Source of the DNA: Pseudomonas maioricensis
GTDB taxonomy: Bacteria > Pseudomonadota > Gammaproteobacteria > Pseudomonadales > Pseudomonadaceae
Length of the DNA stretch: 64,000 bases
Direction of reading: 5' to 3'
NCBI RefSeq assembly: GCF_022790535.1
Contig: NZ_LOHG01000002.1
Coordinates: forward strand, 1 to 64,000
A model generated the notes under the pieces. That model searched no databases and had not been told where the DNA came from. It was given only the letters and a program-made list of their open reading frames with translations. Positions 1 to 64,000 of this stretch are shown here, one piece after another. The translations under genes were made by a program, and so were the position numbers. The stretch's first letter is position 1. The number at the start of each line of letters is the position of its first letter.

Positions 1-29
1 CGAGAGGCCGTCAACCCCTAATTTCAGGT

Positions 30-1229
30 TTATTCCAAAACCAGCGTAATACGCCCGAATGCCTTCTTGCCCGCCTGGCAAACATGAGTCGCTCCTACCT
101 TAAAGACGAACGAGCGATCAACAACTTCACCATCTATACGCACACCACCAGAAGCAAGCAGATCCCTGGCAACCGCAGAGTTCTTAACAAGGCCTGCCTT
201 ATTAAGGACGGCTGAGATCGGCATATCTTCAGGGGCACTTACAGAAATCTCCGGAAGATCGTCCGGCAGCTCACCATCTTTCATGCGGTTACCCGCCGAA
301 CGATGGGCATTCGCCGCAGCCTCCTCACCGTGGAAACGCGCGACAATCTCTTCAGCCAGCTTGATCTTGATGTCACGCGGGTTCGCACCCTTCTCACAAT
401 CCGCCTTAAAGCCATTGATCTCTTCCATGGACCGGAAGCTCAATAGCTCGAAGTAGCGCCACATCAATGCATCCGGAATCGAAACCAGCTTGCTATACAT
501 GATGCCGGGTGCTTCCTGGATACCTACATAGTTGCCCAGCGACTTGGACATCTTCTTCACACCATCCAACCCTTCCAGCAAAGGCATGGTGAGAATGCAT
601 TGAGCTTCCTGCCCATAGGCTCGCTGCAGCTCACGCCCCATCAGAAGATTGAATTTCTGATCAGTACCGCCCAGCTCGACATCTGAACGCAAGGCAACAG
701 AGTCATAACCCTGCACCAGCGGATAAAGGAACTCATGGATAGCGATTGGCTGACTGCTTTTATAGCGCTTGTCGAAATCGTCCCGCTCCAGCATTCGCGC
801 CACGGTGTACTGCGATGACAGGCGAATGAAGTCAGCTGGGCTCAGCTTGTCCATCCAGGTGGAATTGAATGCGACCTCGGTCTTGGCAGGATCGAGAATC
901 TTGAATACCTGAGACTTGTAGGTTTCGGCGTAGTCGAGAACCTGCTCACGGGTCAACGGAGGACGCGTAGCACTCTTGCCGCTCGGATCACCGATCATGC
1001 CGGTGAAGTCGCCGATCAGGAATATGACGTGATGACCGAGCTCTTGAAATTGACGCAGCTTATTAATAAGCACGGTGTGACCCAGGTGAAGGTCAGGCGC
1101 CGTAGGATCGAACCCGGCTTTAATACGCAGTGGCTGGCCACGCTTGAGCTTGGCAACAAGCTCGGCCTCAACCAAAAGCTCATCCGCCCCACGCTTGATC
1201 AGCGCTAGCTGCTCTTCAACCGACCTCAT
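30..1229 (-). CDS. tyrS: Tyrosyl-tRNA synthetase (TyrZ-type)
   Basis: Class I aminoacyl-tRNA synthetase that charges tRNA-Tyr with tyrosine in the cytoplasm. The 399-residue protein has the HIGH-class motif HLGH at about 48-51 and KMSKS at 226-230, followed by a C-terminal S4 RNA-binding domain from about 335. The KMSKS form, rather than KFGKT, marks the TyrZ subtype. As I recall, P. aeruginosa has both types and its tyrZ sits in this same neighbourhood. It is divergent from the M23 peptidase gene across about 215 bases that must hold both promoters. No frameshift or missing motif is seen. Confidence 0.97.
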
Positions 1230-1443
1230 ACCCGTCCCCTATTAATAGCCATTTTCAAAAGGGGCCAACCATACAAGATCAGCGCCCAATTACAAGTTTT
1301 GCCCAGCACCACGGGACGAATCGAAAGCCGATTCATCCGCAGGGTTGCTTCGCACAGGTTTTGGTTATATTTTATACAGTTATTTCATCTTCATCATGTC
1401 ATTCATCTTTTCCAATTCATCTTTTTTCAAAGTCAAATTACCT

Positions 1444-2868
1444 ATGATAGACACGCCGCCTAAAGCGCCACCGCTTTATCCCAAGACCCATCTGCTCGCA
1501 GCCAGCGGCATTGCCGCCCTGTTAAGCTTGGCGCTCCTGGTGTTTCCCTCAAGCGAAGTTGAAGCCAAAAAAACCGTCTTGAATCTGGATATGGAAGCGC
1601 CTGCTGATCAAAGCGCACCTAACCAAGACGCTCTGGAAGCGACCGAAGCCACACAATCGGCAACAGATTCTCCGTTTGCACAGATAGACAACGGCGACGA
1701 CGAGACTCAAAGCAACGCTGCTACCACCGAAAACGCTGCAGCTCCAGCAGTGGCAAGCAAAGACCCGAATCATCGCGAGGTCACCGTTGCAAAAGGTGAC
1801 ACCCTGTCCACTTTGTTTGAAAAAGTGGGCCTACCGGCTGCGACCGTGCACGAAGTCATGGCCAGTAATAAAGAAGCCAAGCAGTTCAGCCGATTGCAGA
1901 ACGGCCAGGTTTTGCAATTTGAACTGACGCCTGAAGGCCAGCTCAAGCAGCTGCACACCAAGCTGAGTCAGCTCGAAACTATCAGCCTTTCCAAAACAGA
2001 CAGCGGCTACACGTTCAATCGCGAAATCAGCAAGCCTGACGTGCGCACAGCCTATATACACGGCGTGATTACTAACTCCTTGTCGCAGTCTGCCCAGCGC
2101 GCGGGCCTGTCGCACAGCATGACCATGGATATGGCCAACATCTTTGGCTACGACATCGACTTCGCTCAAGACATCCGCAAAGGTGACGAATTCGACGTTA
2201 TCTATGAGCAGAAGGTCATCAACGGAAAGACCGTAGGTACCGGCAATATCCTTTCTGCCCGTTTCACTAATCAGGGCAAGTCCTACTCCGCTATTCGCTA
2301 CACGAACAAACAAGGCAACACCAATTACTACACGGCCGACGGGAACAGCATGCGCAAGGCGTTCATCCGCACGCCCGTGGACTTCGCCCGCATCAGCTCA
2401 ATGTTCTCCATGGGCCGCAAGCACCCGATTCTGAACAAGATTCGCGCGCACAAGGGCGTCGATTACGCAGCACCTCGGGGCACACCTATCAAGGCTACCG
2501 GTGACGGCAAGGTGCTACTCGCTGGCCGTCGTGGCGGATACGGCAACACCGTGATCATCCAGCACGGCGAGACTTACCGCACGCTGTACGGTCACATGCA
2601 GGGCTTCGCGAAAGGTATCCAGACTGGCGGTACGGTCAAACAAGGTCAGGTCATCGGCTATATTGGTACCACTGGGCTGTCGACAGGGCCGCACTTGCAC
2701 TATGAGTTCCAGGTCAATGGCGTGCACGTCGACCCGCTGGGTCGTAAATTGCCGATGGCGGACCCTATCGCCAAATCCGAAAAACAGCGGTTCATGCAAC
2801 AGAGCCAGCCACTGATGGCTCGCATGGATCAGGAAAAGGCCACCATGCTGGCCTCGAGCAAACGATAA
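1444..2868 (+). CDS. M23 family murein DD-endopeptidase (MepM-like)
   Basis: Envelope peptidase predicted to cut peptide cross-links in peptidoglycan. I chose the ATG at 1444 (474 residues, MIDTPPKAPPLYPK) because a basic segment and a membrane anchor (LAASGIAALLSLALLVF) follow it. The longer frame from 1345 adds a poorly coded hydrophobic stretch. After an acidic, Ala/Thr-rich linker there is a LysM-like region (VTVAKGDTLSTLF). The C-terminal M23 domain has zinc ligands in HKGVD and HLHYEF. The next gene, anmK, starts 3 bases after the stop, so the two are probably co-transcribed and both act on the cell wall. Confidence 0.93.
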   Translation: MIDTPPKAPPLYPKTHLLAASGIAALLSLALLVFPSSEVEAKKTVLNLDMEAPADQSAPNQDALEATEATQSATDSPFAQIDNGDDETQSNAATTENAAAPAVASKDPNHREVTVAKGDTLSTLFEKVGLPAATVHEVMASNKEAKQFSRLQNGQVLQFELTPEGQLKQLHTKLSQLETISLSKTDSGYTFNREISKPDVRTAYIHGVITNSLSQSAQRAGLSHSMTMDMANIFGYDIDFAQDIRKGDEFDVIYEQKVINGKTVGTGNILSARFTNQGKSYSAIRYTNKQGNTNYYTADGNSMRKAFIRTPVDFARISSMFSMGRKHPILNKIRAHKGVDYAAPRGTPIKATGDGKVLLAGRRGGYGNTVIIQHGETYRTLYGHMQGFAKGIQTGGTVKQGQVIGYIGTTGLSTGPHLHYEFQVNGVHVDPLGRKLPMADPIAKSEKQRFMQQSQPLMARMDQEKATMLASSKR

Positions 2869-3966
<1,098 letters not shown>

Positions 3967-3978
3967 TTCCAGACAAAC

Positions 3979-4007
3979 AAAAACGCCGCGCAAATGCGCG
4001 GCGTTTT
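3979..4007. terminator. Bidirectional intrinsic terminator between anmK and erpA
   Basis: A perfect GC-rich stem (CGCCGCGC and GCGCGGCG around AAAT) is flanked by A-run and T-run, so it can end transcription of anmK from the left and erpA from the right. It lies between the convergent stops at 3966 and 4022. Confidence 0.9.
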
Positions 4008-4021
4008 TATGTGCGGAACAA

Positions 4022-4372
4022 TCAGATGGAAAATGAAGAACCGCAACCGCAAGTAGTAGACGCGTTAGGGTTCTTGATCACAAAACGAGAACCCTCAAGG
4101 CCTTCCTGGTAATCAACTTCTGCGCCCGCAAGGTACTGGAAGCTCATTGGATCGACCACCAGGCTCACGCCTTCGCGCTCAACGATGGTGTCATCGTCGG
4201 CCACGTCTTCATCGAAAGTAAAACCGTACTGAAAACCTGAACAACCGCCGCCAGTCACAAACACACGCAGCTTCAGGCGATCGTTACCCTCTTCATCGAC
4301 CAGGGTCTTCACTTTGTGCGCAGCACCATGGGTGAATTGCAAAGCCGTTGGAGTGAAGGACTCGACGCTCAT
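4022..4372 (-). CDS. erpA: Iron-sulfur cluster insertion protein ErpA
   Basis: A-type carrier that passes Fe-S clusters to apo-enzymes, such as those of isoprenoid synthesis and respiration. The protein is 116 residues from the ATG at 4372 ([13 protein letters not shown]). The frame is open 10 codons further, but that extension is not family-like. Three conserved cysteines are present: one in VTGGGCSGF and two in the C-terminal TTCGCGSSF. It is monocistronic between the terminator and argC. Confidence 0.95.
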
Positions 4373-4460
4373 GTTAAATATCTCCCGGCGATAAGCCGTC
4401 ATAATGCGTAATGACCGGCATTATCCGCTTCTCCTAGAAAATTGGTCAACTATTAGAGGT

Positions 4461-4545
4461 GCAGCGATAAGCGGCAAGCCACAAGCCACAAGCCGCAAGA
4501 ATCGCTAGGCAATCTTGCAGCTTGTAGCTTAAAACCCACAGCTGC
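4461..4545. repeat. Intergenic inverted repeat (CAAGC/GCTTG family)
   Basis: Tandem CAAGCCACAAGC-type units on the left are answered by CTTGCAGCTTGTAGC on the right, forming an imperfect hairpin between erpA and argC. The same family recurs at 43022-43122 inside the prkA operon. It differs from the REP families elsewhere in the window. Confidence 0.7.
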
Positions 4546-4547
4546 TT

Positions 4548-5582
4548 CTAAGGCATCATCCCGGCATGGGACAGGCCCAGCTTCTCGTCCAGCCCAAACA
4601 TGATGTTCATGTTCTGTACCGCCTGACCCGACGCACCCTTGACCAGATTGTCGATAACCGAGAGCACAACCACCAGATCACCACCTTGCGGACGATGCAC
4701 GGCAATACGGCATACGTTGGCACCGCGCACACTGCGGGTTTCCGGATGGCTGCCAGCTGGCATGACATCCACGAATGGTTCGTTGGCATAACGCTTCTCG
4801 AACAGCGCCTGCAGATCGACCGATTTGTCGACGACTGTTGCGTACAGCGTGGAGTGAATACCGCGGATCATTGGCGTCAGGTGCGGGACGAAGGTCAAAC
4901 CGACATCGCCGCCAGCCGCGCGACGCAGCCCTTGGGTAATTTCAGGCAAGTGACGATGGCCTTTGACCGCATAAGCCTTGAAGCTTTCGTTGGCCTCGGA
5001 ATACAGCGAACCAATGCTCAAGCCACGACCCGCACCGCTGACACCGGACTTACAGTCAGCAATCAAACGCGTGTTGTCGGCAAGACCGGCTTCCAGCAAC
5101 GGCAGGAAACCCAATTGAGTAGCGGTTGGGTAGCAACCCGGCACAGCAATCAGGCGAGCCTGCTTGATTTGCTCACGGTTCACTTCAGGCAAACCATAAA
5201 CTGCATCCTTGAGCAACTCCGGCGCACCGTGGGGTTGGCCGTACCACTTCGCCCACTCTACCGAGTCCTGTAGACGGAAGTCCGCAGAGAGGTCGATGAC
5301 CCGCGTACCCGCGTTCAGCAGTTCGCCTGCAAGCGAGTGCGCAACGCCATGGGGTGTCGCAAAGAACACGACATCACATGCACCGAGGGTCGCAATGTCA
5401 GGCACGCTGAAAGCCAGGCCATCGTAATGACCGCGCAGATTAGGGTACATATCAGCAACAGGCAGCCCTGCCTCGGATCGCGAAGTAATAACGACCACTT
5501 CAGCTTGCGGATGCTGTGCCAGCAGACGCAGCAACTCGACACCGGTGTAACCCGTGCCGCCGACGATACCGACCTTGACCAT
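4548..5582 (-). CDS. argC: N-acetyl-gamma-glutamyl-phosphate reductase
   Basis: Third step of arginine synthesis: NADPH-dependent reduction of N-acetylglutamyl phosphate to the semialdehyde. The start at 5582 gives 344 residues beginning [14 protein letters not shown], which places the Rossmann glycine loop right at the N-terminus as in the family. The active-site cysteine is in [10 protein letters not shown] longer frame to 5603 exists but adds seven non-conserved residues. It is divergent from hemJ. Confidence 0.96.
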
Positions 5583-5715
5583 AACCTGCCCTCTACGTGC
5601 CAACTGGAAAGCCGTCGATAATATGGGCCTAACGCGTCTGCGACAACCGACAACGTGACGTATGGACGCTCAAGCCACTACTATTTGCACACCGTGAACC
5701 TGGGAATAACTAAAA

Positions 5716-6138
5716 ATGCTTTTATGGATCAAAGCTTTTCATATCGTTTCAATGGTCTGTTGGTTTGCAGCGTTGTTCTACCTGCCAAGACTTTTCGTTT
5801 ACCACTCCATGAGCGAGGACACCGTCAGCCGTGAGCGCTTCTGTGTCATGGAACGCAAGCTTTACCGGGGCATCATGGGTCCGGCGATGATAGCAACGCT
5901 GATTTTCGGTATCTGGCTGGTAGCTCTGGTTCCGGGATACATGAGCCAAGGCTGGATGCATGCGAAACTCACGCTGGTCATTCTGCTGATCGGCTATCAC
6001 CATGTCTGCGGCGCACAGGTCAAACGTTTCGCGCGCGGTGAGAATGGTCGCAGCCACGTGTTTTATCGCTGGTTCAACGAAATCCCTGTTTTGATCCTCC
6101 TCGCAATCGTCATTCTGGTGGTCGTCAAACCTTTCTAA
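5716..6138 (+). CDS. hemJ: Protoporphyrinogen oxidase HemJ
   Basis: Small integral-membrane enzyme that oxidises protoporphyrinogen IX to protoporphyrin IX in haem synthesis. The 140 residues form about four transmembrane helices. The family-defining N-terminal His lies in KAFHIVSMVCWFAALFYLPR, with further conserved basic residues in the MERKLYRGIM segment. Assignment is by the family pattern (UPF0093/HemJ). It stands alone, followed by a hairpin and the DUF805 gene. Confidence 0.9.
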   Translation: MLLWIKAFHIVSMVCWFAALFYLPRLFVYHSMSEDTVSRERFCVMERKLYRGIMGPAMIATLIFGIWLVALVPGYMSQGWMHAKLTLVILLIGYHHVCGAQVKRFARGENGRSHVFYRWFNEIPVLILLAIVILVVVKPF

Positions 6139-6148
6139 CTCATGAGGT

Positions 6149-6186
6149 GGCCGCTTGCTCTTGAGCAGGCGGCTCATATCGCTTTT
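6149..6186 (+). terminator. Probable terminator or hairpin after hemJ
   Basis: GCCGCTTGCTC pairs with GAGCAGGCGGC (one G-T pair) over a tight loop, extended by ATGAG and CTCAT. A short T-rich stretch (CGCTTTT) follows. It lies 10 bases after the hemJ stop and may end or attenuate transcription before the next gene. Confidence 0.55.
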
Positions 6187-6207
6187 GGTCCGACAAGGAA
6201 GCCAAGC

Positions 6208-7059
6208 ATGTCCACTCCGCTGTTCAAGATTGTGTTCGAAGGGCAGTTGCGCAACGGTGTCGAGTTGCAAACTGCCAAGCTCAATCTTGCTCGATTGTTC
6301 AAAAGTGAAGTCACCGCGGTGGATAAGCTGTTCAACGGCAAACCCGTCGCACTCAAACGCGGACTGTCTCAAGCTGACGCTCAGATCTACCTGAATGCGC
6401 TCAATGATGCAGGTGTCGAGGCACGCATCGAAAATGACCACGTCATCATCCTGAATATCGAGGAGGTCGAAGAAAGCTCAACGACGCCCTACTCTGCTCA
6501 GACACCACCGGCTTCCCCATATGCGCCTCCCCGCGCGAGTGTTATCGATGCTGAGACAGAGCATTCGGACCTGAAGGTCTTCAGCTTTCAGGGGCGGATA
6601 GGTCGGGTGCGCTATCTGGCATGGATATCCGTGCTCGTCGTTACAGGCTTTATTGCTGCCGGCATATGCTCAGTGATCATGAGCGCCTCACTGGTCGGCG
6701 GCGGCCTGTTGCTGGCGATAGTCGGCGCAGCGTTCTTTTTGGTCGGCCTCCAGATAGGTGCACAAAGACTGCACGACGCAGGATGGTCGGCCTGGCTGCT
6801 GTGTCTGTACGTGGTGCCTTACATAGGTTTCGTACTGCCTCTGCTCCTGGTCCTGGCTCCGGGCAATAAAATCGCTAACCGCTATGGCCCGCCGCCGCCT
6901 CCGAATAACCGCTGGGTCATTCTGCTAGCCTGCATGTGGATATTCTTCATTGGCCTATCCATCATTTCTGCGTTAACTGGCGGGATCCACTCCCTGAAAA
7001 ATGAACTGTCGGACGTCACCACTCAATATGAGCAGTCACTGCCTGATGACGATCAATAG
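6208..7059 (+). CDS. DUF805 membrane protein with N-terminal extension
   Basis: Function unknown. The start at 6208 (MSTPLFKIVFEGQL) is preferred over the upstream in-frame ATG at 6142, which lies inside the preceding hairpin. The 283-residue protein has a soluble N-terminal module of about 80 residues (a FEGQLRNGV...KRGLSQADA pattern seen before membrane domains in pseudomonads). A Pro-rich linker follows, then a DUF805-type domain with several hydrophobic helices from about 125 to 265. The FSFQGRIGRVRYLAW segment opens the DUF805 part. Confidence 0.8.
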   Translation: MSTPLFKIVFEGQLRNGVELQTAKLNLARLFKSEVTAVDKLFNGKPVALKRGLSQADAQIYLNALNDAGVEARIENDHVIILNIEEVEESSTTPYSAQTPPASPYAPPRASVIDAETEHSDLKVFSFQGRIGRVRYLAWISVLVVTGFIAAGICSVIMSASLVGGGLLLAIVGAAFFLVGLQIGAQRLHDAGWSAWLLCLYVVPYIGFVLPLLLVLAPGNKIANRYGPPPPPNNRWVILLACMWIFFIGLSIISALTGGIHSLKNELSDVTTQYEQSLPDDDQ

Positions 7060-7119
7060 TCTGTTGCCTATGCCCCGAACAAAACGTCGCGGCTCGCACT
7101 ACGCTCAACGGAGAACCGC

Positions 7120-7908
7120 ATGACCCGTTACGCCTTGATCACCGGGGCAACTAGCGGAATTGGCCTGGCCATGGCCGAAGCCCTGGCACGCAGAGGACGG
7201 AGCCTGCTACTGGTCGCCCGTCAGCGCGACCAGTTGGAGACGATCGCCATTGAACTGACCCAGCGCTTCGGCGTAGAGGTACTGATTCGCGCTTGCGATC
7301 TGGGCGAGCCCCTGCGCCTTTCGGGCTTTCTGCTGGAGCTGGAAGAGGAAGGTGCGCACCAGATCGACCTGCTGGTCAATTGCGCCGGGATCGGTACATC
7401 CGGCCCGTTTCTGGCTCAGGACTGGGGACTGGAGCAGGATCTGATCGACCTGAACATTCTGGCCCTCACACGCCTGTGCCATACCGTCGGCAACTTGATG
7501 GCACTGCAGGGTGGCGGGCAGATTCTAAACGTTGCGTCTGTGGCTGCGTTCAGCCCAGGCCCGTGGATGAGCGCCTATTACGCCAGTAAGGCCTACGTGC
7601 TGCACTTTTCGGAAGGGCTGCGCGAAGAGGTCAAGAAAAACGGGATCAAAGTATCAGTCCTGTGCCCTGGCCCAACGCGTACCGGTTTTTTTCGCACCGC
7701 CCTGCTTCAAGTAGGTCAACGCGGCAATCAGAAAATGATGAGTCCCGAGGAAGTGGCCCTGTATACGGTAAGGGCGCTGGCAAAGAATAAAGCTGTGATC
7801 ATCCCAGGCTGGCGCAACCGGTTGATTGCGTTCAGCCCTCGACTGGTTTCGCGCTGGGCAAGTCGCACGATTGCTGGCCTGATCAATAAATCCGTCTGCC
7901 CCCGCTAA
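7120..7908 (+). CDS. Short-chain dehydrogenase/reductase
   Basis: Classical SDR oxidoreductase of 262 residues; the substrate is not predictable. The cofactor motif TGATSGIG is near the N-terminus, NCAGIG about 85 residues later, and the catalytic Ser in NVASVAAF precedes YYASK. Arg residues after the second beta strand (VARQRDQ) suggest NADP(H). It is cytoplasmic. It lies between the DUF805 gene and the HIT gene on the same strand with gaps of 60 and 91 bases, so it may be independently transcribed. Confidence 0.88.
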   Translation: MTRYALITGATSGIGLAMAEALARRGRSLLLVARQRDQLETIAIELTQRFGVEVLIRACDLGEPLRLSGFLLELEEEGAHQIDLLVNCAGIGTSGPFLAQDWGLEQDLIDLNILALTRLCHTVGNLMALQGGGQILNVASVAAFSPGPWMSAYYASKAYVLHFSEGLREEVKKNGIKVSVLCPGPTRTGFFRTALLQVGQRGNQKMMSPEEVALYTVRALAKNKAVIIPGWRNRLIAFSPRLVSRWASRTIAGLINKSVCPR

Positions 7909-7999
7909 CCGACAACACTGGGCGCAGGCCAATCCCCTCAGTACACTCGGTTAGGTCCATTCATCTGCACGTTCCATCCACCACAAGGAGCAACTGGCT

Positions 8000-8338
8000 G
8001 TGGATACTTTGTTCACCAAGATCATTAACCGCGAGATACCGGCCAAAATTATCTATGAAGATGATCAAGTGCTGGCGTTCCACGACATCGCCCCACAAGC
8101 ACCGGTCCACTTTCTGGTCATTCCGAAAAAGCCTATCCGTACGCTTAACGACCTGACGGAAGAAGATAAAGGCCTCGCCGGTCACATTCTGTTCACCGCC
8201 CAGCGCCTGGCTAAAGAACTGGGTTGCGAGGATGGGTTTCGCGTGGTCATGAACTGCAACGAGCTAGGCGGGCAGACCGTCTATCACATTCACATGCACG
8301 TTCTGGGTCAGCGTCAAATGAACTGGCCACCGGGTTAA
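8000..8338 (+). CDS. HIT family nucleotide hydrolase (HinT-like)
   Basis: Histidine-triad protein predicted to hydrolyse nucleoside phosphoramidates or adenylylated compounds. It is 112 residues long, as usual for HinT. The triad HIHMH lies at 96-100. A CIF-like N-terminal segment is replaced here by MDTLFTKIINREIPAKIIYEDD. Confidence 0.92.
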   Translation: MDTLFTKIINREIPAKIIYEDDQVLAFHDIAPQAPVHFLVIPKKPIRTLNDLTEEDKGLAGHILFTAQRLAKELGCEDGFRVVMNCNELGGQTVYHIHMHVLGQRQMNWPPG

Positions 8339-8461
8339 TCCAGATATTCAATCACTTGCAGCAGGGCTGGAGTCCGCCAGGGCCCTAGCCAGCTGATCCA
8401 GCTCAAACCTCACGTGGCTGATTGGGGTAGACTGGCACCCATGGTTCTTCCGGAGGTGCCC

Positions 8462-9109
8462 ATGGCTACCGAACGTCACTACTCCCCTATCGACCGTATT
8501 CTCTTGCAGGCCGACGCTGCGATGCGCACGCTTCTGCCGTCCAAGGGATACTCCCAACGCCCCTCGCCTGCCCTCGTTCAACCTGAAGTCAAGATGAGCG
8601 ATGAAGAAACAAGGCACGTCGCGGGCCTGATGCGCATCAATCACACCGGCGAAGTCTGCGCCCAGGCGCTGTACCAAGGCCAGGCACTGACCGCCAAACT
8701 GCCCAACATACGCGCAGCCATGGAACATGCCGCTGAAGAAGAGATCGATCATCTGGTCTGGTGCGAGCAGCGCATTCACCAGTTGGGCAGCCATACCAGT
8801 GTGCTCAATCCCCTGTTCTATGGGCTGTCATTCGGTATCGGCGCAGCGGCGGGATTGATCAGCGATAAAGTCAGCCTGGGCTTTGTAGCGGCGACTGAGG
8901 ATCAGGTCTGCAAACATCTGAATGAGCACCTGGAACAAATACCGGCCGAGGACGAGAAGTCTCGCGCAATCCTTGAACAAATGCGGGCTGACGAAGAACA
9001 CCACGCACAGAGCGCACTGGATGCAGGCGGTTTCCGCTTCCCGACTCCGGTCAAATTTGGCATGAGTGTGTTGGCCAAAGTCATGACCAAGAGCACTTAC
9101 CGGATCTGA
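8462..9109 (+). CDS. coq7: Demethoxyubiquinone hydroxylase Coq7
   Basis: Di-iron monooxygenase for the penultimate hydroxylation in ubiquinone synthesis, membrane-associated. The ATG at 8462 follows a strong GGAGGTGCCC ribosome site, so the 16-codon longer frame is rejected. The 215-residue protein carries iron-ligand segments NHTGEV (E64), EEEIDH (E94, H97) and the C-terminal ADEEHHAQ. An intrinsic terminator ends it. Confidence 0.95.
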
Positions 9110-9128
9110 AACGGTTTACCGCGGACAT

Positions 9129-9162
9129 AAAAAAGGCGCCTTTATCAGGCGCCTTTCTTTTT
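9129..9162. terminator. Intrinsic terminator between coq7 and speD
   Basis: GGCGCC-TTTATCA-GGCGCC hairpin followed by TTTCTTTTT and preceded by an A-run. It serves the convergent coq7 and speD genes. Confidence 0.88.
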
Positions 9163-9173
9163 ATGCGTAAAAA

Positions 9174-9974
9174 TCAGACGGCGACGTTAACGTTACGGCC
9201 GTAAAAGATTTCCAGCATCTCGTGCTTGACCTTGGAGGTCACCTGATCGCGTTGTACAGGGGACAGGTTGCTGGTCGCATCACCGAACAGGTAATTATCC
9301 AGTTCGAAGTTCTTGAGCAACATTTTGGTGTGGAACAGATTTTCCTGGTACACGTTCACGTCAGTCATCTGGTAGCTGTCGCGCGTGTCTTCAGAGAGGT
9401 AGTTCTGAATCGAATTGATCTCGTGGTCGATGAAGTGCTTCTTGCCTTCAACGTCACGGGTAAAGCCGCGCACGCGATAGTCGACCGTCACGATGTCCGA
9501 TTCGAACTTGTGGATCAGGTAGTTCAGCGCTTTAAGCGGTGAAATCACCCCGCAGGTTGACACGTCAATGTCCACACGGAAGGTCGCGATGCCATCCACC
9601 GGATGAATTTCCGGATAGGTATGAACGGTGATGTGGCTCTTGTCGAGGTGCGCCAGGATAGTTTCCGGCAGTGGGCCCGGCGACTCTTCGATCTGGCTTT
9701 CGGTAGGTGTTACCGGTTGCTCGGAAATCAGAATAGTCACGCTGGCGCCTTGAGGATCGTAATCCTGGCGGGCGATGTTGAGGATGTTGGCGCCAATGAT
9801 ATCGACGACATCAGTCAGAATCCGCGTCAGGCGTTCTGCGTCGTACACACTGTTGATGTACTCGACGTAGGCCTGCTGGTCCTGCGGAGTTTCCGCATAG
9901 CAGATGTCATAGATGTTGAAGCTCAAGGTCTTTGTCAGGTTATTGAACCCGTGGAGCTTGAGTTTGCTTTTCAC
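9174..9974 (-). CDS. speD: S-adenosylmethionine decarboxylase proenzyme
   Basis: Makes decarboxylated SAM, the aminopropyl donor for spermidine. The protein self-cleaves to create a pyruvoyl cofactor. I chose the GTG start at 9974 ([15 protein letters not shown], 266 residues), which has AGAGAG about 10 bases upstream. The upstream ATG at 10019 would add 15 non-conserved residues. The cleavage serine is in [12 protein letters not shown] (S113, close to S112 of the E. coli enzyme as I recall it). Confidence 0.95.
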
Positions 9975-10212
9975 CGTTAAAAACTCTCTATATGTGTGTG
10001 GCCCAGGCCACGTGATCAAGCATGCCCGTCAGTTGAGGAACGCTCAGCTGCGTAGGACGGTTAACACCTCTTCGCGTTGGCGATTTTGGTTGTCTGTTCG
10101 GGAGCGGTCGCAAACAACCTGAGCAACCTGCACCCTGAAAAAGGGGCGCATTATGCAGACGTCAGGAGCTGTCTGCCAGAGTGTGCGCCGCTTTTATGAT
10201 AATTGGGTGTCG

Positions 10213-10635
10213 TTAGCCCAATTCCACGATTTCGTAGTCGTGAGTAATCTCGACGCCAGCGTTGCCGAGCATGATCGATGCAGAGCAATATTTCTCGGCC
10301 GAGAGCTCAATGGCACGTTTGACCTGAGCCTCTTTCAAGCCTCGGCCCTTGACCACAAAATGCAGATGGATCTTGGTGAACACCTTCGGATCTTCGGTGG
10401 CGCGCTCGGCTTCCAGAAGCGCTTCGCAGCTTTCCACCGGCTGACGAGACTTCTTCAGAATGCTGACAACGTCGAAGTTGCTGCACCCGCCCAGGCCAAT
10501 CAAGACCATTTCCATCGGGCGGACACCCAGATTGCGACCACCGCTCTCGGGTGGACCATCCATCACGACCACATGACCACTGCCGGATTCGCCGAGAAAC
10601 ATGGCTTCACCAGCCCATTGAATACGTGCCTTCAT
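10213..10635 (-). CDS. OsmC/OhrA family protein
   Basis: Peroxiredoxin-like protein of about 140 residues, usually reducing organic hydroperoxides. The ATG at 10635 (MKARIQWAGEAMF) is preferred; the GTG five codons upstream overlaps its ribosome site GTGGAGA. Two redox cysteines are visible, in GLGGCSNFD and AEKYCSASIML. It is divergent from vfr. Confidence 0.9.
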   Translation of the reverse strand: MKARIQWAGEAMFLGESGSGHVVVMDGPPESGGRNLGVRPMEMVLIGLGGCSNFDVVSILKKSRQPVESCEALLEAERATEDPKVFTKIHLHFVVKGRGLKEAQVKRAIELSAEKYCSASIMLGNAGVEITHDYEIVELG

Positions 10636-10838
10636 CGCCAGGGTCTCCACTGTAAAAAGGCGGCCAGCTTAGCACAGCGCTCGCCACGCTCTGACCGCGC
10701 GATAAATTCGATTTCACGACTAACCTGTAGGAAATTTCTGAAATGGATTCAAATAGGGGCTAAAAAGCTGGCTAAATGCAATCTGCTGCCGATAACGCTA
10801 ACAATGCCCTAGGCGAAGTACTTTTTCAGGACACAAGA

Positions 10839-11483
10839 ATGCTAGCTATTCCCCTGTCATCCAAGACCAAGCACCTGGAAAAGTTTTTGGCTCATGCTCA
10901 GCGTCGTCGCTACTCGGCGAAGTCGAACATCATCTGTGCCGGTGATCAATCCGAGTCCCTGCTCTACATTCTCAAGGGATCGGTCACGGTCTTGATTGAA
11001 GACGACGAAGGTCGGGAAATGATCGTGGCTTACCTCAACTCCGGAGATTTCTGCGGCGAGTTGGGGCTGTTCGAAAAGCCCGGACAGGAAAATCAGCGCA
11101 GCGCCTGGGTACGAGCCAAGACGGAATGCGAAATAGCTGAAATCAGCTACAGCAAATTCCGTGAAATCTCCCATCAAGAGCCGGAAATTCTTTACGCACT
11201 AGGTGGGCAGATGGCCGAACGCCTGCGTAATACAACACGCAAAGTACGCGACCTGGCCTTCCTTGATGTGACCGGTCGGGTAGCGCGAACATTGCTGGAT
11301 TTGTGCAAGCAGCCTGACGCCATGACTCACCCTGACGGCATGCAGATCAAGATCACCCGCCAGGAGATCGGGCGCATTGTCGGTTGTTCAAGGGAAATGG
11401 TCGGCCGCGTGCTGAAGGCTCTGGAAGAACAGAAGCTGGTTCATGTCAAAGGCAAGACAATGGTGGTGTTTGGCACGCGTTGA
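10839..11483 (+). CDS. vfr: CRP/FNR family cAMP-binding regulator Vfr
   Basis: Global transcription activator. In Pseudomonas, Vfr controls virulence, twitching motility and quorum-sensing genes. The 214 residues from ATG 10839 ([13 protein letters not shown]) comprise an N-terminal cyclic-nucleotide domain with the phosphate-binding cassette [12 protein letters not shown]...RSAWVRA, a dimer helix, and a C-terminal winged helix with [16 protein letters not shown]. The C-terminal third is nearly the textbook Vfr sequence, while the first 35 residues are more divergent. The longer frame from 10776 is not family-like. Confidence 0.93.
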
Positions 11484-11515
11484 GAGTTCTAACGCAGTAG
11501 CTATAGGACGACCCA

Positions 11516-11606
11516 CTGTGGGAGCAGAGCTTGCTTGCGATAAACCATGACGCGGTATGACTCCAATGCGCAGTGTCATTATCGCGAGCAAGCTCGGCTC
11601 CCACAG
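11516..11606. repeat. REP pair (BIME-type), GAGC-AAGC-TC family
   Basis: CTGTGGGAGCAGAGCTTGC and its inverted partner GCAAGCTCGGCTCCCACAG enclose a 34-base spacer, forming a large imperfect palindrome between convergent vfr and the lipoate-ligase-like gene. Confidence 0.85.
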
Positions 11607-11623
11607 CACTCGCTTATCGGGGG

Positions 11624-12337
11624 TTATCGATAGAGGCCAAGCCCCAAACCGGACAAGCCGATCTGGTAAGCACTCGCCAACCGCTCCAACACCCCTTCAG
11701 CCGCAAACGCCTCACGCAACGCGATATGGCTATCGGCGCGCACCCGCTGCTCAACTTCACAGATTTCGTTGAAACGGTTAACGGCGGCGACCATGTCATG
11801 TCGCTCGTTGTCGACCAGCAGCGCACCGTGGACCAATACCACCGGCCTCAACCCACCCTGACTCTGACGCCAGCGCTGAGCAGTCCCCACCATCTTGCGC
11901 CCATCAAGATTGACGTTGAAGCGTCCATCACAGAACGCGCCTTCCACTTCGCCTAACGAAGCCGCGCCACCCAATTCATTCAAGACATCCAGAATCGGCT
12001 GACACAAACGTCGGTAGGCAATTTCGATACGGTCACGATCGAGGTCGCTTTTGGGCTGAGCGTAAACCAGAGCGATATTCACCGTTGCCGAAGATTGCGG
12101 CACCGGTTCGCCCCCCGTCTCACGCAACAGGATTGGCCAACCACTGTCAGCAAGGGTTTCGCTGGCTTCGACAAAGCCGGGCAAGCGACTCATACGCCGC
12201 GGCATGACCAGCGCTCGATCATTCGGGCGCCACAGCAGCAAGGCGAAGTCGGCATCACCTGCACACACAGAGGCGAGCAGATCCAGCTCGGCTTTGAGGC
12301 CCGCTTCGACGCAGATATCAATGACTGAATCAGACAT
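11624..12337 (-). CDS. Lipoate--protein ligase family protein
   Basis: Member of the biotin/lipoate ligase fold, 237 residues. The motif RETGGEPVPQSSATVN matches the RRxGGG...N substrate loop in degenerate form, and DGRFNVNLDGRKMVGTAQR supplies the catalytic lysine region. It may transfer lipoyl or octanoyl groups, but the changed glycine loop and divergent C-terminus make the substrate uncertain. It lies 44 bases downstream of trpC on the same strand and may be read from the trpGDC transcript. Confidence 0.75.
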   Translation of the reverse strand: MSDSVIDICVEAGLKAELDLLASVCAGDADFALLLWRPNDRALVMPRRMSRLPGFVEASETLADSGWPILLRETGGEPVPQSSATVNIALVYAQPKSDLDRDRIEIAYRRLCQPILDVLNELGGAASLGEVEGAFCDGRFNVNLDGRKMVGTAQRWRQSQGGLRPVVLVHGALLVDNERHDMVAAVNRFNEICEVEQRVRADSHIALREAFAAEGVLERLASAYQIGLSGLGLGLYR

Positions 12338-12381
12338 GTTGATCCTCTGTTACGACCGTCGAAGCAGCACTCAACAGCTGA

Positions 12382-13218
12382 TCAGTCGAGGGTGGAGCCA
12401 CGGGGTGGCGTGCCGCGCTCGGGGAAGAACAAGCGTTGCAACTCATCACCTGGGTGTTCAGCGCGCATGAACGCTTCGCCTACCAGGAAAGAGTACACAT
12501 CGCTGATTTCCATCAGTTCCACGTCGGCACGGTTGAGAATGCCGCTTTCAGTAATGACCAATCGATCACGAGGAATGCGCGGCAGTAAATCGAGCGTGGT
12601 TTCCAGGCTCACTTCGAACGTATGCAGATTGCGGTTGTTAACGCCGACCAGTGGGGTGTCGAGGGTTTTCAATGCACGCTCCAGCTCTTCGCCGTCGTGA
12701 ACCTCAACCAGCACATCCAGCCCGACGCTTTTCGCGACCGAGGCCAACTCGGCCATCTTCACGTCATCCAGTGCAGAGACAATCAGCAGCACACAATCTG
12801 CGCCCAGGGCTCGGGCTTCGATGATCTGATAAGGATCAATCATGAAGTCCTTGCGTATCACCGGCAGTTTGCACGCGGCGCGGGCTTGCTGCAGATAAGC
12901 GTCGGCCCCCTGAAAGTAATCGATATCGGTCAGCACCGAGAGGCAGGTCGCGCCACCCTTCTCGTAGCTCTTGGCGATATCAGCAGGTAAGAAGTTCTCG
13001 CGAATAACACCTTTGCTGGGAGATGCTTTTTTGATTTCGGCAATGACGGCCGGTTGCTTGCTTTTGGCTTGCTCAATCAGAGCTTTGGCAAAGCCGCGAA
13101 CCGGATCAGCTTCTGCGGCGAGCTTCTCGACTTCAGCCAAACTCACTGCAGAGCGGCGAGCAGCCACTTCCTCGGCCTTGCGGGCGAGAATTTTTTCCAG
13201 AACAGTGGGCACGCTCAT
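12382..13218 (-). CDS. trpC: Indole-3-glycerol phosphate synthase
   Basis: Closes the indole ring in tryptophan synthesis. It is a monofunctional 278-residue TIM barrel (no TrpF fusion). Conserved catalytic segments include [26 protein letters not shown] and [11 protein letters not shown], followed by the ITESGI phosphate loop. It overlaps the trpD stop by 4 bases (ATGA), indicating translational coupling in trpGDC. Confidence 0.97.
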
Positions 13219-14276
13219 CCTTCATTCTCCTGCTTGAATACTGCGGTAAAGGCGCCCAACTCCTCCAGCTTCTCCCGGGCAAGGCCGGTGTGAAGCGCGT
13301 CGTGAGCCAGTTCAACACCCTCTTTGAGCGTGTAGGCATGATCAGCAGCATAGAGCGCTGCGCCCGCATTGAGCACAATCATTTCAGCCGCTTTCTGCCC
13401 GTTTTCCGTTTTGCGACGACCCAACGCATCGCGAATCAGCACCAGTGAAGCTTCAGGGCCGTCCACGCTCAAACCAAACAGGCTCTGGCTTTTCATGCCC
13501 AGGTCTTCAGGTTGCACCCAATATTCGGTGACTTCGCCGTTTTTTAGTTCAGCCACGAACGTCGGTGCAGCCAGACTGAACTCATCCAGGCCATCCTGCG
13601 AATGCACAACCAACACATGCTTGCTGCCCAGCCGAAGCAACACTTCGGCCAGCGGGCGGCACAAGGCCTGACTGAATACGCCTACTACCTGATGGCGGAC
13701 ACCGGCCGGATTCGTAAGCGGGCCGAGCATGTTGAACAGCGTCCGCAGGCCAAGATCGCGACGCGGGCCAGCAGCGTGTTTCATTGCGCCATGGTGAGCC
13801 TGGGCGAACATGAAACCAATGCCAACGCTGTCAATGCAGCGCGCTACTTGTACCGGGCTAAGATTGAGATATACGCCCGCAGCTTCCAGCAAGTCGGCGC
13901 TGCCGCTCTTGCCCGACACTGCGCGATTGCCGTGCTTGGCGACGGTACAACCGGCGGCGGCAACTACAAAAGAAGAAGCTGTCGACACGTTGAAAATATT
14001 TGCGCCATCACCGCCGGTACCGACGACGTCGACCACACCGTCCAGTGTTTTCAGTTCAACCTTGTCAGCCAGCTCACGCATGACCGAGACCGCACCGACG
14101 ATTTCGTCGATGCTTTCGCTCTTCATGCGCATGCCCATCATGAAAGCGCCAATCTGCGCTTCCGTGCACTGCCCGGTCATGATGGCGCGCATAACGTCAC
14201 TCATCTCGGCAGTGCTCAAATCCAGATTATCGACAACACGCCCCAGCGCGGTTTTGATGTCCATTGGCTTAGTCAT
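13215..14276 (-). CDS. trpD: Anthranilate phosphoribosyltransferase
   Basis: Joins anthranilate to PRPP. I chose the ATG at 14276 (353 residues, [12 protein letters not shown]) because AAGGA sits 7 bases upstream. The second ATG at 14264 gives the commonly listed 349-residue form but lacks a good ribosome site. The PRPP loop [18 protein letters not shown] is intact, as is [20 protein letters not shown]. It is the middle gene of trpG-trpD-trpC. Confidence 0.96.
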
Positions 14277-14286
14277 AAACGAATCC

Positions 14287-14886
14287 TTAACCCTGACGGG
14301 TGCCGCCGGTTTGCTTGAGGAAGTTGGCGAACAGCTCATGACCCTGCTCGGTCAGAATCGACTCGGGGTGGAACTGAATCCCCTCGACGTTCAGTGTCTT
14401 GTGGCGCAGACCCATGATTTCGTCTACTGAGCCGTCTTCAAGCGCAGTCCACGCCGTTACTTCCAGGCAGTCCGGCAAGGTATCAAGCTTGACCACCAGC
14501 GAATGGTAGCGAGTGACGGTCAGCGGATGGTTGAGGCCTTCAAACACGCCATCATCTTCATGAACCACTGGGCTGGTCTTGCCGTGCATGACCTGACGGG
14601 CGCGCACAACGTCACCGCCGAACGCCTGACCAATTGACTGATGCCCAAGGCATACACCGAGAATCGGCAGTTTGCCCGCGAAGTGTTTGATCACTTCGAG
14701 CGAGACGCCTGCTTCATTCGGCGTGCAAGGGCCGGGCGATACGACGATACGCTCAGGCTTGAGGGCTTCGATCTCGGCGACGGTCAATTCGTCGTTGCGG
14801 ATTACCTTGACGTCGGCACCCAGCTCACCGAAGTACTGCACAACGTTGTAGGTAAAGGAATCATAGTTATCGATCATCAGCAGCAT
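14287..14886 (-). CDS. trpG: Anthranilate synthase component II (glutamine amidotransferase)
   Basis: Supplies ammonia to TrpE for anthranilate formation; it may also serve PabB. The 199 residues start at ATG 14886 ([14 protein letters not shown]). Class I amidotransferase triad segments are seen: [12 protein letters not shown] (nucleophile Cys) and GIQFHPESI (His, Glu). The open frame extends 15 codons upstream without family support. The upstream leader holds a short Trp-codon reading frame that resembles an attenuator leader peptide. Confidence 0.96.
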
Positions 14887-15046
14887 TTGGCTTAAACCCA
14901 TTGAATTACTGACTATTTTTTCAACCTTCAAAATCGCTGCCGATTGAGTGCCCGCTAGTGTAACGACCGGGGGTTGACCCGGAAAAGCGGCAGGGCGGAG
15001 TTTTAAAGGCGTATCAGGAGGTCCGGACAGGCCGGAAGAGAATAAG
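14887..15046 (-). promoter_or_regulatory. trpGDC mRNA leader with small hairpins
   Basis: Leader between the short Trp-rich reading frame and trpG. Two stems are visible: CCGGG/CCCGG at 14967-14982 and TCCGG/CCGGA at 15022-15036. Neither is followed by a clear U-tract on the minus strand, so I cannot point to a canonical terminator. The setting (Trp codons, hairpins, trpG) fits attenuation. Confidence 0.45.
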
Positions 15047-15115
15047 TCAGGCGCGCCAACGCCAGCGGGCGTGAGCCTTGATAACGCGCATCAAGAGTTT
15101 GCTGACGATCAACAC
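15047..15115 (-). CDS. Putative Trp leader peptide upstream of trpG
   Basis: Short frame from GTG 15115 (22 residues, [22 protein letters not shown]); an internal ATG at 15091 would give 14 residues. It ends with two Trp codons separated by one Arg codon. It aligns along its whole length with the C-terminus of Gph ([17 protein letters not shown]), including 27 identical bases at 15044-15070. It probably stalls ribosomes when charged tRNA-Trp is scarce. Attenuation of trpE and trpGDC has been reported in P. putida, as I recall. No strong ribosome site is seen (GAG about 9 bases before the GTG). It was too short for routine gene calling. Confidence 0.6.
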
Positions 15116-15361
15116 AGGGGAGGTCTCGTTTCCACGTCCCGGCACATTAGCGTACCGGGGGATGGCGTGCAATATCACATAACCTGTGCAATACGATCAA
15201 AATCTACTTTCCGAGTCACGAAACAATCAAATCTGTAAAGCCGCGGATACACATCAACCATAACGCCAACCGCCGGGCGGTTAATGACCATTTAACCGGG
15301 CGCGCAGGGTTCAGCTAGCTACTTTTCCTTAATCATTAAAAAAACAAAAAGGAACCTGACC

Positions 15362-17290
15362 ATGCTCAAACCCCGACGGTTTGCGGCGCTTGTCGCTTGC
15401 TTGCTGGTTTCAGCCTGCCCTGACAGCCGGGCAGCCTCTTGGCCTTATTCAACCATGGTGGTGTTCGGTGACAGCCTGGCCGATGCCGGGCAGTTTCCCG
15501 ATGCGGATGGCCCAATCGGATCGACGCTACGCTTCACCAACCGCACCGGGCCAACGTATCAGGACGGCAGCGGCGAGGTTTTCGGCCTGAATTCATCGAC
15601 CTTGCTAGGTCTGAAACTTAATGTTGCTCCGGCCGACCTCGCAGCCTCTACGTCGCCAGTGAACGCCGCATCAGGTTTGGCAGACGGCAACAACTGGGCG
15701 GTCGGTGGAGATCGTACCGATCAGATTTATGACGCGATTACCTCGCAGTCCAACGTCATCAATCCGGATGACGGCGCGGTTCTGCGCAGCCGACCCGGTT
15801 ACCTGATCGCTAACAACTTTCAGGCAGACCCTGACGCCCTGTACTACTTGACCGGAGGCGGCAATGATTTCCTGCAGGGCCGTGTGCTGAGTCTGTCGCA
15901 GTCCCGAGAGGCCGCAGATCGCCTGGCCAACAGTGCCCAGGTCCTGCAACAAGCGGGCGCGCGATACATCATGGTCTGGCTGTTGCCCGACATCGGTCAG
16001 ACGCCAGCCGTGTCCGGCACCATTCTGGCACCCGTCACTTCAATACTGAGCGGCGTCTTCAACGCCCAACTGATCAGCCGCCTGGCGCAGATCGATGCGC
16101 AGATAATTCCGCTGAATATTCCACGCTTCGTTTCGGAAACTCTGGATGATCCGGCTCGTTTTGGGCTCGCCGCGGATCAGAATCTGGTGGGAACTTGCTT
16201 CAACGGTGACAACTGCGACGAGAACAGCACCTACGGGATCAGCAGCGCTACGCCGGACCCGAGCAAATTACTGTTCAACGATGGAGTGCACCCCACCGTC
16301 ACCGGCCAGCGGCTGATCGCCGACTACGCCTACTCGTTGCTGGCCGCGCCCTGGGAAATCAGCCTGTTGCCAGAAATGGCCAGCGGTACATTACGCGCGC
16401 AACAGGATGAACTGCGCGGCCAGTGGCTGGCGGATTGGGGGAACTGGCAAAGCGTCGGCGACTGGCGCGCCATTGTTGCGGCGGGAGGGCAAAAAATGGA
16501 CTTTGATGCGCAAGGCAACTCAGCAGAGGCTGACGGCAACGGCTACAACATGACCCTCGGCGGCAGTTATCGACTCGCTGATCACTGGCGAGTCGGCATG
16601 GTCGGTGGCGCTTATCGGCAGACGCTGGAGGCCGGAGAGCTGGACTCGGATTACAAACTCAATAGCTATCTGGCAACTGCATTTGTTCAGTATCAAGCCA
16701 ACCACTGGTGGGGTGATCTCGCGGCATCGGGTGGCTATCTGGATTACGACAATGCCGAACGCAAGTTCGCACTGGGCGTCAGCCAGGGCAACGAGAACGG
16801 CGATACCGATGGCGAAGTCTGGGGCGCCAGTGCGCGGCTAGGGTTTGATATTGCGGGTGCCAGCAGCAGTTGGCATTTGTCACCGTTTATCAGTGCCAAT
16901 TACGCGCATGTGAAGGTAAACGGCTGCTCGGAGAAGGGCAGCCGCTCAACGGCGCTGACCTTTGATGACCAGACTCGCAAGTCACGGCGTCTGGGTGCTG
17001 GCTTGCAGGGCAAGTTTCAGGTCACCCCCACAACTCAGCTGTTCGCCGAAGTAGCGCATGAGCGGGAGTTTGAAACTGATCAACAGGAAGTGACCATTGC
17101 CTTGAACAGCCTGCCGTTCAATGACTTCACCCTTGAAGGCTACACGCCGCAGCGAGACCTGAACCGCGCCACTCTTGGCATCAGCCAGAAACTGACCCAA
17201 GACCTGAGCCTGCGGGCCAATTACAACTGGCGCAAGAATGATGACGTGACGCAGCAAGGGGTGAATCTGGCGGTGAGTCTGGATTTCTAG
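15362..17290 (+). CDS. estA: Autotransporter GDSL esterase EstA
   Basis: Outer-membrane esterase (type Va secretion) acting at the cell surface; in P. aeruginosa, EstA affects rhamnolipid production and motility. The 642 residues begin with a signal peptide ending near SRAA. The passenger is a GDSL hydrolase with nucleophile block [11 protein letters not shown], oxyanion block GGGNDFL and the Asp-His pair in FNDGVHPT. The last 270 residues form a beta-barrel ending in Phe (VSLDF). AAAAGGAACC precedes the ATG. It stands alone between trpG and trpE, on the opposite strand to both. Confidence 0.95.
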
Positions 17291-17300
17291 AGGTTTATTC

Positions 17301-17390
17301 TGTTGGAGCGAGGCTTGCCCGCGAAGAACGATGACGTGGTGTGCCAGCGCAAACGAGGTGGACCATTCGCGGGCAAGCCTCGCTCCAACA
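17301..17390. repeat. REP pair, GGAGCGAGGCTTGCC family
   Basis: TGTTGGAGCGAGGCTTGCCC and its inverted copy GGGCAAGCCTCGCTCCAACA lie about 50 bases apart between convergent estA and trpE. The same family occurs at 59075-59163, and a single half is at about 47358-47378. Confidence 0.88.
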
Positions 17391-17400
17391 TATTGGATGC

Positions 17401-18876
17401 TTACTGCTCCTGCTCAGCCAGCGCCACAGCGCGGAACATCGCCCGGCGTTTGTTCAGGGTTTCTTCCCATTCCAGTGCTGGCACCGAGTCAGCGACGATG
17501 CCGCCACCGGCCTGCACGTGCAGCTCGCCGTTCTTGATCACGGCGGTACGGATCGCAATCGCAGTGTCCATGTTGCCGTTCCAGGCCAGATAACCCACCG
17601 CGCCGCCGTAGACGCCACGCTTGACCGGCTCAAGCTCGTCGATGATTTCCATGGCGCGGATCTTTGGTGCACCGGACAAAGTACCTGCTGGCAGAATCGC
17701 CCGCAGAGCATCCATCGCGGTCAGCCCGCTCTTCAGTTGGCCAGTGACGTTGGACACGATGTGCATCACGTTCGAGTAACGCTCGATGACCATTTTTTCC
17801 GTGAGTCGGACAGAACCGATTTCCGAAACACGACCGGTGTCGTTACGCCCCAGATCGATCAGCATCAAGTGCTCGGCGATTTCCTTGTCATCCGACAGCA
17901 GGTCTTTTTCTAGTGCCACATCCGCTTCTTCATTGGCACCGCGAGGACGCGTACCGGCGATCGGGCGAACGGTAATCAGGTTGTCTTCAACCCGAACCAA
18001 TACTTCCGGCGAACTGCCAACGACATGGAAGTCGCCAAAATTGAAGAAGTACATGTAAGGCGTCGGGTTAAAGCAGCGCAGCGCCCGGTACAGATCAATC
18101 GGCGCGGCTTTGAAATCGATGGACATCCGCTGCGACGGAACCACCTGCATGACGTCGCCCGCCAGGATGTACTCCTTGATGGTATCAACTGCCCGCTCGT
18201 AGTCGTCCTGAGTAAAGCTGGAGCGAAACACCGGATCAGCCGCTTGCGGCCGGGTCAGGTCCAGGCCACGACGCGGGGTGATCGGCTGACGCAGTTTCTC
18301 CATCAGCTCATCCAGACGCGCCAGACCGCTTTCATAAGCGTCCTGCTGTGCCGGATCGACCAGCACGATAGCGTGCATCTTGCCCGCGAGGTTATCGAAC
18401 ACCACGACGGCATCCGAAACCATCAGCAGGATGTCAGGCACGCCCAGCGGATCCGGATTCGGACATTTGCCGAGACGCTTCTCGACATAGCGAACACAGT
18501 CATAACCGAAGTACCCCACCAGCCCGCCGTTGAAACGTGGCAGGCCAGGAATGGTCGGTACGTTGTAACGCGCCTTGAAAGTTTCGACGAATGCGAGCGG
18601 GTCTTCGGTCTCAAGATGCTCGATCTCGACGCCGTCGTGAGTGACCCGAACATCGTGATCGTGAACGCGCAAAACGGTACGGCACGGCAAACCGATGATC
18701 GAGTAACGGCCCCATTTCTCGCCGCCCTGCACCGACTCCAGCAGATAGGAGTTCGGTTGGTCGGCAAGCTTGAGGTAGATCGACAGCGGCGTGTCAAAGT
18801 CGGCCAGGGTTTCGTAGGCCAACGGGATACGGTTGTAGCCAGCAGCAGCCAAACGCAGGAATTCTTCGCGATTCAT
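17401..18876 (-). CDS. trpE: Anthranilate synthase component I
   Basis: Converts chorismate to anthranilate with ammonia from TrpG; feedback inhibited by Trp in the family. The second of two adjacent ATGs (18876, 491 residues) is chosen because GAGG lies 6 bases upstream of it. The N-terminal regulatory domain includes [15 protein letters not shown]. The C-terminal chorismate-binding domain has [20 protein letters not shown] and the [17 protein letters not shown] end. It follows gph by only 71 bases, and the end of gph encodes a Trp-rich tail that may act as its leader. Confidence 0.96.
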
Positions 18877-18950
18877 CATCAGCCTCGTGGGTGAGGGTTA
18901 GCAGTCAGGTAAGCAAACGGTGCCGGATGTCGTGTCCAGCGGGAATCAAG

Positions 18951-18995
18951 TCAGGCGCGCCAACGCCAGCGGGCCAAGGCCTTGATGACTTTCAT
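18951..18995 (-). promoter_or_regulatory. Putative trpE leader peptide inside the gph 3' end
   Basis: The last 14 codons of gph ([14 protein letters not shown] then stop) form a Trp-codon run just before trpE. The same peptide tail occurs in a free-standing frame upstream of trpG. Ribosomes finishing gph, or starting at the internal ATG, could sense Trp-tRNA and control trpE. No canonical terminator was found in the 71-base gap. Confidence 0.5.
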
Positions 18996-19769
18996 CCAGA
19001 GTTTGCGAGTGACCACCACGATGGAATCTCTAAAGGAAGGATCTTTGATTTCCGGCAACAGTATCCCAGCGTCCAGATCCAGGCAACCGGGAATCAGACG
19101 CCGCAGGTCATCAATGACCAGCGCCGGGGACTCTTCTTCAATCGGTCGACCATGGTTGTAGCCGTAGCTCATGGCGACGCAAGACACGCCAGCAGCCTTG
19201 GCGGCCTGCACATCACTGCGTGAGTCGCCGACGAACAGCGATTGTGAGGCCGGAATATTGGTCATTTTCATGACAAAAAACAGCGCCGCCGGATCAGGCT
19301 TCTTCGTTGGCATGGTGTCGCCACCAATGATCAGACGGAAAAAGCGGCCCAGCTTCATCTCATCCAGCAGAGGCGCAACAAAGCGCTCCGGCTTGTTAGT
19401 GATCAGCGCCATCTCGACGCCCATCTTCTGCAACCATTTCAGGGTTTCGCGAACACCGGGGTAGACCGCCGTGAACTCATGCTTTTCGGCATAGAACTTC
19501 ATGAAGATTTCCAGCGCCTGCTCGGCCTCAGCATCATCGACACCGCTGTGGTCCAGATCATTGGCCAGAGCACGGCGTACCAGAACGGGCGCACCGTTGC
19601 CAATCCAGTTCCGGACCTGCGCCAATCCGGCCGCGGGACGGCCCAGTTCGAGCAGCATTTTGTCCACAGCAACGGCCAGATCGGGTACCGAGTCCACCAG
19701 TGTGCCGTCCAGATCAAACATGATCAGCTTGGGCAGTCGCCCTGGAAACAGTTGCTCGAAGCCGCTCAT
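18951..19769 (-). CDS. gph: Phosphoglycolate phosphatase
   Basis: HAD-superfamily phosphatase that removes 2-phosphoglycolate arising from DNA repair. The 272 residues include the HAD nucleophile motif [11 protein letters not shown] at about 17-27, ALITNKPE (motif II) and [16 protein letters not shown] (motif IV). Its start overlaps the rpe stop by 4 bases. Oddly, the final 20 residues, after the HAD fold, are basic and Trp-rich ([17 protein letters not shown]). They match the putative trpG leader peptide, which suggests the tail is kept for its RNA or translation role rather than for catalysis. Confidence 0.95.
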
Positions 19770-20440
19770 GCGCGAGACAACGCCAGTTCTGCACGCATCT
19801 TGTCGATGACTTGCTTGTAGTCCGGGGTATTGAAGATGGCGGAACCGGCGACAAAAGTGTCAGCACCGGCGACCGCGATCTCGCGGATGTTGTTGACGTT
19901 CACGCCGCCGTCGATTTCCAGACGGATGTCCAGACCCGAGGCATCAATCAAGGCACGCGCTTCACGCAGTTTGTTCAGCGTACCCGGAATGAATTTCTGA
20001 CCGCCAAAGCCAGGGTTAACGCTCATGAGCAGGATCATGTCGACCTTGTCCATCACGTACTCCAGCAGGTTCAGCGGAGTCGCCGGGTTGAACACCAGGC
20101 CTGCCTTGCAACCGCCTTCCTTGATCAATTGCAGCGAACGATCAATGTGCTGCGTCGCTTCCGGGTGGAAAGTGATGTAGCTGGCACCGGCGTCGATGAA
20201 GTCGCCGATGATGCGATCCACCGGGCTGACCATCAAGTGCACATCAATCGGTGCTGTCACGCCGTATTTACGCAACGCCGCGCACACCATCGGACCGATG
20301 GTCAGGTTCGGCACGTAGTGGTTGTCCATCACATCGAAGTGAACAATGTCGGCGCCAGCGGCCAGCACAGAGTCGACTTCCTGGCCCAGGCGGGCGAAAT
20401 CGGCGGAAAGAATCGATGGAGCAATAAGGAAGGGCTGCAT
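19766..20440 (-). CDS. rpe: Ribulose-phosphate 3-epimerase
   Basis: Interconverts ribulose-5-phosphate and xylulose-5-phosphate in the pentose phosphate pathway. It is a 224-residue TIM barrel with [14 protein letters not shown] at the N-terminus, [12 protein letters not shown] (metal and catalytic residues), [13 protein letters not shown] and [11 protein letters not shown]. It is the first gene of an rpe-gph-trpE unit, which ties erythrose/PRPP-related carbon flow to Trp synthesis only by position. Confidence 0.97.
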
Positions 20441-20510
20441 GACGCACCTTTTTGAGCAGAATCACGGTGGCGCGCATTGTACTCCAAGACTTTCTGGAAA
20501 ACTCCAACCC

Positions 20511-20586
20511 CTGTAAGAGCTGCCGACGGCTGCGAAGCCGGTGTGCCTGATGCACCGCTATTCGCAGCCTTCGGCAGCTCCTACAG
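20511..20586. repeat. Inverted repeat, GAGCTGCCGA-GGCTGCGAA family
   Basis: CTGTAAGAGCTGCCGACGGCTGCGAA is mirrored by TTCGCAGCC-TTCGGCAGCTCCTACAG with a short AT-richer loop. It lies between the alcohol dehydrogenase gene and rpe. A second member is at 40383-40456. Confidence 0.88.
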
Positions 20587-20608
20587 AAGTGCATCAGCTC
20601 AGAGGACC

Positions 20609-21757
20609 TCAATACGCCGCGCGGTAGATTTTTTCGATATCTGCGGCCGTCAGCTTGCGCGGGTTGTTGCGCATGAGGCGGTCGATCTTGCTGGCCTCCT
20701 CCGCCATCGCCGGGATCGCGTCTTCGGGCACGCCGAAGCTGCGCATGCCTTTGGGGATGTCTACCGCTTCGCATAACTCCGCCATGGCTTGCACTGCATG
20801 GTTGGCTGCATCCTCATCGCTGAGATGCGCAACCTTCAACCCCATGGCCTCGGCGATGTCACGAAAACGCTCAACACACGCCATTTTGTTCCAGGCCATC
20901 ACATACGGCAGCAACAGCGCATTACTGACACCATGGGCAATGTTGAAGCGCCCTCCCAGCGGATAAGCCAACGCATGCACCGCGCCCACTCCGGCATTAC
21001 CAAACGCCATCCCGGCCATCAGGCTGGCAGTCGCCATATGTTCACGAGCGAGCAGATCAGCAGGGTTGGCGTAAGCCTTGGGCAACGCCTTGACGATCAG
21101 CTTGATAGCCCCAAGCGCCAGCGAGTCGGTGATCAACGAGCGATTGACTGACAGATAGGACTCGATGGCATGCACCAATGCGTCCACACCACTCGCGGCG
21201 GTAACGCTACGGGGGCAAGTCAGCGTCATGACCGGGCTGACCAGCGCCACGTCCGGCAGCAAGTAATCGCTGACAATGCCCTTTTTCAGTTGTGCTTGTT
21301 TATCGGAGAAGATCGCCACGTTGGTGACTTCGGATCCAGTGCCCGCCGTGGTCGGGATCGCGATAAGCGGCGGACCTTTACGCTTGACCTGATCCACGCC
21401 AAACAGGTCCGCAAGCGGCCCGTCATGGCCAACAAACGCAGCCACGCCCTTGGCGATATCAATCGCGCTGCCGCCGCCCAGACCAATTAAACCGTCATGA
21501 GCACCTCGGCGATAAGCTTCGGTGCAGTCTTCGACGATGGAGATTTCCGGTTCGGGTTTGACCTGATCGAAGGTCCCATACGCCCGCCCGCCCAATTGCG
21601 CCAGCACAAGGTCGACCGTGCCGCTCTTGACCAGAATCACATCGGTGACAATCAGAGGTTTGTTGATATTCAGTCGGTTCAGTTCGGCTGCCAATTGTTC
21701 AATGGCAGCGGCGCCGGTGACCAGCTTATTGGCGATTTTGAATGCAGCAATACTCAT
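20609..21757 (-). CDS. Iron-containing alcohol dehydrogenase
   Basis: Group III NAD(P)-dependent alcohol dehydrogenase, 382 residues, cytoplasmic. The nucleotide-binding segment GLGGGSAIDIAKG and the PTTAGTGSEVTNVA loop are intact. Iron ligands are expected in the D..H and NIAHGVSNALLLPYVM regions, all present. The substrate is unknown. It lies downstream of a polyamine-type ABC transporter on the same strand but is isolated by REP elements on both sides, so it may be a separately gained gene. Confidence 0.9.
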   Translation of the reverse strand: MSIAAFKIANKLVTGAAAIEQLAAELNRLNINKPLIVTDVILVKSGTVDLVLAQLGGRAYGTFDQVKPEPEISIVEDCTEAYRRGAHDGLIGLGGGSAIDIAKGVAAFVGHDGPLADLFGVDQVKRKGPPLIAIPTTAGTGSEVTNVAIFSDKQAQLKKGIVSDYLLPDVALVSPVMTLTCPRSVTAASGVDALVHAIESYLSVNRSLITDSLALGAIKLIVKALPKAYANPADLLAREHMATASLMAGMAFGNAGVGAVHALAYPLGGRFNIAHGVSNALLLPYVMAWNKMACVERFRDIAEAMGLKVAHLSDEDAANHAVQAMAELCEAVDIPKGMRSFGVPEDAIPAMAEEASKIDRLMRNNPRKLTAADIEKIYRAAY

Positions 21758-21883
21758 CAGCTCGGCCCTTTGGAATTGTTATGGCGAGGGAGGACGAGCA
21801 GAAGGATAGATCAAATGGTGATGATGGCCCTGCAGGAGTGGCCCCGGTGTTTCTGACACCACGCTGTCGCGAAGTGAACACGC

Positions 21884-21980
21884 CCTCTGTAGGAGCGAGC
21901 TTGCTCGCGATTCGGTCTGTCAGTCGATGTATTGTCGCCGGTGCTGACACTATCGCGAGCAAGCTCACTCCTACAGAGGG
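21884..21980. repeat. REP pair, GAGCGAGCTTGCTCGCGA family
   Basis: CCCTCTGTAGGAGCGAGCTTGCTCGCGAT and its inverted partner, ending CTCCTACAGAGGG, enclose a spacer of about 40 bases. It separates the permease gene from the alcohol dehydrogenase gene. Confidence 0.88.
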
Positions 21981-21989
21981 GGAGTGTGT

Positions 21990-22814
21990 TTATTCCACCG
22001 CAGTACGCAGCTTCTCGCTGCGGCCACGCAGCCACTCCAGCACCAGTAGCAATACCACCGAGAAGCCAATCAGCAGGGTCGCGGCAGCGGCGATGGTCGG
22101 GCTGAGGTTTTCCCGGATGCCACTGAACATCTGCCTTGGCAGAGTTGCCTGCTCTGGCCCGGCAAGGAACAGCGTCACGACCACTTCATCGAAAGAAGTG
22201 GCGAAAGCGAACAGCGCGCCCGAAATCACACCTGGAGCGATCAACGGCAACGTCACGCGACGAAATGCCGTGAGGGGTGACGCACCCAGACTGGCAGCAG
22301 CCCTGACCAGATTGTAATTAAACCCCTGCAAGGTGGCCGACACAGTAATGATCACAAATGGCACGCCGAGCACCGCGTGCACCAGGATCAACGACAGAAA
22401 ACTGTTTCCCAGGCCCAATGGAGCAAAGAACAGATAGCTCGCCACGCCAATAATGACGACCGGCACCACCATCGGCGAAATCACCAGCGCCATCACCAAC
22501 GCTTTGCCGGGGAAGTTGCCACGGGTCAGACCTATCGCTGCCAGGGTGCCGAATACCATCGCCAGTACCGTCGCGGCGGGTGCGATCAGCAAGCTGTTTT
22601 TCAACGCCCGCATCCACTCATTGGAATTGAAGAAATCCTGATACCAATGCAGTGAGAACCCTTGCAACGGGTAGACCAGAAAACTGCCAGAGTTGAACGA
22701 CAGCGGAATGATCACCAACACCGGAAGAACCAGAAACAACAGAATCAGGCCACACAGGATACGCAGCGCGTAATACCACACACGTTCCAGCGGCGAGGAA
22801 TAAGAACTCAACAT
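21990..22814 (-). CDS. ABC transporter permease, PotC type
   Basis: Inner-membrane permease of a spermidine/putrescine-class importer, 274 residues with about six helices. The EAA loop that docks to the ATPase is seen as RAAASLGASPLTAFRRVTLPLIAPG. The start is 12 bases after the preceding permease stop, so the two are co-transcribed and should form a heterodimeric channel. Confidence 0.9.
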   Translation of the reverse strand: MLSSYSSPLERVWYYALRILCGLILLFLVLPVLVIIPLSFNSGSFLVYPLQGFSLHWYQDFFNSNEWMRALKNSLLIAPAATVLAMVFGTLAAIGLTRGNFPGKALVMALVISPMVVPVVIIGVASYLFFAPLGLGNSFLSLILVHAVLGVPFVIITVSATLQGFNYNLVRAAASLGASPLTAFRRVTLPLIAPGVISGALFAFATSFDEVVVTLFLAGPEQATLPRQMFSGIRENLSPTIAAAATLLIGFSVVLLLVLEWLRGRSEKLRTAVE

Positions 22815-22825
22815 GGCAATGCTCC

Positions 22826-24073
22826 TCAGCTCAAACGCAGGCGGCTGGCGCCGACCAGCCAGCTATAGATCAGATAAAGCACGATGGTCGCCAACAGCAG
22901 CAAACCGCCCAATGCCGTGGCCATGCCCCAGTTGATGCTGGTATTGGTGTAGAAGGCGACAAAGTAGCTGACCATCTGGTCGTTCGGGCTGCCCAGCAAT
23001 GCCGGGGTGATGTAGTAACCAATCGCCAGAATGAACACCAACAGACAACCCGCGCCGATCCCGGCATAAGTCTGCGGAAAGTACACCCGCCAGAAACTGG
23101 CGAACGGGTTACAGCCCAGTGAAATCGCCGCTCGCATATAAGTCGGCGAGATGCCTTTCATGACGCTGTAAATCGGCAGAATCATGAACGGCAGCATGAT
23201 GTGCACCATCGAGATGTAAACGCCCACCCGATTGAATACCAGCTCCAGCGGCTTATCGATGATGCCCATGGCCATTAACGCGCCATTGATCAGCCCGCTG
23301 GATTGCAACAACACAATCCAGGCGGCGACCCGAACCAGAATGGACGTCCAGAACGGCAGCAACACGAGAATCATCAGCAGGTTGCTTTGTCGCGCAGGAA
23401 GATTGGCCAACAGATAAGCGAGCGGATAAGCCAGGACCAGACAGATCAGGGTGATTACAAACCCCATCCAGAAGGTGCGCGCAAAAATATCCAGGTAGAT
23501 CGCTTGATCAGGGGTCGCAGGTGCGACTTCACCAAGATCATCGATCCGGTGGTCAACTGCGGCCAGCAAATAATAGGGGGTGACGTTGCTGGTATTGCGA
23601 CGGATCACCTGCCAATAGGCCGGATCTCCCCACCGCTCATCCAGTGCTTCGAGTGCATCTTTATAAGAGGCTGGTTCTTCTTTGAACGGCAGCGCACGGG
23701 CGGTGCTCATCAGGAGGCTGCGATAACCGGCCAGCTCCATGTTCAGACGCTTGGACAGATCACCAAGGGTTGAGTTTTTGCGGGTTTCCGCCAGGTCCAT
23801 ACTCAGAGCCTTGTAGACCGGCTCCGAGGGCAAGCCCTTGCCGTCCCATTTCGCGACTTCGATCACGGTAGTCGGCAAAGCATTAACCACTTCCGGGTTG
23901 CCGACGCTTTTGTATAGAAGCGCCACAATCGGTACCAGAAATACCAGCAACAGGAAGATCACCAACGGCGCGATCAAGGCCTGAGCCTTCCAGCGGTTGA
24001 CCCGCTCGGCACGAGCCAGACGTTGCTTCAAGGTAGGGCTGGCGCCTTCAGTCAGGGGCACGGCGATGGCCAT
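22826..24073 (-). CDS. ABC transporter permease, PotB type
   Basis: Inner-membrane permease, 415 residues and longer than the usual 280-300. After the first helix (about 36-57) there is a soluble insert of about 130 residues before the remaining helices, which begin near residue 205. The EAA loop appears as RAAISLGCNPFASFWRVYFPQTYAG. This long first periplasmic loop is typical of a subset of polyamine-like permeases in pseudomonads. It pairs with the PotC-type gene downstream. Confidence 0.88.
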   Translation of the reverse strand: MAIAVPLTEGASPTLKQRLARAERVNRWKAQALIAPLVIFLLLVFLVPIVALLYKSVGNPEVVNALPTTVIEVAKWDGKGLPSEPVYKALSMDLAETRKNSTLGDLSKRLNMELAGYRSLLMSTARALPFKEEPASYKDALEALDERWGDPAYWQVIRRNTSNVTPYYLLAAVDHRIDDLGEVAPATPDQAIYLDIFARTFWMGFVITLICLVLAYPLAYLLANLPARQSNLLMILVLLPFWTSILVRVAAWIVLLQSSGLINGALMAMGIIDKPLELVFNRVGVYISMVHIMLPFMILPIYSVMKGISPTYMRAAISLGCNPFASFWRVYFPQTYAGIGAGCLLVFILAIGYYITPALLGSPNDQMVSYFVAFYTNTSINWGMATALGGLLLLATIVLYLIYSWLVGASRLRLS

Positions 24074-24099
24074 AGCGAACTCCGAAATCTTTGAACGAA

Positions 24100-24130
24100 G
24101 GGCGCATTCCCTACTGTAGGGAACGCGCCC
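24100..24130 (-). promoter_or_regulatory. Strong intercistronic stem-loop after the binding-protein gene
   Basis: GGGCGC-A-TTCCCTAC and GTAGGGAA-C-GCGCCC form a 14-pair stem with one A/C mismatch and no U-tract. It begins 24 bases after the binding-protein stop, before the permease start. Such a structure can protect the upstream mRNA and give more binding protein than permease. Confidence 0.65.
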
Positions 24131-24153
24131 GGATCTAACTCAACCAGATGCGC

Positions 24154-25188
24154 TTACTTGGCAGCCCAAGAGTTAAAGCGCTGCTCCAGTTGCTCACCGT
24201 TGTCATTCCAGAACTTCACGTCTATCTGCACCTGATCCTTGATGTTTTCTTCGGTGGTCGGCATGTTCTGCAGGGTTTCAGCGCTCAACAGTTTGACGGC
24301 GTCGGTGTTGGCCGGACCGTAAGCGATGTTTTCCGAGAAGGTCTTCTGCTGCTCAGGCTGAAGGCTGTAAGCGATGAACTTCTTCGCCGCTTCGGCATTT
24401 TTCGAACCCTTTGGAATGGCCCATGCGTCGAAGTCATACACGCCGCCGGTCCATACCACTTTGAGTTTGCTTTCTTTGGCGACCGCGGCGATGCGACCGT
24501 TGTAGGCAGAGCTCATGACCACGTCACCCGATTGCAGGAACTGCGGCGGCTGTGCGCCCGCTTCCCACCACTGAATGCTCGGCTTGAGTTTGTCGAGCAT
24601 CTTGAAGGCGCGGTCCTGACCGTCTTTGCTGGCCAAGACTTTGTAGACGTCTTTTGGCGCAACACCATCAGCCATCAATGCGAACTCCAGGGTGTACTTG
24701 GCGCCTTTACGCAGGCCACGCTTGCCCGGGAATTTTTCGGTGTTCCAGAAATCGGCCCAGCCGGTCGGCGCCGAAGCCAGTTTGTCGGCGTTGTAAGCCA
24801 GCACGGTGGACCAGACGAAGAAGCCTGCACCGCAATGAGTGATCGCGCCCGACACGTATTTCGATTTGTCGCCGAACAGCGCAGGATCCAGCTCTTCGAA
24901 CATGTCTTCATCGCAGCCGCGAGCCAGTTCCGGAGACTCAACTTCTACGAGATCCCAGTTAACGCTTTTGGTGTCGACCATAGCTTTAACTCTGGCCATC
25001 TCGCCGTTGTACTCGCCAGCGATGATCTTGCCGTTGCCCGCCTTTTCCCACGGGGCGTAGAAGGCTTTTTCCTGGGCTGCCTTGTTGGCACCACCAAACG
25101 AAATCACGGTCAGGTCAGTGGCGGCCATGGCTTGCGCGCCGCACATCATGCCCAGCGTAATTGCGGTGAGTTTCAAAGATTTGAGCAT
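24154..25188 (-). CDS. ABC transporter periplasmic binding protein, PotD/PotF class
   Basis: Extracytoplasmic solute receptor of 344 residues with a signal peptide (MLKSLKLTAITLGMMCGAQAMA). The fold signature DLTVISFGGANKAAQEKAFYAPW and the closing QQKTFSENIAYGPANTDA segment are typical of the polyamine/spermidine class. The exact ligand is not readable. It lies between the ATPase gene and the two permease genes. Confidence 0.9.
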   Translation of the reverse strand: MLKSLKLTAITLGMMCGAQAMAATDLTVISFGGANKAAQEKAFYAPWEKAGNGKIIAGEYNGEMARVKAMVDTKSVNWDLVEVESPELARGCDEDMFEELDPALFGDKSKYVSGAITHCGAGFFVWSTVLAYNADKLASAPTGWADFWNTEKFPGKRGLRKGAKYTLEFALMADGVAPKDVYKVLASKDGQDRAFKMLDKLKPSIQWWEAGAQPPQFLQSGDVVMSSAYNGRIAAVAKESKLKVVWTGGVYDFDAWAIPKGSKNAEAAKKFIAYSLQPEQQKTFSENIAYGPANTDAVKLLSAETLQNMPTTEENIKDQVQIDVKFWNDNGEQLEQRFNSWAAK

Positions 25189-25272
25189 TTGGTTGTTTTC
25201 TCCACGAGCAGTGTTGGTATATGCGTTGTGGGCGATGAATTCGCCTCTGGCTGATGCCTTTTTATTGATAGA

Positions 25273-26397
25273 TCAATGCACGTGCTGCAAGGGATCGAGT
25301 GCGCGAACGTGCTCGATTTGCCATCCAATTGGCACAACATCGCCAACACTCAACGCCGGATCCAGCTCGGCGATGGGTTGCTTGACGAAGAAGTCGGTTT
25401 TACCTGCCACCTCCAGGCGCACACGAACGTGGTCGCCCAAATACACAAATTCTGCGACGCGACCGGAGAAACGGTTCACGCAGCTCTCGCTGTTGCCATT
25501 CAAACTGATGCGCTCCGGGCGAATCGACAATGTCACGGCGTCGCCGACCTGGCCGACATTGACAGCCAGCGCCTCGACTTTTTCGCCACGCTCCAGCTCA
25601 ACCACGCACCGCTCGCCGTTGTGGCTGAAAAGCTTGCCGTTGAGGCGGTTGTTTTCGCCGATGAAGTTGGCAACGAAAGTATTTTTCGGCTCTTCATAAA
25701 GATTGCGCGGTGGTGCGATCTGCTGGATTTCGCCTTGGTGAAAAACGGCCACGCGGTCGGACATGGTCAGCGCTTCGCCTTGGTCGTGAGTCACGTAGAC
25801 CACGGTTACGCCAAGGCGCTGGTGCAAATGCTTGATTTCCATCTGCATGTGCTCACGCAGTTGCTTGTCCAGCGCGCCCAGCGGTTCATCCATCAGCACC
25901 AGTTGCGGTTCGAAGACCAGTGCGCGAGCCAATGCCACGCGCTGCTGCTGACCGCCGGACAGTTGGGCCGGATAGCGATGAGCGAACGTGCCGAGCTGAA
26001 CCATGTCCAGTGCACGTTTGACCTTTTCAGTGACATCGGTCTTGCTCATGCCACGCACAGTCAGCGGGAAAGCCAGGTTCTCAGCGACGGTCATGTGCGG
26101 GAACAGCGCGTAGTTCTGGAACACCATGCCGATATCGCGCTTGTGCGGCGGCACGTTGTTGATGGCGCGACCCGCCAACAGGATTTCACCGGCCGTTGGT
26201 GTTTCGAAACCGGCCAGCATCATCAGGCTGGTGGTCTTGCCGGAGCCGGACGGGCCTAGCAAGGTCAGGAACTCGCCTTTGCGAATATCCAGGTTAAGGT
26301 CTTTGACGATAAGGGCTTCGCCGTCGTAGCTCTTCTGCACACCACGGAAGCTGACCAGAACATCATTAGCCCCAGCGCTTGATTCGACGTTGCTCAT
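25273..26397 (-). CDS. ABC transporter ATP-binding protein, PotA type
   Basis: Energises the importer encoded downstream. The start at 26397 (374 residues, MSNVESSAGANDV) is taken as the second ATG. Walker A is GPSGSGKTT, the signature LSGGQQQRVALARAL, Walker B LVLMDEPLGALD and the switch histidine VTHDQGEA. The C-terminal third is a TOBE-type regulatory domain. It is first in the transporter operon, with the two-component genes further upstream on the same strand. Confidence 0.93.
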   Translation of the reverse strand: MSNVESSAGANDVLVSFRGVQKSYDGEALIVKDLNLDIRKGEFLTLLGPSGSGKTTSLMMLAGFETPTAGEILLAGRAINNVPPHKRDIGMVFQNYALFPHMTVAENLAFPLTVRGMSKTDVTEKVKRALDMVQLGTFAHRYPAQLSGGQQQRVALARALVFEPQLVLMDEPLGALDKQLREHMQMEIKHLHQRLGVTVVYVTHDQGEALTMSDRVAVFHQGEIQQIAPPRNLYEEPKNTFVANFIGENNRLNGKLFSHNGERCVVELERGEKVEALAVNVGQVGDAVTLSIRPERISLNGNSESCVNRFSGRVAEFVYLGDHVRVRLEVAGKTDFFVKQPIAELDPALSVGDVVPIGWQIEHVRALDPLQHVH

Positions 26398-26554
26398 TAC
26401 CCACACCTTTGTTTTGTCTGCGTGAGAGCAAGCCTAGTTTAGGCCGCAGGCCGCGCAAATCGGGGGGTAGGAGAGAATGGGGTAGGGATTGCCCTACAGA
26501 GATGGCGGGGATAGGTATGTGCAGCTTAAGTTTTTTGTTGTCTGGGATGACGCT

Positions 26555-26618
26555 ATCGCGAGCAAGCTCACTCCTACAAGGGATCGCGGCCTCCTGTAGG
26601 AGTGAGCTTGCTCGCGAT
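26555..26618. repeat. REP pair in tail-to-tail orientation
   Basis: ATCGCGAGCAAGCTCACTCCTACAA is mirrored by TGTAGGAGTGAGCTTGCTCGCGAT. It belongs to the same family as 21884-21980 but with the halves in the opposite order. It sits between the response regulator stop and the ATPase start. Confidence 0.85.
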
Positions 26619-26654
26619 GGCTACTTTTCAGGCGACAAAGATGTCGTTTTCAGA

Positions 26655-27284
26655 TCACAACAACTTATGCTCCATCGCATATTTCACAAGATCAGCCAGA
26701 GAATGGAGATTCATCTTTTGCATCAGCCGCGCTTTATGCGTGCTGATGGTTTTGCTGCTCAGGTTCAATTGCTGGGCGATATCGTTAACGTTCGCCCCCT
26801 GCGCCAGTCGTTCGAATACCGAGAACTCGCGCTCCGACAGCAGTGAATGCAACGGGCGGTTATCGGTCAGCCCCACTTCGAAAACCATCCGGTCTGCCAG
26901 GTCCGGGTCAATGTACCGACCGCCAGACGCCACTCTCCGAATCGCGGTCAACAACAACGCCGGGTCGCTGTCTTTGGTGGCATACCCGGCAGCACCGACC
27001 TTTAATGCCCTCGCTGCCATCTGCGCTTCATCATGCATCGACAGAACGAGGATCGCGGGTGGATTGCTCAACGCACGGATACGGGGAATCGCCTCCAGAC
27101 CATTGACGCCCGGCATCGAAATGTCCAGCAGCACTACCTCACACTCCACCTGGCGCAGGGTTTCCAGCAACTGCTCGCCATTGCTGGCCTCACCCACCAC
27201 GAGCAAGTCCTTGGCCAGGCCAATCAGTTGCTTGATGCCCTCACGCACAATGGTGTGATCTTCGGCTACCAGTACACGAATCAC
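26655..27284 (-). CDS. NarL/LuxR family response regulator
   Basis: Two-component transcription regulator, 209 residues. The receiver domain has acidic residues in VAEDHTIVRE, the phospho-acceptor D54 in LLDISMPGVNG and the K in GYATKDSD. The C-terminal LuxR helix-turn-helix (LSEREFSVFERLAQGANVND) spans about 145-205. It overlaps the sensor gene by 4 bases. It is upstream of the ABC transporter on the same strand, which is its most likely target. Confidence 0.93.
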   Translation of the reverse strand: MIRVLVAEDHTIVREGIKQLIGLAKDLLVVGEASNGEQLLETLRQVECEVVLLDISMPGVNGLEAIPRIRALSNPPAILVLSMHDEAQMAARALKVGAAGYATKDSDPALLLTAIRRVASGGRYIDPDLADRMVFEVGLTDNRPLHSLLSEREFSVFERLAQGANVNDIAQQLNLSSKTISTHKARLMQKMNLHSLADLVKYAMEHKLL

Positions 27285-29290
27285 TTCTGTTGCTCCTGCC
27301 CGACTTGATACAGCGGAATGTACGCCCGCAAGGTTGTGCCCTCACCTGACTCGCTGTCCAGTTCCAATCTGCCACCGAGCATCAATACCCGTTCACGCAT
27401 ACCGACCAGGCCAAACGAAACAACCTTGCCCTGCGGTTGAACAAAGCCCACGCCGTCATCGGCAATGGTCAGACACATCACACCCTCATCAAGCGTAAGA
27501 CTCACCTCAACGGTATGCGCCTGGGCATGACGCATGACATTGGTCAACGCCTCCTGAAGTATGCGGAACATGCCGATCGCCCGCGCATCGCTCAACGCAG
27601 GCAGATTATCCGGCACATCCACCAGGCACGGTATCTGAGTGCGCGCTTCAAAACGTTGCGCCTGCCATTCGATGGCGGAGGCGATACCGGCATCGAGGAT
27701 CGGCGGGCGAAGCGCGGTGGCCACATCGCGCACCAACTGGAACAGCTGGGATATCAGACGCTTCATGCTGTTGAGCCGATCGCGCAAGCCTGGATCAAGA
27801 TCGGCATAGGCCAGTTCACACATGGAGGTTTCCAATTTCAGCACCGTCAGCATTTGTCCCAGCTCGTCATGAACCTCGCGGGCGATACGCGCCTTCTCCT
27901 CCTCACGCACGCTTTCGAGGTGTGCGGACAGCTCGCGCAATTGCTCATGGTAACGACGACGTTCGGTGACGTCGGTGAGGAACACCACCAGATACTCGGA
28001 CGCCTCGAAACGCAGAAAACTCAGAGAAACGTCGGCCGGCAGAATGCTGCCGTCGGAGCGCACGCAATTGGTTTCGAATGTCTGGGCGATGCCCTCGCGG
28101 GAGCGAGCACTTTTCCACAAGCCTAACCAGCGATCCATGTGCAGGGTGGGCTCGAAATCAATCAACGGCCGGTCCACCACACCGCCCGACGCATAGCCCA
28201 GCATGGCTTCTGCCGCATGGTTGGCGTAGCGCACCCGACTGTCCCAGTTGACCCAGAGAATGCCTACCGTGCTTTGATCAATGGAAAACTGGGCCAGCCT
28301 CAAGGCTTCTTCGCCCGCCTCGCGCCGGGCCAGGTCTTCGCGAGCCACTAACACCTCTCGCTCCAGCGACTGCTGCTGGCGCCGCTGCCAGATCACGATG
28401 GCGAAACTGGCCAGTAGCAATACCAGAAGCAAAAGGCAGATGTTCTGCCAGAAGCCCGGTGACTCGCTGGCTTTGACCGCGTTAAGCGGCAACCAGCGCG
28501 CATGTAACTGGTCAAGCTCTTTAGCGGGAATGGCGTGCAGGGCAACGCTGATAATTTCCGCCAACTGCGGCACATCCCGTCGGGAGGCAACACGCAGCAG
28601 TTGGGGATAACCGATATCGCCGACAATACTCAGCCCGGCAAACTCCGGCTCCCGGGACAACCGGCTGAGCTGCGCCTCATCCAGCACGGCATAGCGCGCC
28701 TGCTGGCTCAGCAACAATTGCAGCGCTTGTCGATCCAGTGGCACGCCTTGCAAATTGATGTGTGGATAAGTACTGCGCAGGTAGTCGGCAGTCACGCTGG
28801 GCATGCGAATCACCACACGCGTGCGGCTGTCGAGTTTCTCGAGATCCACGACGCCAGAACCATCGCGCTCGCCCACCACCAGTTGCGAAACCCGCATGTA
28901 GGGGTCGGAAAACAGCCAGAGGCGCAGGCCTGCCGGGGTCTGGGTCAAGCCCGGGGCGATATCCACCATACCCTGTGCCAGCGCCTCTTCGAGAGCGGCC
29001 TGATCAGGGAAGTTGCGCCATAGCAATTCGGTTTGCAGGCTTTTCGCGAGTAAATTCATCAGGTCAACGTTGGCACCGGAAAGCTGCTGCTGACGACGAT
29101 CCAGCTGTGCATAAGGCGCTTGCATGACCAGGCCGACACGCAAGGGGCCACGCTGCGCAAGCCACGCTCGTTGCTCGGTCGACAGCGGTGTTGACACGGC
29201 AGGTTCCGAGTCAGCGCGGGCCGTAGTATTGAAAATCATCAAGAGCAAGGCCAGACAGCCGATAACTCCAGTGCGCCGCAGAACCATCAT
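27281..29290 (-). CDS. Sensor histidine kinase with periplasmic amino-acid-type binding domain
   Basis: Membrane kinase partner of the downstream regulator. I chose ATG 29290 (669 residues) because GGGAA lies 8 bases upstream and a clean signal peptide follows (MMVLRRTGVIGCLALLL...ARA). In-frame starts at 29305 and 29347 are also possible. A type-3 solute-binding domain (PLRVGLVMQAPYAQLD) fills about 25-255. Then come a transmembrane helix, one PAS domain, a HisKA_3 dimer domain with phospho-His in REVHDELGQ, and HATPase (EALTNVMRHAQA, GVGFV). It likely senses an amino acid or amine in the periplasm. Confidence 0.9.
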   Translation of the reverse strand: MMVLRRTGVIGCLALLLMIFNTTARADSEPAVSTPLSTEQRAWLAQRGPLRVGLVMQAPYAQLDRRQQQLSGANVDLMNLLAKSLQTELLWRNFPDQAALEEALAQGMVDIAPGLTQTPAGLRLWLFSDPYMRVSQLVVGERDGSGVVDLEKLDSRTRVVIRMPSVTADYLRSTYPHINLQGVPLDRQALQLLLSQQARYAVLDEAQLSRLSREPEFAGLSIVGDIGYPQLLRVASRRDVPQLAEIISVALHAIPAKELDQLHARWLPLNAVKASESPGFWQNICLLLLVLLLASFAIVIWQRRQQQSLEREVLVAREDLARREAGEEALRLAQFSIDQSTVGILWVNWDSRVRYANHAAEAMLGYASGGVVDRPLIDFEPTLHMDRWLGLWKSARSREGIAQTFETNCVRSDGSILPADVSLSFLRFEASEYLVVFLTDVTERRRYHEQLRELSAHLESVREEEKARIAREVHDELGQMLTVLKLETSMCELAYADLDPGLRDRLNSMKRLISQLFQLVRDVATALRPPILDAGIASAIEWQAQRFEARTQIPCLVDVPDNLPALSDARAIGMFRILQEALTNVMRHAQAHTVEVSLTLDEGVMCLTIADDGVGFVQPQGKVVSFGLVGMRERVLMLGGRLELDSESGEGTTLRAYIPLYQVGQEQQK

Positions 29291-29410
29291 AAAGGCCGTT
29301 CCCATGTGTTCGATGTAGCCCCTTGAACTGATGCGCCGCTCAAGCATGAGCCTGACAAATCTTTACCAACCCATTAGGCTGCCGGGATAGTTTCTGGCCT
29401 GGAATATCCA

Positions 29411-30376
29411 ATGTCCTACACATTTCGCGCAACGCTTCCTACGCTCTGTCTGGCGCTGATACTACCCTGCGCGTTACCTGTCCTGGCGGCTGATCCTGCC
29501 CCCGCAAAAGACCCGGCAACCGAACCCGCTGTCGAACGCGCACCATTGCTACCCCGCACCCAGGAAGACGCGCTGGCCCTGGAGGGGCGCTTGCCGGTTG
29601 CCGATCAGCAGCAATTGCAGGCTGGCGAAGACAGCTTTCTCGCACTCTGGAAACCTGCAAACACTGACGACCCAAAAGGCGCGGTCATCATTATTCCGGG
29701 AGCCGACGAATCAGCCGATTCGCCAGACACAGTAGGCCCCCTGCGTCGCAAGTTTCCAGATATCGGTTGGGCCAGCCTGAGCCTGACCATGCCCGACCAA
29801 CTCGCTGATTACAGCCAGGCCAGAGAAGCAGAGGGGCCAGCCGAAGCAGGTAACGCTGAAAAGCCTAAAGATGCCGCCCCCACCGACGCCGATAAAACCG
29901 CAGCAGCAGAAAAGCAGGCCGCAGCAGAAACCGCGCGCGCTGCCGCAACCGAAGAGCAAGCCAAGGCCCAGGCTGAACGCATTATTGCTCGAATCGAAAG
30001 CGGCATCAGCTTCGCACAACAGAACAAGGCTCGCAGCATCGTCCTGCTCGGTCACGGCAACGGCGCCTATTGGGCCGCGCGGTACCTGAGCGAGCGCCCG
30101 GCACCGTTGGTGCAAAAATTCGCCATGGTCACAGCGCGGGAACCGCAAGACGCAAAACCGCTGCTCACCGAACTGATACCGGGCCTCAAGGTGAAAACCT
30201 CTGACTTTATCTATAAAGACGCGACCCAACGAGCAGCGGTTGAACGCCTGCAAGTCAGCAAGCGCACAAAAGGACCGGGTTACAGCCAGATTCCCCTGAC
30301 CGCAATTCCGGGTAACTTCGCCGCCGAACAGGAACAGATGTTCCGCAGAGTTCGCGGGTGGGTTGAAGCCCAGTGA
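29411..30376 (+). CDS. DUF3530 family exported alpha/beta-hydrolase-like protein
   Basis: Function unknown. The 321 residues start with a signal peptide (up to PVLAA). The DUF3530 core has VIIIPGADESAD and a nucleophile-elbow-like VLLGHGNGAYWAARYL. In the middle (about 138-195) is a low-complexity insert rich in Ala, Glu, Lys and Gln that should form a charged helix. It is convergent with djlA across a REP hairpin. Confidence 0.8.
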   Translation: MSYTFRATLPTLCLALILPCALPVLAADPAPAKDPATEPAVERAPLLPRTQEDALALEGRLPVADQQQLQAGEDSFLALWKPANTDDPKGAVIIIPGADESADSPDTVGPLRRKFPDIGWASLSLTMPDQLADYSQAREAEGPAEAGNAEKPKDAAPTDADKTAAAEKQAAAETARAAATEEQAKAQAERIIARIESGISFAQQNKARSIVLLGHGNGAYWAARYLSERPAPLVQKFAMVTAREPQDAKPLLTELIPGLKVKTSDFIYKDATQRAAVERLQVSKRTKGPGYSQIPLTAIPGNFAAEQEQMFRRVRGWVEAQ

Positions 30377-30410
30377 TCGAGAGTTGAAATACTGCACCAG
30401 TACAGACTGT

Positions 30411-30438
30411 GTGGGAGCAGGGCAAGCCCTGTTCCCAC
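30411..30438. repeat. Single REP-like hairpin between convergent genes
   Basis: GTGGGAGCAGGGC and GCCCTGTTCCCAC form a near-perfect stem with an AA loop. Its position between the DUF3530 and djlA stops suggests a bidirectional transcription end, although flanking T-runs are lacking. Confidence 0.7.
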
Positions 30439-30460
30439 GGGATGAAGCACGACGCAATAA

Positions 30461-31225
30461 TCAAAACCCGCGCCGCGCTTTGATCACCTTGTAGGCGTTA
30501 TGCAAATCCTGGGTGCGGTCCGTTGCGTCGCGCACCTGCAACTGGCTCGCGCCTGAACCGGCCACCTTGTCCGGATGGTGCCGACTGAGCAGACGGCGGT
30601 AAGCTCGCTTCACATGCGCCGGTTCGGTATCGGTCTGCACCCCCAGCAACTTCAACGCTGCCTGATAATCGCTACTGTTGTTAGCCAGCGGCTTTCGGGG
30701 AACCTCATGCTCAGCGGCTAAAGACGCCACTCTTGTTGCAGACCAGCCGAGCCACTTGCCCCACCAGACGATTAGCTCTCGCTCGCCACGTGAAGGGCTA
30801 CCGTTGGCCCATGCCATGCGCCAGCAAGCACGCAACAATCCCTCAGCCGTATGGGGCTGGGGCGCGAGCCGACGCAGGTAACCGCGAAGATTATCCCCCC
30901 CATCCTTGCCCCGATTGAAGGCTGCGATAGCCCGACGCTGAGCAGAGTCCCCCATGCCCATACGTTGCATTTCAGCTCGCGCCTGCTGGATATGTTGCTC
31001 TACAACCCGCCCGTCCTTTTTCGCAAGCCGCCCCAGCAATACGAACAACAGCTCATCCTCACGCAGCGCCACGGGACCACCCATGCGCTCACGCAGATGC
31101 GCCCAGCTTTGCAGCGCCAGACGCCGATCCAATGCCTGTCCCAACAGCGCACCCAACAAGGCCCCGGGAATACTGGCAATGGCAAACCCAGCTCCGGCAC
31201 CCAGCAATGTGGTCGGCCAGAGCAT
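30461..31225 (-). CDS. djlA: DnaJ-like co-chaperone DjlA
   Basis: Membrane-anchored J-domain protein that stimulates DnaK. The 254 residues include an N-terminal glycine-rich membrane helix (LLGAGAGFAIASIPGALLGALLG), a TerB-like central domain (about 55-150) and a C-terminal J domain with HPD in LSRHHPDKVAG. The start abuts the murU stop with no gap, so it is likely co-transcribed with amgK and murU. Confidence 0.9.
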   Translation of the reverse strand: MLWPTTLLGAGAGFAIASIPGALLGALLGQALDRRLALQSWAHLRERMGGPVALREDELLFVLLGRLAKKDGRVVEQHIQQARAEMQRMGMGDSAQRRAIAAFNRGKDGGDNLRGYLRRLAPQPHTAEGLLRACWRMAWANGSPSRGERELIVWWGKWLGWSATRVASLAAEHEVPRKPLANNSSDYQAALKLLGVQTDTEPAHVKRAYRRLLSRHHPDKVAGSGASQLQVRDATDRTQDLHNAYKVIKARRGF

Positions 31226-31930
<705 letters not shown>

Positions 31931-31960
31931 TTAGTAATGAACTTCATATCCGGAAGCGAT

Positions 31961-32986
31961 TCAAACCGACCCGCCCGCCGGTTGCTGCAAGCTGCTCAGT
32001 AAATCGGCCAGTTCAGCCAACTCCGGACGCCGTGCCAACACCGTCTTGATATAGGCGAAAAAGCGTGGGACATCGGCCAGGTAACGGGGTTTGCCGTCAC
32101 GGTGGCAAATACGGGCGAATATTCCGATGACTTTCAAGTGGCGTTGCACCCCCATGAGATCACTGGCTCGCATAAATGTGTCGAAATCATCCTGCACGGG
32201 GATACCCAGATCACGCGCCTTATCCCAATAGTTTTTCAGCCAGCCATGCACTCGCGGCTCAGGCCAACTCAGGAAGGCGTCCTTGAACAAGCACGTCACG
32301 TCGTAAGTAACCGGGCCGTACACTGCATCCTGAAAGTCCAGCACCCCAGGATTAGGTTCGCTTTGCATCAAATTGCGAGGCATGAAGTCGCGGTGTACCA
32401 ACACCTTCGGCTGTGCCAGCGCACTCTCGATCAACACATCACTGGCCCGCTGCCATTTGGCCAGTTGCTGGTGATCCATCTCTATACCCAAGTGCTTGCG
32501 CACATACCACTCAGGGAACAGCTCCAGCTCGCGACGCAGCAAAGCGACGTCGTAGCTTGGCAACGGAGCATCCATTGGCAGTTGCTGATAAGCCAGCAGC
32601 GCATCGATCGCATCGGCAAACAATGCATCGGCGTTCTGTTCGTCAATTACGTCGAGATAGGTTTTTCGCCCCAGATCGTTCAGCAGCAAAAAGCCCTGAG
32701 CAAGATCTTCCGCATAAATTTCAGGAACATTAATCCCTGACTTTCTTAACAAATGAGCGATATCTACGAACGGTTTGCAGTTTTCCTGGGGAGGTGGAGC
32801 GTCCATGACAATAAAAGTTTGCTCACCACCCTCCCAACGGAAATAACGTCGAAAACTGGCATCACTACTGGCCGCAGTCAACGTGGCCGGGGGTATCACG
32901 CCCCAACCTTGCGCAGAGAAAAGCGCTGGGAGCTGCTCATCGAGCCAAGTTTTCAGGTGTTGCAGGCGTACATCTTGATCTGGCAT
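31961..32986 (-). CDS. amgK: N-acetylmuramate/N-acetylglucosamine kinase AmgK
   Basis: Phosphorylates the anomeric carbon of MurNAc (and GlcNAc) for the MurU step. The 341-residue aminoglycoside-phosphotransferase fold has the catalytic loop LVHRDFMPRNLM and the metal motif GVLDFQDAVYGP. It is divergent from lptD across about 130 bases. Its context with murU, and with anmK elsewhere in the window, supports the recycling role. Confidence 0.92.
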   Translation of the reverse strand: MPDQDVRLQHLKTWLDEQLPALFSAQGWGVIPPATLTAASSDASFRRYFRWEGGEQTFIVMDAPPPQENCKPFVDIAHLLRKSGINVPEIYAEDLAQGFLLLNDLGRKTYLDVIDEQNADALFADAIDALLAYQQLPMDAPLPSYDVALLRRELELFPEWYVRKHLGIEMDHQQLAKWQRASDVLIESALAQPKVLVHRDFMPRNLMQSEPNPGVLDFQDAVYGPVTYDVTCLFKDAFLSWPEPRVHGWLKNYWDKARDLGIPVQDDFDTFMRASDLMGVQRHLKVIGIFARICHRDGKPRYLADVPRFFAYIKTVLARRPELAELADLLSSLQQPAGGSV

Positions 32987-33115
32987 TGCAAGGGTCTCCG
33001 ACGGCGCTAGCCGTCAAGCGGGTCATGCTTTATTATCCGACATCTTTTTCAGCCCATCGAGAGGCGTGCGGCCCCCCCGCGGGCAGATGGCGCGCAGGAA
33101 GCCCGGATTAATAAG

Positions 33116-35893
33116 ATGGCATTGAAATCCCCCGCGTTTCGTAAAAAATTTCCGTTGCTCGTAACCGGCAGTTTGCTGGCGATGCAACCTCTTGCCACCC
33201 AGTTCGCGGTCGCAGCGGAACAGTATGACTGTTCAGTGTCTGCTGCGGGCGCCTGGAATTGTGCGCCGAAGACCAATGCGGTCGAGCTGCCTCCACGTCC
33301 AGTGCATAGCACTACGTCGGTCAGCTCCAACGGCACGGTCACCTCGGACAGTAGCTCTACCAGCGAACCAGCCGTGGCCAAGACCCAGTTGGTGACCGAA
33401 GCCAAAGGGCGCGGTCTCAAATCGCGTAGTGCTGACTACAGCCACCTGGACTGGGTTCCTCGCGAAAGCCTGACCCCGGCACAACTGGCAGAAACCGGAC
33501 CATACTGTTCCGGGGCCTACGTCGAGCCGATACGTCCTGGCATGGACGACAAGACGCCAATGAAAGACGCGCCGATGTTTATCGGTGCCAAAGCGTCGCG
33601 TTATCAGCAAGAAGAACAGATTGCTTCGCTGGCCGGTGACGTCGTCATGCGCCAGGGCAGCATGCAGGTCCAGGCCCAGGAGGCCAACCTGTACCAGGCA
33701 GAAAACCGTGGTGAGTTGAACGGCGACGTTCGCATGCGCGACAACGGTGCTCTTATCGTGGGTGACCGTGCCGAGTTGCAACTCGATACCGGTGAAGCCC
33801 AGATCGACAACGCCGAGTACGTGCTGCACAAGTCGAACGTGCGCGGTAACGCGCTGTACGCCAAGCGTGCCGAGAACGCGATCATTCGCCTCAAGGACGG
33901 TACTTACACAACCTGTGAGCCAAACAGCAACGCCTGGACGCTCAAAGGCAACAACATCACGCTGAACCCGGCCACCGGTTTCGGTACCGCGACCAACGCC
34001 ACCCTTCGGGTCAAAGACATACCGGTGTTCTACACCCCGTATATCTATTTCCCGATCGATGACCGTCGCCAGTCCGGTTTCCTGCCGCCATCCATTGGCA
34101 CCAGCAGCGATACCGGTCTCATGCTGGTCACGCCATACTACTTCAACCTGGCACCGAACTACGATGCCACGCTCTATCCTCGTTACATGTCCAAACGCGG
34201 CATGTTGATGGAAGGCGAGTTCCGCTACCTGACCAAAACCAGTGAAGGTCAGTTCGGCGGCGCCTACCTGAATGACGATGATGATGATCGTAAGCTGCAA
34301 ACGGATTACGAAGACACTCGCTGGATGATCAACTGGCAGCACAAGGGCGGGCTGGATTCGCGCTGGCTGACCCAGGTTGACTACACCGACATCAGTGACC
34401 CGTATTATTTCCAGGATCTGGAAACCAGTCAGATTGGCGTGGAGTCACACGAGTTTCTGAACCAGCAGGGTTCCCTGACCTACCGTGGAGAGACCTTCAC
34501 GGCACAACTGAACGCTCAGGCTTACAAGCTGGCGACCATTTCGGATATCACCCCTTACAACCGTCTGCCTCAGATCACCTTGAGCGGTTCTCTACCATAC
34601 CGCCCATCCGGCTTGCAGTTTGATTACGACGCTGAAGCCGTACGTTTTGACCGGGACCTTGAAACCGGTAATTTCGTCGACAAGGACGGAAATATCGAGC
34701 GTCGTCTGGACCAGAACGTTGCAGGTCTTGCGCGAGCCAATGGCGATCGGTTGAACCTTGCTCCAGCTGTCAGCCTGCCGATGAACTGGTCCTACGGTTA
34801 CCTGACACCGAAACTGAAATACGTTTATACCCAGTACGATCTGGACCTGGACGGCAGAGGCAAGCAAACCTTGCTGGCTGGCGAAGAGTACAGCAGCAGC
34901 CAAAGCAGAAGCGTTCCGGTCTTCAGCGTGGACAGCGGCCTGTATTTTGATCGTCAAACCCAGTGGTTTGGCACGAATTACCGCCAGACCCTGGAGCCAC
35001 GCCTGTTCTATCTGAATGTCCCGGAGAAAGACCAGACCGACATACCGGTTTTCGACACAGCTGAAACCACGTTCAATTACAACTCGCTGTTCCGCGATAA
35101 CCGTTTTGTCGGTTCCGACCGCATCGGCGATGAGAACAAGTTGTCGTTGGGCGTGACCAATCGCTGGATTGAAGACGACGGTTTCGAGCGTCAACGCTTC
35201 AGCATCGGTCAGGCACTTTACTTCGAGGACCGTAAGGTTCAGCTTCCAGGCATCGACTGGAGAACGCGTGACGACGCGCAGGCCAACGTCTCGCCTTATG
35301 CGCTGGAGTACTTGTACCGCTTCAACCGCGACTGGCGCTTCAATTCGGACTTCAACTGGGATCCGGATAGCCACAGCACCCGTTCCGGCAGTGCCATGTT
35401 CCACTATCAGCCAGAAGACAACGTCAACAAAGTTGTCAACTTCGGCTACCGCTACCGCAATGACCTGGTCCGCTACGACCAGAGCACCGGTCGGTGGAGT
35501 GTCGGTGGTGGTGACTACGGCACACCTGGCCAACCGGGCTACGTGAAGGACTACTACAAGATCCAGCAGCACGACTTCTCGGTCATCTGGCCGATCGTGC
35601 CGCAATGGAACGCAATCAGCCGCTGGCAGTACGACTACAACCGCAATCGCACAATCGATGCGTTCGGTGGATTCGAGTATGACAACTGCTGCTGGAAACT
35701 GCGCCTGATCAGCCGTTACTGGATCGACTATGACGAGTACAGCCAGGATGCCCCTCAGAATGAGAAAGGCGACCACGGCGTATTCCTACAAATTGTGTTG
35801 AAGGGACTTGGTGGCGTTACCGGCGCCAAAGTAGAGAGCTTCCTCGACAAAGGCATCGAAGGTTATCGTGAACGTGAAGACCAAGCTTTCTGA
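33116..35893 (+). CDS. lptD: LPS assembly protein LptD
   Basis: Outer-membrane beta-barrel that inserts lipopolysaccharide into the outer leaflet with LptE. The 925 residues have a signal peptide ending near AVAAE, an N-terminal LptA/OstA-like beta-jellyroll (about 150-300, [19 protein letters not shown]) and a large C-terminal barrel. Cysteines near residue 41 and the paired CC at about 862-863 are placed for the disulfides needed in assembly. The next gene, surA, begins inside the last codons of lptD. Confidence 0.96.
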
Positions 35894-37196
35894 TTGTCTG
35901 CGCCCGCTGTTGCTGGGCGCATTGTTCCTGGGGACTGCAGCGAATGCCGCAGTTCAACAACTGGACAGCGTGGCAGCCATCGTCGATAACGATGTGATCA
36001 TGAAGAGCCAAGTGGACCAGCGTGTCCGTGAAGTTCAACAGACCATCGCCAAGCGCGGCTCGGGCGTACCACCCGCCGAGGCACTGCAGCCGCAGGTTCT
36101 GGAACGTCTGATTCTGGAAAACCTGCAACTGCAAATGGGTGATCGCTCCGGCATTCGCATCACTGACGAAGAGCTGAACCAGGCAATCGGCACCATTGCT
36201 GAACGCAACAACATGAGCGTGGAACAATTCCGCGCCGCGTTGGCCCATGACGGTCTTTCCTACAACGATGCTCGCGAGCAGGTTCGTCGGGAAATGATCA
36301 TCAGCCGGGTGCGTCAACGCCGCGTGGCCGAACGCATTCAGGTTTCGGAACAGGAAGTGAAAAACTTTCTCGCATCCGACCTTGGCAAGGCGCAGCTCTC
36401 TGAAGAGTTCCACTTGGCAAACATCCTGATCCCTACGCCTGACAGTGCATCGTCGGACCAGATCCAGGCTGCTGCCCGTAAAGCTCAGGACCTGTACAGC
36501 AAGCTCAAGCAAGGCGCCGATTTCGGTCAGGCAGCCATTGCCAACTCGGCAAGCGAAAGCGCCCTCGAAGGCGGCGACATGGGCTGGCGTAAAGCGGCTC
36601 AACTACCGCCTCCGTTCGGTGACATGCTGGGTTCGATGCCTGTTGGCGATGTAACGCCTCCAGCTCGCACCCCTGGTGGTTTCATCATCCTCAAGTTGCT
36701 GGAAAAACGTGGCGGCCAAGGCCAGGCACAGATGCGCGACGAAGTTCACGTGCGTCATATCCTGATCAAGCCAAGCGAGATCCGCAGTGAAGAAGAGACC
36801 CGCCGTCTGGCGCAGAAAATTTACGACCGTATCGAGAGCGGTGATAACTTCGCCGATCTTGCGAAAAGCTTCTCGGAAGATCCGGGTTCGGCGCTCAACG
36901 GTGGTGATTTGAACTGGGTTGATCCTAACTCGCTGGTTCCAGAGTTCCGCCAGGTCATGAACGACACGCCGCAAGGCACGTTGTCCAAACCGTTCAAGAC
37001 AGCCTATGGCTGGCATGTGCTGGAAGTGCTGGGCCGTCGTGCCACGGACGCAACCAACCAGGCTCGCGACCAGCAAGCGCTGACAGTTCTGCGTAACCGC
37101 AAGTATGACGAAGAGCTGCAAACCTGGCTGCGTCAGATCCGTGACGAAGCCTACGTTGAGATCAAACTCCCTGGCGCAGCCCAGGCTGCACAGTGA
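35868..37196 (+). CDS. surA: Periplasmic peptidyl-prolyl isomerase/chaperone SurA
   Basis: Chaperone for outer-membrane proteins, including LptD. The 442 residues have a signal peptide (ending GTAANAA), an N-terminal chaperone domain and two parvulin domains (about 185-285, and from [16 protein letters not shown] at about 298 to 395). It overlaps lptD by 26 bases in another frame and abuts pdxA (4-base overlap), so it is embedded in one long operon. Confidence 0.96.
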
Positions 37197-38182
37197 AACC
37201 CAAGCGTTTCGCACTGACACCCGGCGAGCCGGCCGGCATTGGTCCTGACCTTTGCCTGCTGCTCGCCACGCAGCTCCAGCCTCACCCCCTTATTGCCATT
37301 ACCAGCCGCGACCTGCTTACCGAGCGGGCCGCGCAACTGGGCGTGGTTGTTGATCTCATCAGCGTGACACCAGAAGCTTTCCCGGACACCCCGGCGCCTG
37401 CTGGCAGCCTTTACGTCTGGGATACGCCACTGCAAGAGCCAGTGGTGACCGGTCAACTGAACAAAGCCAATGGCGCATTTGTCCTGCAAACCCTCACCCG
37501 TGCCGGGCAAGGCTGCGTGGATGGCTATTTCGTCGGCATGATCACGGCCCCTGTGCACAAAGGCGTCATCAATGAAAGCGGTATCGCCTTTTCGGGCCAC
37601 ACCGAGTTTCTGGCTGAGCTAACCCAAACTGAACAAGTTGTGATGATGCTGGCCACGGGTGACTTGCGTGTAGCACTGGTCACCACACACCTACCGTTGC
37701 GCGATGTGGCCGACGCGATCACCCCCGAGCGCCTGGAACGTGTCACACGCATCCTGCACGCCGATCTGGTGAACAAGTTTGGCATCGCTCAACCTCGCAT
37801 TCTGGTGTGCGGGCTTAACCCTCATGCGGGTGAAAGCGGGCATCTGGGCCGCGAAGAGATCGACATCATAGAACCTGCTTTGGAGCGTCTGCGCAGCGAG
37901 GGCCTGGATCTACGCGGGCCACTGCCAGCCGACACTCTGTTTACCCCCAAATATCTGAAGCACTGCGACGCAGTGCTGGCGATGTACCACGACCAGGGCT
38001 TGCCTGTACTCAAGTACAAAGGCTTCGGGGCTGCCGTCAACGTGACGCTGGGGCTGCCGATTATTCGGACCTCTGTCGACCACGGCACCGCGCTGGATCT
38101 TGCAGGCACCGGTAATGTCGACACCGGCAGCCTGCAAGTCGCCCTGGAAACCGCCTATCAGATGGCCGAGACCCATTCATGA
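37193..38182 (+). CDS. pdxA: 4-hydroxythreonine-4-phosphate dehydrogenase
   Basis: NAD-dependent step of pyridoxal 5'-phosphate synthesis. The 329 residues include [11 protein letters not shown] at the N-terminus, the metal-site histidines in TTHLPLRDV and [12 protein letters not shown], and the [14 protein letters not shown] closing motif. It overlaps both neighbours by 4 bases (surA and ksgA). Confidence 0.97.
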
Positions 38183-38985
38183 CCGAGCAATTCCAACACA
38201 AGGCGCGCAAGCGCTTCGGACAAAACTTCCTGCATGACGCAGGCGTGATCGACAAGATCCTGCGAGCCATCCACGCGCGCCCGGAAGAGCGCCTGCTCGA
38301 AATCGGGCCCGGCCAGGGAGCCTTGACCCAAGGCATACTCGGCAGCGGCGCTCAGTTGGATGTAGTCGAGCTGGACAAGGATCTGATTCCTATCCTGATG
38401 CATCAGTTTGGTAACAAACCCAACTTCAACCTGCATCAGGGCGATGCACTGAAGTTTGACTTTACCAGCCTCAACGCCCCAGACAACAGCCTGCGGGTGG
38501 TCGGCAACCTGCCTTACAACATCTCCACGCCGTTGATTTTCCATCTGCTGAACAACGCCAATCTGATCCGCGATATGCACTTCATGTTGCAGAAGGAAGT
38601 GGTTGAGCGGATGGCGGCGGTTCCTGGTGGCGGTGATTACGGTCGCCTCTCGATCATGGTCCAATACCACTGCCGGGTTGAACACCTGTTCAACGTAGGT
38701 CCAGGCGCTTTCAACCCGCCACCGAAAGTCGATTCAGCTATCGTGCGTCTGGTGCCTCATGAAACCCTGCCACATCCAGCCAAGGATCATCGCCTGCTGG
38801 AGCGCGTGGTGCGTGAGGCGTTCAACCAGCGCCGCAAGACACTGCGCAACACGCTCAAACTACTGCTCAGCAGTGATGACATTACCGCCGCTGGCGTAGA
38901 TGGCAGCTTGCGCCCCGAGCAGTTGGATCTGGCTGCGTTCGTTCGTCTCGCGGACAAACTGAGCGAGAAATCAGCTCAGGCTTGA
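38179..38985 (+). CDS. rsmA: 16S rRNA dimethyladenosine transferase
   Basis: KsgA enzyme that dimethylates two adjacent adenosines near the 3' end of 16S rRNA during 30S maturation. The 268 residues show the SAM motif [12 protein letters not shown] and the catalytic NLPYNIS. It follows pdxA by a 4-base overlap. The next gene, apaG, starts 114 bases later. Confidence 0.97.
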
Positions 38986-39099
38986 GCGTACAGGGCATGT
39001 AGATGATCGAAGACTGATTGGTCATTTATCGTTTACATGTCCTAGACTGATTCCACCGGCTTTCCGGTTCTATCCGCATTCGCTTCCAAGGCCTACCGC

Positions 39100-39480
39100 A
39101 TGCCCGATTCCCGATACCAGGTCGACGTCAGCGTCGTCACACGTTTCCTGGCAGAGCAGTCCCAACCCGAACACAATCGCTTTGCCTTTGCCTACACGGT
39201 TACCGTCCACAACAGCGGCGAGTTGCCCGCAAAACTGCTGTCCCGGCATTGGGTGATCACCGATGGTGACGGTCACGTCGAAGAAGTTCGCGGTGAAGGA
39301 GTTGTGGGACAACAACCTCTTATCGATGCAGGGCAAAGCCACACCTACAGCAGTGGCACCGTCATGACCACTAAAGTCGGCAATATGCAGGGCACCTATC
39401 AAATGCTCGCCCAGGACGGCAAGCGCTTCGACGCAGTAATCGCGCCGTTTCGCCTGGCGGTACCCGGGTCCCTGCACTGA
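39100..39480 (+). CDS. apaG: Co2+/Mg2+ efflux-associated protein ApaG
   Basis: 126-residue beta-sandwich protein (DUF525 fold). The conserved core [22 protein letters not shown] and [11 protein letters not shown] is complete. Its biochemical role is not settled, and the efflux name comes from genetics. It overlaps apaH by one base (TGATG), the usual pairing. Confidence 0.94.
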
Positions 39481-40361
39481 TGCAGGTGTTTGCCGTCGGC
39501 GACCTCCAAGGCTGCCTCGAACCGCTGCAATGCCTCCTGGAACATGTGAACTTCGACCCGGCCAGAGACCAGCTCTGGCTGGTGGGCGATCTGGTGAACC
39601 GCGGTCCTCAGTCCCTTGAAACGCTGCGGTTTCTCTACAGCATCCGCGATTCGGTCACTTGCGTATTGGGCAACCATGACCTGCATCTGCTAGCCGCCTC
39701 GCGCAATATTGAACGTCTGAAGAAAGGCGACACCCTGCGCGAGATCCTTGAGGCACCGGACCGCGACAACTTGTTGCAATGGGTTCGTCGACAAAAGCTG
39801 CTGCATTACGACGCTGGCCGCAACGTTGCCATGGTCCATGCAGGCATACCACCGCAATGGTCACTGAAAAAAGCGATCAAGTGCGCCGCAGAAGTGGAAA
39901 CCGCCTTGCAGGACGACGCCTTGTATCAGTCTTATCTGGAAGGCATGTACGGCAACGAACCCAGCAAGTGGGACAGCGACCTGCAGGGCGTCACGCGGCT
40001 ACGGGTGATCACCAACTACTTCACACGCATGCGTTTCTGCACGAGCGAGGGCAAGCTGGACCTCAAGGGCAAGGAAGGTGTCGACACCGCCCTGCCCGGT
40101 TATCAGCCATGGTTCAAACATCCGGAGCGAAAGACCCGCGATGTGAAAATCATCTTCGGTCACTGGGCTGCGCTGGAGGGCCGCTGCGATGAACCAGACG
40201 TCTACGCGCTAGACACCGGCTGCGTATGGGGTTCGGCGATGACCATGCTCAACGTTGATACCTTTGAGCGGTATCTGTGCGATTGCGATGACCATGGCAA
40301 TGCCGAATCAGGGGCGACCCGGACAATCCTGCATGACCCGGCAGGCGTGATCAGGCGTTAA
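39480..40361 (+). CDS. apaH: Symmetrical bis(5'-nucleosyl)-tetraphosphatase
   Basis: Hydrolyses Ap4A to ADP; also linked to removal of Np4 caps from RNA. The 293 residues have the metallophosphatase motifs GDLQGC, GDLVNRG and LGNHDLH, with the later HAGIPPQW histidine. It ends the lptD-to-apaH operon. Confidence 0.96.
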
Positions 40362-40382
40362 ACTCAGCACAATACAATGCAA

Positions 40383-40456
40383 CTGTAGGAGCTGCCGAAG
40401 GCTGCGAAGGGTATATCTACTACGCCTTTATTCGCAGCCTTCGGCAGCTCCTACAG
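40383..40456. repeat. Inverted repeat, GAGCTGCCGA-GGCTGCGAA family
   Basis: CTGTAGGAGCTGCCGAAGGCTGCGAA and TTCGCAGCCTTCGGCAGCTCCTACAG form a long perfect stem around about 22 bases. It matches 20511-20586 and lies between apaH and glpE. Confidence 0.9.
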
Positions 40457-40489
40457 AATCAATCCCGGATAAATTCAAAGGAGCCAACC

Positions 40490-40810
40490 ATGACCGAGTT
40501 CAAACGCATCCCGCCAGAACAGGCTCAAGCGCTGCGCGAGCAAGGCGCAGTGCTGGTAGATGTTCGTGATCCACAGACTTTCGCCAGCAACCACATTCCC
40601 GACTCCCAGCATCTGGATAACCACTCCATTGCCGATTTCATTCGCAATGCCGATCTGGATAAACCAGTGGTTGTGGTCTGCTACCACGGCAACTCTAGCC
40701 AGAGTGCGGCAGCCTATCTGGTGAACCAGGGTTTTTCCGACGTCTACAGCCTGGATGGCGGATTCGAGCTATGGCGCAGTACCTTTCCTGCTGAAACCGC
40801 TCAGAGCTGA
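40490..40810 (+). CDS. glpE: Thiosulfate sulfurtransferase GlpE
   Basis: Single-domain rhodanese of 106 residues that moves sulfane sulfur from thiosulfate to cyanide or thiols. The catalytic cysteine is in [14 protein letters not shown], and [15 protein letters not shown] is the substrate-loop region. AAGGAG precedes the ATG. Here it is not beside glp genes. Confidence 0.93.
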
Positions 40811-40920
40811 CAGAAAATATTTTTATTTCAGTTGATCCCGCGTCCTGCGCGGGTTCGCGTCCTAACTGACGGACGGTCAGGCAGTCTTTCTGTTCATCCC
40901 TTCTTTATCTTTCCGATTCC

Positions 40921-40948
40921 GAACTATCCTTAGCCTCAGGCCATCCGT
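40921..40948 (+). promoter_or_regulatory. Possible sigma-E/AlgU-type promoter of prkA
   Basis: GAACTA at 40921-40926 and TCCGT at 40944-40948 with a 17-base spacer resemble the GAACTT-N16/17-TCTGA pattern. It lies 149 bases before the prkA ATG. A GCCGGTACACCGGC palindrome follows at 40961-40974. This is a weak visual match only. Confidence 0.3.
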
Positions 40949-41096
40949 AATCAGGGGAGAGCCGGTACACCGGCGCGTGGGTCATCGGTAGCTACTTTTA
41001 TGGTGTTTGGGGGGTAAACGGCATCTGGATTCTCAGCTGCTGCCAACATCGACTGACGATCCGCCGCCGGCTCTACGTATCGAGCGAGGTGACGTC

Positions 41097-43019
41097 ATGA
41101 GTATTTTTAGCCACTTCCAACAACGCTTTGAATCGACACGGCAGGAGGAGCTCTCCTTACAGGAGTATCTAGAGCTCTGTAAGCAGGATCGCAGCGCTTA
41201 TGCGTCTGCGGCAGAAAGACTGTTGCTTGCTATTGGCGAGCCAGAGCTGGTTGATACCTCAACCAACTCCAGGCTCTCGAGGATCTTTTCCAACAAGGTC
41301 ATCCGCCGCTACCCAGCCTTTGCCGACTTCCATGGGATGGAAGAATGCATTGATCAGATCGTCTCGTACTTCCGCCATGCCGCTCAGGGCCTGGAAGAGA
41401 AGAAACAGATCCTTTACCTGCTCGGCCCGGTTGGTGGCGGTAAGTCATCGCTGGCTGAAAAGCTCAAACAACTGATCGAAAAAGTCCCGTTTTACGCGAT
41501 CAAAGGTTCGCCGGTTTTCGAGTCTCCGCTCGGTTTGTTCAATGCAACCGAAGACGGTGCAATTCTCGAAGAAGACTTCGGTATCCCGCGTCGTTATCTG
41601 AGCACCATCATGTCGCCTTGGGCGACCAAACGTCTGGCTGAGTTCGGGGGCGACATCAGCCAGTTCAAAGTGGTCAAACTCTATCCATCGATTCTTAATC
41701 AGATCGCGGTAGCCAAAACCGAGCCGGGCGACGAAAACAACCAGGACATTTCAGCACTGGTCGGTAAGGTCGATATCCGCAAACTTGAAGAGTACCCACA
41801 GAACGACGCCGACGCTTACAGCTATTCTGGCGCGCTGTGCCGGGCCAACCAGGGCCTGATGGAATTCGTCGAGATGTTCAAGGCGCCTATCAAGGTGCTG
41901 CACCCACTGCTCACCGCCACCCAGGAAGGTAACTACAACAGTACCGAAGGTCTGGGGGCGATTCCCTTTACCGGTATTTTGCTGGCCCACTCCAACGAGT
42001 CGGAATGGCACAGCTTCCGTAACAACAAGAACAACGAAGCTTTCATCGACCGGATCTATATCGTCAAAGTGCCGTATTGCCTGCGCATCAGCGACGAAAT
42101 CAAGATCTACGACAAACTGTTGTTCAACAGCTCTCTGTCCAAGGCCCATTGCGCGCCCGACACCCTGAAAATGCTGGCGCAGTTCACCACTCTTTCTCGC
42201 CTGAAAGAGCCGGAAAACTCCAACATCTATTCCAAGATGCGCGTCTATGACGGCGAAAACCTCAAGGATACCGATCCAAAGGCGAAGTCGATTCAGGAAT
42301 ACCGCGACAGCGCGGGCGTCGATGAAGGCATGAATGGTCTTTCGACACGTTTCGCGTTCAAGATTCTGTCCAAGGTGTTCAACTTCGATCCACACGAAAT
42401 CGCCGCCAACCCGGTTCACCTGCTCTACGTGCTGGAACAGCAGATCGAACAGGAGCAATTCCAGGCTGAAACCCGCGAGCGTTACCTGCGGTTCATCAAA
42501 GAGTACCTGGCGCCGCGCTACATCGAGTTCATTGGCAAGGAAATCCAGACCGCGTATCTGGAGTCCTACAGCGAATACGGGCAAAACATCTTCGACCGCT
42601 ACGTGCTGTACGCAGACTTCTGGATTCAGGATCAGGAATACCGCGACCCGGAAACAGGAGAAATCCTCAACCGCGTAGCCTTGAATGAAGAACTGGAGAA
42701 GATCGAAAAACCTGCGGGCATCAGCAATCCGAAGGATTTCCGGAACGAGATCGTCAACTTCGTGCTGCGTGCCCGTGCCAACAACAATGGCAAGAACCCG
42801 ACCTGGCTCAGCTACGAGAAGCTGCGCGTGGTGATCGAGAAGAAAATGTTCTCCAACACCGAGGACCTGCTTCCTGTCATCAGCTTCAACGCAAAAGCCA
42901 GCAAAGAGGATCAACAGAAACACAACGACTTCGTTACCAGAATGGTCGAGCGGGGCTACACCGACAAACAGGTACGGCTTCTTTCCGAATGGTACCTACG
43001 GGTCCGCAAGTCGCAGTAA
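41097..43019 (+). CDS. prkA: PrkA family serine protein kinase
   Basis: AAA+ ATPase/kinase of the stress- and starvation-induced PrkA-YeaH-SpoVR set; the target in pseudomonads is unknown. The ATG at 41097 (640 residues, MSIFSHFQQRFESTRQEE) is the family start; the 30-codon longer frame is rejected. Walker A LLGPVGGGKSSLAEKL lies at about 107-122. The C-terminal PrkA domain (about 400-640) is complete. It is followed by a repeat and then yeaH on the same strand. Confidence 0.94.
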   Translation: MSIFSHFQQRFESTRQEELSLQEYLELCKQDRSAYASAAERLLLAIGEPELVDTSTNSRLSRIFSNKVIRRYPAFADFHGMEECIDQIVSYFRHAAQGLEEKKQILYLLGPVGGGKSSLAEKLKQLIEKVPFYAIKGSPVFESPLGLFNATEDGAILEEDFGIPRRYLSTIMSPWATKRLAEFGGDISQFKVVKLYPSILNQIAVAKTEPGDENNQDISALVGKVDIRKLEEYPQNDADAYSYSGALCRANQGLMEFVEMFKAPIKVLHPLLTATQEGNYNSTEGLGAIPFTGILLAHSNESEWHSFRNNKNNEAFIDRIYIVKVPYCLRISDEIKIYDKLLFNSSLSKAHCAPDTLKMLAQFTTLSRLKEPENSNIYSKMRVYDGENLKDTDPKAKSIQEYRDSAGVDEGMNGLSTRFAFKILSKVFNFDPHEIAANPVHLLYVLEQQIEQEQFQAETRERYLRFIKEYLAPRYIEFIGKEIQTAYLESYSEYGQNIFDRYVLYADFWIQDQEYRDPETGEILNRVALNEELEKIEKPAGISNPKDFRNEIVNFVLRARANNNGKNPTWLSYEKLRVVIEKKMFSNTEDLLPVISFNAKASKEDQQKHNDFVTRMVERGYTDKQVRLLSEWYLRVRKSQ

Positions 43020-43021
43020 GG

Positions 43022-43122
43022 CAGCTGCAAGCGTCAAGCTACAAGCTGCAAGAACGAAGCACGTGACATCTGACATCCGGGTAATCGCTTCTACTTGCAG
43101 CTTGCAGCTCACAACTTGAAGC
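43022..43122. repeat. Intercistronic inverted repeat (CAAGC/GCTTG family)
   Basis: CAAGCTACAAGCTGCAAG and CTTGCAGCTTGCAGC flank about 45 bases inside the prkA-yeaH gap. It is the same family as 4461-4545 and could cap prkA mRNA or uncouple expression within the operon. Confidence 0.7.
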
Positions 43123-43137
43123 TCCCCGGAGGGGCCT

Positions 43138-44409
43138 ATGAGCTATGTGATCGACCGACGTCTCAATGGCAAGAACAAAAGCACGGTAAACCGCCAGCGG
43201 TTTTTACGGCGTTACCGTGATCACATCAAAAAAGCAGTCGAAGAAGCGGTCAGCCGCCGCTCCATTACCGACATGGAACACGGCGAACAAATCAGCATTC
43301 CCGGTCGCGATATAGACGAACCGGTGCTTCACCATGGTCGAGGCGGCAAACAGACCGTGGTCCATCCCGGCAATAAAGAATTCACCTCTGGCGAGCACAT
43401 TGCGCGGCCGCAAGGCGGTGGCGGTGGTAAAGGGCCTGGCAAAGCCAGTAACTCCGGCGAAGGCATGGATGAGTTCGTATTTCAGATCACTCAGGAAGAG
43501 TTTCTGGAATTCATGTTCGAAGACCTCGAACTCCCCAATCTGGTCAAACGCAACCTGACCGGCACAGACACCTTCAAAACCGTACGCGCGGGCATCAGCA
43601 ACGAGGGCAACCCCTCGCGCATCAATATCATCCGCACCCTGCGTTCCGCTCACGCGCGTCGCATTGCCCTGTCCGGCAGCAGCCGCGCCAAACTCAAAGA
43701 AGCGATCAGCGAGCTGGATCGCCTCAAACGTGAGGAACCGGATAACTTCGGCGATATTCAGGAGCTGGAAGTCGAAGTCGATCGCTTGAAAGCCCGCATC
43801 CGACGAGTGCCGTATCTCGACACCTTCGACCTCAAATACAACCTGCTGGTCAAACAGCCCAACCCCAGCTCCAAAGCAGTGATGTTCTGCCTCATGGACG
43901 TGTCGGGCTCCATGACTCAAGCCACCAAAGACATCGCCAAACGCTTCTTCATCCTGTTGTACCTGTTCCTCAAGCGTAACTACGACAAGATCGAAGTGGT
44001 CTTCATCCGTCACCACACCAGTGCTCGGGAAGTCGACGAGGAAGAGTTCTTCTACTCGAGAGAAACCGGCGGCACCATCGTGTCCAGCGCCTTGAAGCTG
44101 ATGCAGGAAATCATGGCTGAGCGCTACCCCACTAACGAATGGAATATTTACGCCGCTCAGGCATCGGACGGCGACAACTGGAATGACGACTCTCCCATCT
44201 GCCGCGACATCCTGATCAAACAGATCATGCCGTTTGTGCAGTACTACACGTACGTGGAAATTACCCCACGTGAACATCAAGCCTTATGGTTCGAATACGA
44301 ACGTATCGGTGAAGCATTCGCCGACACGTTTGCCCAGCAGCAGCTGGTCTCTGCCGGTGATATCTATCCGGTATTCCGTGAACTCTTCCAGCGCAGGTTA
44401 GTGACATGA
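43138..44409 (+). CDS. YeaH/YhbH family (DUF444) protein
   Basis: Partner of PrkA with a von Willebrand A-type fold. The 423 residues have a basic N-terminus, a Gly-rich segment ([14 protein letters not shown], about 98-111), and the metal-ion site MDVSGSMTQ with D254, S256 and S258. Its function is known only through co-occurrence with prkA and spoVR. CCGGAGGGGCCT precedes the ATG. The last codons overlap spoVR by 4 bases. Confidence 0.9.
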
Positions 44410-45968
44410 CCGCTAGAGAGCAGAAGCGCCAACCCCTCTCCACGGGTTCAGAGTGGACGTTCGAACTCATTCAGGCCTACGACCGCGAGATCAGCCGTAT
44501 CGCGGAGCGCTATGCGCTGGATACTTATCCCAACCAGATTGAAGTGATCACGGCTGAACAGATGATGGACGCCTATGCGTCAGTGGGGATGCCGCTGGGC
44601 TACCACCATTGGTCCTACGGCAAACACTTCCTGAGCACCGAGAAATCCTACACTCGCGGCCAGATGGGTCTGGCGTACGAGATCGTCATCAACTCCGATC
44701 CTTGTATCGCTTACCTGATGGAAGAGAACACCATCTGCATGCAGGCACTGGTAGTGGCGCACGCTTGCTATGGGCACAACAGCTTTTTCAAAGGTAACTA
44801 CCTGTTCCGCACGTGGACCGACGCCAGCTCAATCATCGATTACCTGGTGTTTGCCAAGCAGTACATCATGCAATGCGAAGAGCGCCATGGTATCGATGCG
44901 GTCGAAGACCTGCTCGACTCCTGCCACGCGCTGATGAACTATGGCGTCGACCGTTACAAGCGCCCTTACCCCATCTCTGCCGAAGAGGAACGTCGTCGCC
45001 AGAAAGACCGGGAAGAGCATCTGCAGAAACAGATCAATGACTTGTGGCGCACCATTCCGAAAAACGCCGACAAAAACAGCAAGGAAGACAACGCTCGTTT
45101 CCCGGCGGAACCGCAGGAGAACATCCTTTACTTCATCGAAAAACATGCCCCGCTGCTGGAGCCATGGCAACGAGAAGTGGTGCGCATCGTGCGCAAGATT
45201 GCCCAGTACTTTTACCCTCAGCGCCAGACTCAGGTCATGAACGAAGGCTGGGCCACGTTCTGGCATTACACCTTGATGAACGACCTGTATGACGAAGGCC
45301 TGGTCACTGACGGTTTCATGATGGAGTTTCTGACATCGCACACCAGCGTCATTTATCAACCGGGCTTCGATAGCCCCTACTACAGCGGCATCAACCCTTA
45401 CACACTGGGTTTCGCCATGTACCGCGATATCCGGCGGATGTGCGAAGAACCCACGGAAGAAGATTACCGCTGGTTCCCCGAACTGGCCGGCACTGACTGG
45501 CTGACGGCGGTGAAGTTCGCCATGAGCAGCTTTAAGGACGAGAGTTTTATCCTGCAGTACCTGTCGCCCAAGGTCATTCGGGATCTGAAGCTGTTCAGCA
45601 TCATGGACGACGATCAGAAAGACGACCTGCTGGTACCTGCCATTCACGATGAGCCCGGCTACCGCATCATTCGCGAAACCCTGGCAGCGCAGTACAACCT
45701 GGGTAATCGCGAACCCAATGTGCAGATTTACAGCATTGATCGCCGAGGTGATCGCTCGCTGACTCTGCGCCATCAACAACACGACCGCAAACCTCTCGGC
45801 GACTCCACTGATGAAGTCCTCAAGCATCTGCATAGGCTATGGGGCTTTGATATCCATCTGGAAACGCTACAAGGCGATCAGGTAATGAAAACTCATCACG
45901 TTCCCCCTAAAAGCGAGCATGCCGACAGTGAATATCCCAGGCTTGATCTGGCGGTAGTGCATCTTTAA
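44406..45968 (+). CDS. SpoVR family protein
   Basis: Third member of the prkA-yeaH-spoVR operon, 520 residues. It is named from a Bacillus spore-cortex protein, but its role in non-spore-formers is unknown. Conserved blocks include [38 protein letters not shown] and [21 protein letters not shown], with metal-ligand-like His and Glu residues. It starts within yeaH (ATGA overlap), so translation is coupled. Confidence 0.92.
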
Positions 45969-46076
45969 CAGCATGGCCTCATGAGGTAATTGTTTAGCAC
46001 CCCATGACTATTGATTCGGTTTTACCTCCGCAGGAGCGGCACAAGGTTTATCCTGTCGCGCTTACGGAGGTTTTTT

Positions 46077-47306
46077 ATGCAAATTTATAAAGTCGGTGGC
46101 GCCGTGCGCGACCGTCTGCTGGGCAAACCGGTTACCGACGTTGATTGGGTAGTGCTCGGCGCGACCACTGAAGATATGCTGATCAAAGGCTATCGCCCGG
46201 TCGGCACGGACTTCCCGGTTTTCCTTCATCCGCTGACGGGCGAGGAATACGCTTTGGCCCGTACCGAACGCAAAAGCGGACGCGGTTACGGCGGCTTCGT
46301 TTTTCACGCCAGCCCTGACGTTACCCTCGAAGATGACTTGATTCGTCGCGACCTGACGATCAACGCCATAGCCGAAGACAAGGAAGGCAATCTGACCGAC
46401 CCATACGGTGGCCAGCACGACCTTGAAGCTCGGGTTTTACGCCATGTTTCACCCGCGTTCGCCGAAGATCCACTCCGTGTTCTGCGTGTTGCACGCTTCG
46501 CCGCACGATACGCACCGGATGGTTTCAGCGTCGCACCTGAGACGCTGGAGCTGATGCGCCAGCTCAGTGAGTCGGGCGAGCTGGATGCGCTGACGCCGGA
46601 GCGCAGCTGGAAGGAAATTTCCCGCGCGCTCATGGAAAAACAGCCGCAAGTATTTATCCAGGTGCTGCGCGACTGCGGCGCCCTCAAGGAGCTTCTGCCG
46701 GAAGTGGATGCGCTGTTTGGCGTGCCGCAACCCGCTGCCCACCACCCGGAAATAGACACCGGCGAGCATGTATTGAGTGTGCTGCAGCAAGCGGCCATTC
46801 ACGAGCAACCACTGAGCGTACGCTGGGCGTGCCTGTTACACGACCTGGGAAAAGGCCTGACGCCTGAGGCCGACTGGCCAAAGCATATTGCCCACGAACA
46901 CACTGGCCTGCGCCTGATCAAAGCTGTAAATACCCGTTTCAAAGTGCCACGCGACTGCCAGGAACTGGCACTGCTGGTTGGCCAATACCACACCCATGGC
47001 CACCGGGCTCTGGAGCTGAAGCCTTCAACCGTGCTTGATCTGCTGCAAAGCTTCGATGTGTATCGTCGGCCACAGCGCTTTGAAGACTTCATTATTGCGT
47101 GCGAAATGGACGCCCGCGGCCGACTCGGTTTTGAACAGCGCGATTACCCGCAAGCCGAGTACCTGCGCGGCGCGGCTGAAGCGGCGCGAGCGGTCTCCGT
47201 GCAACCGCTGATCGAGAAGGGTTTCAAGGGTCAGGAGTTGGGCGAGGCACTCAAAGCCGAGCGCCTGGACGCGTTGAAGGTTTACAAGGCGCAGTACAAC
47301 AGCTGA
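46077..47306 (+). CDS. cca: Multifunctional CCA tRNA nucleotidyltransferase
   Basis: Adds or repairs the 3' CCA of tRNAs. The ATG at 46077 follows ACGGAGG at the right distance (409 residues, [16 protein letters not shown]). The nucleotidyltransferase DxD is DVDW at 21-24, with the [10 protein letters not shown] motif. A C-terminal HD domain ([18 protein letters not shown]) supplies the phosphohydrolase activity typical of the gammaproteobacterial class I form. Confidence 0.96.
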
Positions 47307-47357
47307 GCAGCAGGACTTGAACCGGATTGAATTCGCTCCCACAGGTTTTGGTGAATC

Positions 47358-47378
47358 CGTTGGAGCGAGGCTTGCCCG
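47358..47378. repeat. Solo half of the GGAGCGAGGCTTGCC REP family
   Basis: GTTGGAGCGAGGCTTGCCCG, with only a decayed partner (AGGCAAGCCGCG, about 47402-47413), lies between convergent cca and folK. Confidence 0.6.
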
Positions 47379-47470
47379 TGATGCGTTCGATGTGACCTCT
47401 CAGGCAAGCCGCGTCATTGCTCTCTCGCGAACAAGGTGGGGCGCCCCCCCCCAATCGCTCCCGCAATTTC

Positions 47471-47998
47471 TCAGCCCTTGCCTAGCAAACTCTGCGGGGT
47501 CAGCTGGTTGCCCCGCCACTCAAACGCAACCGGCCACAGCTGTTGCTCAATCTGCGCGTGCGCCCAAAGCTGCTCGAAAGAAGCGCCAGCCTCAGGGTGC
47601 ACACGATCCGGCGCAATCAGCGACAACGGCCATAGCACAAAGGCGTTTTTGAGGATCTCGGCGCGAGGCAGGATCAACCCGTCGAAGTTACCCACCTGAT
47701 CGCCATACAACAGCACGTCGATATCCAGCGGCAAGCCTTTGCGGTCCGGTGCGTAGCGACCGTTGTCCGCCTCGATAAATTTCAGTCGGCGGTCCAGCTC
47801 CATCAACGGCAGCTCGGTAAAACCGGTCACCACCAGATTGAAGAACAGGCCACTCTTGATCCCTACCGGCTGGCTCTCGAACACCGCCGAGCAGATCATT
47901 TCACTGACAAACCCGTCCAGCGCTTCGAGCCCGGCAACCAGATGCTTTTCGCGCTCTATGTTGCTGCCCAGGCCGAGATAAACCCGTGTCAGCGACAT
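47471..47998 (-). CDS. folK: 2-amino-4-hydroxy-6-hydroxymethyldihydropteridine pyrophosphokinase
   Basis: Pyrophosphorylates the pterin in folate synthesis. The 175 residues have YLGLGSNIEREKHL at the N-terminus, the LPLDIDVLLYGD metal motif and the LILPRAEILKNAFVL substrate loop. It follows folB with a 10-base overlap, a common pair. Confidence 0.94.
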   Translation of the reverse strand: MSLTRVYLGLGSNIEREKHLVAGLEALDGFVSEMICSAVFESQPVGIKSGLFFNLVVTGFTELPLMELDRRLKFIEADNGRYAPDRKGLPLDIDVLLYGDQVGNFDGLILPRAEILKNAFVLWPLSLIAPDRVHPEAGASFEQLWAHAQIEQQLWPVAFEWRGNQLTPQSLLGKG

Positions 47999-48342
47999 CC
48001 GCGCTCGATCTCCACGCCCACACCCTTGGCGGCCCCAACGGCACCGGGCTTGGTCAGTTTCAGGTGCAGCCAGGGAATCTGAAACTCGCTCATCAGGACT
48101 TCAGCCAGGCGCTCAGCAAAGGTTTCCACCAACTGAAACTGCGCCTTGTCGGCAAAGTCCAGGATGCGCGTGGACACGCTCGCGTAGTCGAGCGCCTTGC
48201 TCAGGTCATCGCCTGCCGCAGCGGGCCGGTTATCCCAGGCAAAACTCAGGTCCAGGCGCAGGCACTGGCGAATGCCCCGCTCCCAGTCGTAGGCACCGAT
48301 AACGGTATCGACTTCCAGACCCTCAATGAACACTCTGTCCAA
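47989..48342 (-). CDS. folB: Dihydroneopterin aldolase
   Basis: Cleaves dihydroneopterin in folate synthesis. I chose a TTG start at 48342 (117 residues, reading [22 protein letters not shown]) because GGAGAG lies 6 bases upstream and the length then fits the family. The upstream ATG at 48366 covers that ribosome site. The catalytic segment ([10 protein letters not shown]) and the Lys/Tyr regions are present. It is divergent from plsY. Confidence 0.92.
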
Positions 48343-48416
48343 GCACCACTCTCCACTGCACGACAAGGGCGCGATGCGCCGTTAGAATCAGGGCTTCCCA
48401 GCCCGGAATAGTTAGC

Positions 48417-48986
48417 ATGTTTTGGTTACTGGCGATTTTCGCCTACCTGCTTGGCTCACTGTCCTTCGCCATACTCTTGAGCCGCCTCACTGGCAGCCCG
48501 GACCCGCGCGCCAGCGGCTCTGGCAATGCAGGCGCGACCAACATGTTGCGTCTGGCCGGCAAAAAGCTCGCGATCCTGACCCTGCTTGGCGACCTGTGCA
48601 AAGGCTTTCTGCCCGTACTGATCGCCAATCTCGCAGGGATGGCCCCGCGGGAGCAGGCCTGGATCGGGCTCTGCGCGGTACTGGGCCATCTGTTTCCGCT
48701 CTACTTTCGCTTCCGGGGCGGCAAGGGTGTTGCCACCGCCGCGGGTATGTTACTTGGGCTCTACCCCCCCGCAGCCGCTCTGGCAATCTGCGTCTGGGCA
48801 CTGGTGTTCTACCTGACCCGTACCAGCTCGATCGCGGCGCTGATCGCAACGCCGATGACCCTGCCGCTGCTCGCCTGGCAAGAGCCTCGGGCATTATTGC
48901 CAATGACCCTGCTCACACTGCTGATCGTCTGGCGTCACCGAGGCAATCTACGCGACCTGTTTGCGGGGCGCGAACGGCATTTTTGA
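48417..48986 (+). CDS. plsY: Acyl-phosphate glycerol-3-phosphate acyltransferase
   Basis: Inner-membrane enzyme that starts phospholipid synthesis from acyl-phosphate. The 189 residues form about five helices with the loop motifs [25 protein letters not shown] and [11 protein letters not shown]. It stands alone between folB and tsaD. Confidence 0.95.
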
Positions 48987-49018
48987 ATCACACAGGTGAA
49001 TCCACCTCACGTTGCAGC

Positions 49019-50044
49019 TTACAAACCCTGCAACTGCTCCATCGGCCAACGCGCCTGGACACTGATGCTCAAGTCCTCTTTCTGACCTGCCTGCAACCGC
49101 TGGCATCCCGCGAAAGCGATCATTGCGCCATTGTCGGTGCAGAACTCGGGACGAGCATAGAAAACATGGCCGTTTAGCTCGCCCAGCATCTTCTCCAGCG
49201 AGGTGCGCAGGGACTTGTTGGCGCTCACACCGCCCGCAATCACCAAACGCTTCATCCCGGTCTGTTTCAATGCCCGCTTGCACTTGATGGTCAGAGTCTC
49301 TACCACCGCCTGCTGGAAGGCCAGAGAGATGTCGCAACGAGTCTGCTCGCCGTCGTCCCCAGCGCTCTGGCATTGCTGCCAGGTCGTCAGCGCGGAAGTT
49401 TTCAAGCCACTGAAGCTGAAATCCAGACCGGGACGGTCAGTCATGGGACGCGGGAACACAAAACGCCCCGCGACACCTTTGATTGCACGTGCCGCAATTT
49501 CAGGCCCGCCTGGATACTGCATGCCCATCATTTTTGCGGTTTTGTCGAATGCCTCACCAGCGGCGTCATCCAGTGTCTCGCCCAACAGCTCATACAAGCC
49601 GATACCGTCGACCCTGACCAATTGCGTATGACCACCAGAAACCAACAAAGCGACGAACGGGAACTCGGGAGGCTGCGCTTCAAGCATCGGCGCCAACAGG
49701 TGGCCTTCCATATGGTGCACACCCAGTGCCGGAATGTCCCACGCAAACGCCAACGCCTGAGCGCACGACGCGCCGACCAGCAATGCGCCTACAAGGCCCG
49801 GCCCTGCTGTGTATGCGATGGCATCTATATCGGTCGCCACCGTGCCCGCATCGGCCATGACCTGACGGATCAGGGGCAGCATGCGTTTGACGTGATCACG
49901 CGAAGCAAGCTCCGGCACCACACCGCCATAAGCGCGGTGCAGGTCGATCTGACTGAACAAAGCGTCGGCCAGCAGCCCACGTTCACTGTCGTAGAGCGCG
50001 ACGCCGGTTTCGTCGCAAGAGGTTTCTAATCCCAGTACTAGCAT
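49019..50044 (-). CDS. tsaD: tRNA N6-threonylcarbamoyladenosine synthase subunit TsaD
   Basis: Transfers the threonylcarbamoyl group to A37 of ANN-decoding tRNAs. The 341 residues contain [14 protein letters not shown], the metal-binding HHMEGH and the ASNH-family [10 protein letters not shown] and [12 protein letters not shown] motifs. It is divergent from rpsU, the classic arrangement. Confidence 0.97.
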
Positions 50045-50131
50045 GGGTTTGCGCCTTGTAGAGGCTGAATTCGAAGGCGCGCATAATAGTCGCCACCCGC
50101 TATGCCGACCAGCGGTTTTCGATCAGAGGCT

Positions 50132-50160
50132 TTGCATTCCTCTCAATGAGGGGTTAACAT
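50132..50160 (+). promoter_or_regulatory. Probable sigma-70 promoter of the rpsU-dnaG-rpoD cluster
   Basis: TTGCAT (50132-50137) and TAACAT (50155-50160) are separated by 17 bases, about 80 bases before the rpsU ATG, in the tsaD-rpsU divergent region. Confidence 0.55.
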
Positions 50161-50242
50161 CCGCAACCCTTAAAAACCGACGTACTTATGTGCAGTCTTT
50201 GCACGAGACGTTGACCCCGGTAATGAATGAAGGTAGCTCTGG

Positions 50243-50458
50243 ATGCCAGCCGTCAAAGTTAAAGAGAACGAACCCTTCGACGTAGCTCTGCGTCGTTTCA
50301 AGCGCTCCTGCGAAAAAGCCGGTGTTCTGGCTGAAGTTCGTAGCCGCGAATTTTACGAGAAGCCTACTTCTGAGCGTAAGCGTAAAGCAGCAGCCGCTGT
50401 TAAGCGTCACGCCAAGAAAGTACAGCGCGAACAGCGCCGCGCCGTTCGTCTGTATTAA
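50243..50458 (+). CDS. rpsU: 30S ribosomal protein S21
   Basis: 71-residue basic ribosomal protein required for translation initiation on natural mRNAs. The sequence [21 protein letters not shown] and the C-terminal RRAVRLY are typical. It is first in the macromolecular-synthesis cluster. Confidence 0.98.
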
Positions 50459-50984
50459 TTTACAGACGTCTGTCGCAAGCTTCTGCAATGCCCGGCCTCA
50501 AAGCCGGGCTAGCGGCAGTTAAGGCAAAGCATAAAGCTACATTGAAGAAGAACACTGGCACGCACATGCGCACCAGCCACTTCCTCGAAGCACGTCCAGC
50601 CTGAGATTCAGGCCACGTTGATCACGTCATCATGACGAACGCATCAAGGTGAATGACGAGTATGCCTTGATGATCTTCGAAAGAAGCTCAGCCAAGGCTG
50701 CGTCGCCCTCGACACGCTGAGCATCGCGAATAGTCCGCAAAACGGTATTCGATTTGCTACAAACAGCAACACGCTTCAAAGCCGCCACTGCCTGATTTCA
50801 ATTGCCTGATGTTTACAGCAGGCCACAGGTAGATTGCTGGCAGCTACCATTCCAGATGATGATAAGCAGCCGCGCTGAGACTAGGTTGTGCATGCCTCAA
50901 TGGCATTACAGAAAGGTCAGCGGCAGCCGTTACATTCTGGATTCGCCACGATCTGCATGGCGGAACGCTTGATATGAGAACGAT
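50459..50984. other. Long rpsU-dnaG intergenic region
   Basis: 526 bases with no convincing gene. A GCCCGGC-CTCAAA-GCCGGGC hairpin (50490-50509) just after rpsU may attenuate read-through to dnaG, though no T-run follows. On the minus strand a 52-codon frame (50630-50788, GTG start, weak ribosome site) reads through a helical-looking peptide with LRTIRDAQRVEGDAAL. I do not trust it as a gene. In P. aeruginosa a small conserved gene sits between rpsU and dnaG, as I recall; no plus-strand frame of that kind is visible here. Confidence 0.6.
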
Positions 50985-52943
50985 ATGGCCGGGCTGATTC
51001 CCCAAGGCTTCATTGACGACCTACTGAACCGCACCGACATCGTCGATGTTGTCAGCTCACGTCTGCAACTGAAGAAAACCGGGAAGAACTTCAGTGCCTG
51101 CTGCCCGTTCCATAAAGAGAAAACTCCGTCCTTCAGCGTCAGCCCCGATAAACAGTTCTATTACTGCTTTGGCTGCGGCGCAGGTGGCAACGCCCTCGGA
51201 TTCATCATGGACCATGACAATCTGGACTTCGTCCAGGCCGTCGAGGATCTGGCGAAGTCTGCGGGTATGGAAGTCCCTCGAGAGCAGGGTGTAAAAGGGC
51301 AAAAGCCACGACAGCCTGTGGATTCGCCACTCTACCCGCTGCTCACCGCTGCCGCCGAGTTTTACCGCCTGGCATTGAAAAACCATCCCACGCGCAAAGC
51401 AGCAGTGGAATACCTGAAAGGTCGCGGTCTTTCCGGCGAAATAGCCCGGGACTTCGGTCTTGGCTTTGCGCCACCCGGCTGGGACAACCTGCACAAACAT
51501 CTGAGCAGCGACACGCTCCAGCAGAAAGCGATGATTGATGCAGGGCTGCTGATCGAAAACGCCGAAACCGGTAAGCGCTACGACCGCTTCCGTGATCGGG
51601 TGATGTTTCCGATCCGTGACAGCCGTGGCCGCGTCATCGCCTTTGGCGGACGAGTACTGGGCGACGACAAACCCAAGTACCTGAACTCGCCGGAAACACC
51701 GGTCTTCCATAAAGGCCAAGAGCTCTACGGTCTTTTTGAAGCGCGAAAATTCAATCGAAACCTCGATGAAATCATCGTTGTTGAAGGCTATATGGACGTC
51801 ATTGCCCTTGCTCAGCAAGGCCTGCGCAATGCCGTCGCCACGCTGGGCACCGCGACCAGCGAAGAGCACTTGAAACGCCTGTTCAGGGTCGTACCCAACG
51901 TACTGTTCTGTTTCGACGGAGACCAGGCGGGTCGCAATGCAGCATGGCGCGCGCTGGAAGCAACACTCTCCAGCCTGCAGGACGGGCGCCGCGCACGATT
52001 TCTTTTTCTGCCCGAAGGCGAAGACCCGGACACCCTGGTTCGCGCCGAAGGCACTGACGCGTTCAAGGCGCGCATTCATCAGCATGCCCAGCCACTGGCC
52101 GACTACTTCTTCGAGCAGTTAACCAAAGAAGCCGACCCGCGCTCGCTGGAGGGCAAGGCCCACATGGCCACCCTCGCCGCACCGCTGATCGACAAGGTAC
52201 CCGGCGCCAACTTGCGCACGCTGATGCGCCAACGATTGACACAAATAACCGGCCTGACCAACGAAAACGTCAGTCAGCTGGTGCAAAACGCACCAGCAGA
52301 AGCGCCCCCGAGCTACGACCCCGGCTTCGATTACGACGCCATGCCCGACTACGCTGACTACCAGCCACAGGGCGGATACGAAGCGCCCCAGCAAGAATGG
52401 ACGCCGAAAAAATCCGGCGGTCAGGGCCAGAAAAAGTGGGAAAAGAAGCCGTGGGACAAAAAAGGTAAGCGCGGAGATGACGAACCACGTGCCCCGCGCA
52501 CGCCGACGACCGTCGAACCACCAACGTTAACGGCGTTGAGAACACTTCTGCATCACCCGGAGCTGGCCGAGAAAGTCGAAGATGCCAGCCACTTTGCGGC
52601 AGAAGATCACACTTATGCGCAGCTATTGGTCGCTTTGCTTGAAGCTTTGCAAAAAAATCCGAAGCTGCGCTCGCTGCAACTGATTGCCCGCTGGCACGGC
52701 ACCGAACAAGGCCGATTGCTACGAGCATTAGCGGAAAAGGAATGGTTGATCTCGGCCGATAACCTTGAACAACAGTTTTTCGACACTATAACTAGGTTAT
52801 CCGCCCGCCAACGCGAGCGCAGCCTGGAGCAATTAATCAGGAAGGAACGCCAGTCAGGCCTGGACGCAGAGGAAAAACTTCTGCTGCTCAAGCTGTTAAA
52901 TCGGAATGTTCCTGCACAAACCCCGACCTCAACTGGCGCGTGA
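50985..52943 (+). CDS. dnaG: DNA primase
   Basis: Makes RNA primers at the replication fork. The 652 residues comprise an N-terminal zinc finger (C40, H43, C61, C64 in CCPFHKEKT and YYCFGCGAGG), the catalytic Toprim core (VVEGYMDVIAL, FCFDGDQAGR) and a C-terminal helicase-binding domain from about 510. A Pro/Gly/Lys-rich linker at about 430-510 is long and charged. It lies between rpsU and rpoD. Confidence 0.97.
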   Translation: MAGLIPQGFIDDLLNRTDIVDVVSSRLQLKKTGKNFSACCPFHKEKTPSFSVSPDKQFYYCFGCGAGGNALGFIMDHDNLDFVQAVEDLAKSAGMEVPREQGVKGQKPRQPVDSPLYPLLTAAAEFYRLALKNHPTRKAAVEYLKGRGLSGEIARDFGLGFAPPGWDNLHKHLSSDTLQQKAMIDAGLLIENAETGKRYDRFRDRVMFPIRDSRGRVIAFGGRVLGDDKPKYLNSPETPVFHKGQELYGLFEARKFNRNLDEIIVVEGYMDVIALAQQGLRNAVATLGTATSEEHLKRLFRVVPNVLFCFDGDQAGRNAAWRALEATLSSLQDGRRARFLFLPEGEDPDTLVRAEGTDAFKARIHQHAQPLADYFFEQLTKEADPRSLEGKAHMATLAAPLIDKVPGANLRTLMRQRLTQITGLTNENVSQLVQNAPAEAPPSYDPGFDYDAMPDYADYQPQGGYEAPQQEWTPKKSGGQGQKKWEKKPWDKKGKRGDDEPRAPRTPTTVEPPTLTALRTLLHHPELAEKVEDASHFAAEDHTYAQLLVALLEALQKNPKLRSLQLIARWHGTEQGRLLRALAEKEWLISADNLEQQFFDTITRLSARQRERSLEQLIRKERQSGLDAEEKLLLLKLLNRNVPAQTPTSTGA

Positions 52944-52957
52944 GGTCATAGCTCGGG

Positions 52958-52963
52958 TATAAT
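52958..52963 (+). promoter_or_regulatory. Possible internal rpoD promoter -10 box
   Basis: A perfect TATAAT lies in the dnaG-rpoD gap, 48 bases before the rpoD ATG. No good -35 box is seen at 16-18 bases. Confidence 0.3.
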
Positions 52964-53010
52964 CCTCGGCTTGTTTTTTGCCCGCCAAGACCTTCAGTGG
53001 ATAGGGTGTT

Positions 53011-54861
53011 ATGTCCGGAAAAGCGCAACAGCAGTCTCGTATCAAAGAGTTGATCACCCTGGGTCGTGAGCAGAAGTATCTGACTTACGCAGAGGTCAAC
53101 GACCACCTGCCTGAGGATATTTCAGATCCCGAGCAGGTGGAAGACATCATCCGCATGATTAACGACATGGGGATCCCGGTACACGAGAGTGCCCCGGATG
53201 CGGACGCCCTGATGCTGGCCGACGCCGATACCGACGAAGCAGCCGCAGAAGAAGCGGCCGCAGCGTTGGCAGCGGTTGAGACCGACATTGGTCGCACCAC
53301 TGACCCTGTGCGCATGTATATGCGTGAAATGGGCACGGTCGAGCTTCTGACCCGTGAAGGCGAAATTGAAATCGCCAAACGTATCGAAGAAGGCATCCGT
53401 GAAGTGATGAGCGCAATTGCGCACTTCCCTGGCACGGTTGACCACATTCTCTCCGAGTACACCCGTGTTACGACGGAAGGCGGTCGCCTGTCTGACGTAC
53501 TGAGCGGCTACATCGACCCGGATGACGGCATTGCGCCGCCAGCTGAAGTCCCGCCGCCTGCCGACCCGAAAACAGCCAAGGCTGCCGAAGGCGACGACGA
53601 CGAGGAAGAGAAGGACGAATCTTCTGACGACGAAGAAGAAGTCGAAAGCGGTCCTGATCCAATCATCGCTCAGCAGCGTTTCGGTGCGGTTTCCGATCAG
53701 ATGGAAATCACCCGCAAGGCTCTGAAAAAGCATGGTCGCGACAGCAAGCAGGCAATTGCCGAGCTGGTTGCGCTGGCCGAACTGTTCATGCCGATCAAAC
53801 TGGTTCCTAAACAGTTTGAAGGTCTGGTCGAGCGCGTCCGTAGTGCACTTGAGCGCTTGCGTGCTCAGGAACGCGCCATCATGCAGCTGTGTGTACGTGA
53901 TGCACGTATGCCGCGCGCCGATTTCCTTCGCCAGTTCCCAGGCAACGAAGTCGACGAAAGCTGGACTGACGCACTGGCTAAAGGCAAAAGCAAATACGCT
54001 GAAGCCATTGCCCGTCTGCAGCCTGATATTCAGCGTTGCCAGCAAAAGCTGACCGCGCTGCAGACCGAAACCGGTCTGACGATTGCTGAAATCAAGGACA
54101 TCAACCGTCGCATGTCGATCGGCGAGGCCAAAGCCCGTCGCGCGAAGAAAGAGATGGTTGAAGCGAACTTGCGTCTGGTTATCTCGATCGCCAAGAAGTA
54201 CACCAACCGTGGCCTGCAATTCCTCGATCTGATCCAGGAAGGCAACATCGGCTTGATGAAGGCGGTGGACAAGTTCGAATACCGTCGCGGTTACAAGTTC
54301 TCGACTTACGCCACTTGGTGGATCCGTCAGGCAATCACTCGTTCGATCGCCGACCAGGCACGCACCATCCGTATTCCGGTGCACATGATCGAAACGATCA
54401 ACAAGCTCAACCGTATTTCCCGGCAGATGTTGCAGGAAATGGGTCGTGAACCGACTCCGGAAGAGCTGGGCGAACGCATGGAAATGCCTGAGGATAAAAT
54501 CCGTAAGGTATTGAAGATCGCTAAAGAGCCGATCTCCATGGAAACCCCGATCGGTGATGACGAAGACTCCCATCTGGGCGACTTCATCGAAGACTCGACT
54601 ATGCAGTCGCCAATCGATGTCGCTACGGTTGAAAGCCTGAAAGAAGCCACTCGCGAAGTTCTGTCGGGCCTTACCGCCCGCGAAGCTAAAGTTCTGCGCA
54701 TGCGCTTTGGTATCGATATGAATACCGATCACACGCTGGAAGAAGTCGGCAAACAGTTCGACGTAACCCGTGAGCGTATTCGTCAAATTGAGGCGAAGGC
54801 TCTGCGCAAGTTGCGCCACCCGACAAGAAGCGAGCACTTGCGCTCGTTCCTCGACGAGTAA
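53011..54861 (+). CDS. rpoD: RNA polymerase primary sigma factor RpoD (sigma-70)
   Basis: Main sigma factor for housekeeping transcription. The 616 residues show region 1.1 at the N-terminus, an acidic non-conserved insert (about 180-215, [16 protein letters not shown]), region 2 ([17 protein letters not shown], -10 recognition and melting), region 3 and region 4 ([20 protein letters not shown], -35 recognition). An intrinsic terminator follows directly. Confidence 0.98.
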
Positions 54862-54879
54862 GCAAGACAAGCTACACAC

Positions 54880-54906
54880 AAAACCCCCGGCCCTGCTGGG
54901 GGTTTT
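54880..54906 (+). terminator. Intrinsic terminator after rpoD
   Basis: AAAACCCCC and GGGGGTTTT stem with a GGCCCTGCT loop, 19 bases after the rpoD stop. Confidence 0.9.
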
Positions 54907-54998
54907 GCATTCTGGATCAAAAATTTTCAACTTCGAGTGACGGTTTTCTCAGTACGGCTACACTCTGTCTAATTGCTATCCGCCATCATGAGGCTGCC

Positions 54999-57900
54999 AT
55001 GATTCGCCTGCCGGCCATTCTTTTTGTTTTCGCCGTAGGCTCCCCGGCAGCCGCCCACACAGAGGATTTCTCTGCATTTGCGCAAAAGCTGACGTTTGCT
55101 CCCCACACCCACGGTTTTAGTTCCGGATCCCTAACTGGAGCTTTGCTTGTGGGGTCTGCAGAGACAATGACCCAGTCAGAACCTGGACGCGCAAGCAGCC
55201 AATCGGCCGCACAACTTACACCCCTGGAACCAGAACCGGACTTCAAACAAAGAGCCGATAGCGCATCGTTCAGGGAGACCTTTCTGCTTTACGGCTTACC
55301 CGGTCTGTTGCTGCTCTGCACCGTTCTCATCATCGTGATTCGTGTTAATCGCCAGCTTAGCTCCGAAATAACACGGCGTATGGAACTGGAACAGCAACTG
55401 CGAAGCAGCGAGTACCACTATCGCGGCATGGTTGAAAGCCTGTCCGCTATTGCCTGGGAGGCCACTCCGGGAGATTACAGCTACAACTACGTGTCACCTC
55501 AAGCCGAGAGCTTACTGGGTTATCCGCTGCAACGATGGCGAGAGCCAGGCTTCTGGCGCAGCATCGTCCACCCTCAGGATCTGCAAAAAACAGAGGCACT
55601 GTGCAACCACGCGGCCAAGGCCGGTAACGATCACAGCGTGGACTACCGAGTCATCAGTGCTGACGGCAGAACGCTCTGGGTGCGCGACATTGTCAGCCTT
55701 ATAAAGCGCGGTCGCGAACCCGTCATGCGCGGGTTGATGATCGACATCAGCGAAACCAAGCAAATCGAAGAAGCCTTACGACTCTCAGAAGGCAAGTTCG
55801 CCTCTGTTTTTGCTCAATGTCCGGACATTCTGATAATTGCCAGCTTGCTAGACGGCACACTTCTGGAAGCCAATACAGCGTTCGTCGAACAGATTGGTCT
55901 TCAGGCCAACGACGTCATTGGTAAAACCCCGACCGAACTCGGGATCTGGGGCGTTCCCGGCGTTGGCCCCGGAATGCTGGAACGACTTCAGAAAGGCAGT
56001 ATTCGCAACCTTGAGATGCCGTTTCGGAGAAGAGACGGCCGCACGTTCTCCGGACTTGTCTCTGCCGAACCTTTTGATCTGGACTCCACTCCAGCCGTGG
56101 TCGTAGTCGTTCGTGATATCACCCAGCTCAAACAGGCTCAGCAACAACTTCAGCTGTCTGAAGAAAAATTCGCCAAGTCATTCCACGCATCCCCTGACGG
56201 CCTTCTGATAACCCGGCAGCGCGACGGCCTGCTTGTTGAGGTCAACGAGGGGTTCAGTCGCATGACCGGCTACGACAGCGCTGCCTCGCTTGATCAGTCC
56301 ACGGTGGACCTGGGGATTTGGGCCAACCTGAACGAGCGCGGCAAACTCCTGGAGCTGCTGAACCGCGACGGTTTTGTCCGTGATTTCCGCAGCCACATCA
56401 GACGCAAAGACGGCCAGATCAGGCTGTGTGAAATCTCGTCACGTCCGCTGCTTATTGCTGGCGAAGATTGCATGCTGACCATTGCCCGAGACATTACCGA
56501 ACGCCATCAAATGCAGGAAAAGCTGCAACTGGCCGCCACCGTTTTCGAAAGTACGGCCGAAGGTGTTCTGATTACCGATACCCGCCAGCGTATCAACGCT
56601 GTCAACCGCGCATTTAGCGAGATCACCGGCTACAGCGAGCAGGAATCCCTCGGGCAGACCCCTCGCCTGCTCGCTTCAGGCCTGCATGACAGCGCGTTCT
56701 ATGCCGCCATGTGGTACCAGTTGACGGCAGAAGGACATTGGCAGGGAGAAATCAGCAACCGACGCAAGAACGGCGAGATTTACCCAAGCTGGCTGACGAT
56801 CAGCGCGGTACGAAACAAGGAACAGTTCATTACCCACTTCGTTGCGGTGTTCGCCGACATCTCCAGCCTCAAGCATGCTCAGGCACGCCTTGACTATCAG
56901 GCTCATCACGACCCGCTCACGGGGCTTCCCAACCGAACGCTGTTCGAAAGCCGCCTGCAAGCTGCCCTTCTCCACAGCCTGGAAGCCAGTAGTCTCGGCG
57001 CGGTCCTGTTTCTGGACCTTGACCGCTTCAAACACATCAACGACAGCCTCGGCCATCCCGTCGGCGACCTGTTGCTCAAAGGGATCGCGCAACGCCTCAA
57101 GGAGAACCTGCGCGATATCGACACCGTGGCGCGCCTGGGGGGAGATGAGTTCATTATTCTGCTGCCTGGCCTGCTGCACCCTAGTGATGCAGAAGCCATC
57201 GCGACAAAAATATTGATCTGTTTTACTGCGCCGTTCCAGGCGGGCGAACATGAGTTTTTCATGAGCGCCAGCATTGGTAGCTGCCTGTTCCCCACAGATG
57301 GTCAGGATGTGGCTACCGTCGTGAAAAACGCCGATGCCGCGATGTACCGCTCCAAGGCCAAGGGCCGCAATCGCGTCGAAAGCTATACGGAAGACCTCAC
57401 CTCCCAGGCCAGTGCCCGGATAGCCCTGGAGCATGAGTTGCGCAGAGCAATGGAGCGTAATGAATTCAGCCTCTGTTATCAGCCGAAAATCAGCCTGATC
57501 AGCCAACGACTGGTCGGCGCAGAAGCCTTGATTCGCTGGGCGCACCCCACTCTCGGCGAAGTGCCACCGGAGCACTTCATTCCATTGGCAGAAGAGAACG
57601 GCATGATTCTGCAGATCGGCGACTGGGTACTTGAGCAGGCCTGTCTGCAAATGCACGAATGGAACAAACGCTATGCACCTTTCGGCGCGCTGTCGGTGAA
57701 TCTGGCGGGCGCACAGTTGCGGCAGCCGAATCTCTTGGCACGCATAGAGCAACTGCTCTCGGATTGCCACCTTGCTCCTGACTGCCTGCAACTGGAGATC
57801 ACCGAAAACTTCATCATGAGCCAGGCAGAGGAAGCCCTGGCCGTGCTGCATAAGCTCAAGGCACTTGGTGTACAGCTAGCGATCGACGACTTCGGTACAG

Positions 57901-58226
57901 GCTATTCGTCCCTCAGCTACCTGAAACGTTTACCGCTGGATATCCTGAAAATCGACCAGTCATTCGTGCGCAGCCTCCCCGATGACCCGCACGACGTAGC
58001 CATCGTCCGCGCCATTATTGCGCTGGGCCGCAGCATGCAACTGACCGTCATTGCCGAAGGCGTAGAGAACAACGAACAGCAGCAATTCCTGGCCAACGAA
58101 GGATGCGAACAGATCCAGGGCTACATCGTCAGCCTCCCCCTCCCGCCCGATGAATTCAGCTCGAAATTTCTTCGTACGCCTCTTTCGGACTTTTCGGATA
58201 GCACAGCGTCGAAACCGCCGTTATAA
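54999..58226 (+). CDS. PAS/GGDEF/EAL c-di-GMP enzyme (RmcA-like by position)
   Basis: Membrane protein that can make or break c-di-GMP. The 1075 residues have a signal peptide (to about 19), a short periplasmic stretch, one transmembrane helix (about 94-114) and four PAS domains (about 137-250, 255-375, 380-505 and 510-630). The GGDEF at 714-718 has an intact I-site (RDID, five residues before). The EAL domain (EALIRW at 842) has DDFGTGYSS and KIDQSFV. Both catalytic motifs are complete. As I recall, P. aeruginosa RmcA (PA0575) occupies this place beside rpoD but carries a full periplasmic solute-binding domain, absent here. Confidence 0.88.
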   Translation: MIRLPAILFVFAVGSPAAAHTEDFSAFAQKLTFAPHTHGFSSGSLTGALLVGSAETMTQSEPGRASSQSAAQLTPLEPEPDFKQRADSASFRETFLLYGLPGLLLLCTVLIIVIRVNRQLSSEITRRMELEQQLRSSEYHYRGMVESLSAIAWEATPGDYSYNYVSPQAESLLGYPLQRWREPGFWRSIVHPQDLQKTEALCNHAAKAGNDHSVDYRVISADGRTLWVRDIVSLIKRGREPVMRGLMIDISETKQIEEALRLSEGKFASVFAQCPDILIIASLLDGTLLEANTAFVEQIGLQANDVIGKTPTELGIWGVPGVGPGMLERLQKGSIRNLEMPFRRRDGRTFSGLVSAEPFDLDSTPAVVVVVRDITQLKQAQQQLQLSEEKFAKSFHASPDGLLITRQRDGLLVEVNEGFSRMTGYDSAASLDQSTVDLGIWANLNERGKLLELLNRDGFVRDFRSHIRRKDGQIRLCEISSRPLLIAGEDCMLTIARDITERHQMQEKLQLAATVFESTAEGVLITDTRQRINAVNRAFSEITGYSEQESLGQTPRLLASGLHDSAFYAAMWYQLTAEGHWQGEISNRRKNGEIYPSWLTISAVRNKEQFITHFVAVFADISSLKHAQARLDYQAHHDPLTGLPNRTLFESRLQAALLHSLEASSLGAVLFLDLDRFKHINDSLGHPVGDLLLKGIAQRLKENLRDIDTVARLGGDEFIILLPGLLHPSDAEAIATKILICFTAPFQAGEHEFFMSASIGSCLFPTDGQDVATVVKNADAAMYRSKAKGRNRVESYTEDLTSQASARIALEHELRRAMERNEFSLCYQPKISLISQRLVGAEALIRWAHPTLGEVPPEHFIPLAEENGMILQIGDWVLEQACLQMHEWNKRYAPFGALSVNLAGAQLRQPNLLARIEQLLSDCHLAPDCLQLEITENFIMSQAEEALAVLHKLKALGVQLAIDDFGTGYSSLSYLKRLPLDILKIDQSFVRSLPDDPHDVAIVRAIIALGRSMQLTVIAEGVENNEQQQFLANEGCEQIQGYIVSLPLPPDEFSSKFLRTPLSDFSDSTASKPPL

Positions 58227-58227
58227 T
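58222..58227 (+). promoter_or_regulatory. -10 box for the tRNA gene
   Basis: TATAAT overlaps the stop codon of the preceding GGDEF/EAL gene and lies 14 bases before the tRNA. The -35 region (inside the coding sequence) is weak. Confidence 0.45.
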
Positions 58228-58241
58228 CCGCGGCCTACTGA

Positions 58242-58318
<77 letters not shown>

Positions 58319-58324
58319 TTATTT

Positions 58325-58353
58325 AAAAAGCCGCGCTAATGCGCGGCTTTTTT
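58325..58353 (+). terminator. Intrinsic terminator after the tRNA
   Basis: AAAAAGCCGCGC-TAAT-GCGCGGCTTTTTT, 6 bases after the CCA end. Confidence 0.92.
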
Positions 58354-58452
58354 GTCATTCCGCCGCGCACATCAGAGCGGCTCAAACTAATCGACACCTA
58401 AGCAAATCACCGTCAAGCCTATTGCTGACGGCGGCGGCATGGAACGATTGAG

Positions 58453-58474
58453 GATATACCTAAATAGGTATATC
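58453..58474. promoter_or_regulatory. Palindromic operator of the toxin-antitoxin remnant
   Basis: A perfect inverted repeat, GATATACCTA-AA-TAGGTATATC, lies just before the toxin remnant. Such palindromes are where HigA-type antitoxins repress their own operon. Here it directly abuts the truncated toxin sequence. Confidence 0.6.
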
Positions 58475-58484
58475 TTTTTTGTAA

Positions 58485-58718
58485 GCCAAACCTCTGAAGG
58501 GGTTCTCAGGAGCTGGGACGCTTGAGATCGTTGAAGACCACGATGGCGATACTTATCGAGCGGTTTACACTGTGAAATTCGGAAGAGCTGTCTATGCGCT
58601 GCACTGCTTTCAAAAGAAATCGAGTACAGGCATCAAGACTGCACAACACGATATTGACCTGATCAAATTACGGTTGAAAGCGGCGGAAGAACACGCGAAG
58701 GGTTTGAAAAATGATTAA
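58485..58718 (+). pseudogene. 5'-truncated HigB/Gp49-family toxin remnant
   Basis: The frame opens after a TAA at 58482 with no usable ATG and reads AKPLKGFSGAGTLEIVEDHDG, then YRAVYTVKFGRAVYALHCFQ, to a stop at 58718. This is the C-terminal two thirds (78 codons) of a phage Gp49-like, RelE-superfamily mRNA interferase. The first 35-40 residues of the family are missing. It overlaps the antitoxin ATG by 8 bases, the normal order for higBA. The remnant keeps its frame, so the loss looks like a single 5' deletion between operator and codon 40. Confidence 0.75.
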
Positions 58719-59034
58719 GGTCGAAGAAGGTAGCGGCAACGTCTACGCTGACCTAGGCCAGGGTGACGCCAAGGAGATGCTGGTCAAGGCTCAGCTAGCG
58801 TCGAAGATCGGCGGCATAATCAAAGCTCGCCATCTGACTCAGCTCGAGGCAGCTGAAATCCTGGGCATGCCTCAGCCCAAAGTATCCGAAATGCTGCGCG
58901 GGAAGTTCAGAGGGATCAGCGAGACCAAGATGATCGACTGCCTTTCCCGACTTGGGCGTGACGTACAGATTGTGGTTAAAACAGCGCCTCGTTCACGTCA
59001 CGGTGTGGGGCGTGTTGAAGTGGTGTTTGCTTGA
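58711..59034 (+). CDS. XRE-family antitoxin (HigA-like)
   Basis: DNA-binding antitoxin of 107 residues. The helix-turn-helix is IKARHLTQLEAAEILGMPQPKVSEML at about 43-68, in the HTH_37 style common to HigA partners of Gp49 toxins. The N-terminus (MIKVEEGSGNVYADLG) is also typical. The gene is intact, but its toxin partner upstream is truncated, so it may now act only as a repressor or protect against related toxins. Confidence 0.85.
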   Translation: MIKVEEGSGNVYADLGQGDAKEMLVKAQLASKIGGIIKARHLTQLEAAEILGMPQPKVSEMLRGKFRGISETKMIDCLSRLGRDVQIVVKTAPRSRHGVGRVEVVFA

Positions 59035-59074
59035 TTCGTCGCTAAGTTGCTGCAAAGCAAATAACAACGCCCCC

Positions 59075-59163
59075 GCTGGAGCGAGGCTTGCCCGCGAAGA
59101 ACGATGACGCGCTGTACCTGACTTACCTCATCGATTGATTCGCGGGCGAGCCTCGCTCCAACA
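59075..59163. repeat. REP pair, GGAGCGAGGCTTGCC family
   Basis: CTGGAGCGAGGCTTGCCCGCGAA and TTCGCGGGCGAGCCTCGCTCCAACA form a large inverted repeat between the antitoxin gene and the convergent ATP-grasp gene. The segment CGAAGAACGATGACG next to the left half is shared with 17301-17390. Confidence 0.88.
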
Positions 59164-59249
59164 GAGCCATGGTCGACCATCTTGCTGGGAGAACATTGAG
59201 TCCCTCGCAGGTCCGCCCACAGAAATTCGTTTTCAGCTCAGCCCTGTAA

Positions 59250-60407
59250 TCAATCCACCACAACATGCGGCAAGAACCGGCTGCTGTCCTTGGTGATCAG
59301 GCTATCGTCTTCCCGAATGCCAATCCCTGAAGCCAGGTCGCCCACGACCCATGAGCCGATGAGCGTGTAGCTGTCGCCGAAGCGTGGCAGCGGGGCGAAC
59401 TGTTGCAGGATATAGGGCGCGTCGTTGTAGGGGCCGTCTTCAAAGATGACTTCGTCACCCGGCGTACGGATTTCGATGTTGGCGCCTTCGCGGGAGAAGT
59501 AGGGTTTGCGGACCCAGCCTTTCGGGACAGGTGCTCGCGGATCTTTGTCGACGAAGGTCGGCAGCAGATTTGGATGCCCTTCGTTGAATTTCCACAACAG
59601 CGGCAGAATGCCTTTGTTGGAGATGATGGACTTCCACGCAGGCTCGATGAACTGCGTGTCACATTGCGGAACCGCCTGCCCATGGGGTTCGTGGAACACG
59701 TGCTCCCAGGCATGCAGTTTGAATATACGTTCGATCCAGCGCCCCTCAAGGTCAACGAAGCGGCCCTGCGAGTTGAGGCCGATGTCTTCGATGTCGATGT
59801 GTCGGGTTTCGATGCCGACGTGTTCGGCCATCTTGCGCAGGAATTCGGTGGTGCCCCGGTCTTCTGCTGAACCGGACATCGAGGAGAAATAGAATGGCCC
59901 GCCCTCTCTGATGGCTGCGAAAGCACGAACCAGATCTTCTGCCAGCGAGTTGAACTGCGAGGCATGCGCAGGCAATAGGCCTCGGGCAATCTGCTCTTCC
60001 AGCCAGATGAGCTGGAATGCGCCGGCCTCATAGGCAGAGGTCGGCGTATCCATGTTGCCTTCAAGCAGCTTTGCAGGGTTCACGCCGTCGTAACTGAAGT
60101 CGAAGCGCCCATAAAGATGTGGGTGCCCTTCCTTCCAGGAAGTCCGGACCAGATCGAAGAACGCTGGTGGAATTTCCAGTTCAGTCAGTAACTCCTCGCT
60201 GTCCACCACCCGCTCAACGGCATCCATACACATGGCATGAAGCTCCTGAGTCGGTGCTTCGATATCCCGAGTGATCTGAGCTTCGGTGAACTGATAGTAA
60301 GCGCGTTCATCCCAGTAGCGCTCGCCGTCGATCGTGTGGAAATCGAACCCCTCACGCTCGGCGGTCGCGCGCCAGTCAGGCCGCTCTTCGATACTGATCT
60401 TTTTCAT
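59250..60407 (-). CDS. Glutathionylspermidine synthase-like ATP-grasp ligase (YgiC/YjfC family)
   Basis: 385-residue ATP-grasp enzyme related to the synthetase half of Gsp synthase, without the amidase half. Recognisable blocks are DGERYWDERAYYQFT near the N-terminus, FDFSYDGVNPAKLLEGN (substrate loop), LLWKFNEGHPNLLPTFVD and the C-terminal VVGDLASGIGIREDDSLIT. The family is predicted to join amino or peptide groups; the true substrate is unknown and E. coli homologues are reported not to make glutathionylspermidine. It is last in the PspA-centred run. Confidence 0.85.
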   Translation of the reverse strand: MKKISIEERPDWRATAEREGFDFHTIDGERYWDERAYYQFTEAQITRDIEAPTQELHAMCMDAVERVVDSEELLTELEIPPAFFDLVRTSWKEGHPHLYGRFDFSYDGVNPAKLLEGNMDTPTSAYEAGAFQLIWLEEQIARGLLPAHASQFNSLAEDLVRAFAAIREGGPFYFSSMSGSAEDRGTTEFLRKMAEHVGIETRHIDIEDIGLNSQGRFVDLEGRWIERIFKLHAWEHVFHEPHGQAVPQCDTQFIEPAWKSIISNKGILPLLWKFNEGHPNLLPTFVDKDPRAPVPKGWVRKPYFSREGANIEIRTPGDEVIFEDGPYNDAPYILQQFAPLPRFGDSYTLIGSWVVGDLASGIGIREDDSLITKDSSRFLPHVVVD

Positions 60408-60421
60408 GGCTAGCGCTCCCG

Positions 60422-61135
60422 TTAGCCGCCGAAACCGCTGCTTTTGCCACCCCAGCCACTGCGAGCAGTTGCCTGGCTGCCAAATCCGCCACGAGAAACC
60501 GAGGACGAGACTGACGAGTTACGGCCCAGCGTGCTCTTGGTGTAAGCACCGGTTGAGCTGGTGCGCGCCTGAGTGGAATTGCCGAAAGTCTTGCCGCGCT
60601 CGATCTGACGAGAAAGCGTCGAAGACTGGTAGCCGCCGCGCGAGTCACGCTCCTGATAGACCGGCTGAGAGTTGTAGCGACCACCGCCGCCAATGTTATT
60701 GACCATGTTGCTGACCAACATGCCCATCAGGAATCCATTGACGCCCGAGCTGGCGAACCCTGAACCACCCGACTGACCGGCCTGAGCGTTGGCCGCATCG
60801 ACCTGTTCTTTAGGCAACTGCCCGGATAGCTCCAGCTGGAAACCACCGAGTTTGGGGGTGAACTTGCCATCAGAGTTCTGCTGGCAGTAATCAGGCACAA
60901 AGTCTGCCTCGCACGCGGACGCACTGTCATAGGTTGGCGCGATGCGACGGTGATCTGCCAAGGCGGTCATGTAAGCGTCCGAGCAAACGTCTACGGGAAC
61001 CTTTTGGTCCACGCAAGCTTGTACCGTCGGGAACGTCTGTTGCGCGGTGACATCAACGGTATCGGACTTGCCGCATGCACTGAGTGCCAGCGGCAACGTG
61101 CTGGCCAGAACCAGCTTCAAAGAACTACGTCTCAT
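60422..61135 (-). CDS. DUF1190 lipoprotein (YgiB/YjfM family)
   Basis: 237-residue predicted lipoprotein: a basic N-terminus and lipobox LALSAC with Cys at 21. The DUF1190 core (about 30-120) has several conserved Cys in pairs (ACVDQ, VCSDAY, ACEADF, YCQQN). The C-terminal half is Gly/Ser/Thr-rich and basic (RGGYQSSTLSRQIERGKTF) and ends in Gly-rich repeats, probably flexible. It sits 14 bases before the ATP-grasp start, so the two are co-transcribed. Confidence 0.85.
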   Translation of the reverse strand: MRRSSLKLVLASTLPLALSACGKSDTVDVTAQQTFPTVQACVDQKVPVDVCSDAYMTALADHRRIAPTYDSASACEADFVPDYCQQNSDGKFTPKLGGFQLELSGQLPKEQVDAANAQAGQSGGSGFASSGVNGFLMGMLVSNMVNNIGGGGRYNSQPVYQERDSRGGYQSSTLSRQIERGKTFGNSTQARTSSTGAYTKSTLGRNSSVSSSVSRGGFGSQATARSGWGGKSSGFGG

Positions 61136-61161
61136 CGAATACTCCTTTCGATCAAGGGCAA

Positions 61162-61587
61162 TCAGGTCGACGGCGTCATGCAGGCCGAATTGAGGAAGCC
61201 GACACTGATCGAAACGCTGGCCGCATAGATGGCAGCGGCCAGTTCGCCACGGGTGATGCGAGCCGAGAGGTCCTTGAGAACAAAGTTGGTGGCAGTGAAC
61301 GCCAGCAATTGCACGACGGCTGCGATGACCGCCCAGATCACTACGTCCAGCACGCTGATGCTGTAAGTAATCACGTTGCTGGCAGGCAATGCGAAGCCAA
61401 TCAATGCACCGCCCAGTGCTACGGCTGCGGCGACATTGCCTTCACGAATCTGCACGAACTCTTTGTGCGGGGTCAGGCGGGTGTAGGCCATCTGGAACAG
61501 ACCAAACAAGCCACCGGCCACAATGATGTAGATAACGAAGCTCAGCACCGACTGAAAACTGAGGGACAAACTAAGCGCATCAAGCAT
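61162..61587 (-). CDS. DUF350 membrane protein (YjfL/UPF0719 family)
   Basis: 141-residue integral membrane protein with about four helices, in two similar halves as usual for DUF350. Segments include FVIYIIVAGGLFGLFQ, ALGGALIGFALPASNVI and AVIAAVVQLLAFTATNFV. Function unknown. It lies between the DUF2491 and DUF1190 genes with short gaps. Confidence 0.87.
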   Translation of the reverse strand: MLDALSLSLSFQSVLSFVIYIIVAGGLFGLFQMAYTRLTPHKEFVQIREGNVAAAVALGGALIGFALPASNVITYSISVLDVVIWAVIAAVVQLLAFTATNFVLKDLSARITRGELAAAIYAASVSISVGFLNSACMTPST

Positions 61588-61599
61588 TTTTACTTCCTT

Positions 61600-62268
61600 T
61601 TAGATGACGGTGAAGTCAGTGGACTGCAGCGTGACGCCAACCGAAGTAGTGAGAGAGACCACACCGTCTTCATCCTCCTCGACAGACAGCAGCAAAAACT
61701 CACGACGATCAATCAAACCCGTGTCGCGAGCGTACAACATGCTCAGATGCTCGATACGATAGCTGCCGTCAGGATTGGCCACTTCCTCGGTCATCGGGGT
61801 CAGTTCAGTCTGACCTTGTTCGGTGCCCCACTGACGCTCGTACTCCCAACCGTCATGCTCATACACCGGCAAACCGATTTTTGATTCAGGACCTACCAGA
61901 CGTTTCAGTTCCGACTCGCTGTTGATGGTCACAACGCTGCTGTAGCCGAACAGGATAACGTCCTGAACGTCTTCCGCCGCAGGGCCGTTCATCATGACCT
62001 GCATCCAGTAGTCTTCATCTTCGAAGTAGAAGCGCACCAGGCGAATGGACTGTCCGAGGTCAACATGCCCAACAGACCAGACGACCTCTTCATTGGGGAC
62101 GACCAGTTCCGAATGCCCGTCGAGCAGCAGCTTGAGCGAGTCATCAAGATCCAGCATGCGTCCGGTCGCCAGGCCAAACGGTGCGAGCAACGCTGCGCTG
62201 TTTAACGGCGTAGCGCCAGCAGGTGGCTTTGGCGGTGCCAGGCCTAAAGCTCGTTTGATCCAACTCAT
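61600..62268 (-). CDS. DUF2491 family protein (YjfK-like)
   Basis: 222-residue cytoplasmic protein of unknown role. The family pattern includes MSWIKRALG at the start, GLATGRMLDLDDSLKLLLDG, VDLGQSIRLVRFYFEDEDYW and the tail LLLSVEEDEDGVVSLTTSVGV. It is upstream of the DUF350 gene by 12 bases. Confidence 0.85.
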   Translation of the reverse strand: MSWIKRALGLAPPKPPAGATPLNSAALLAPFGLATGRMLDLDDSLKLLLDGHSELVVPNEEVVWSVGHVDLGQSIRLVRFYFEDEDYWMQVMMNGPAAEDVQDVILFGYSSVVTINSESELKRLVGPESKIGLPVYEHDGWEYERQWGTEQGQTELTPMTEEVANPDGSYRIEHLSMLYARDTGLIDRREFLLLSVEEDEDGVVSLTTSVGVTLQSTDFTVI

Positions 62269-62315
62269 AATGCGTTTCCTTTCATTTTGCGCGAGCGATG
62301 TCTGGAGTTTCAGCG

Positions 62316-62870
62316 CTACGGATTTTCAACCAGCCCTTTTGCGTGCATCAGCCAGGCCACAACAATACCGGCAAGTGCACCCGCAATGTGTGATTCAAAC
62401 GAGACGCCCGGCACGGGAATGAAGCCCAGGACCAATCCGCTGTAGCCCACCAGCGTGAACAAGGCGACGGCAAAGCTGATCAGGCTGCGCTGAAACCACG
62501 CGCGCGCCAGCAAATAAGCCCACAAGCCAAAGATCAGTCCGCTGGCACCCACATGAATCGTCGGCCTGCCCACGATCCAGACCAACAGACCGCCCAGTAG
62601 CGTTACCAGCAACAGCACGCGGACATAACGCTGCAGGCCTTCAGTCGCCACCAGCCAGCTCAGCACGATAAAGGGCAGTAGATTACTCAGGAGATGCCGA
62701 ACAGAGCCGTGCAAAAACGGGGAAAAAATAATCCCTTGCAGCCCCTCCCAGGTTCGGGGGACCAGACCATGGCTCAGCAGGCTGTTTGCGGTCAGCGAGT
62801 TAATCACCTGAACTGCAATCATCACAGCGGCCAGGCCAAGAATAACGCGTAGCCCGTTTCCGACATTCAT
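62316..62870 (-). CDS. Rhomboid family intramembrane serine protease
   Basis: 184 residues from ATG 62870 (MNVGNGLRVILG); a TTG at 62894 would add eight residues. Neither has a strong ribosome site. About six helices are seen. The catalytic Ser is in VGASGLIFGLWAYL and the His in FESHIAGALAG, so the Ser-His dyad is intact. It lies inside the yjf-type gene run, between pspA and the DUF2491 gene, where E. coli has no such gene as I recall. Confidence 0.87.
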   Translation of the reverse strand: MNVGNGLRVILGLAAVMIAVQVINSLTANSLLSHGLVPRTWEGLQGIIFSPFLHGSVRHLLSNLLPFIVLSWLVATEGLQRYVRVLLLVTLLGGLLVWIVGRPTIHVGASGLIFGLWAYLLARAWFQRSLISFAVALFTLVGYSGLVLGFIPVPGVSFESHIAGALAGIVVAWLMHAKGLVENP

Positions 62871-62906
62871 GTAGGTACCGTTAGAACCAGACAAATGCAG
62901 CCAGAC

Positions 62907-62943
62907 AAAAAAGGGGCAAACGGATCTCCGCCTGCCCCTTTTT
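62907..62943. terminator. Intrinsic terminator between pspA and the rhomboid gene
   Basis: AAAAAAGGGGC and GCCCCTTTTT form a strong stem (with inner CGGA/TCCG) that works on the minus strand 9 bases after the pspA stop. It splits or attenuates the locus. Confidence 0.85.
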
Positions 62944-62951
62944 ATACGATG

Positions 62952-63659
62952 TTACTGACCTGCGTTACCGCCTTGGCTCTGCGCTTTCAAGCGAGCCAGA
63001 ACGTCAGCAGCACCACCGGTTTTCGCACCAATACCGGCGTCTTGCAGACGACGTTCGAGATCACCACCGTTGGCAGCATCCGCGAGTTCTTCTGCGGCTT
63101 CCAGCTTGGCATCCTGCTCGTCCTGACGCTGCTTGATGCGCGCCAGCGAACCCACTGCAGTTTCCAGACGCCCATTGGCACCGCCCGTGGCCGCTGCGGC
63201 ATTGATTTGCGCTTTCTGCACGCTGTCACGCGCCTTGGCCATATCGGCTTGCTGACGCAGACCTTTGATCTGGCTTTCAGCCTTGGTGACCTGAGCCGTC
63301 AACTTGGTGACCTGAATGCCGAACTGATCAGCAGCGGCTTTTTCCTGATCGCGCAGTGCGGTCAGCTCAGAAACCTTTTCCGCACACTCCAGAGCCAGAC
63401 CTTCTTCGCCCTTATTCATGGCGGCGATGGCTTTCTGTTCCCAGTTAGCGATGTTCTTGTCGTGCTCATCCACACGCTGTACGGACAGCTTGTGCTTGGC
63501 CTTGATCTGGATCAGTTGGTTGCGGGCAGCGAGCATCGAAGCATCGGCGTCGCGGATTTCCTGATCCAGAATGCGGAGTGCTTGAGCGTCGACGATTGCC
63601 TCACCGACCTCGGAGGCGCCGCCACGCATAGCGGTAACCATTTTCTTCCAAAGGCTCAT
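62952..63659 (-). CDS. PspA/IM30 family protein (YjfJ-like)
   Basis: 235-residue, almost entirely coiled-coil ESCRT-III-like protein that binds membranes under envelope stress. The N-terminus (MSLWKKMVTAMRGGASEVG) is an amphipathic helix, and heptad-rich helices run to about 205 (QEIRDADASMLAARNQL onward). The C-terminal 30 residues (GKTGGAADVLARLKAQ, roughly) are Gly/Ala-rich. It is preceded by the DUF2170 gene by 15 bases. Confidence 0.9.
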   Translation of the reverse strand: MSLWKKMVTAMRGGASEVGEAIVDAQALRILDQEIRDADASMLAARNQLIQIKAKHKLSVQRVDEHDKNIANWEQKAIAAMNKGEEGLALECAEKVSELTALRDQEKAAADQFGIQVTKLTAQVTKAESQIKGLRQQADMAKARDSVQKAQINAAAATGGANGRLETAVGSLARIKQRQDEQDAKLEAAEELADAANGGDLERRLQDAGIGAKTGGAADVLARLKAQSQGGNAGQ

Positions 63660-63674
63660 TTATTTGTCTCCCGA

Positions 63675-64000
63675 TTACTGTGAGTCAACTGTTAAAAAAT
63701 CTTCGTAGGCATCGGCGGCGCGGATCACGTTATCTGCCAGGGTAAATACTTCCTGGACAATAACGGTCAGTGAAGAAGCCGCGCTCAATGCGCCAAACAT
63801 GCTGTAAACGGTCTCGCCGTTCGGCATGGTTTCGATACCGATAGACGACAACGGGAAGATGTCCCGACTGCGCAATACGGTGTCGTTGAATGCAGCGACG
63901 TCTTTTACCTGGGAGGCGTAAACCAGTACGCAATCCACAAGAATCTGGTCGCCGGCGATTGCAATGATGATCGGCAGCCCGCCGAAGTTGTTCATCGTCA
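63675..64000 (-). CDS. DUF2170 family protein (YjfI-like), partial
   Basis: The frame runs off the right edge; the visible 106 residues match the main part of a roughly 130-residue family (LPIIIAIAGDQILVDCVL, FNDTVLRSRDIFPLSSIGI, FGALSAASSL). The ATG at 63995 is probably internal, and the frame stays open to the last base. It is first of the PspA-centred run in E. coli order. Function unknown. Confidence 0.82.
   Translation of the reverse strand, partial: TMNNFGGLPIIIAIAGDQILVDCVLVYASQVKDVAAFNDTVLRSRDIFPLSSIGIETMPNGETVYSMFGALSAASSLTVIVQEVFTLADNVIRAADAYEDFLTVDSQ

Follow-up and report, generated by a model that had tools for sequence, protein, structure and literature searches.

The gph–trpE locus

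The window, by which we mean the whole stretch of 64,000 nucleotides of Pseudomonas maioricensis that was analyzed, carries on its minus strand the genes rpe, gph (19769-18951), and trpE (ATG at 18879/18876), with trpG, trpD, and trpC farther on. Gph and TrpE were identified with a family library; rpe, trpG, trpD, and trpC bear names given by recognition. Two neighboring ATG codons of trpE lie 71 and 74 nt past the gph stop codon, the second being favored because of its spacing from a GAGG motif. The final 17 codons of gph (19004-18954, followed by the stop codon at 18953-18951) include three TGG codons (18998-18996, 18968-18966, and 18962-18960), as had been read in an earlier note proposing that this tail doubles as a Trp leader peptide for trpE. 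That note also spoke of the same peptide in a free-standing leader ahead of trpG, and we indeed find there an ORF (15115-15047) that is identical to the gph tail over a stretch of 26 nt. At the Rfam gathering score, the window matches one tRNA only. The elements discussed below are the following, all on the minus strand:

18951..19769, minus strand: gph (phosphoglycolate phosphatase), fused form; 272 aa, with the HAD core at about residues 1-226
17401..18879, minus strand: trpE, anthranilate synthase component I, by family match; ATG at 18879, or at 18876 judging by spacing
18951..19019, minus strand: trpE leader ORF; GTG start at 19019, 22 codons, same frame as gph
19081..19086, minus strand: −35-like TTGCCT; includes gph codon 229 TGC (19085-19083), where some unfused relatives have the gph stop TGA
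19058..19063, minus strand: −10-like TACTGT; 17-bp spacer to the −35, weak by consensus
19027..19031, minus strand: weak SD-like AGAGA ahead of the leader GTG, from the SD-letter count
18996..18998, minus strand: first Trp codon of the leader (W8), 2 nt past the P1a 5′ strand
18960..18968, minus strand: TGG-CGT-TGG (W18, R19, W20), from the sequence
19001..19006, minus strand: P1a 5′ strand GCAAAC, predicted pairing
18913..18918, minus strand: P1a 3′ strand GUUUGC, predicted pairing
19016..19021, minus strand: P1c 5′ strand UCGUGG, predicted pairing; covers the leader start codon
18885..18890, minus strand: P1c 3′ strand CCACGA, predicted pairing; overlaps the trpE SD (GAGG 18886-18883)
18922..18940, minus strand: P2 hairpin past the leader stop, predicted fold
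15047..15115, minus strand: trpG leader, free-standing GTG-start ORF
15144..15172, minus strand: promoter-like TTGCAC-17-TAATGT ahead of the trpG leader, by inspection

The trpE leader in fused and free loci

We call a locus fused when the gph frame continues to the leader stop codon, and free when gph stops earlier and the leader ORF comes after it. The free-standing trpE leader, present in Azotobacter, Stutzerimonas, P. mendocina, and others, is an ORF of 22-27 codons with a GTG start located between gph and trpE, and such ORFs occupy any frame (25, 40, and 43 among the 108 free loci with a start). The exact leader pattern retrieved at least 120 named contigs; among the 120 matches listed, 57 are fused, 60 are free, and 3 lack gph at the locus. 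The fused state is seen, among these listed matches, in P. putida, P. entomophila, P. mosselii, P. viridiflava, P. citronellolis, P. nitroreducens, P. thermotolerans, and others, and the free state in Stutzerimonas, Azotobacter, P. mendocina, P. oryzihabitans, P. indica, P. straminea, and others; the P. putida strain L200 belongs to the fused group. A search of 398 genus genomes reported a 23-nt core (with at most 3 mismatches) in 383, a figure that counts at least L032 and L034, in which the match is an unrelated 3-mismatch site only; the reversed core, used as a control, gave a single match in each of about ten of the 398. Gph was found in 14 of the 15 genomes lacking the core, never with the tail in frame: at 13 of these loci the leader is free and its end has diverged to RWRWRL, and at the remaining one gph is truncated. 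When 139 genus genomes were sampled evenly, 138 contained gph, and 117 of the genes align to residue 271-272 without a stop codon. The 21 others do not, and inspection of all of them revealed a free leader in each.

The leader keeps to trpE. Where gph and trpE are separated by 0.9-2.7 kb (G413, G438, G429, G450, and G414), it adjoins trpE and not gph, and a check for Trp-bearing Gph tails away from trpE, suggested in the earlier note, came out in favor of the leader proposal: none of 15 fetched loci having gph without trpE carries the WRW motif at gph (about 1.5 kb downstream covered; one gph truncated). The leader thus has the form of a small ORF in which Trp codons cluster, adjoining a trp gene and conserved along with it. 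Exceptions are five family-level loci with trpE beside gph (L057, L134, L146, L148, and L151), where no WRW leader was detected, so that the leader is not universal. In the 94 fused loci, which were found via the motif, Trp accounts for 16% of the last 17 residues against 1.2% of the Gph core, and 192 of 202 leaders have a Trp at positions 6-14. Judged from these comparisons, the putative trpE leader is a gene of its own, placed between gph and trpE in most Pseudomonadaceae examined, and we consider it highly probable that the gph tail acts as the Trp leader of trpE. The region, including its promoter and this tiny leader gene, probably lets trpE sense tryptophan. The earlier proposal stands to the extent that the tail behaves in comparison as a trpE leader; what lacks support, in the form proposed, is that sensing belongs primarily to the peptide as a C-terminus of Gph.

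A leader-like ORF ending in RWRWRA (end STTLLIKAFARWRWRA) was seen near a contig end in L104 and L130 (contig C44 of G398). In L304 (G050, contamination 9%), two gph-leader segments flank a partial trpE, probably as an artefact of assembly or contamination. Three loci named Pantoea sp. or uncultured Massilia (L170, L266, and L208) have a Pseudomonas-type gph-leader-trpE arrangement and are probably mislabelled.

The leader promoter motif and the gph stop codon

A TTGnnn and TAnnnT pair separated by 16-18 bp precedes the leader in all 37 fused loci and in 56 of the 57 free ones, compared with 3.6% of shuffled sequences and 2 of 507 Gph-core windows used as controls. In the window, this motif is TTGCCT (19086-19081), a 17-bp spacer, and TACTGT (19063-19058), with 7 of 12 consensus letters, so that a stricter scan with a threshold of 9/12 lists no promoter there; the leader transcript would start at about 19050. 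We extended the analysis to 204 loci (94 fused and 110 free, with order-level loci left out). The spacer is of 17 bp in all 94 fused loci and in 89 of the free ones, the others having no such spacer (19) or no GTG start (2). All 94 fused loci read TGC as the gph codon in the −35, and in 11 of the 89 free loci with the 17-bp motif the gph stop codon TGA starts one base into the −35 (T-TGA-TT). In 35 of the same 89 loci, the gph stop codon, TAG or TAA, provides the first three bases of the −10, thus doubling as promoter sequence. Some free-leader genomes (L126 and L129) carry short tandem repeats, such as CTTGCAG units, between gph and the leader promoter.

The simplest reading of these states, based on the relatives, is that a gph stop codon TGA within the −35 changed to TGC in the fused lineage, so that promoter, start codon, and leader would have come to be read as a Gph tail. 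The linker codons that are fixed wherever the residue is kept (GGT 33/33, TGC 37/37, ATA 26/26, and TTG 26/26) lie within the promoter motif. The SD of the leader counts 3 letters in 91 and 4 letters in 3 of the 94 fused loci; among the in-frame GTG and ATG codons of the Gph core, 51% have at least 3 SD letters and 9.3% at least 4. The putative leader has a conserved promoter motif that is weak by consensus, a weak SD-like site, and a GTG start of its own. If our reading is correct, living intermediate states show how a complete regulatory unit, made up of a promoter, a start codon, and a leader peptide, became enzyme-coding by the loss of one stop codon in a promoter hexamer.

History of the fusion

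In a Gph+TrpE tree of 104 loci with order-level outgroups, the 37 fused loci lie on one side of a single branch (SH-aLRT 98). Larger trees require 3 (204 loci), 4 (99 loci, no outgroup), or 6 (135 loci) changes between the fused and free states, the last number being reduced to 3 when four loci that lost the fusion by indel count with the fused lineage. Order-level loci were left out of the 204-locus tree, as well as of the P1c pairing analysis and the ribosome-position profile described below; the 99-locus tree is without L229, L234, L270, L138, L131, and near-identical rows, and the 135-locus tree without L057, L134, and L304. With 99 loci, a topology in which the fused rows and L235 form a single clade was not rejected by an AU test (p 0.33). 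The trees are no proof, but a single origin of the fusion is likely, within a Pseudomonas lineage that includes P. putida, P. entomophila, P. viridiflava, and P. citronellolis, and the shared TGC codon supports it.

The fusion was lost at least three times, in L235 (P. alcaligenes MB-090714), L286, and L287/L288, each time by an apparent indel nested inside a supported group of fused loci in the 135-locus tree, and each time with the GTG and the leader intact. A link from Gph translation to trpE is therefore not essential. This goes against the earlier note, which had tied trpE control to Gph translation: the leader has a promoter motif and a GTG of its own, is free in relatives, and persists intact in the loci that lost the fusion. 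We hold the history of the gph-leader fusion, as read here, with high confidence.

Predicted RNA pairing upstream of trpE

In the minimum-energy fold of the window leader, GCAAAC (19006-19001) pairs with GUUUGC (18918-18913) past the Trp codons, the stop codon, and the hairpin; the fold as a whole has a z-score of only −0.87. At the place of this helix, P1a, the best match is GCAAAC-GUUUGC-like in 73 of 86 loci and of another kind in 13. Its two strands change together, as in CACACAC/GUGUGUG (4 loci), GCACAG/CUGUGC (3 loci), and UGCAAGC/GCUUGCA (2 loci), and in two A+T-rich relatives AAAAACACAUUU pairs with AAAUGUGUUUUU, forming an unrelated 12-bp helix in place of P1a. Native strands were then compared with strands swapped between representatives, which were picked by hand for the trpE lineages and by a distance rule for trpG. 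In the 25 hand-picked trpE representatives, P1a reaches −10.8 kcal/mol with native against −8.8 kcal/mol with swapped strands (0 of 20000 permutations), and the pairing of the leader start with the trpE RBS likewise differs between native and swapped strands (28 of 20000). No significant pairing emerged for the middle segment, P1b (2592 of 20000). When pairs were counted in 42 loci on a fixed alignment, 78.6% of cells were paired (4 of 500 shuffles), with 16 of 500 for double-change pairs and 33 of 500 for the covariation score; slid versions of the alignment give equal double changes, and this column-based count lends modest support only. Its weakness comes in part from shifts of the 3′ strand between aligned rows.

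Several other pairings were examined and rejected. Neither the WRW codons (11477 of 20000 permutations) nor codons 9-15 (13559 of 20000) co-evolve with downstream RNA, and P1-like pairing is absent from the trpG leaders (11205 and 6534 of 20000; n=11). A pairing of the leader CGCGCC with the 3′ arm of P2 was dropped on inspection, because leaders ending in RWRWRL lack CGCGCC.

We also calculated the cost of opening the trpE RBS as a function of the position of a ribosome on the leader, with an assumed footprint of 18 nt upstream of the A-site codon and 13 nt from the A-site codon downstream, on which the figures depend. For the 54 of 86 loci with 22-codon leaders, this cost is 7.5-8.0 kcal/mol as long as the ribosome sits within codons 2-8, goes up to 9.2 at codon 9, lies at 8.7-8.9 over codons 10-13, and is at least 9.4 from codon 14 on; it is 9.8 kcal/mol at W18 and W20, 10.1 at the stop codon, and 9.8 for the naked RNA. 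The cost rises from about 8 to 9.3 kcal/mol directly past codon 8 in 20 loci with 27-codon leaders, and remains near 7-8 through codon 13, codon 7 excepted, in the leader of the window itself. The trpG leaders (31 loci) have a similar profile at codons 3-11 without any Trp codon there, which is why the ribosome-position profile alone is not counted. A swap control is stronger evidence, and on average both it and the profile agree with a stall at W8. In 18 hand-picked loci, the RBS gain with a ribosome at codon 8 is 2.69 kcal/mol for native leaders versus 1.39 for chimeras (6 of 20000 permutations), the native gain lying under the swapped mean in 4 of the 18, and the cost for the naked RBS is 10.37 kcal/mol in native versus 9.10 in swapped combinations (38 of 20000).

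These results suggest a mechanism in which the 5′ half of the leader mRNA, from the start codon to codon 7, would pair with the RNA just upstream of trpE, including part of its ribosome site. Stalling at Trp codon 8 or close to it would place a ribosome over this 5′ half and free trpE translation; with plentiful tryptophan, the ribosome would move on and the pairing would close. Codons W18 and W20, which are common to trpG, get no role in this model unless ribosomes queue behind them, and genus g5 keeps P1a without W8. Our confidence in this RNA mechanism of trpE control is moderate. The best explanation for the locus as a whole, a Trp leader with its own promoter that was captured through the loss of the gph stop codon and that operates an RBS sequestration switch at W8, seems to us somewhat on the probable side of even. 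The suggestion in the earlier note that the mechanism may be translational points in the better-supported direction, although with the leader 5′ half sequestering the trpE ribosome site and not with coupling from Gph to trpE. It offers a specific RNA mechanism for the control of trpE in Pseudomonas, where no terminator was found that could explain the reported attenuation.

Possible transcription attenuation and the trpG leader

A different possibility is that the ribosome on the leader decides on premature termination of transcription before trpE, the WRW codons being the sensor in both trpE and trpG. We find this less probable than not. The WRW pair precedes trpE and trpG alike, its invariance being partly built in because the loci were found by that motif, and C exceeds G past the leader stop in 33 of 33 trpG and 88 of 90 trpE leaders, versus 4 of 90 Gph cores. 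The 2001 study by Olekhnovich and Gussin reports, by its title, attenuation of these genes, trpE and trpGDC, for P. putida. At the trpGDC leader of P. aeruginosa, a published map places premature 3′ ends beside a potential GTG-start uORF (PMC8297930). By contrast, a simple scan lists no terminator between either leader and its gene, in agreement with the earlier note, and the hairpin past the leader stop in the window is followed by ACCGUUUGC and no U-tract; since no U-tract terminator was seen, such termination would probably be Rho-dependent. An intrinsic terminator with a U-tract combined with an alternative antiterminator was not found at the trpE leader, the WRW codons have no co-evolving pairing with the region past the stop codon, and termination leaves the co-evolving P1 strands at the trpE RBS unexplained.

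The trpG leader was obtained in 33 of 39 stretches (the others are without trpG or the motif in the stretch, two of them being trpE loci; the distances to the trpG starts, which were placed one base off, are approximate). It has no W8, and 11 representatives gave no sign of a pairing that co-evolves with the trpG RBS; trpG may therefore be controlled differently.

Constraint on the fused tail

We then considered whether the fusion itself is functional, that is, whether on mRNAs started at gph the ribosomes finishing Gph act as Trp sensors, with the Gph and trpE outputs linked and the frame kept by selection. In that case, the C-terminus of an enzyme would have been a regulatory leader ever since a stop-to-Cys change in a −35 box. 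The fusion is open in 117 of the 139 sampled genus genomes, and the distance from the −10 to the leader start, which falls in all three frames in free loci, is only 38, 41, or 44 nt in fused ones and so stays in frame. Among 60 fused loci of equal linker length, 347 parsimony changes include 0 stop gains against 8.7-9.5 expected, but these loci were chosen as fused, which excludes losses by definition, and the test rests on the known losses being indels and not stop gains. The leader frame of fused loci thus appears to be mostly, not strictly, kept open. Against such dual coding stand the losses by indel that left the leader intact, the promoter motif and start codon of the leader itself, and the disorder predicted for the Gph tail; we consider it rather doubtful.

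The tail differs from the rest of Gph in its divergence. In 118 close pairs of fused genes, drawn from 64 loci of 272 codons, synonymous differences per site amount to 0.272 for the core, 0.090 for the linker, and 0.055 for the leader; the corresponding non-synonymous values are 0.026, 0.036, and 0.003. Codon entropy averages 0.39 at 9 conserved degenerate leader codons versus 0.99 at 125 core codons, and the leader value lies under that of every 9-codon core window (minimum 0.56). General Gph models end at residue 225-228 (PGP_bact at 225) and AlphaFold2 gives pLDDT below 50 at residues 233-261 and 263-272, confirming the claim of the earlier note that the HAD fold ends before the tail; the tail is predicted to be disordered, with a weak helix at 256-271. 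That the tail is a plain part of Gph conserved for enzymatic reasons, as the curated family PRK13223 (NCBIfam NF009698) would have it since its 272 positions match Gph residues 1-272, is very improbable given that the tail is missing from the Gph of free-leader relatives and at gph in 15 loci without trpE, that its synonymous sites are constrained to the degree just mentioned, and that nearly the same peptide occurs ahead of trpG. As a protein segment, it is probably a by-product, and by spanning 272 positions PRK13223 takes a probable regulatory leader as enzyme.

Relation to known systems

The captured leader that we favor shares with the trpL-type attenuators of Escherichia coli a short ORF that groups several Trp codons ahead of a trp gene and is free-standing in many relatives, but differs from them in that no U-tract terminator or antiterminator was found and that the ORF is nested in frame in an upstream enzyme gene. 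With translational attenuation of the ermC type, it has in common a stalled ribosome proposed to open a sequestered ribosome site, the proposed signal being here the lack of charged tRNA-Trp and not a drug. As in the rph-pyrE and frdD-ampC overlaps of E. coli, the control elements of a gene lie in, or adjoin, the 3′ end of its upstream neighbor; to our knowledge, neither of these has an amino-acid leader peptide as the C-terminus of the upstream enzyme. The attenuation named in the title of the 2001 P. putida study concerns the same genes, and a P. putida strain belongs to the fused group. Among the titles, abstract openings, and passages of PMC2965389 that we consulted in the open-access literature, there was no report of the gph-trpE leader fusion, which the 2001 study may mention.

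In other families of the order, variants of the WRW pair precede trpE, namely RWWRWRTG, RWRWRW, KRWRW, and CWRW. The trpE leaders of three order-level loci (L068, L069, and L077) end in RWRWRW. The amide RWRWRW-amide is a synthetic antimicrobial peptide, and the likeness is probably a coincidence.
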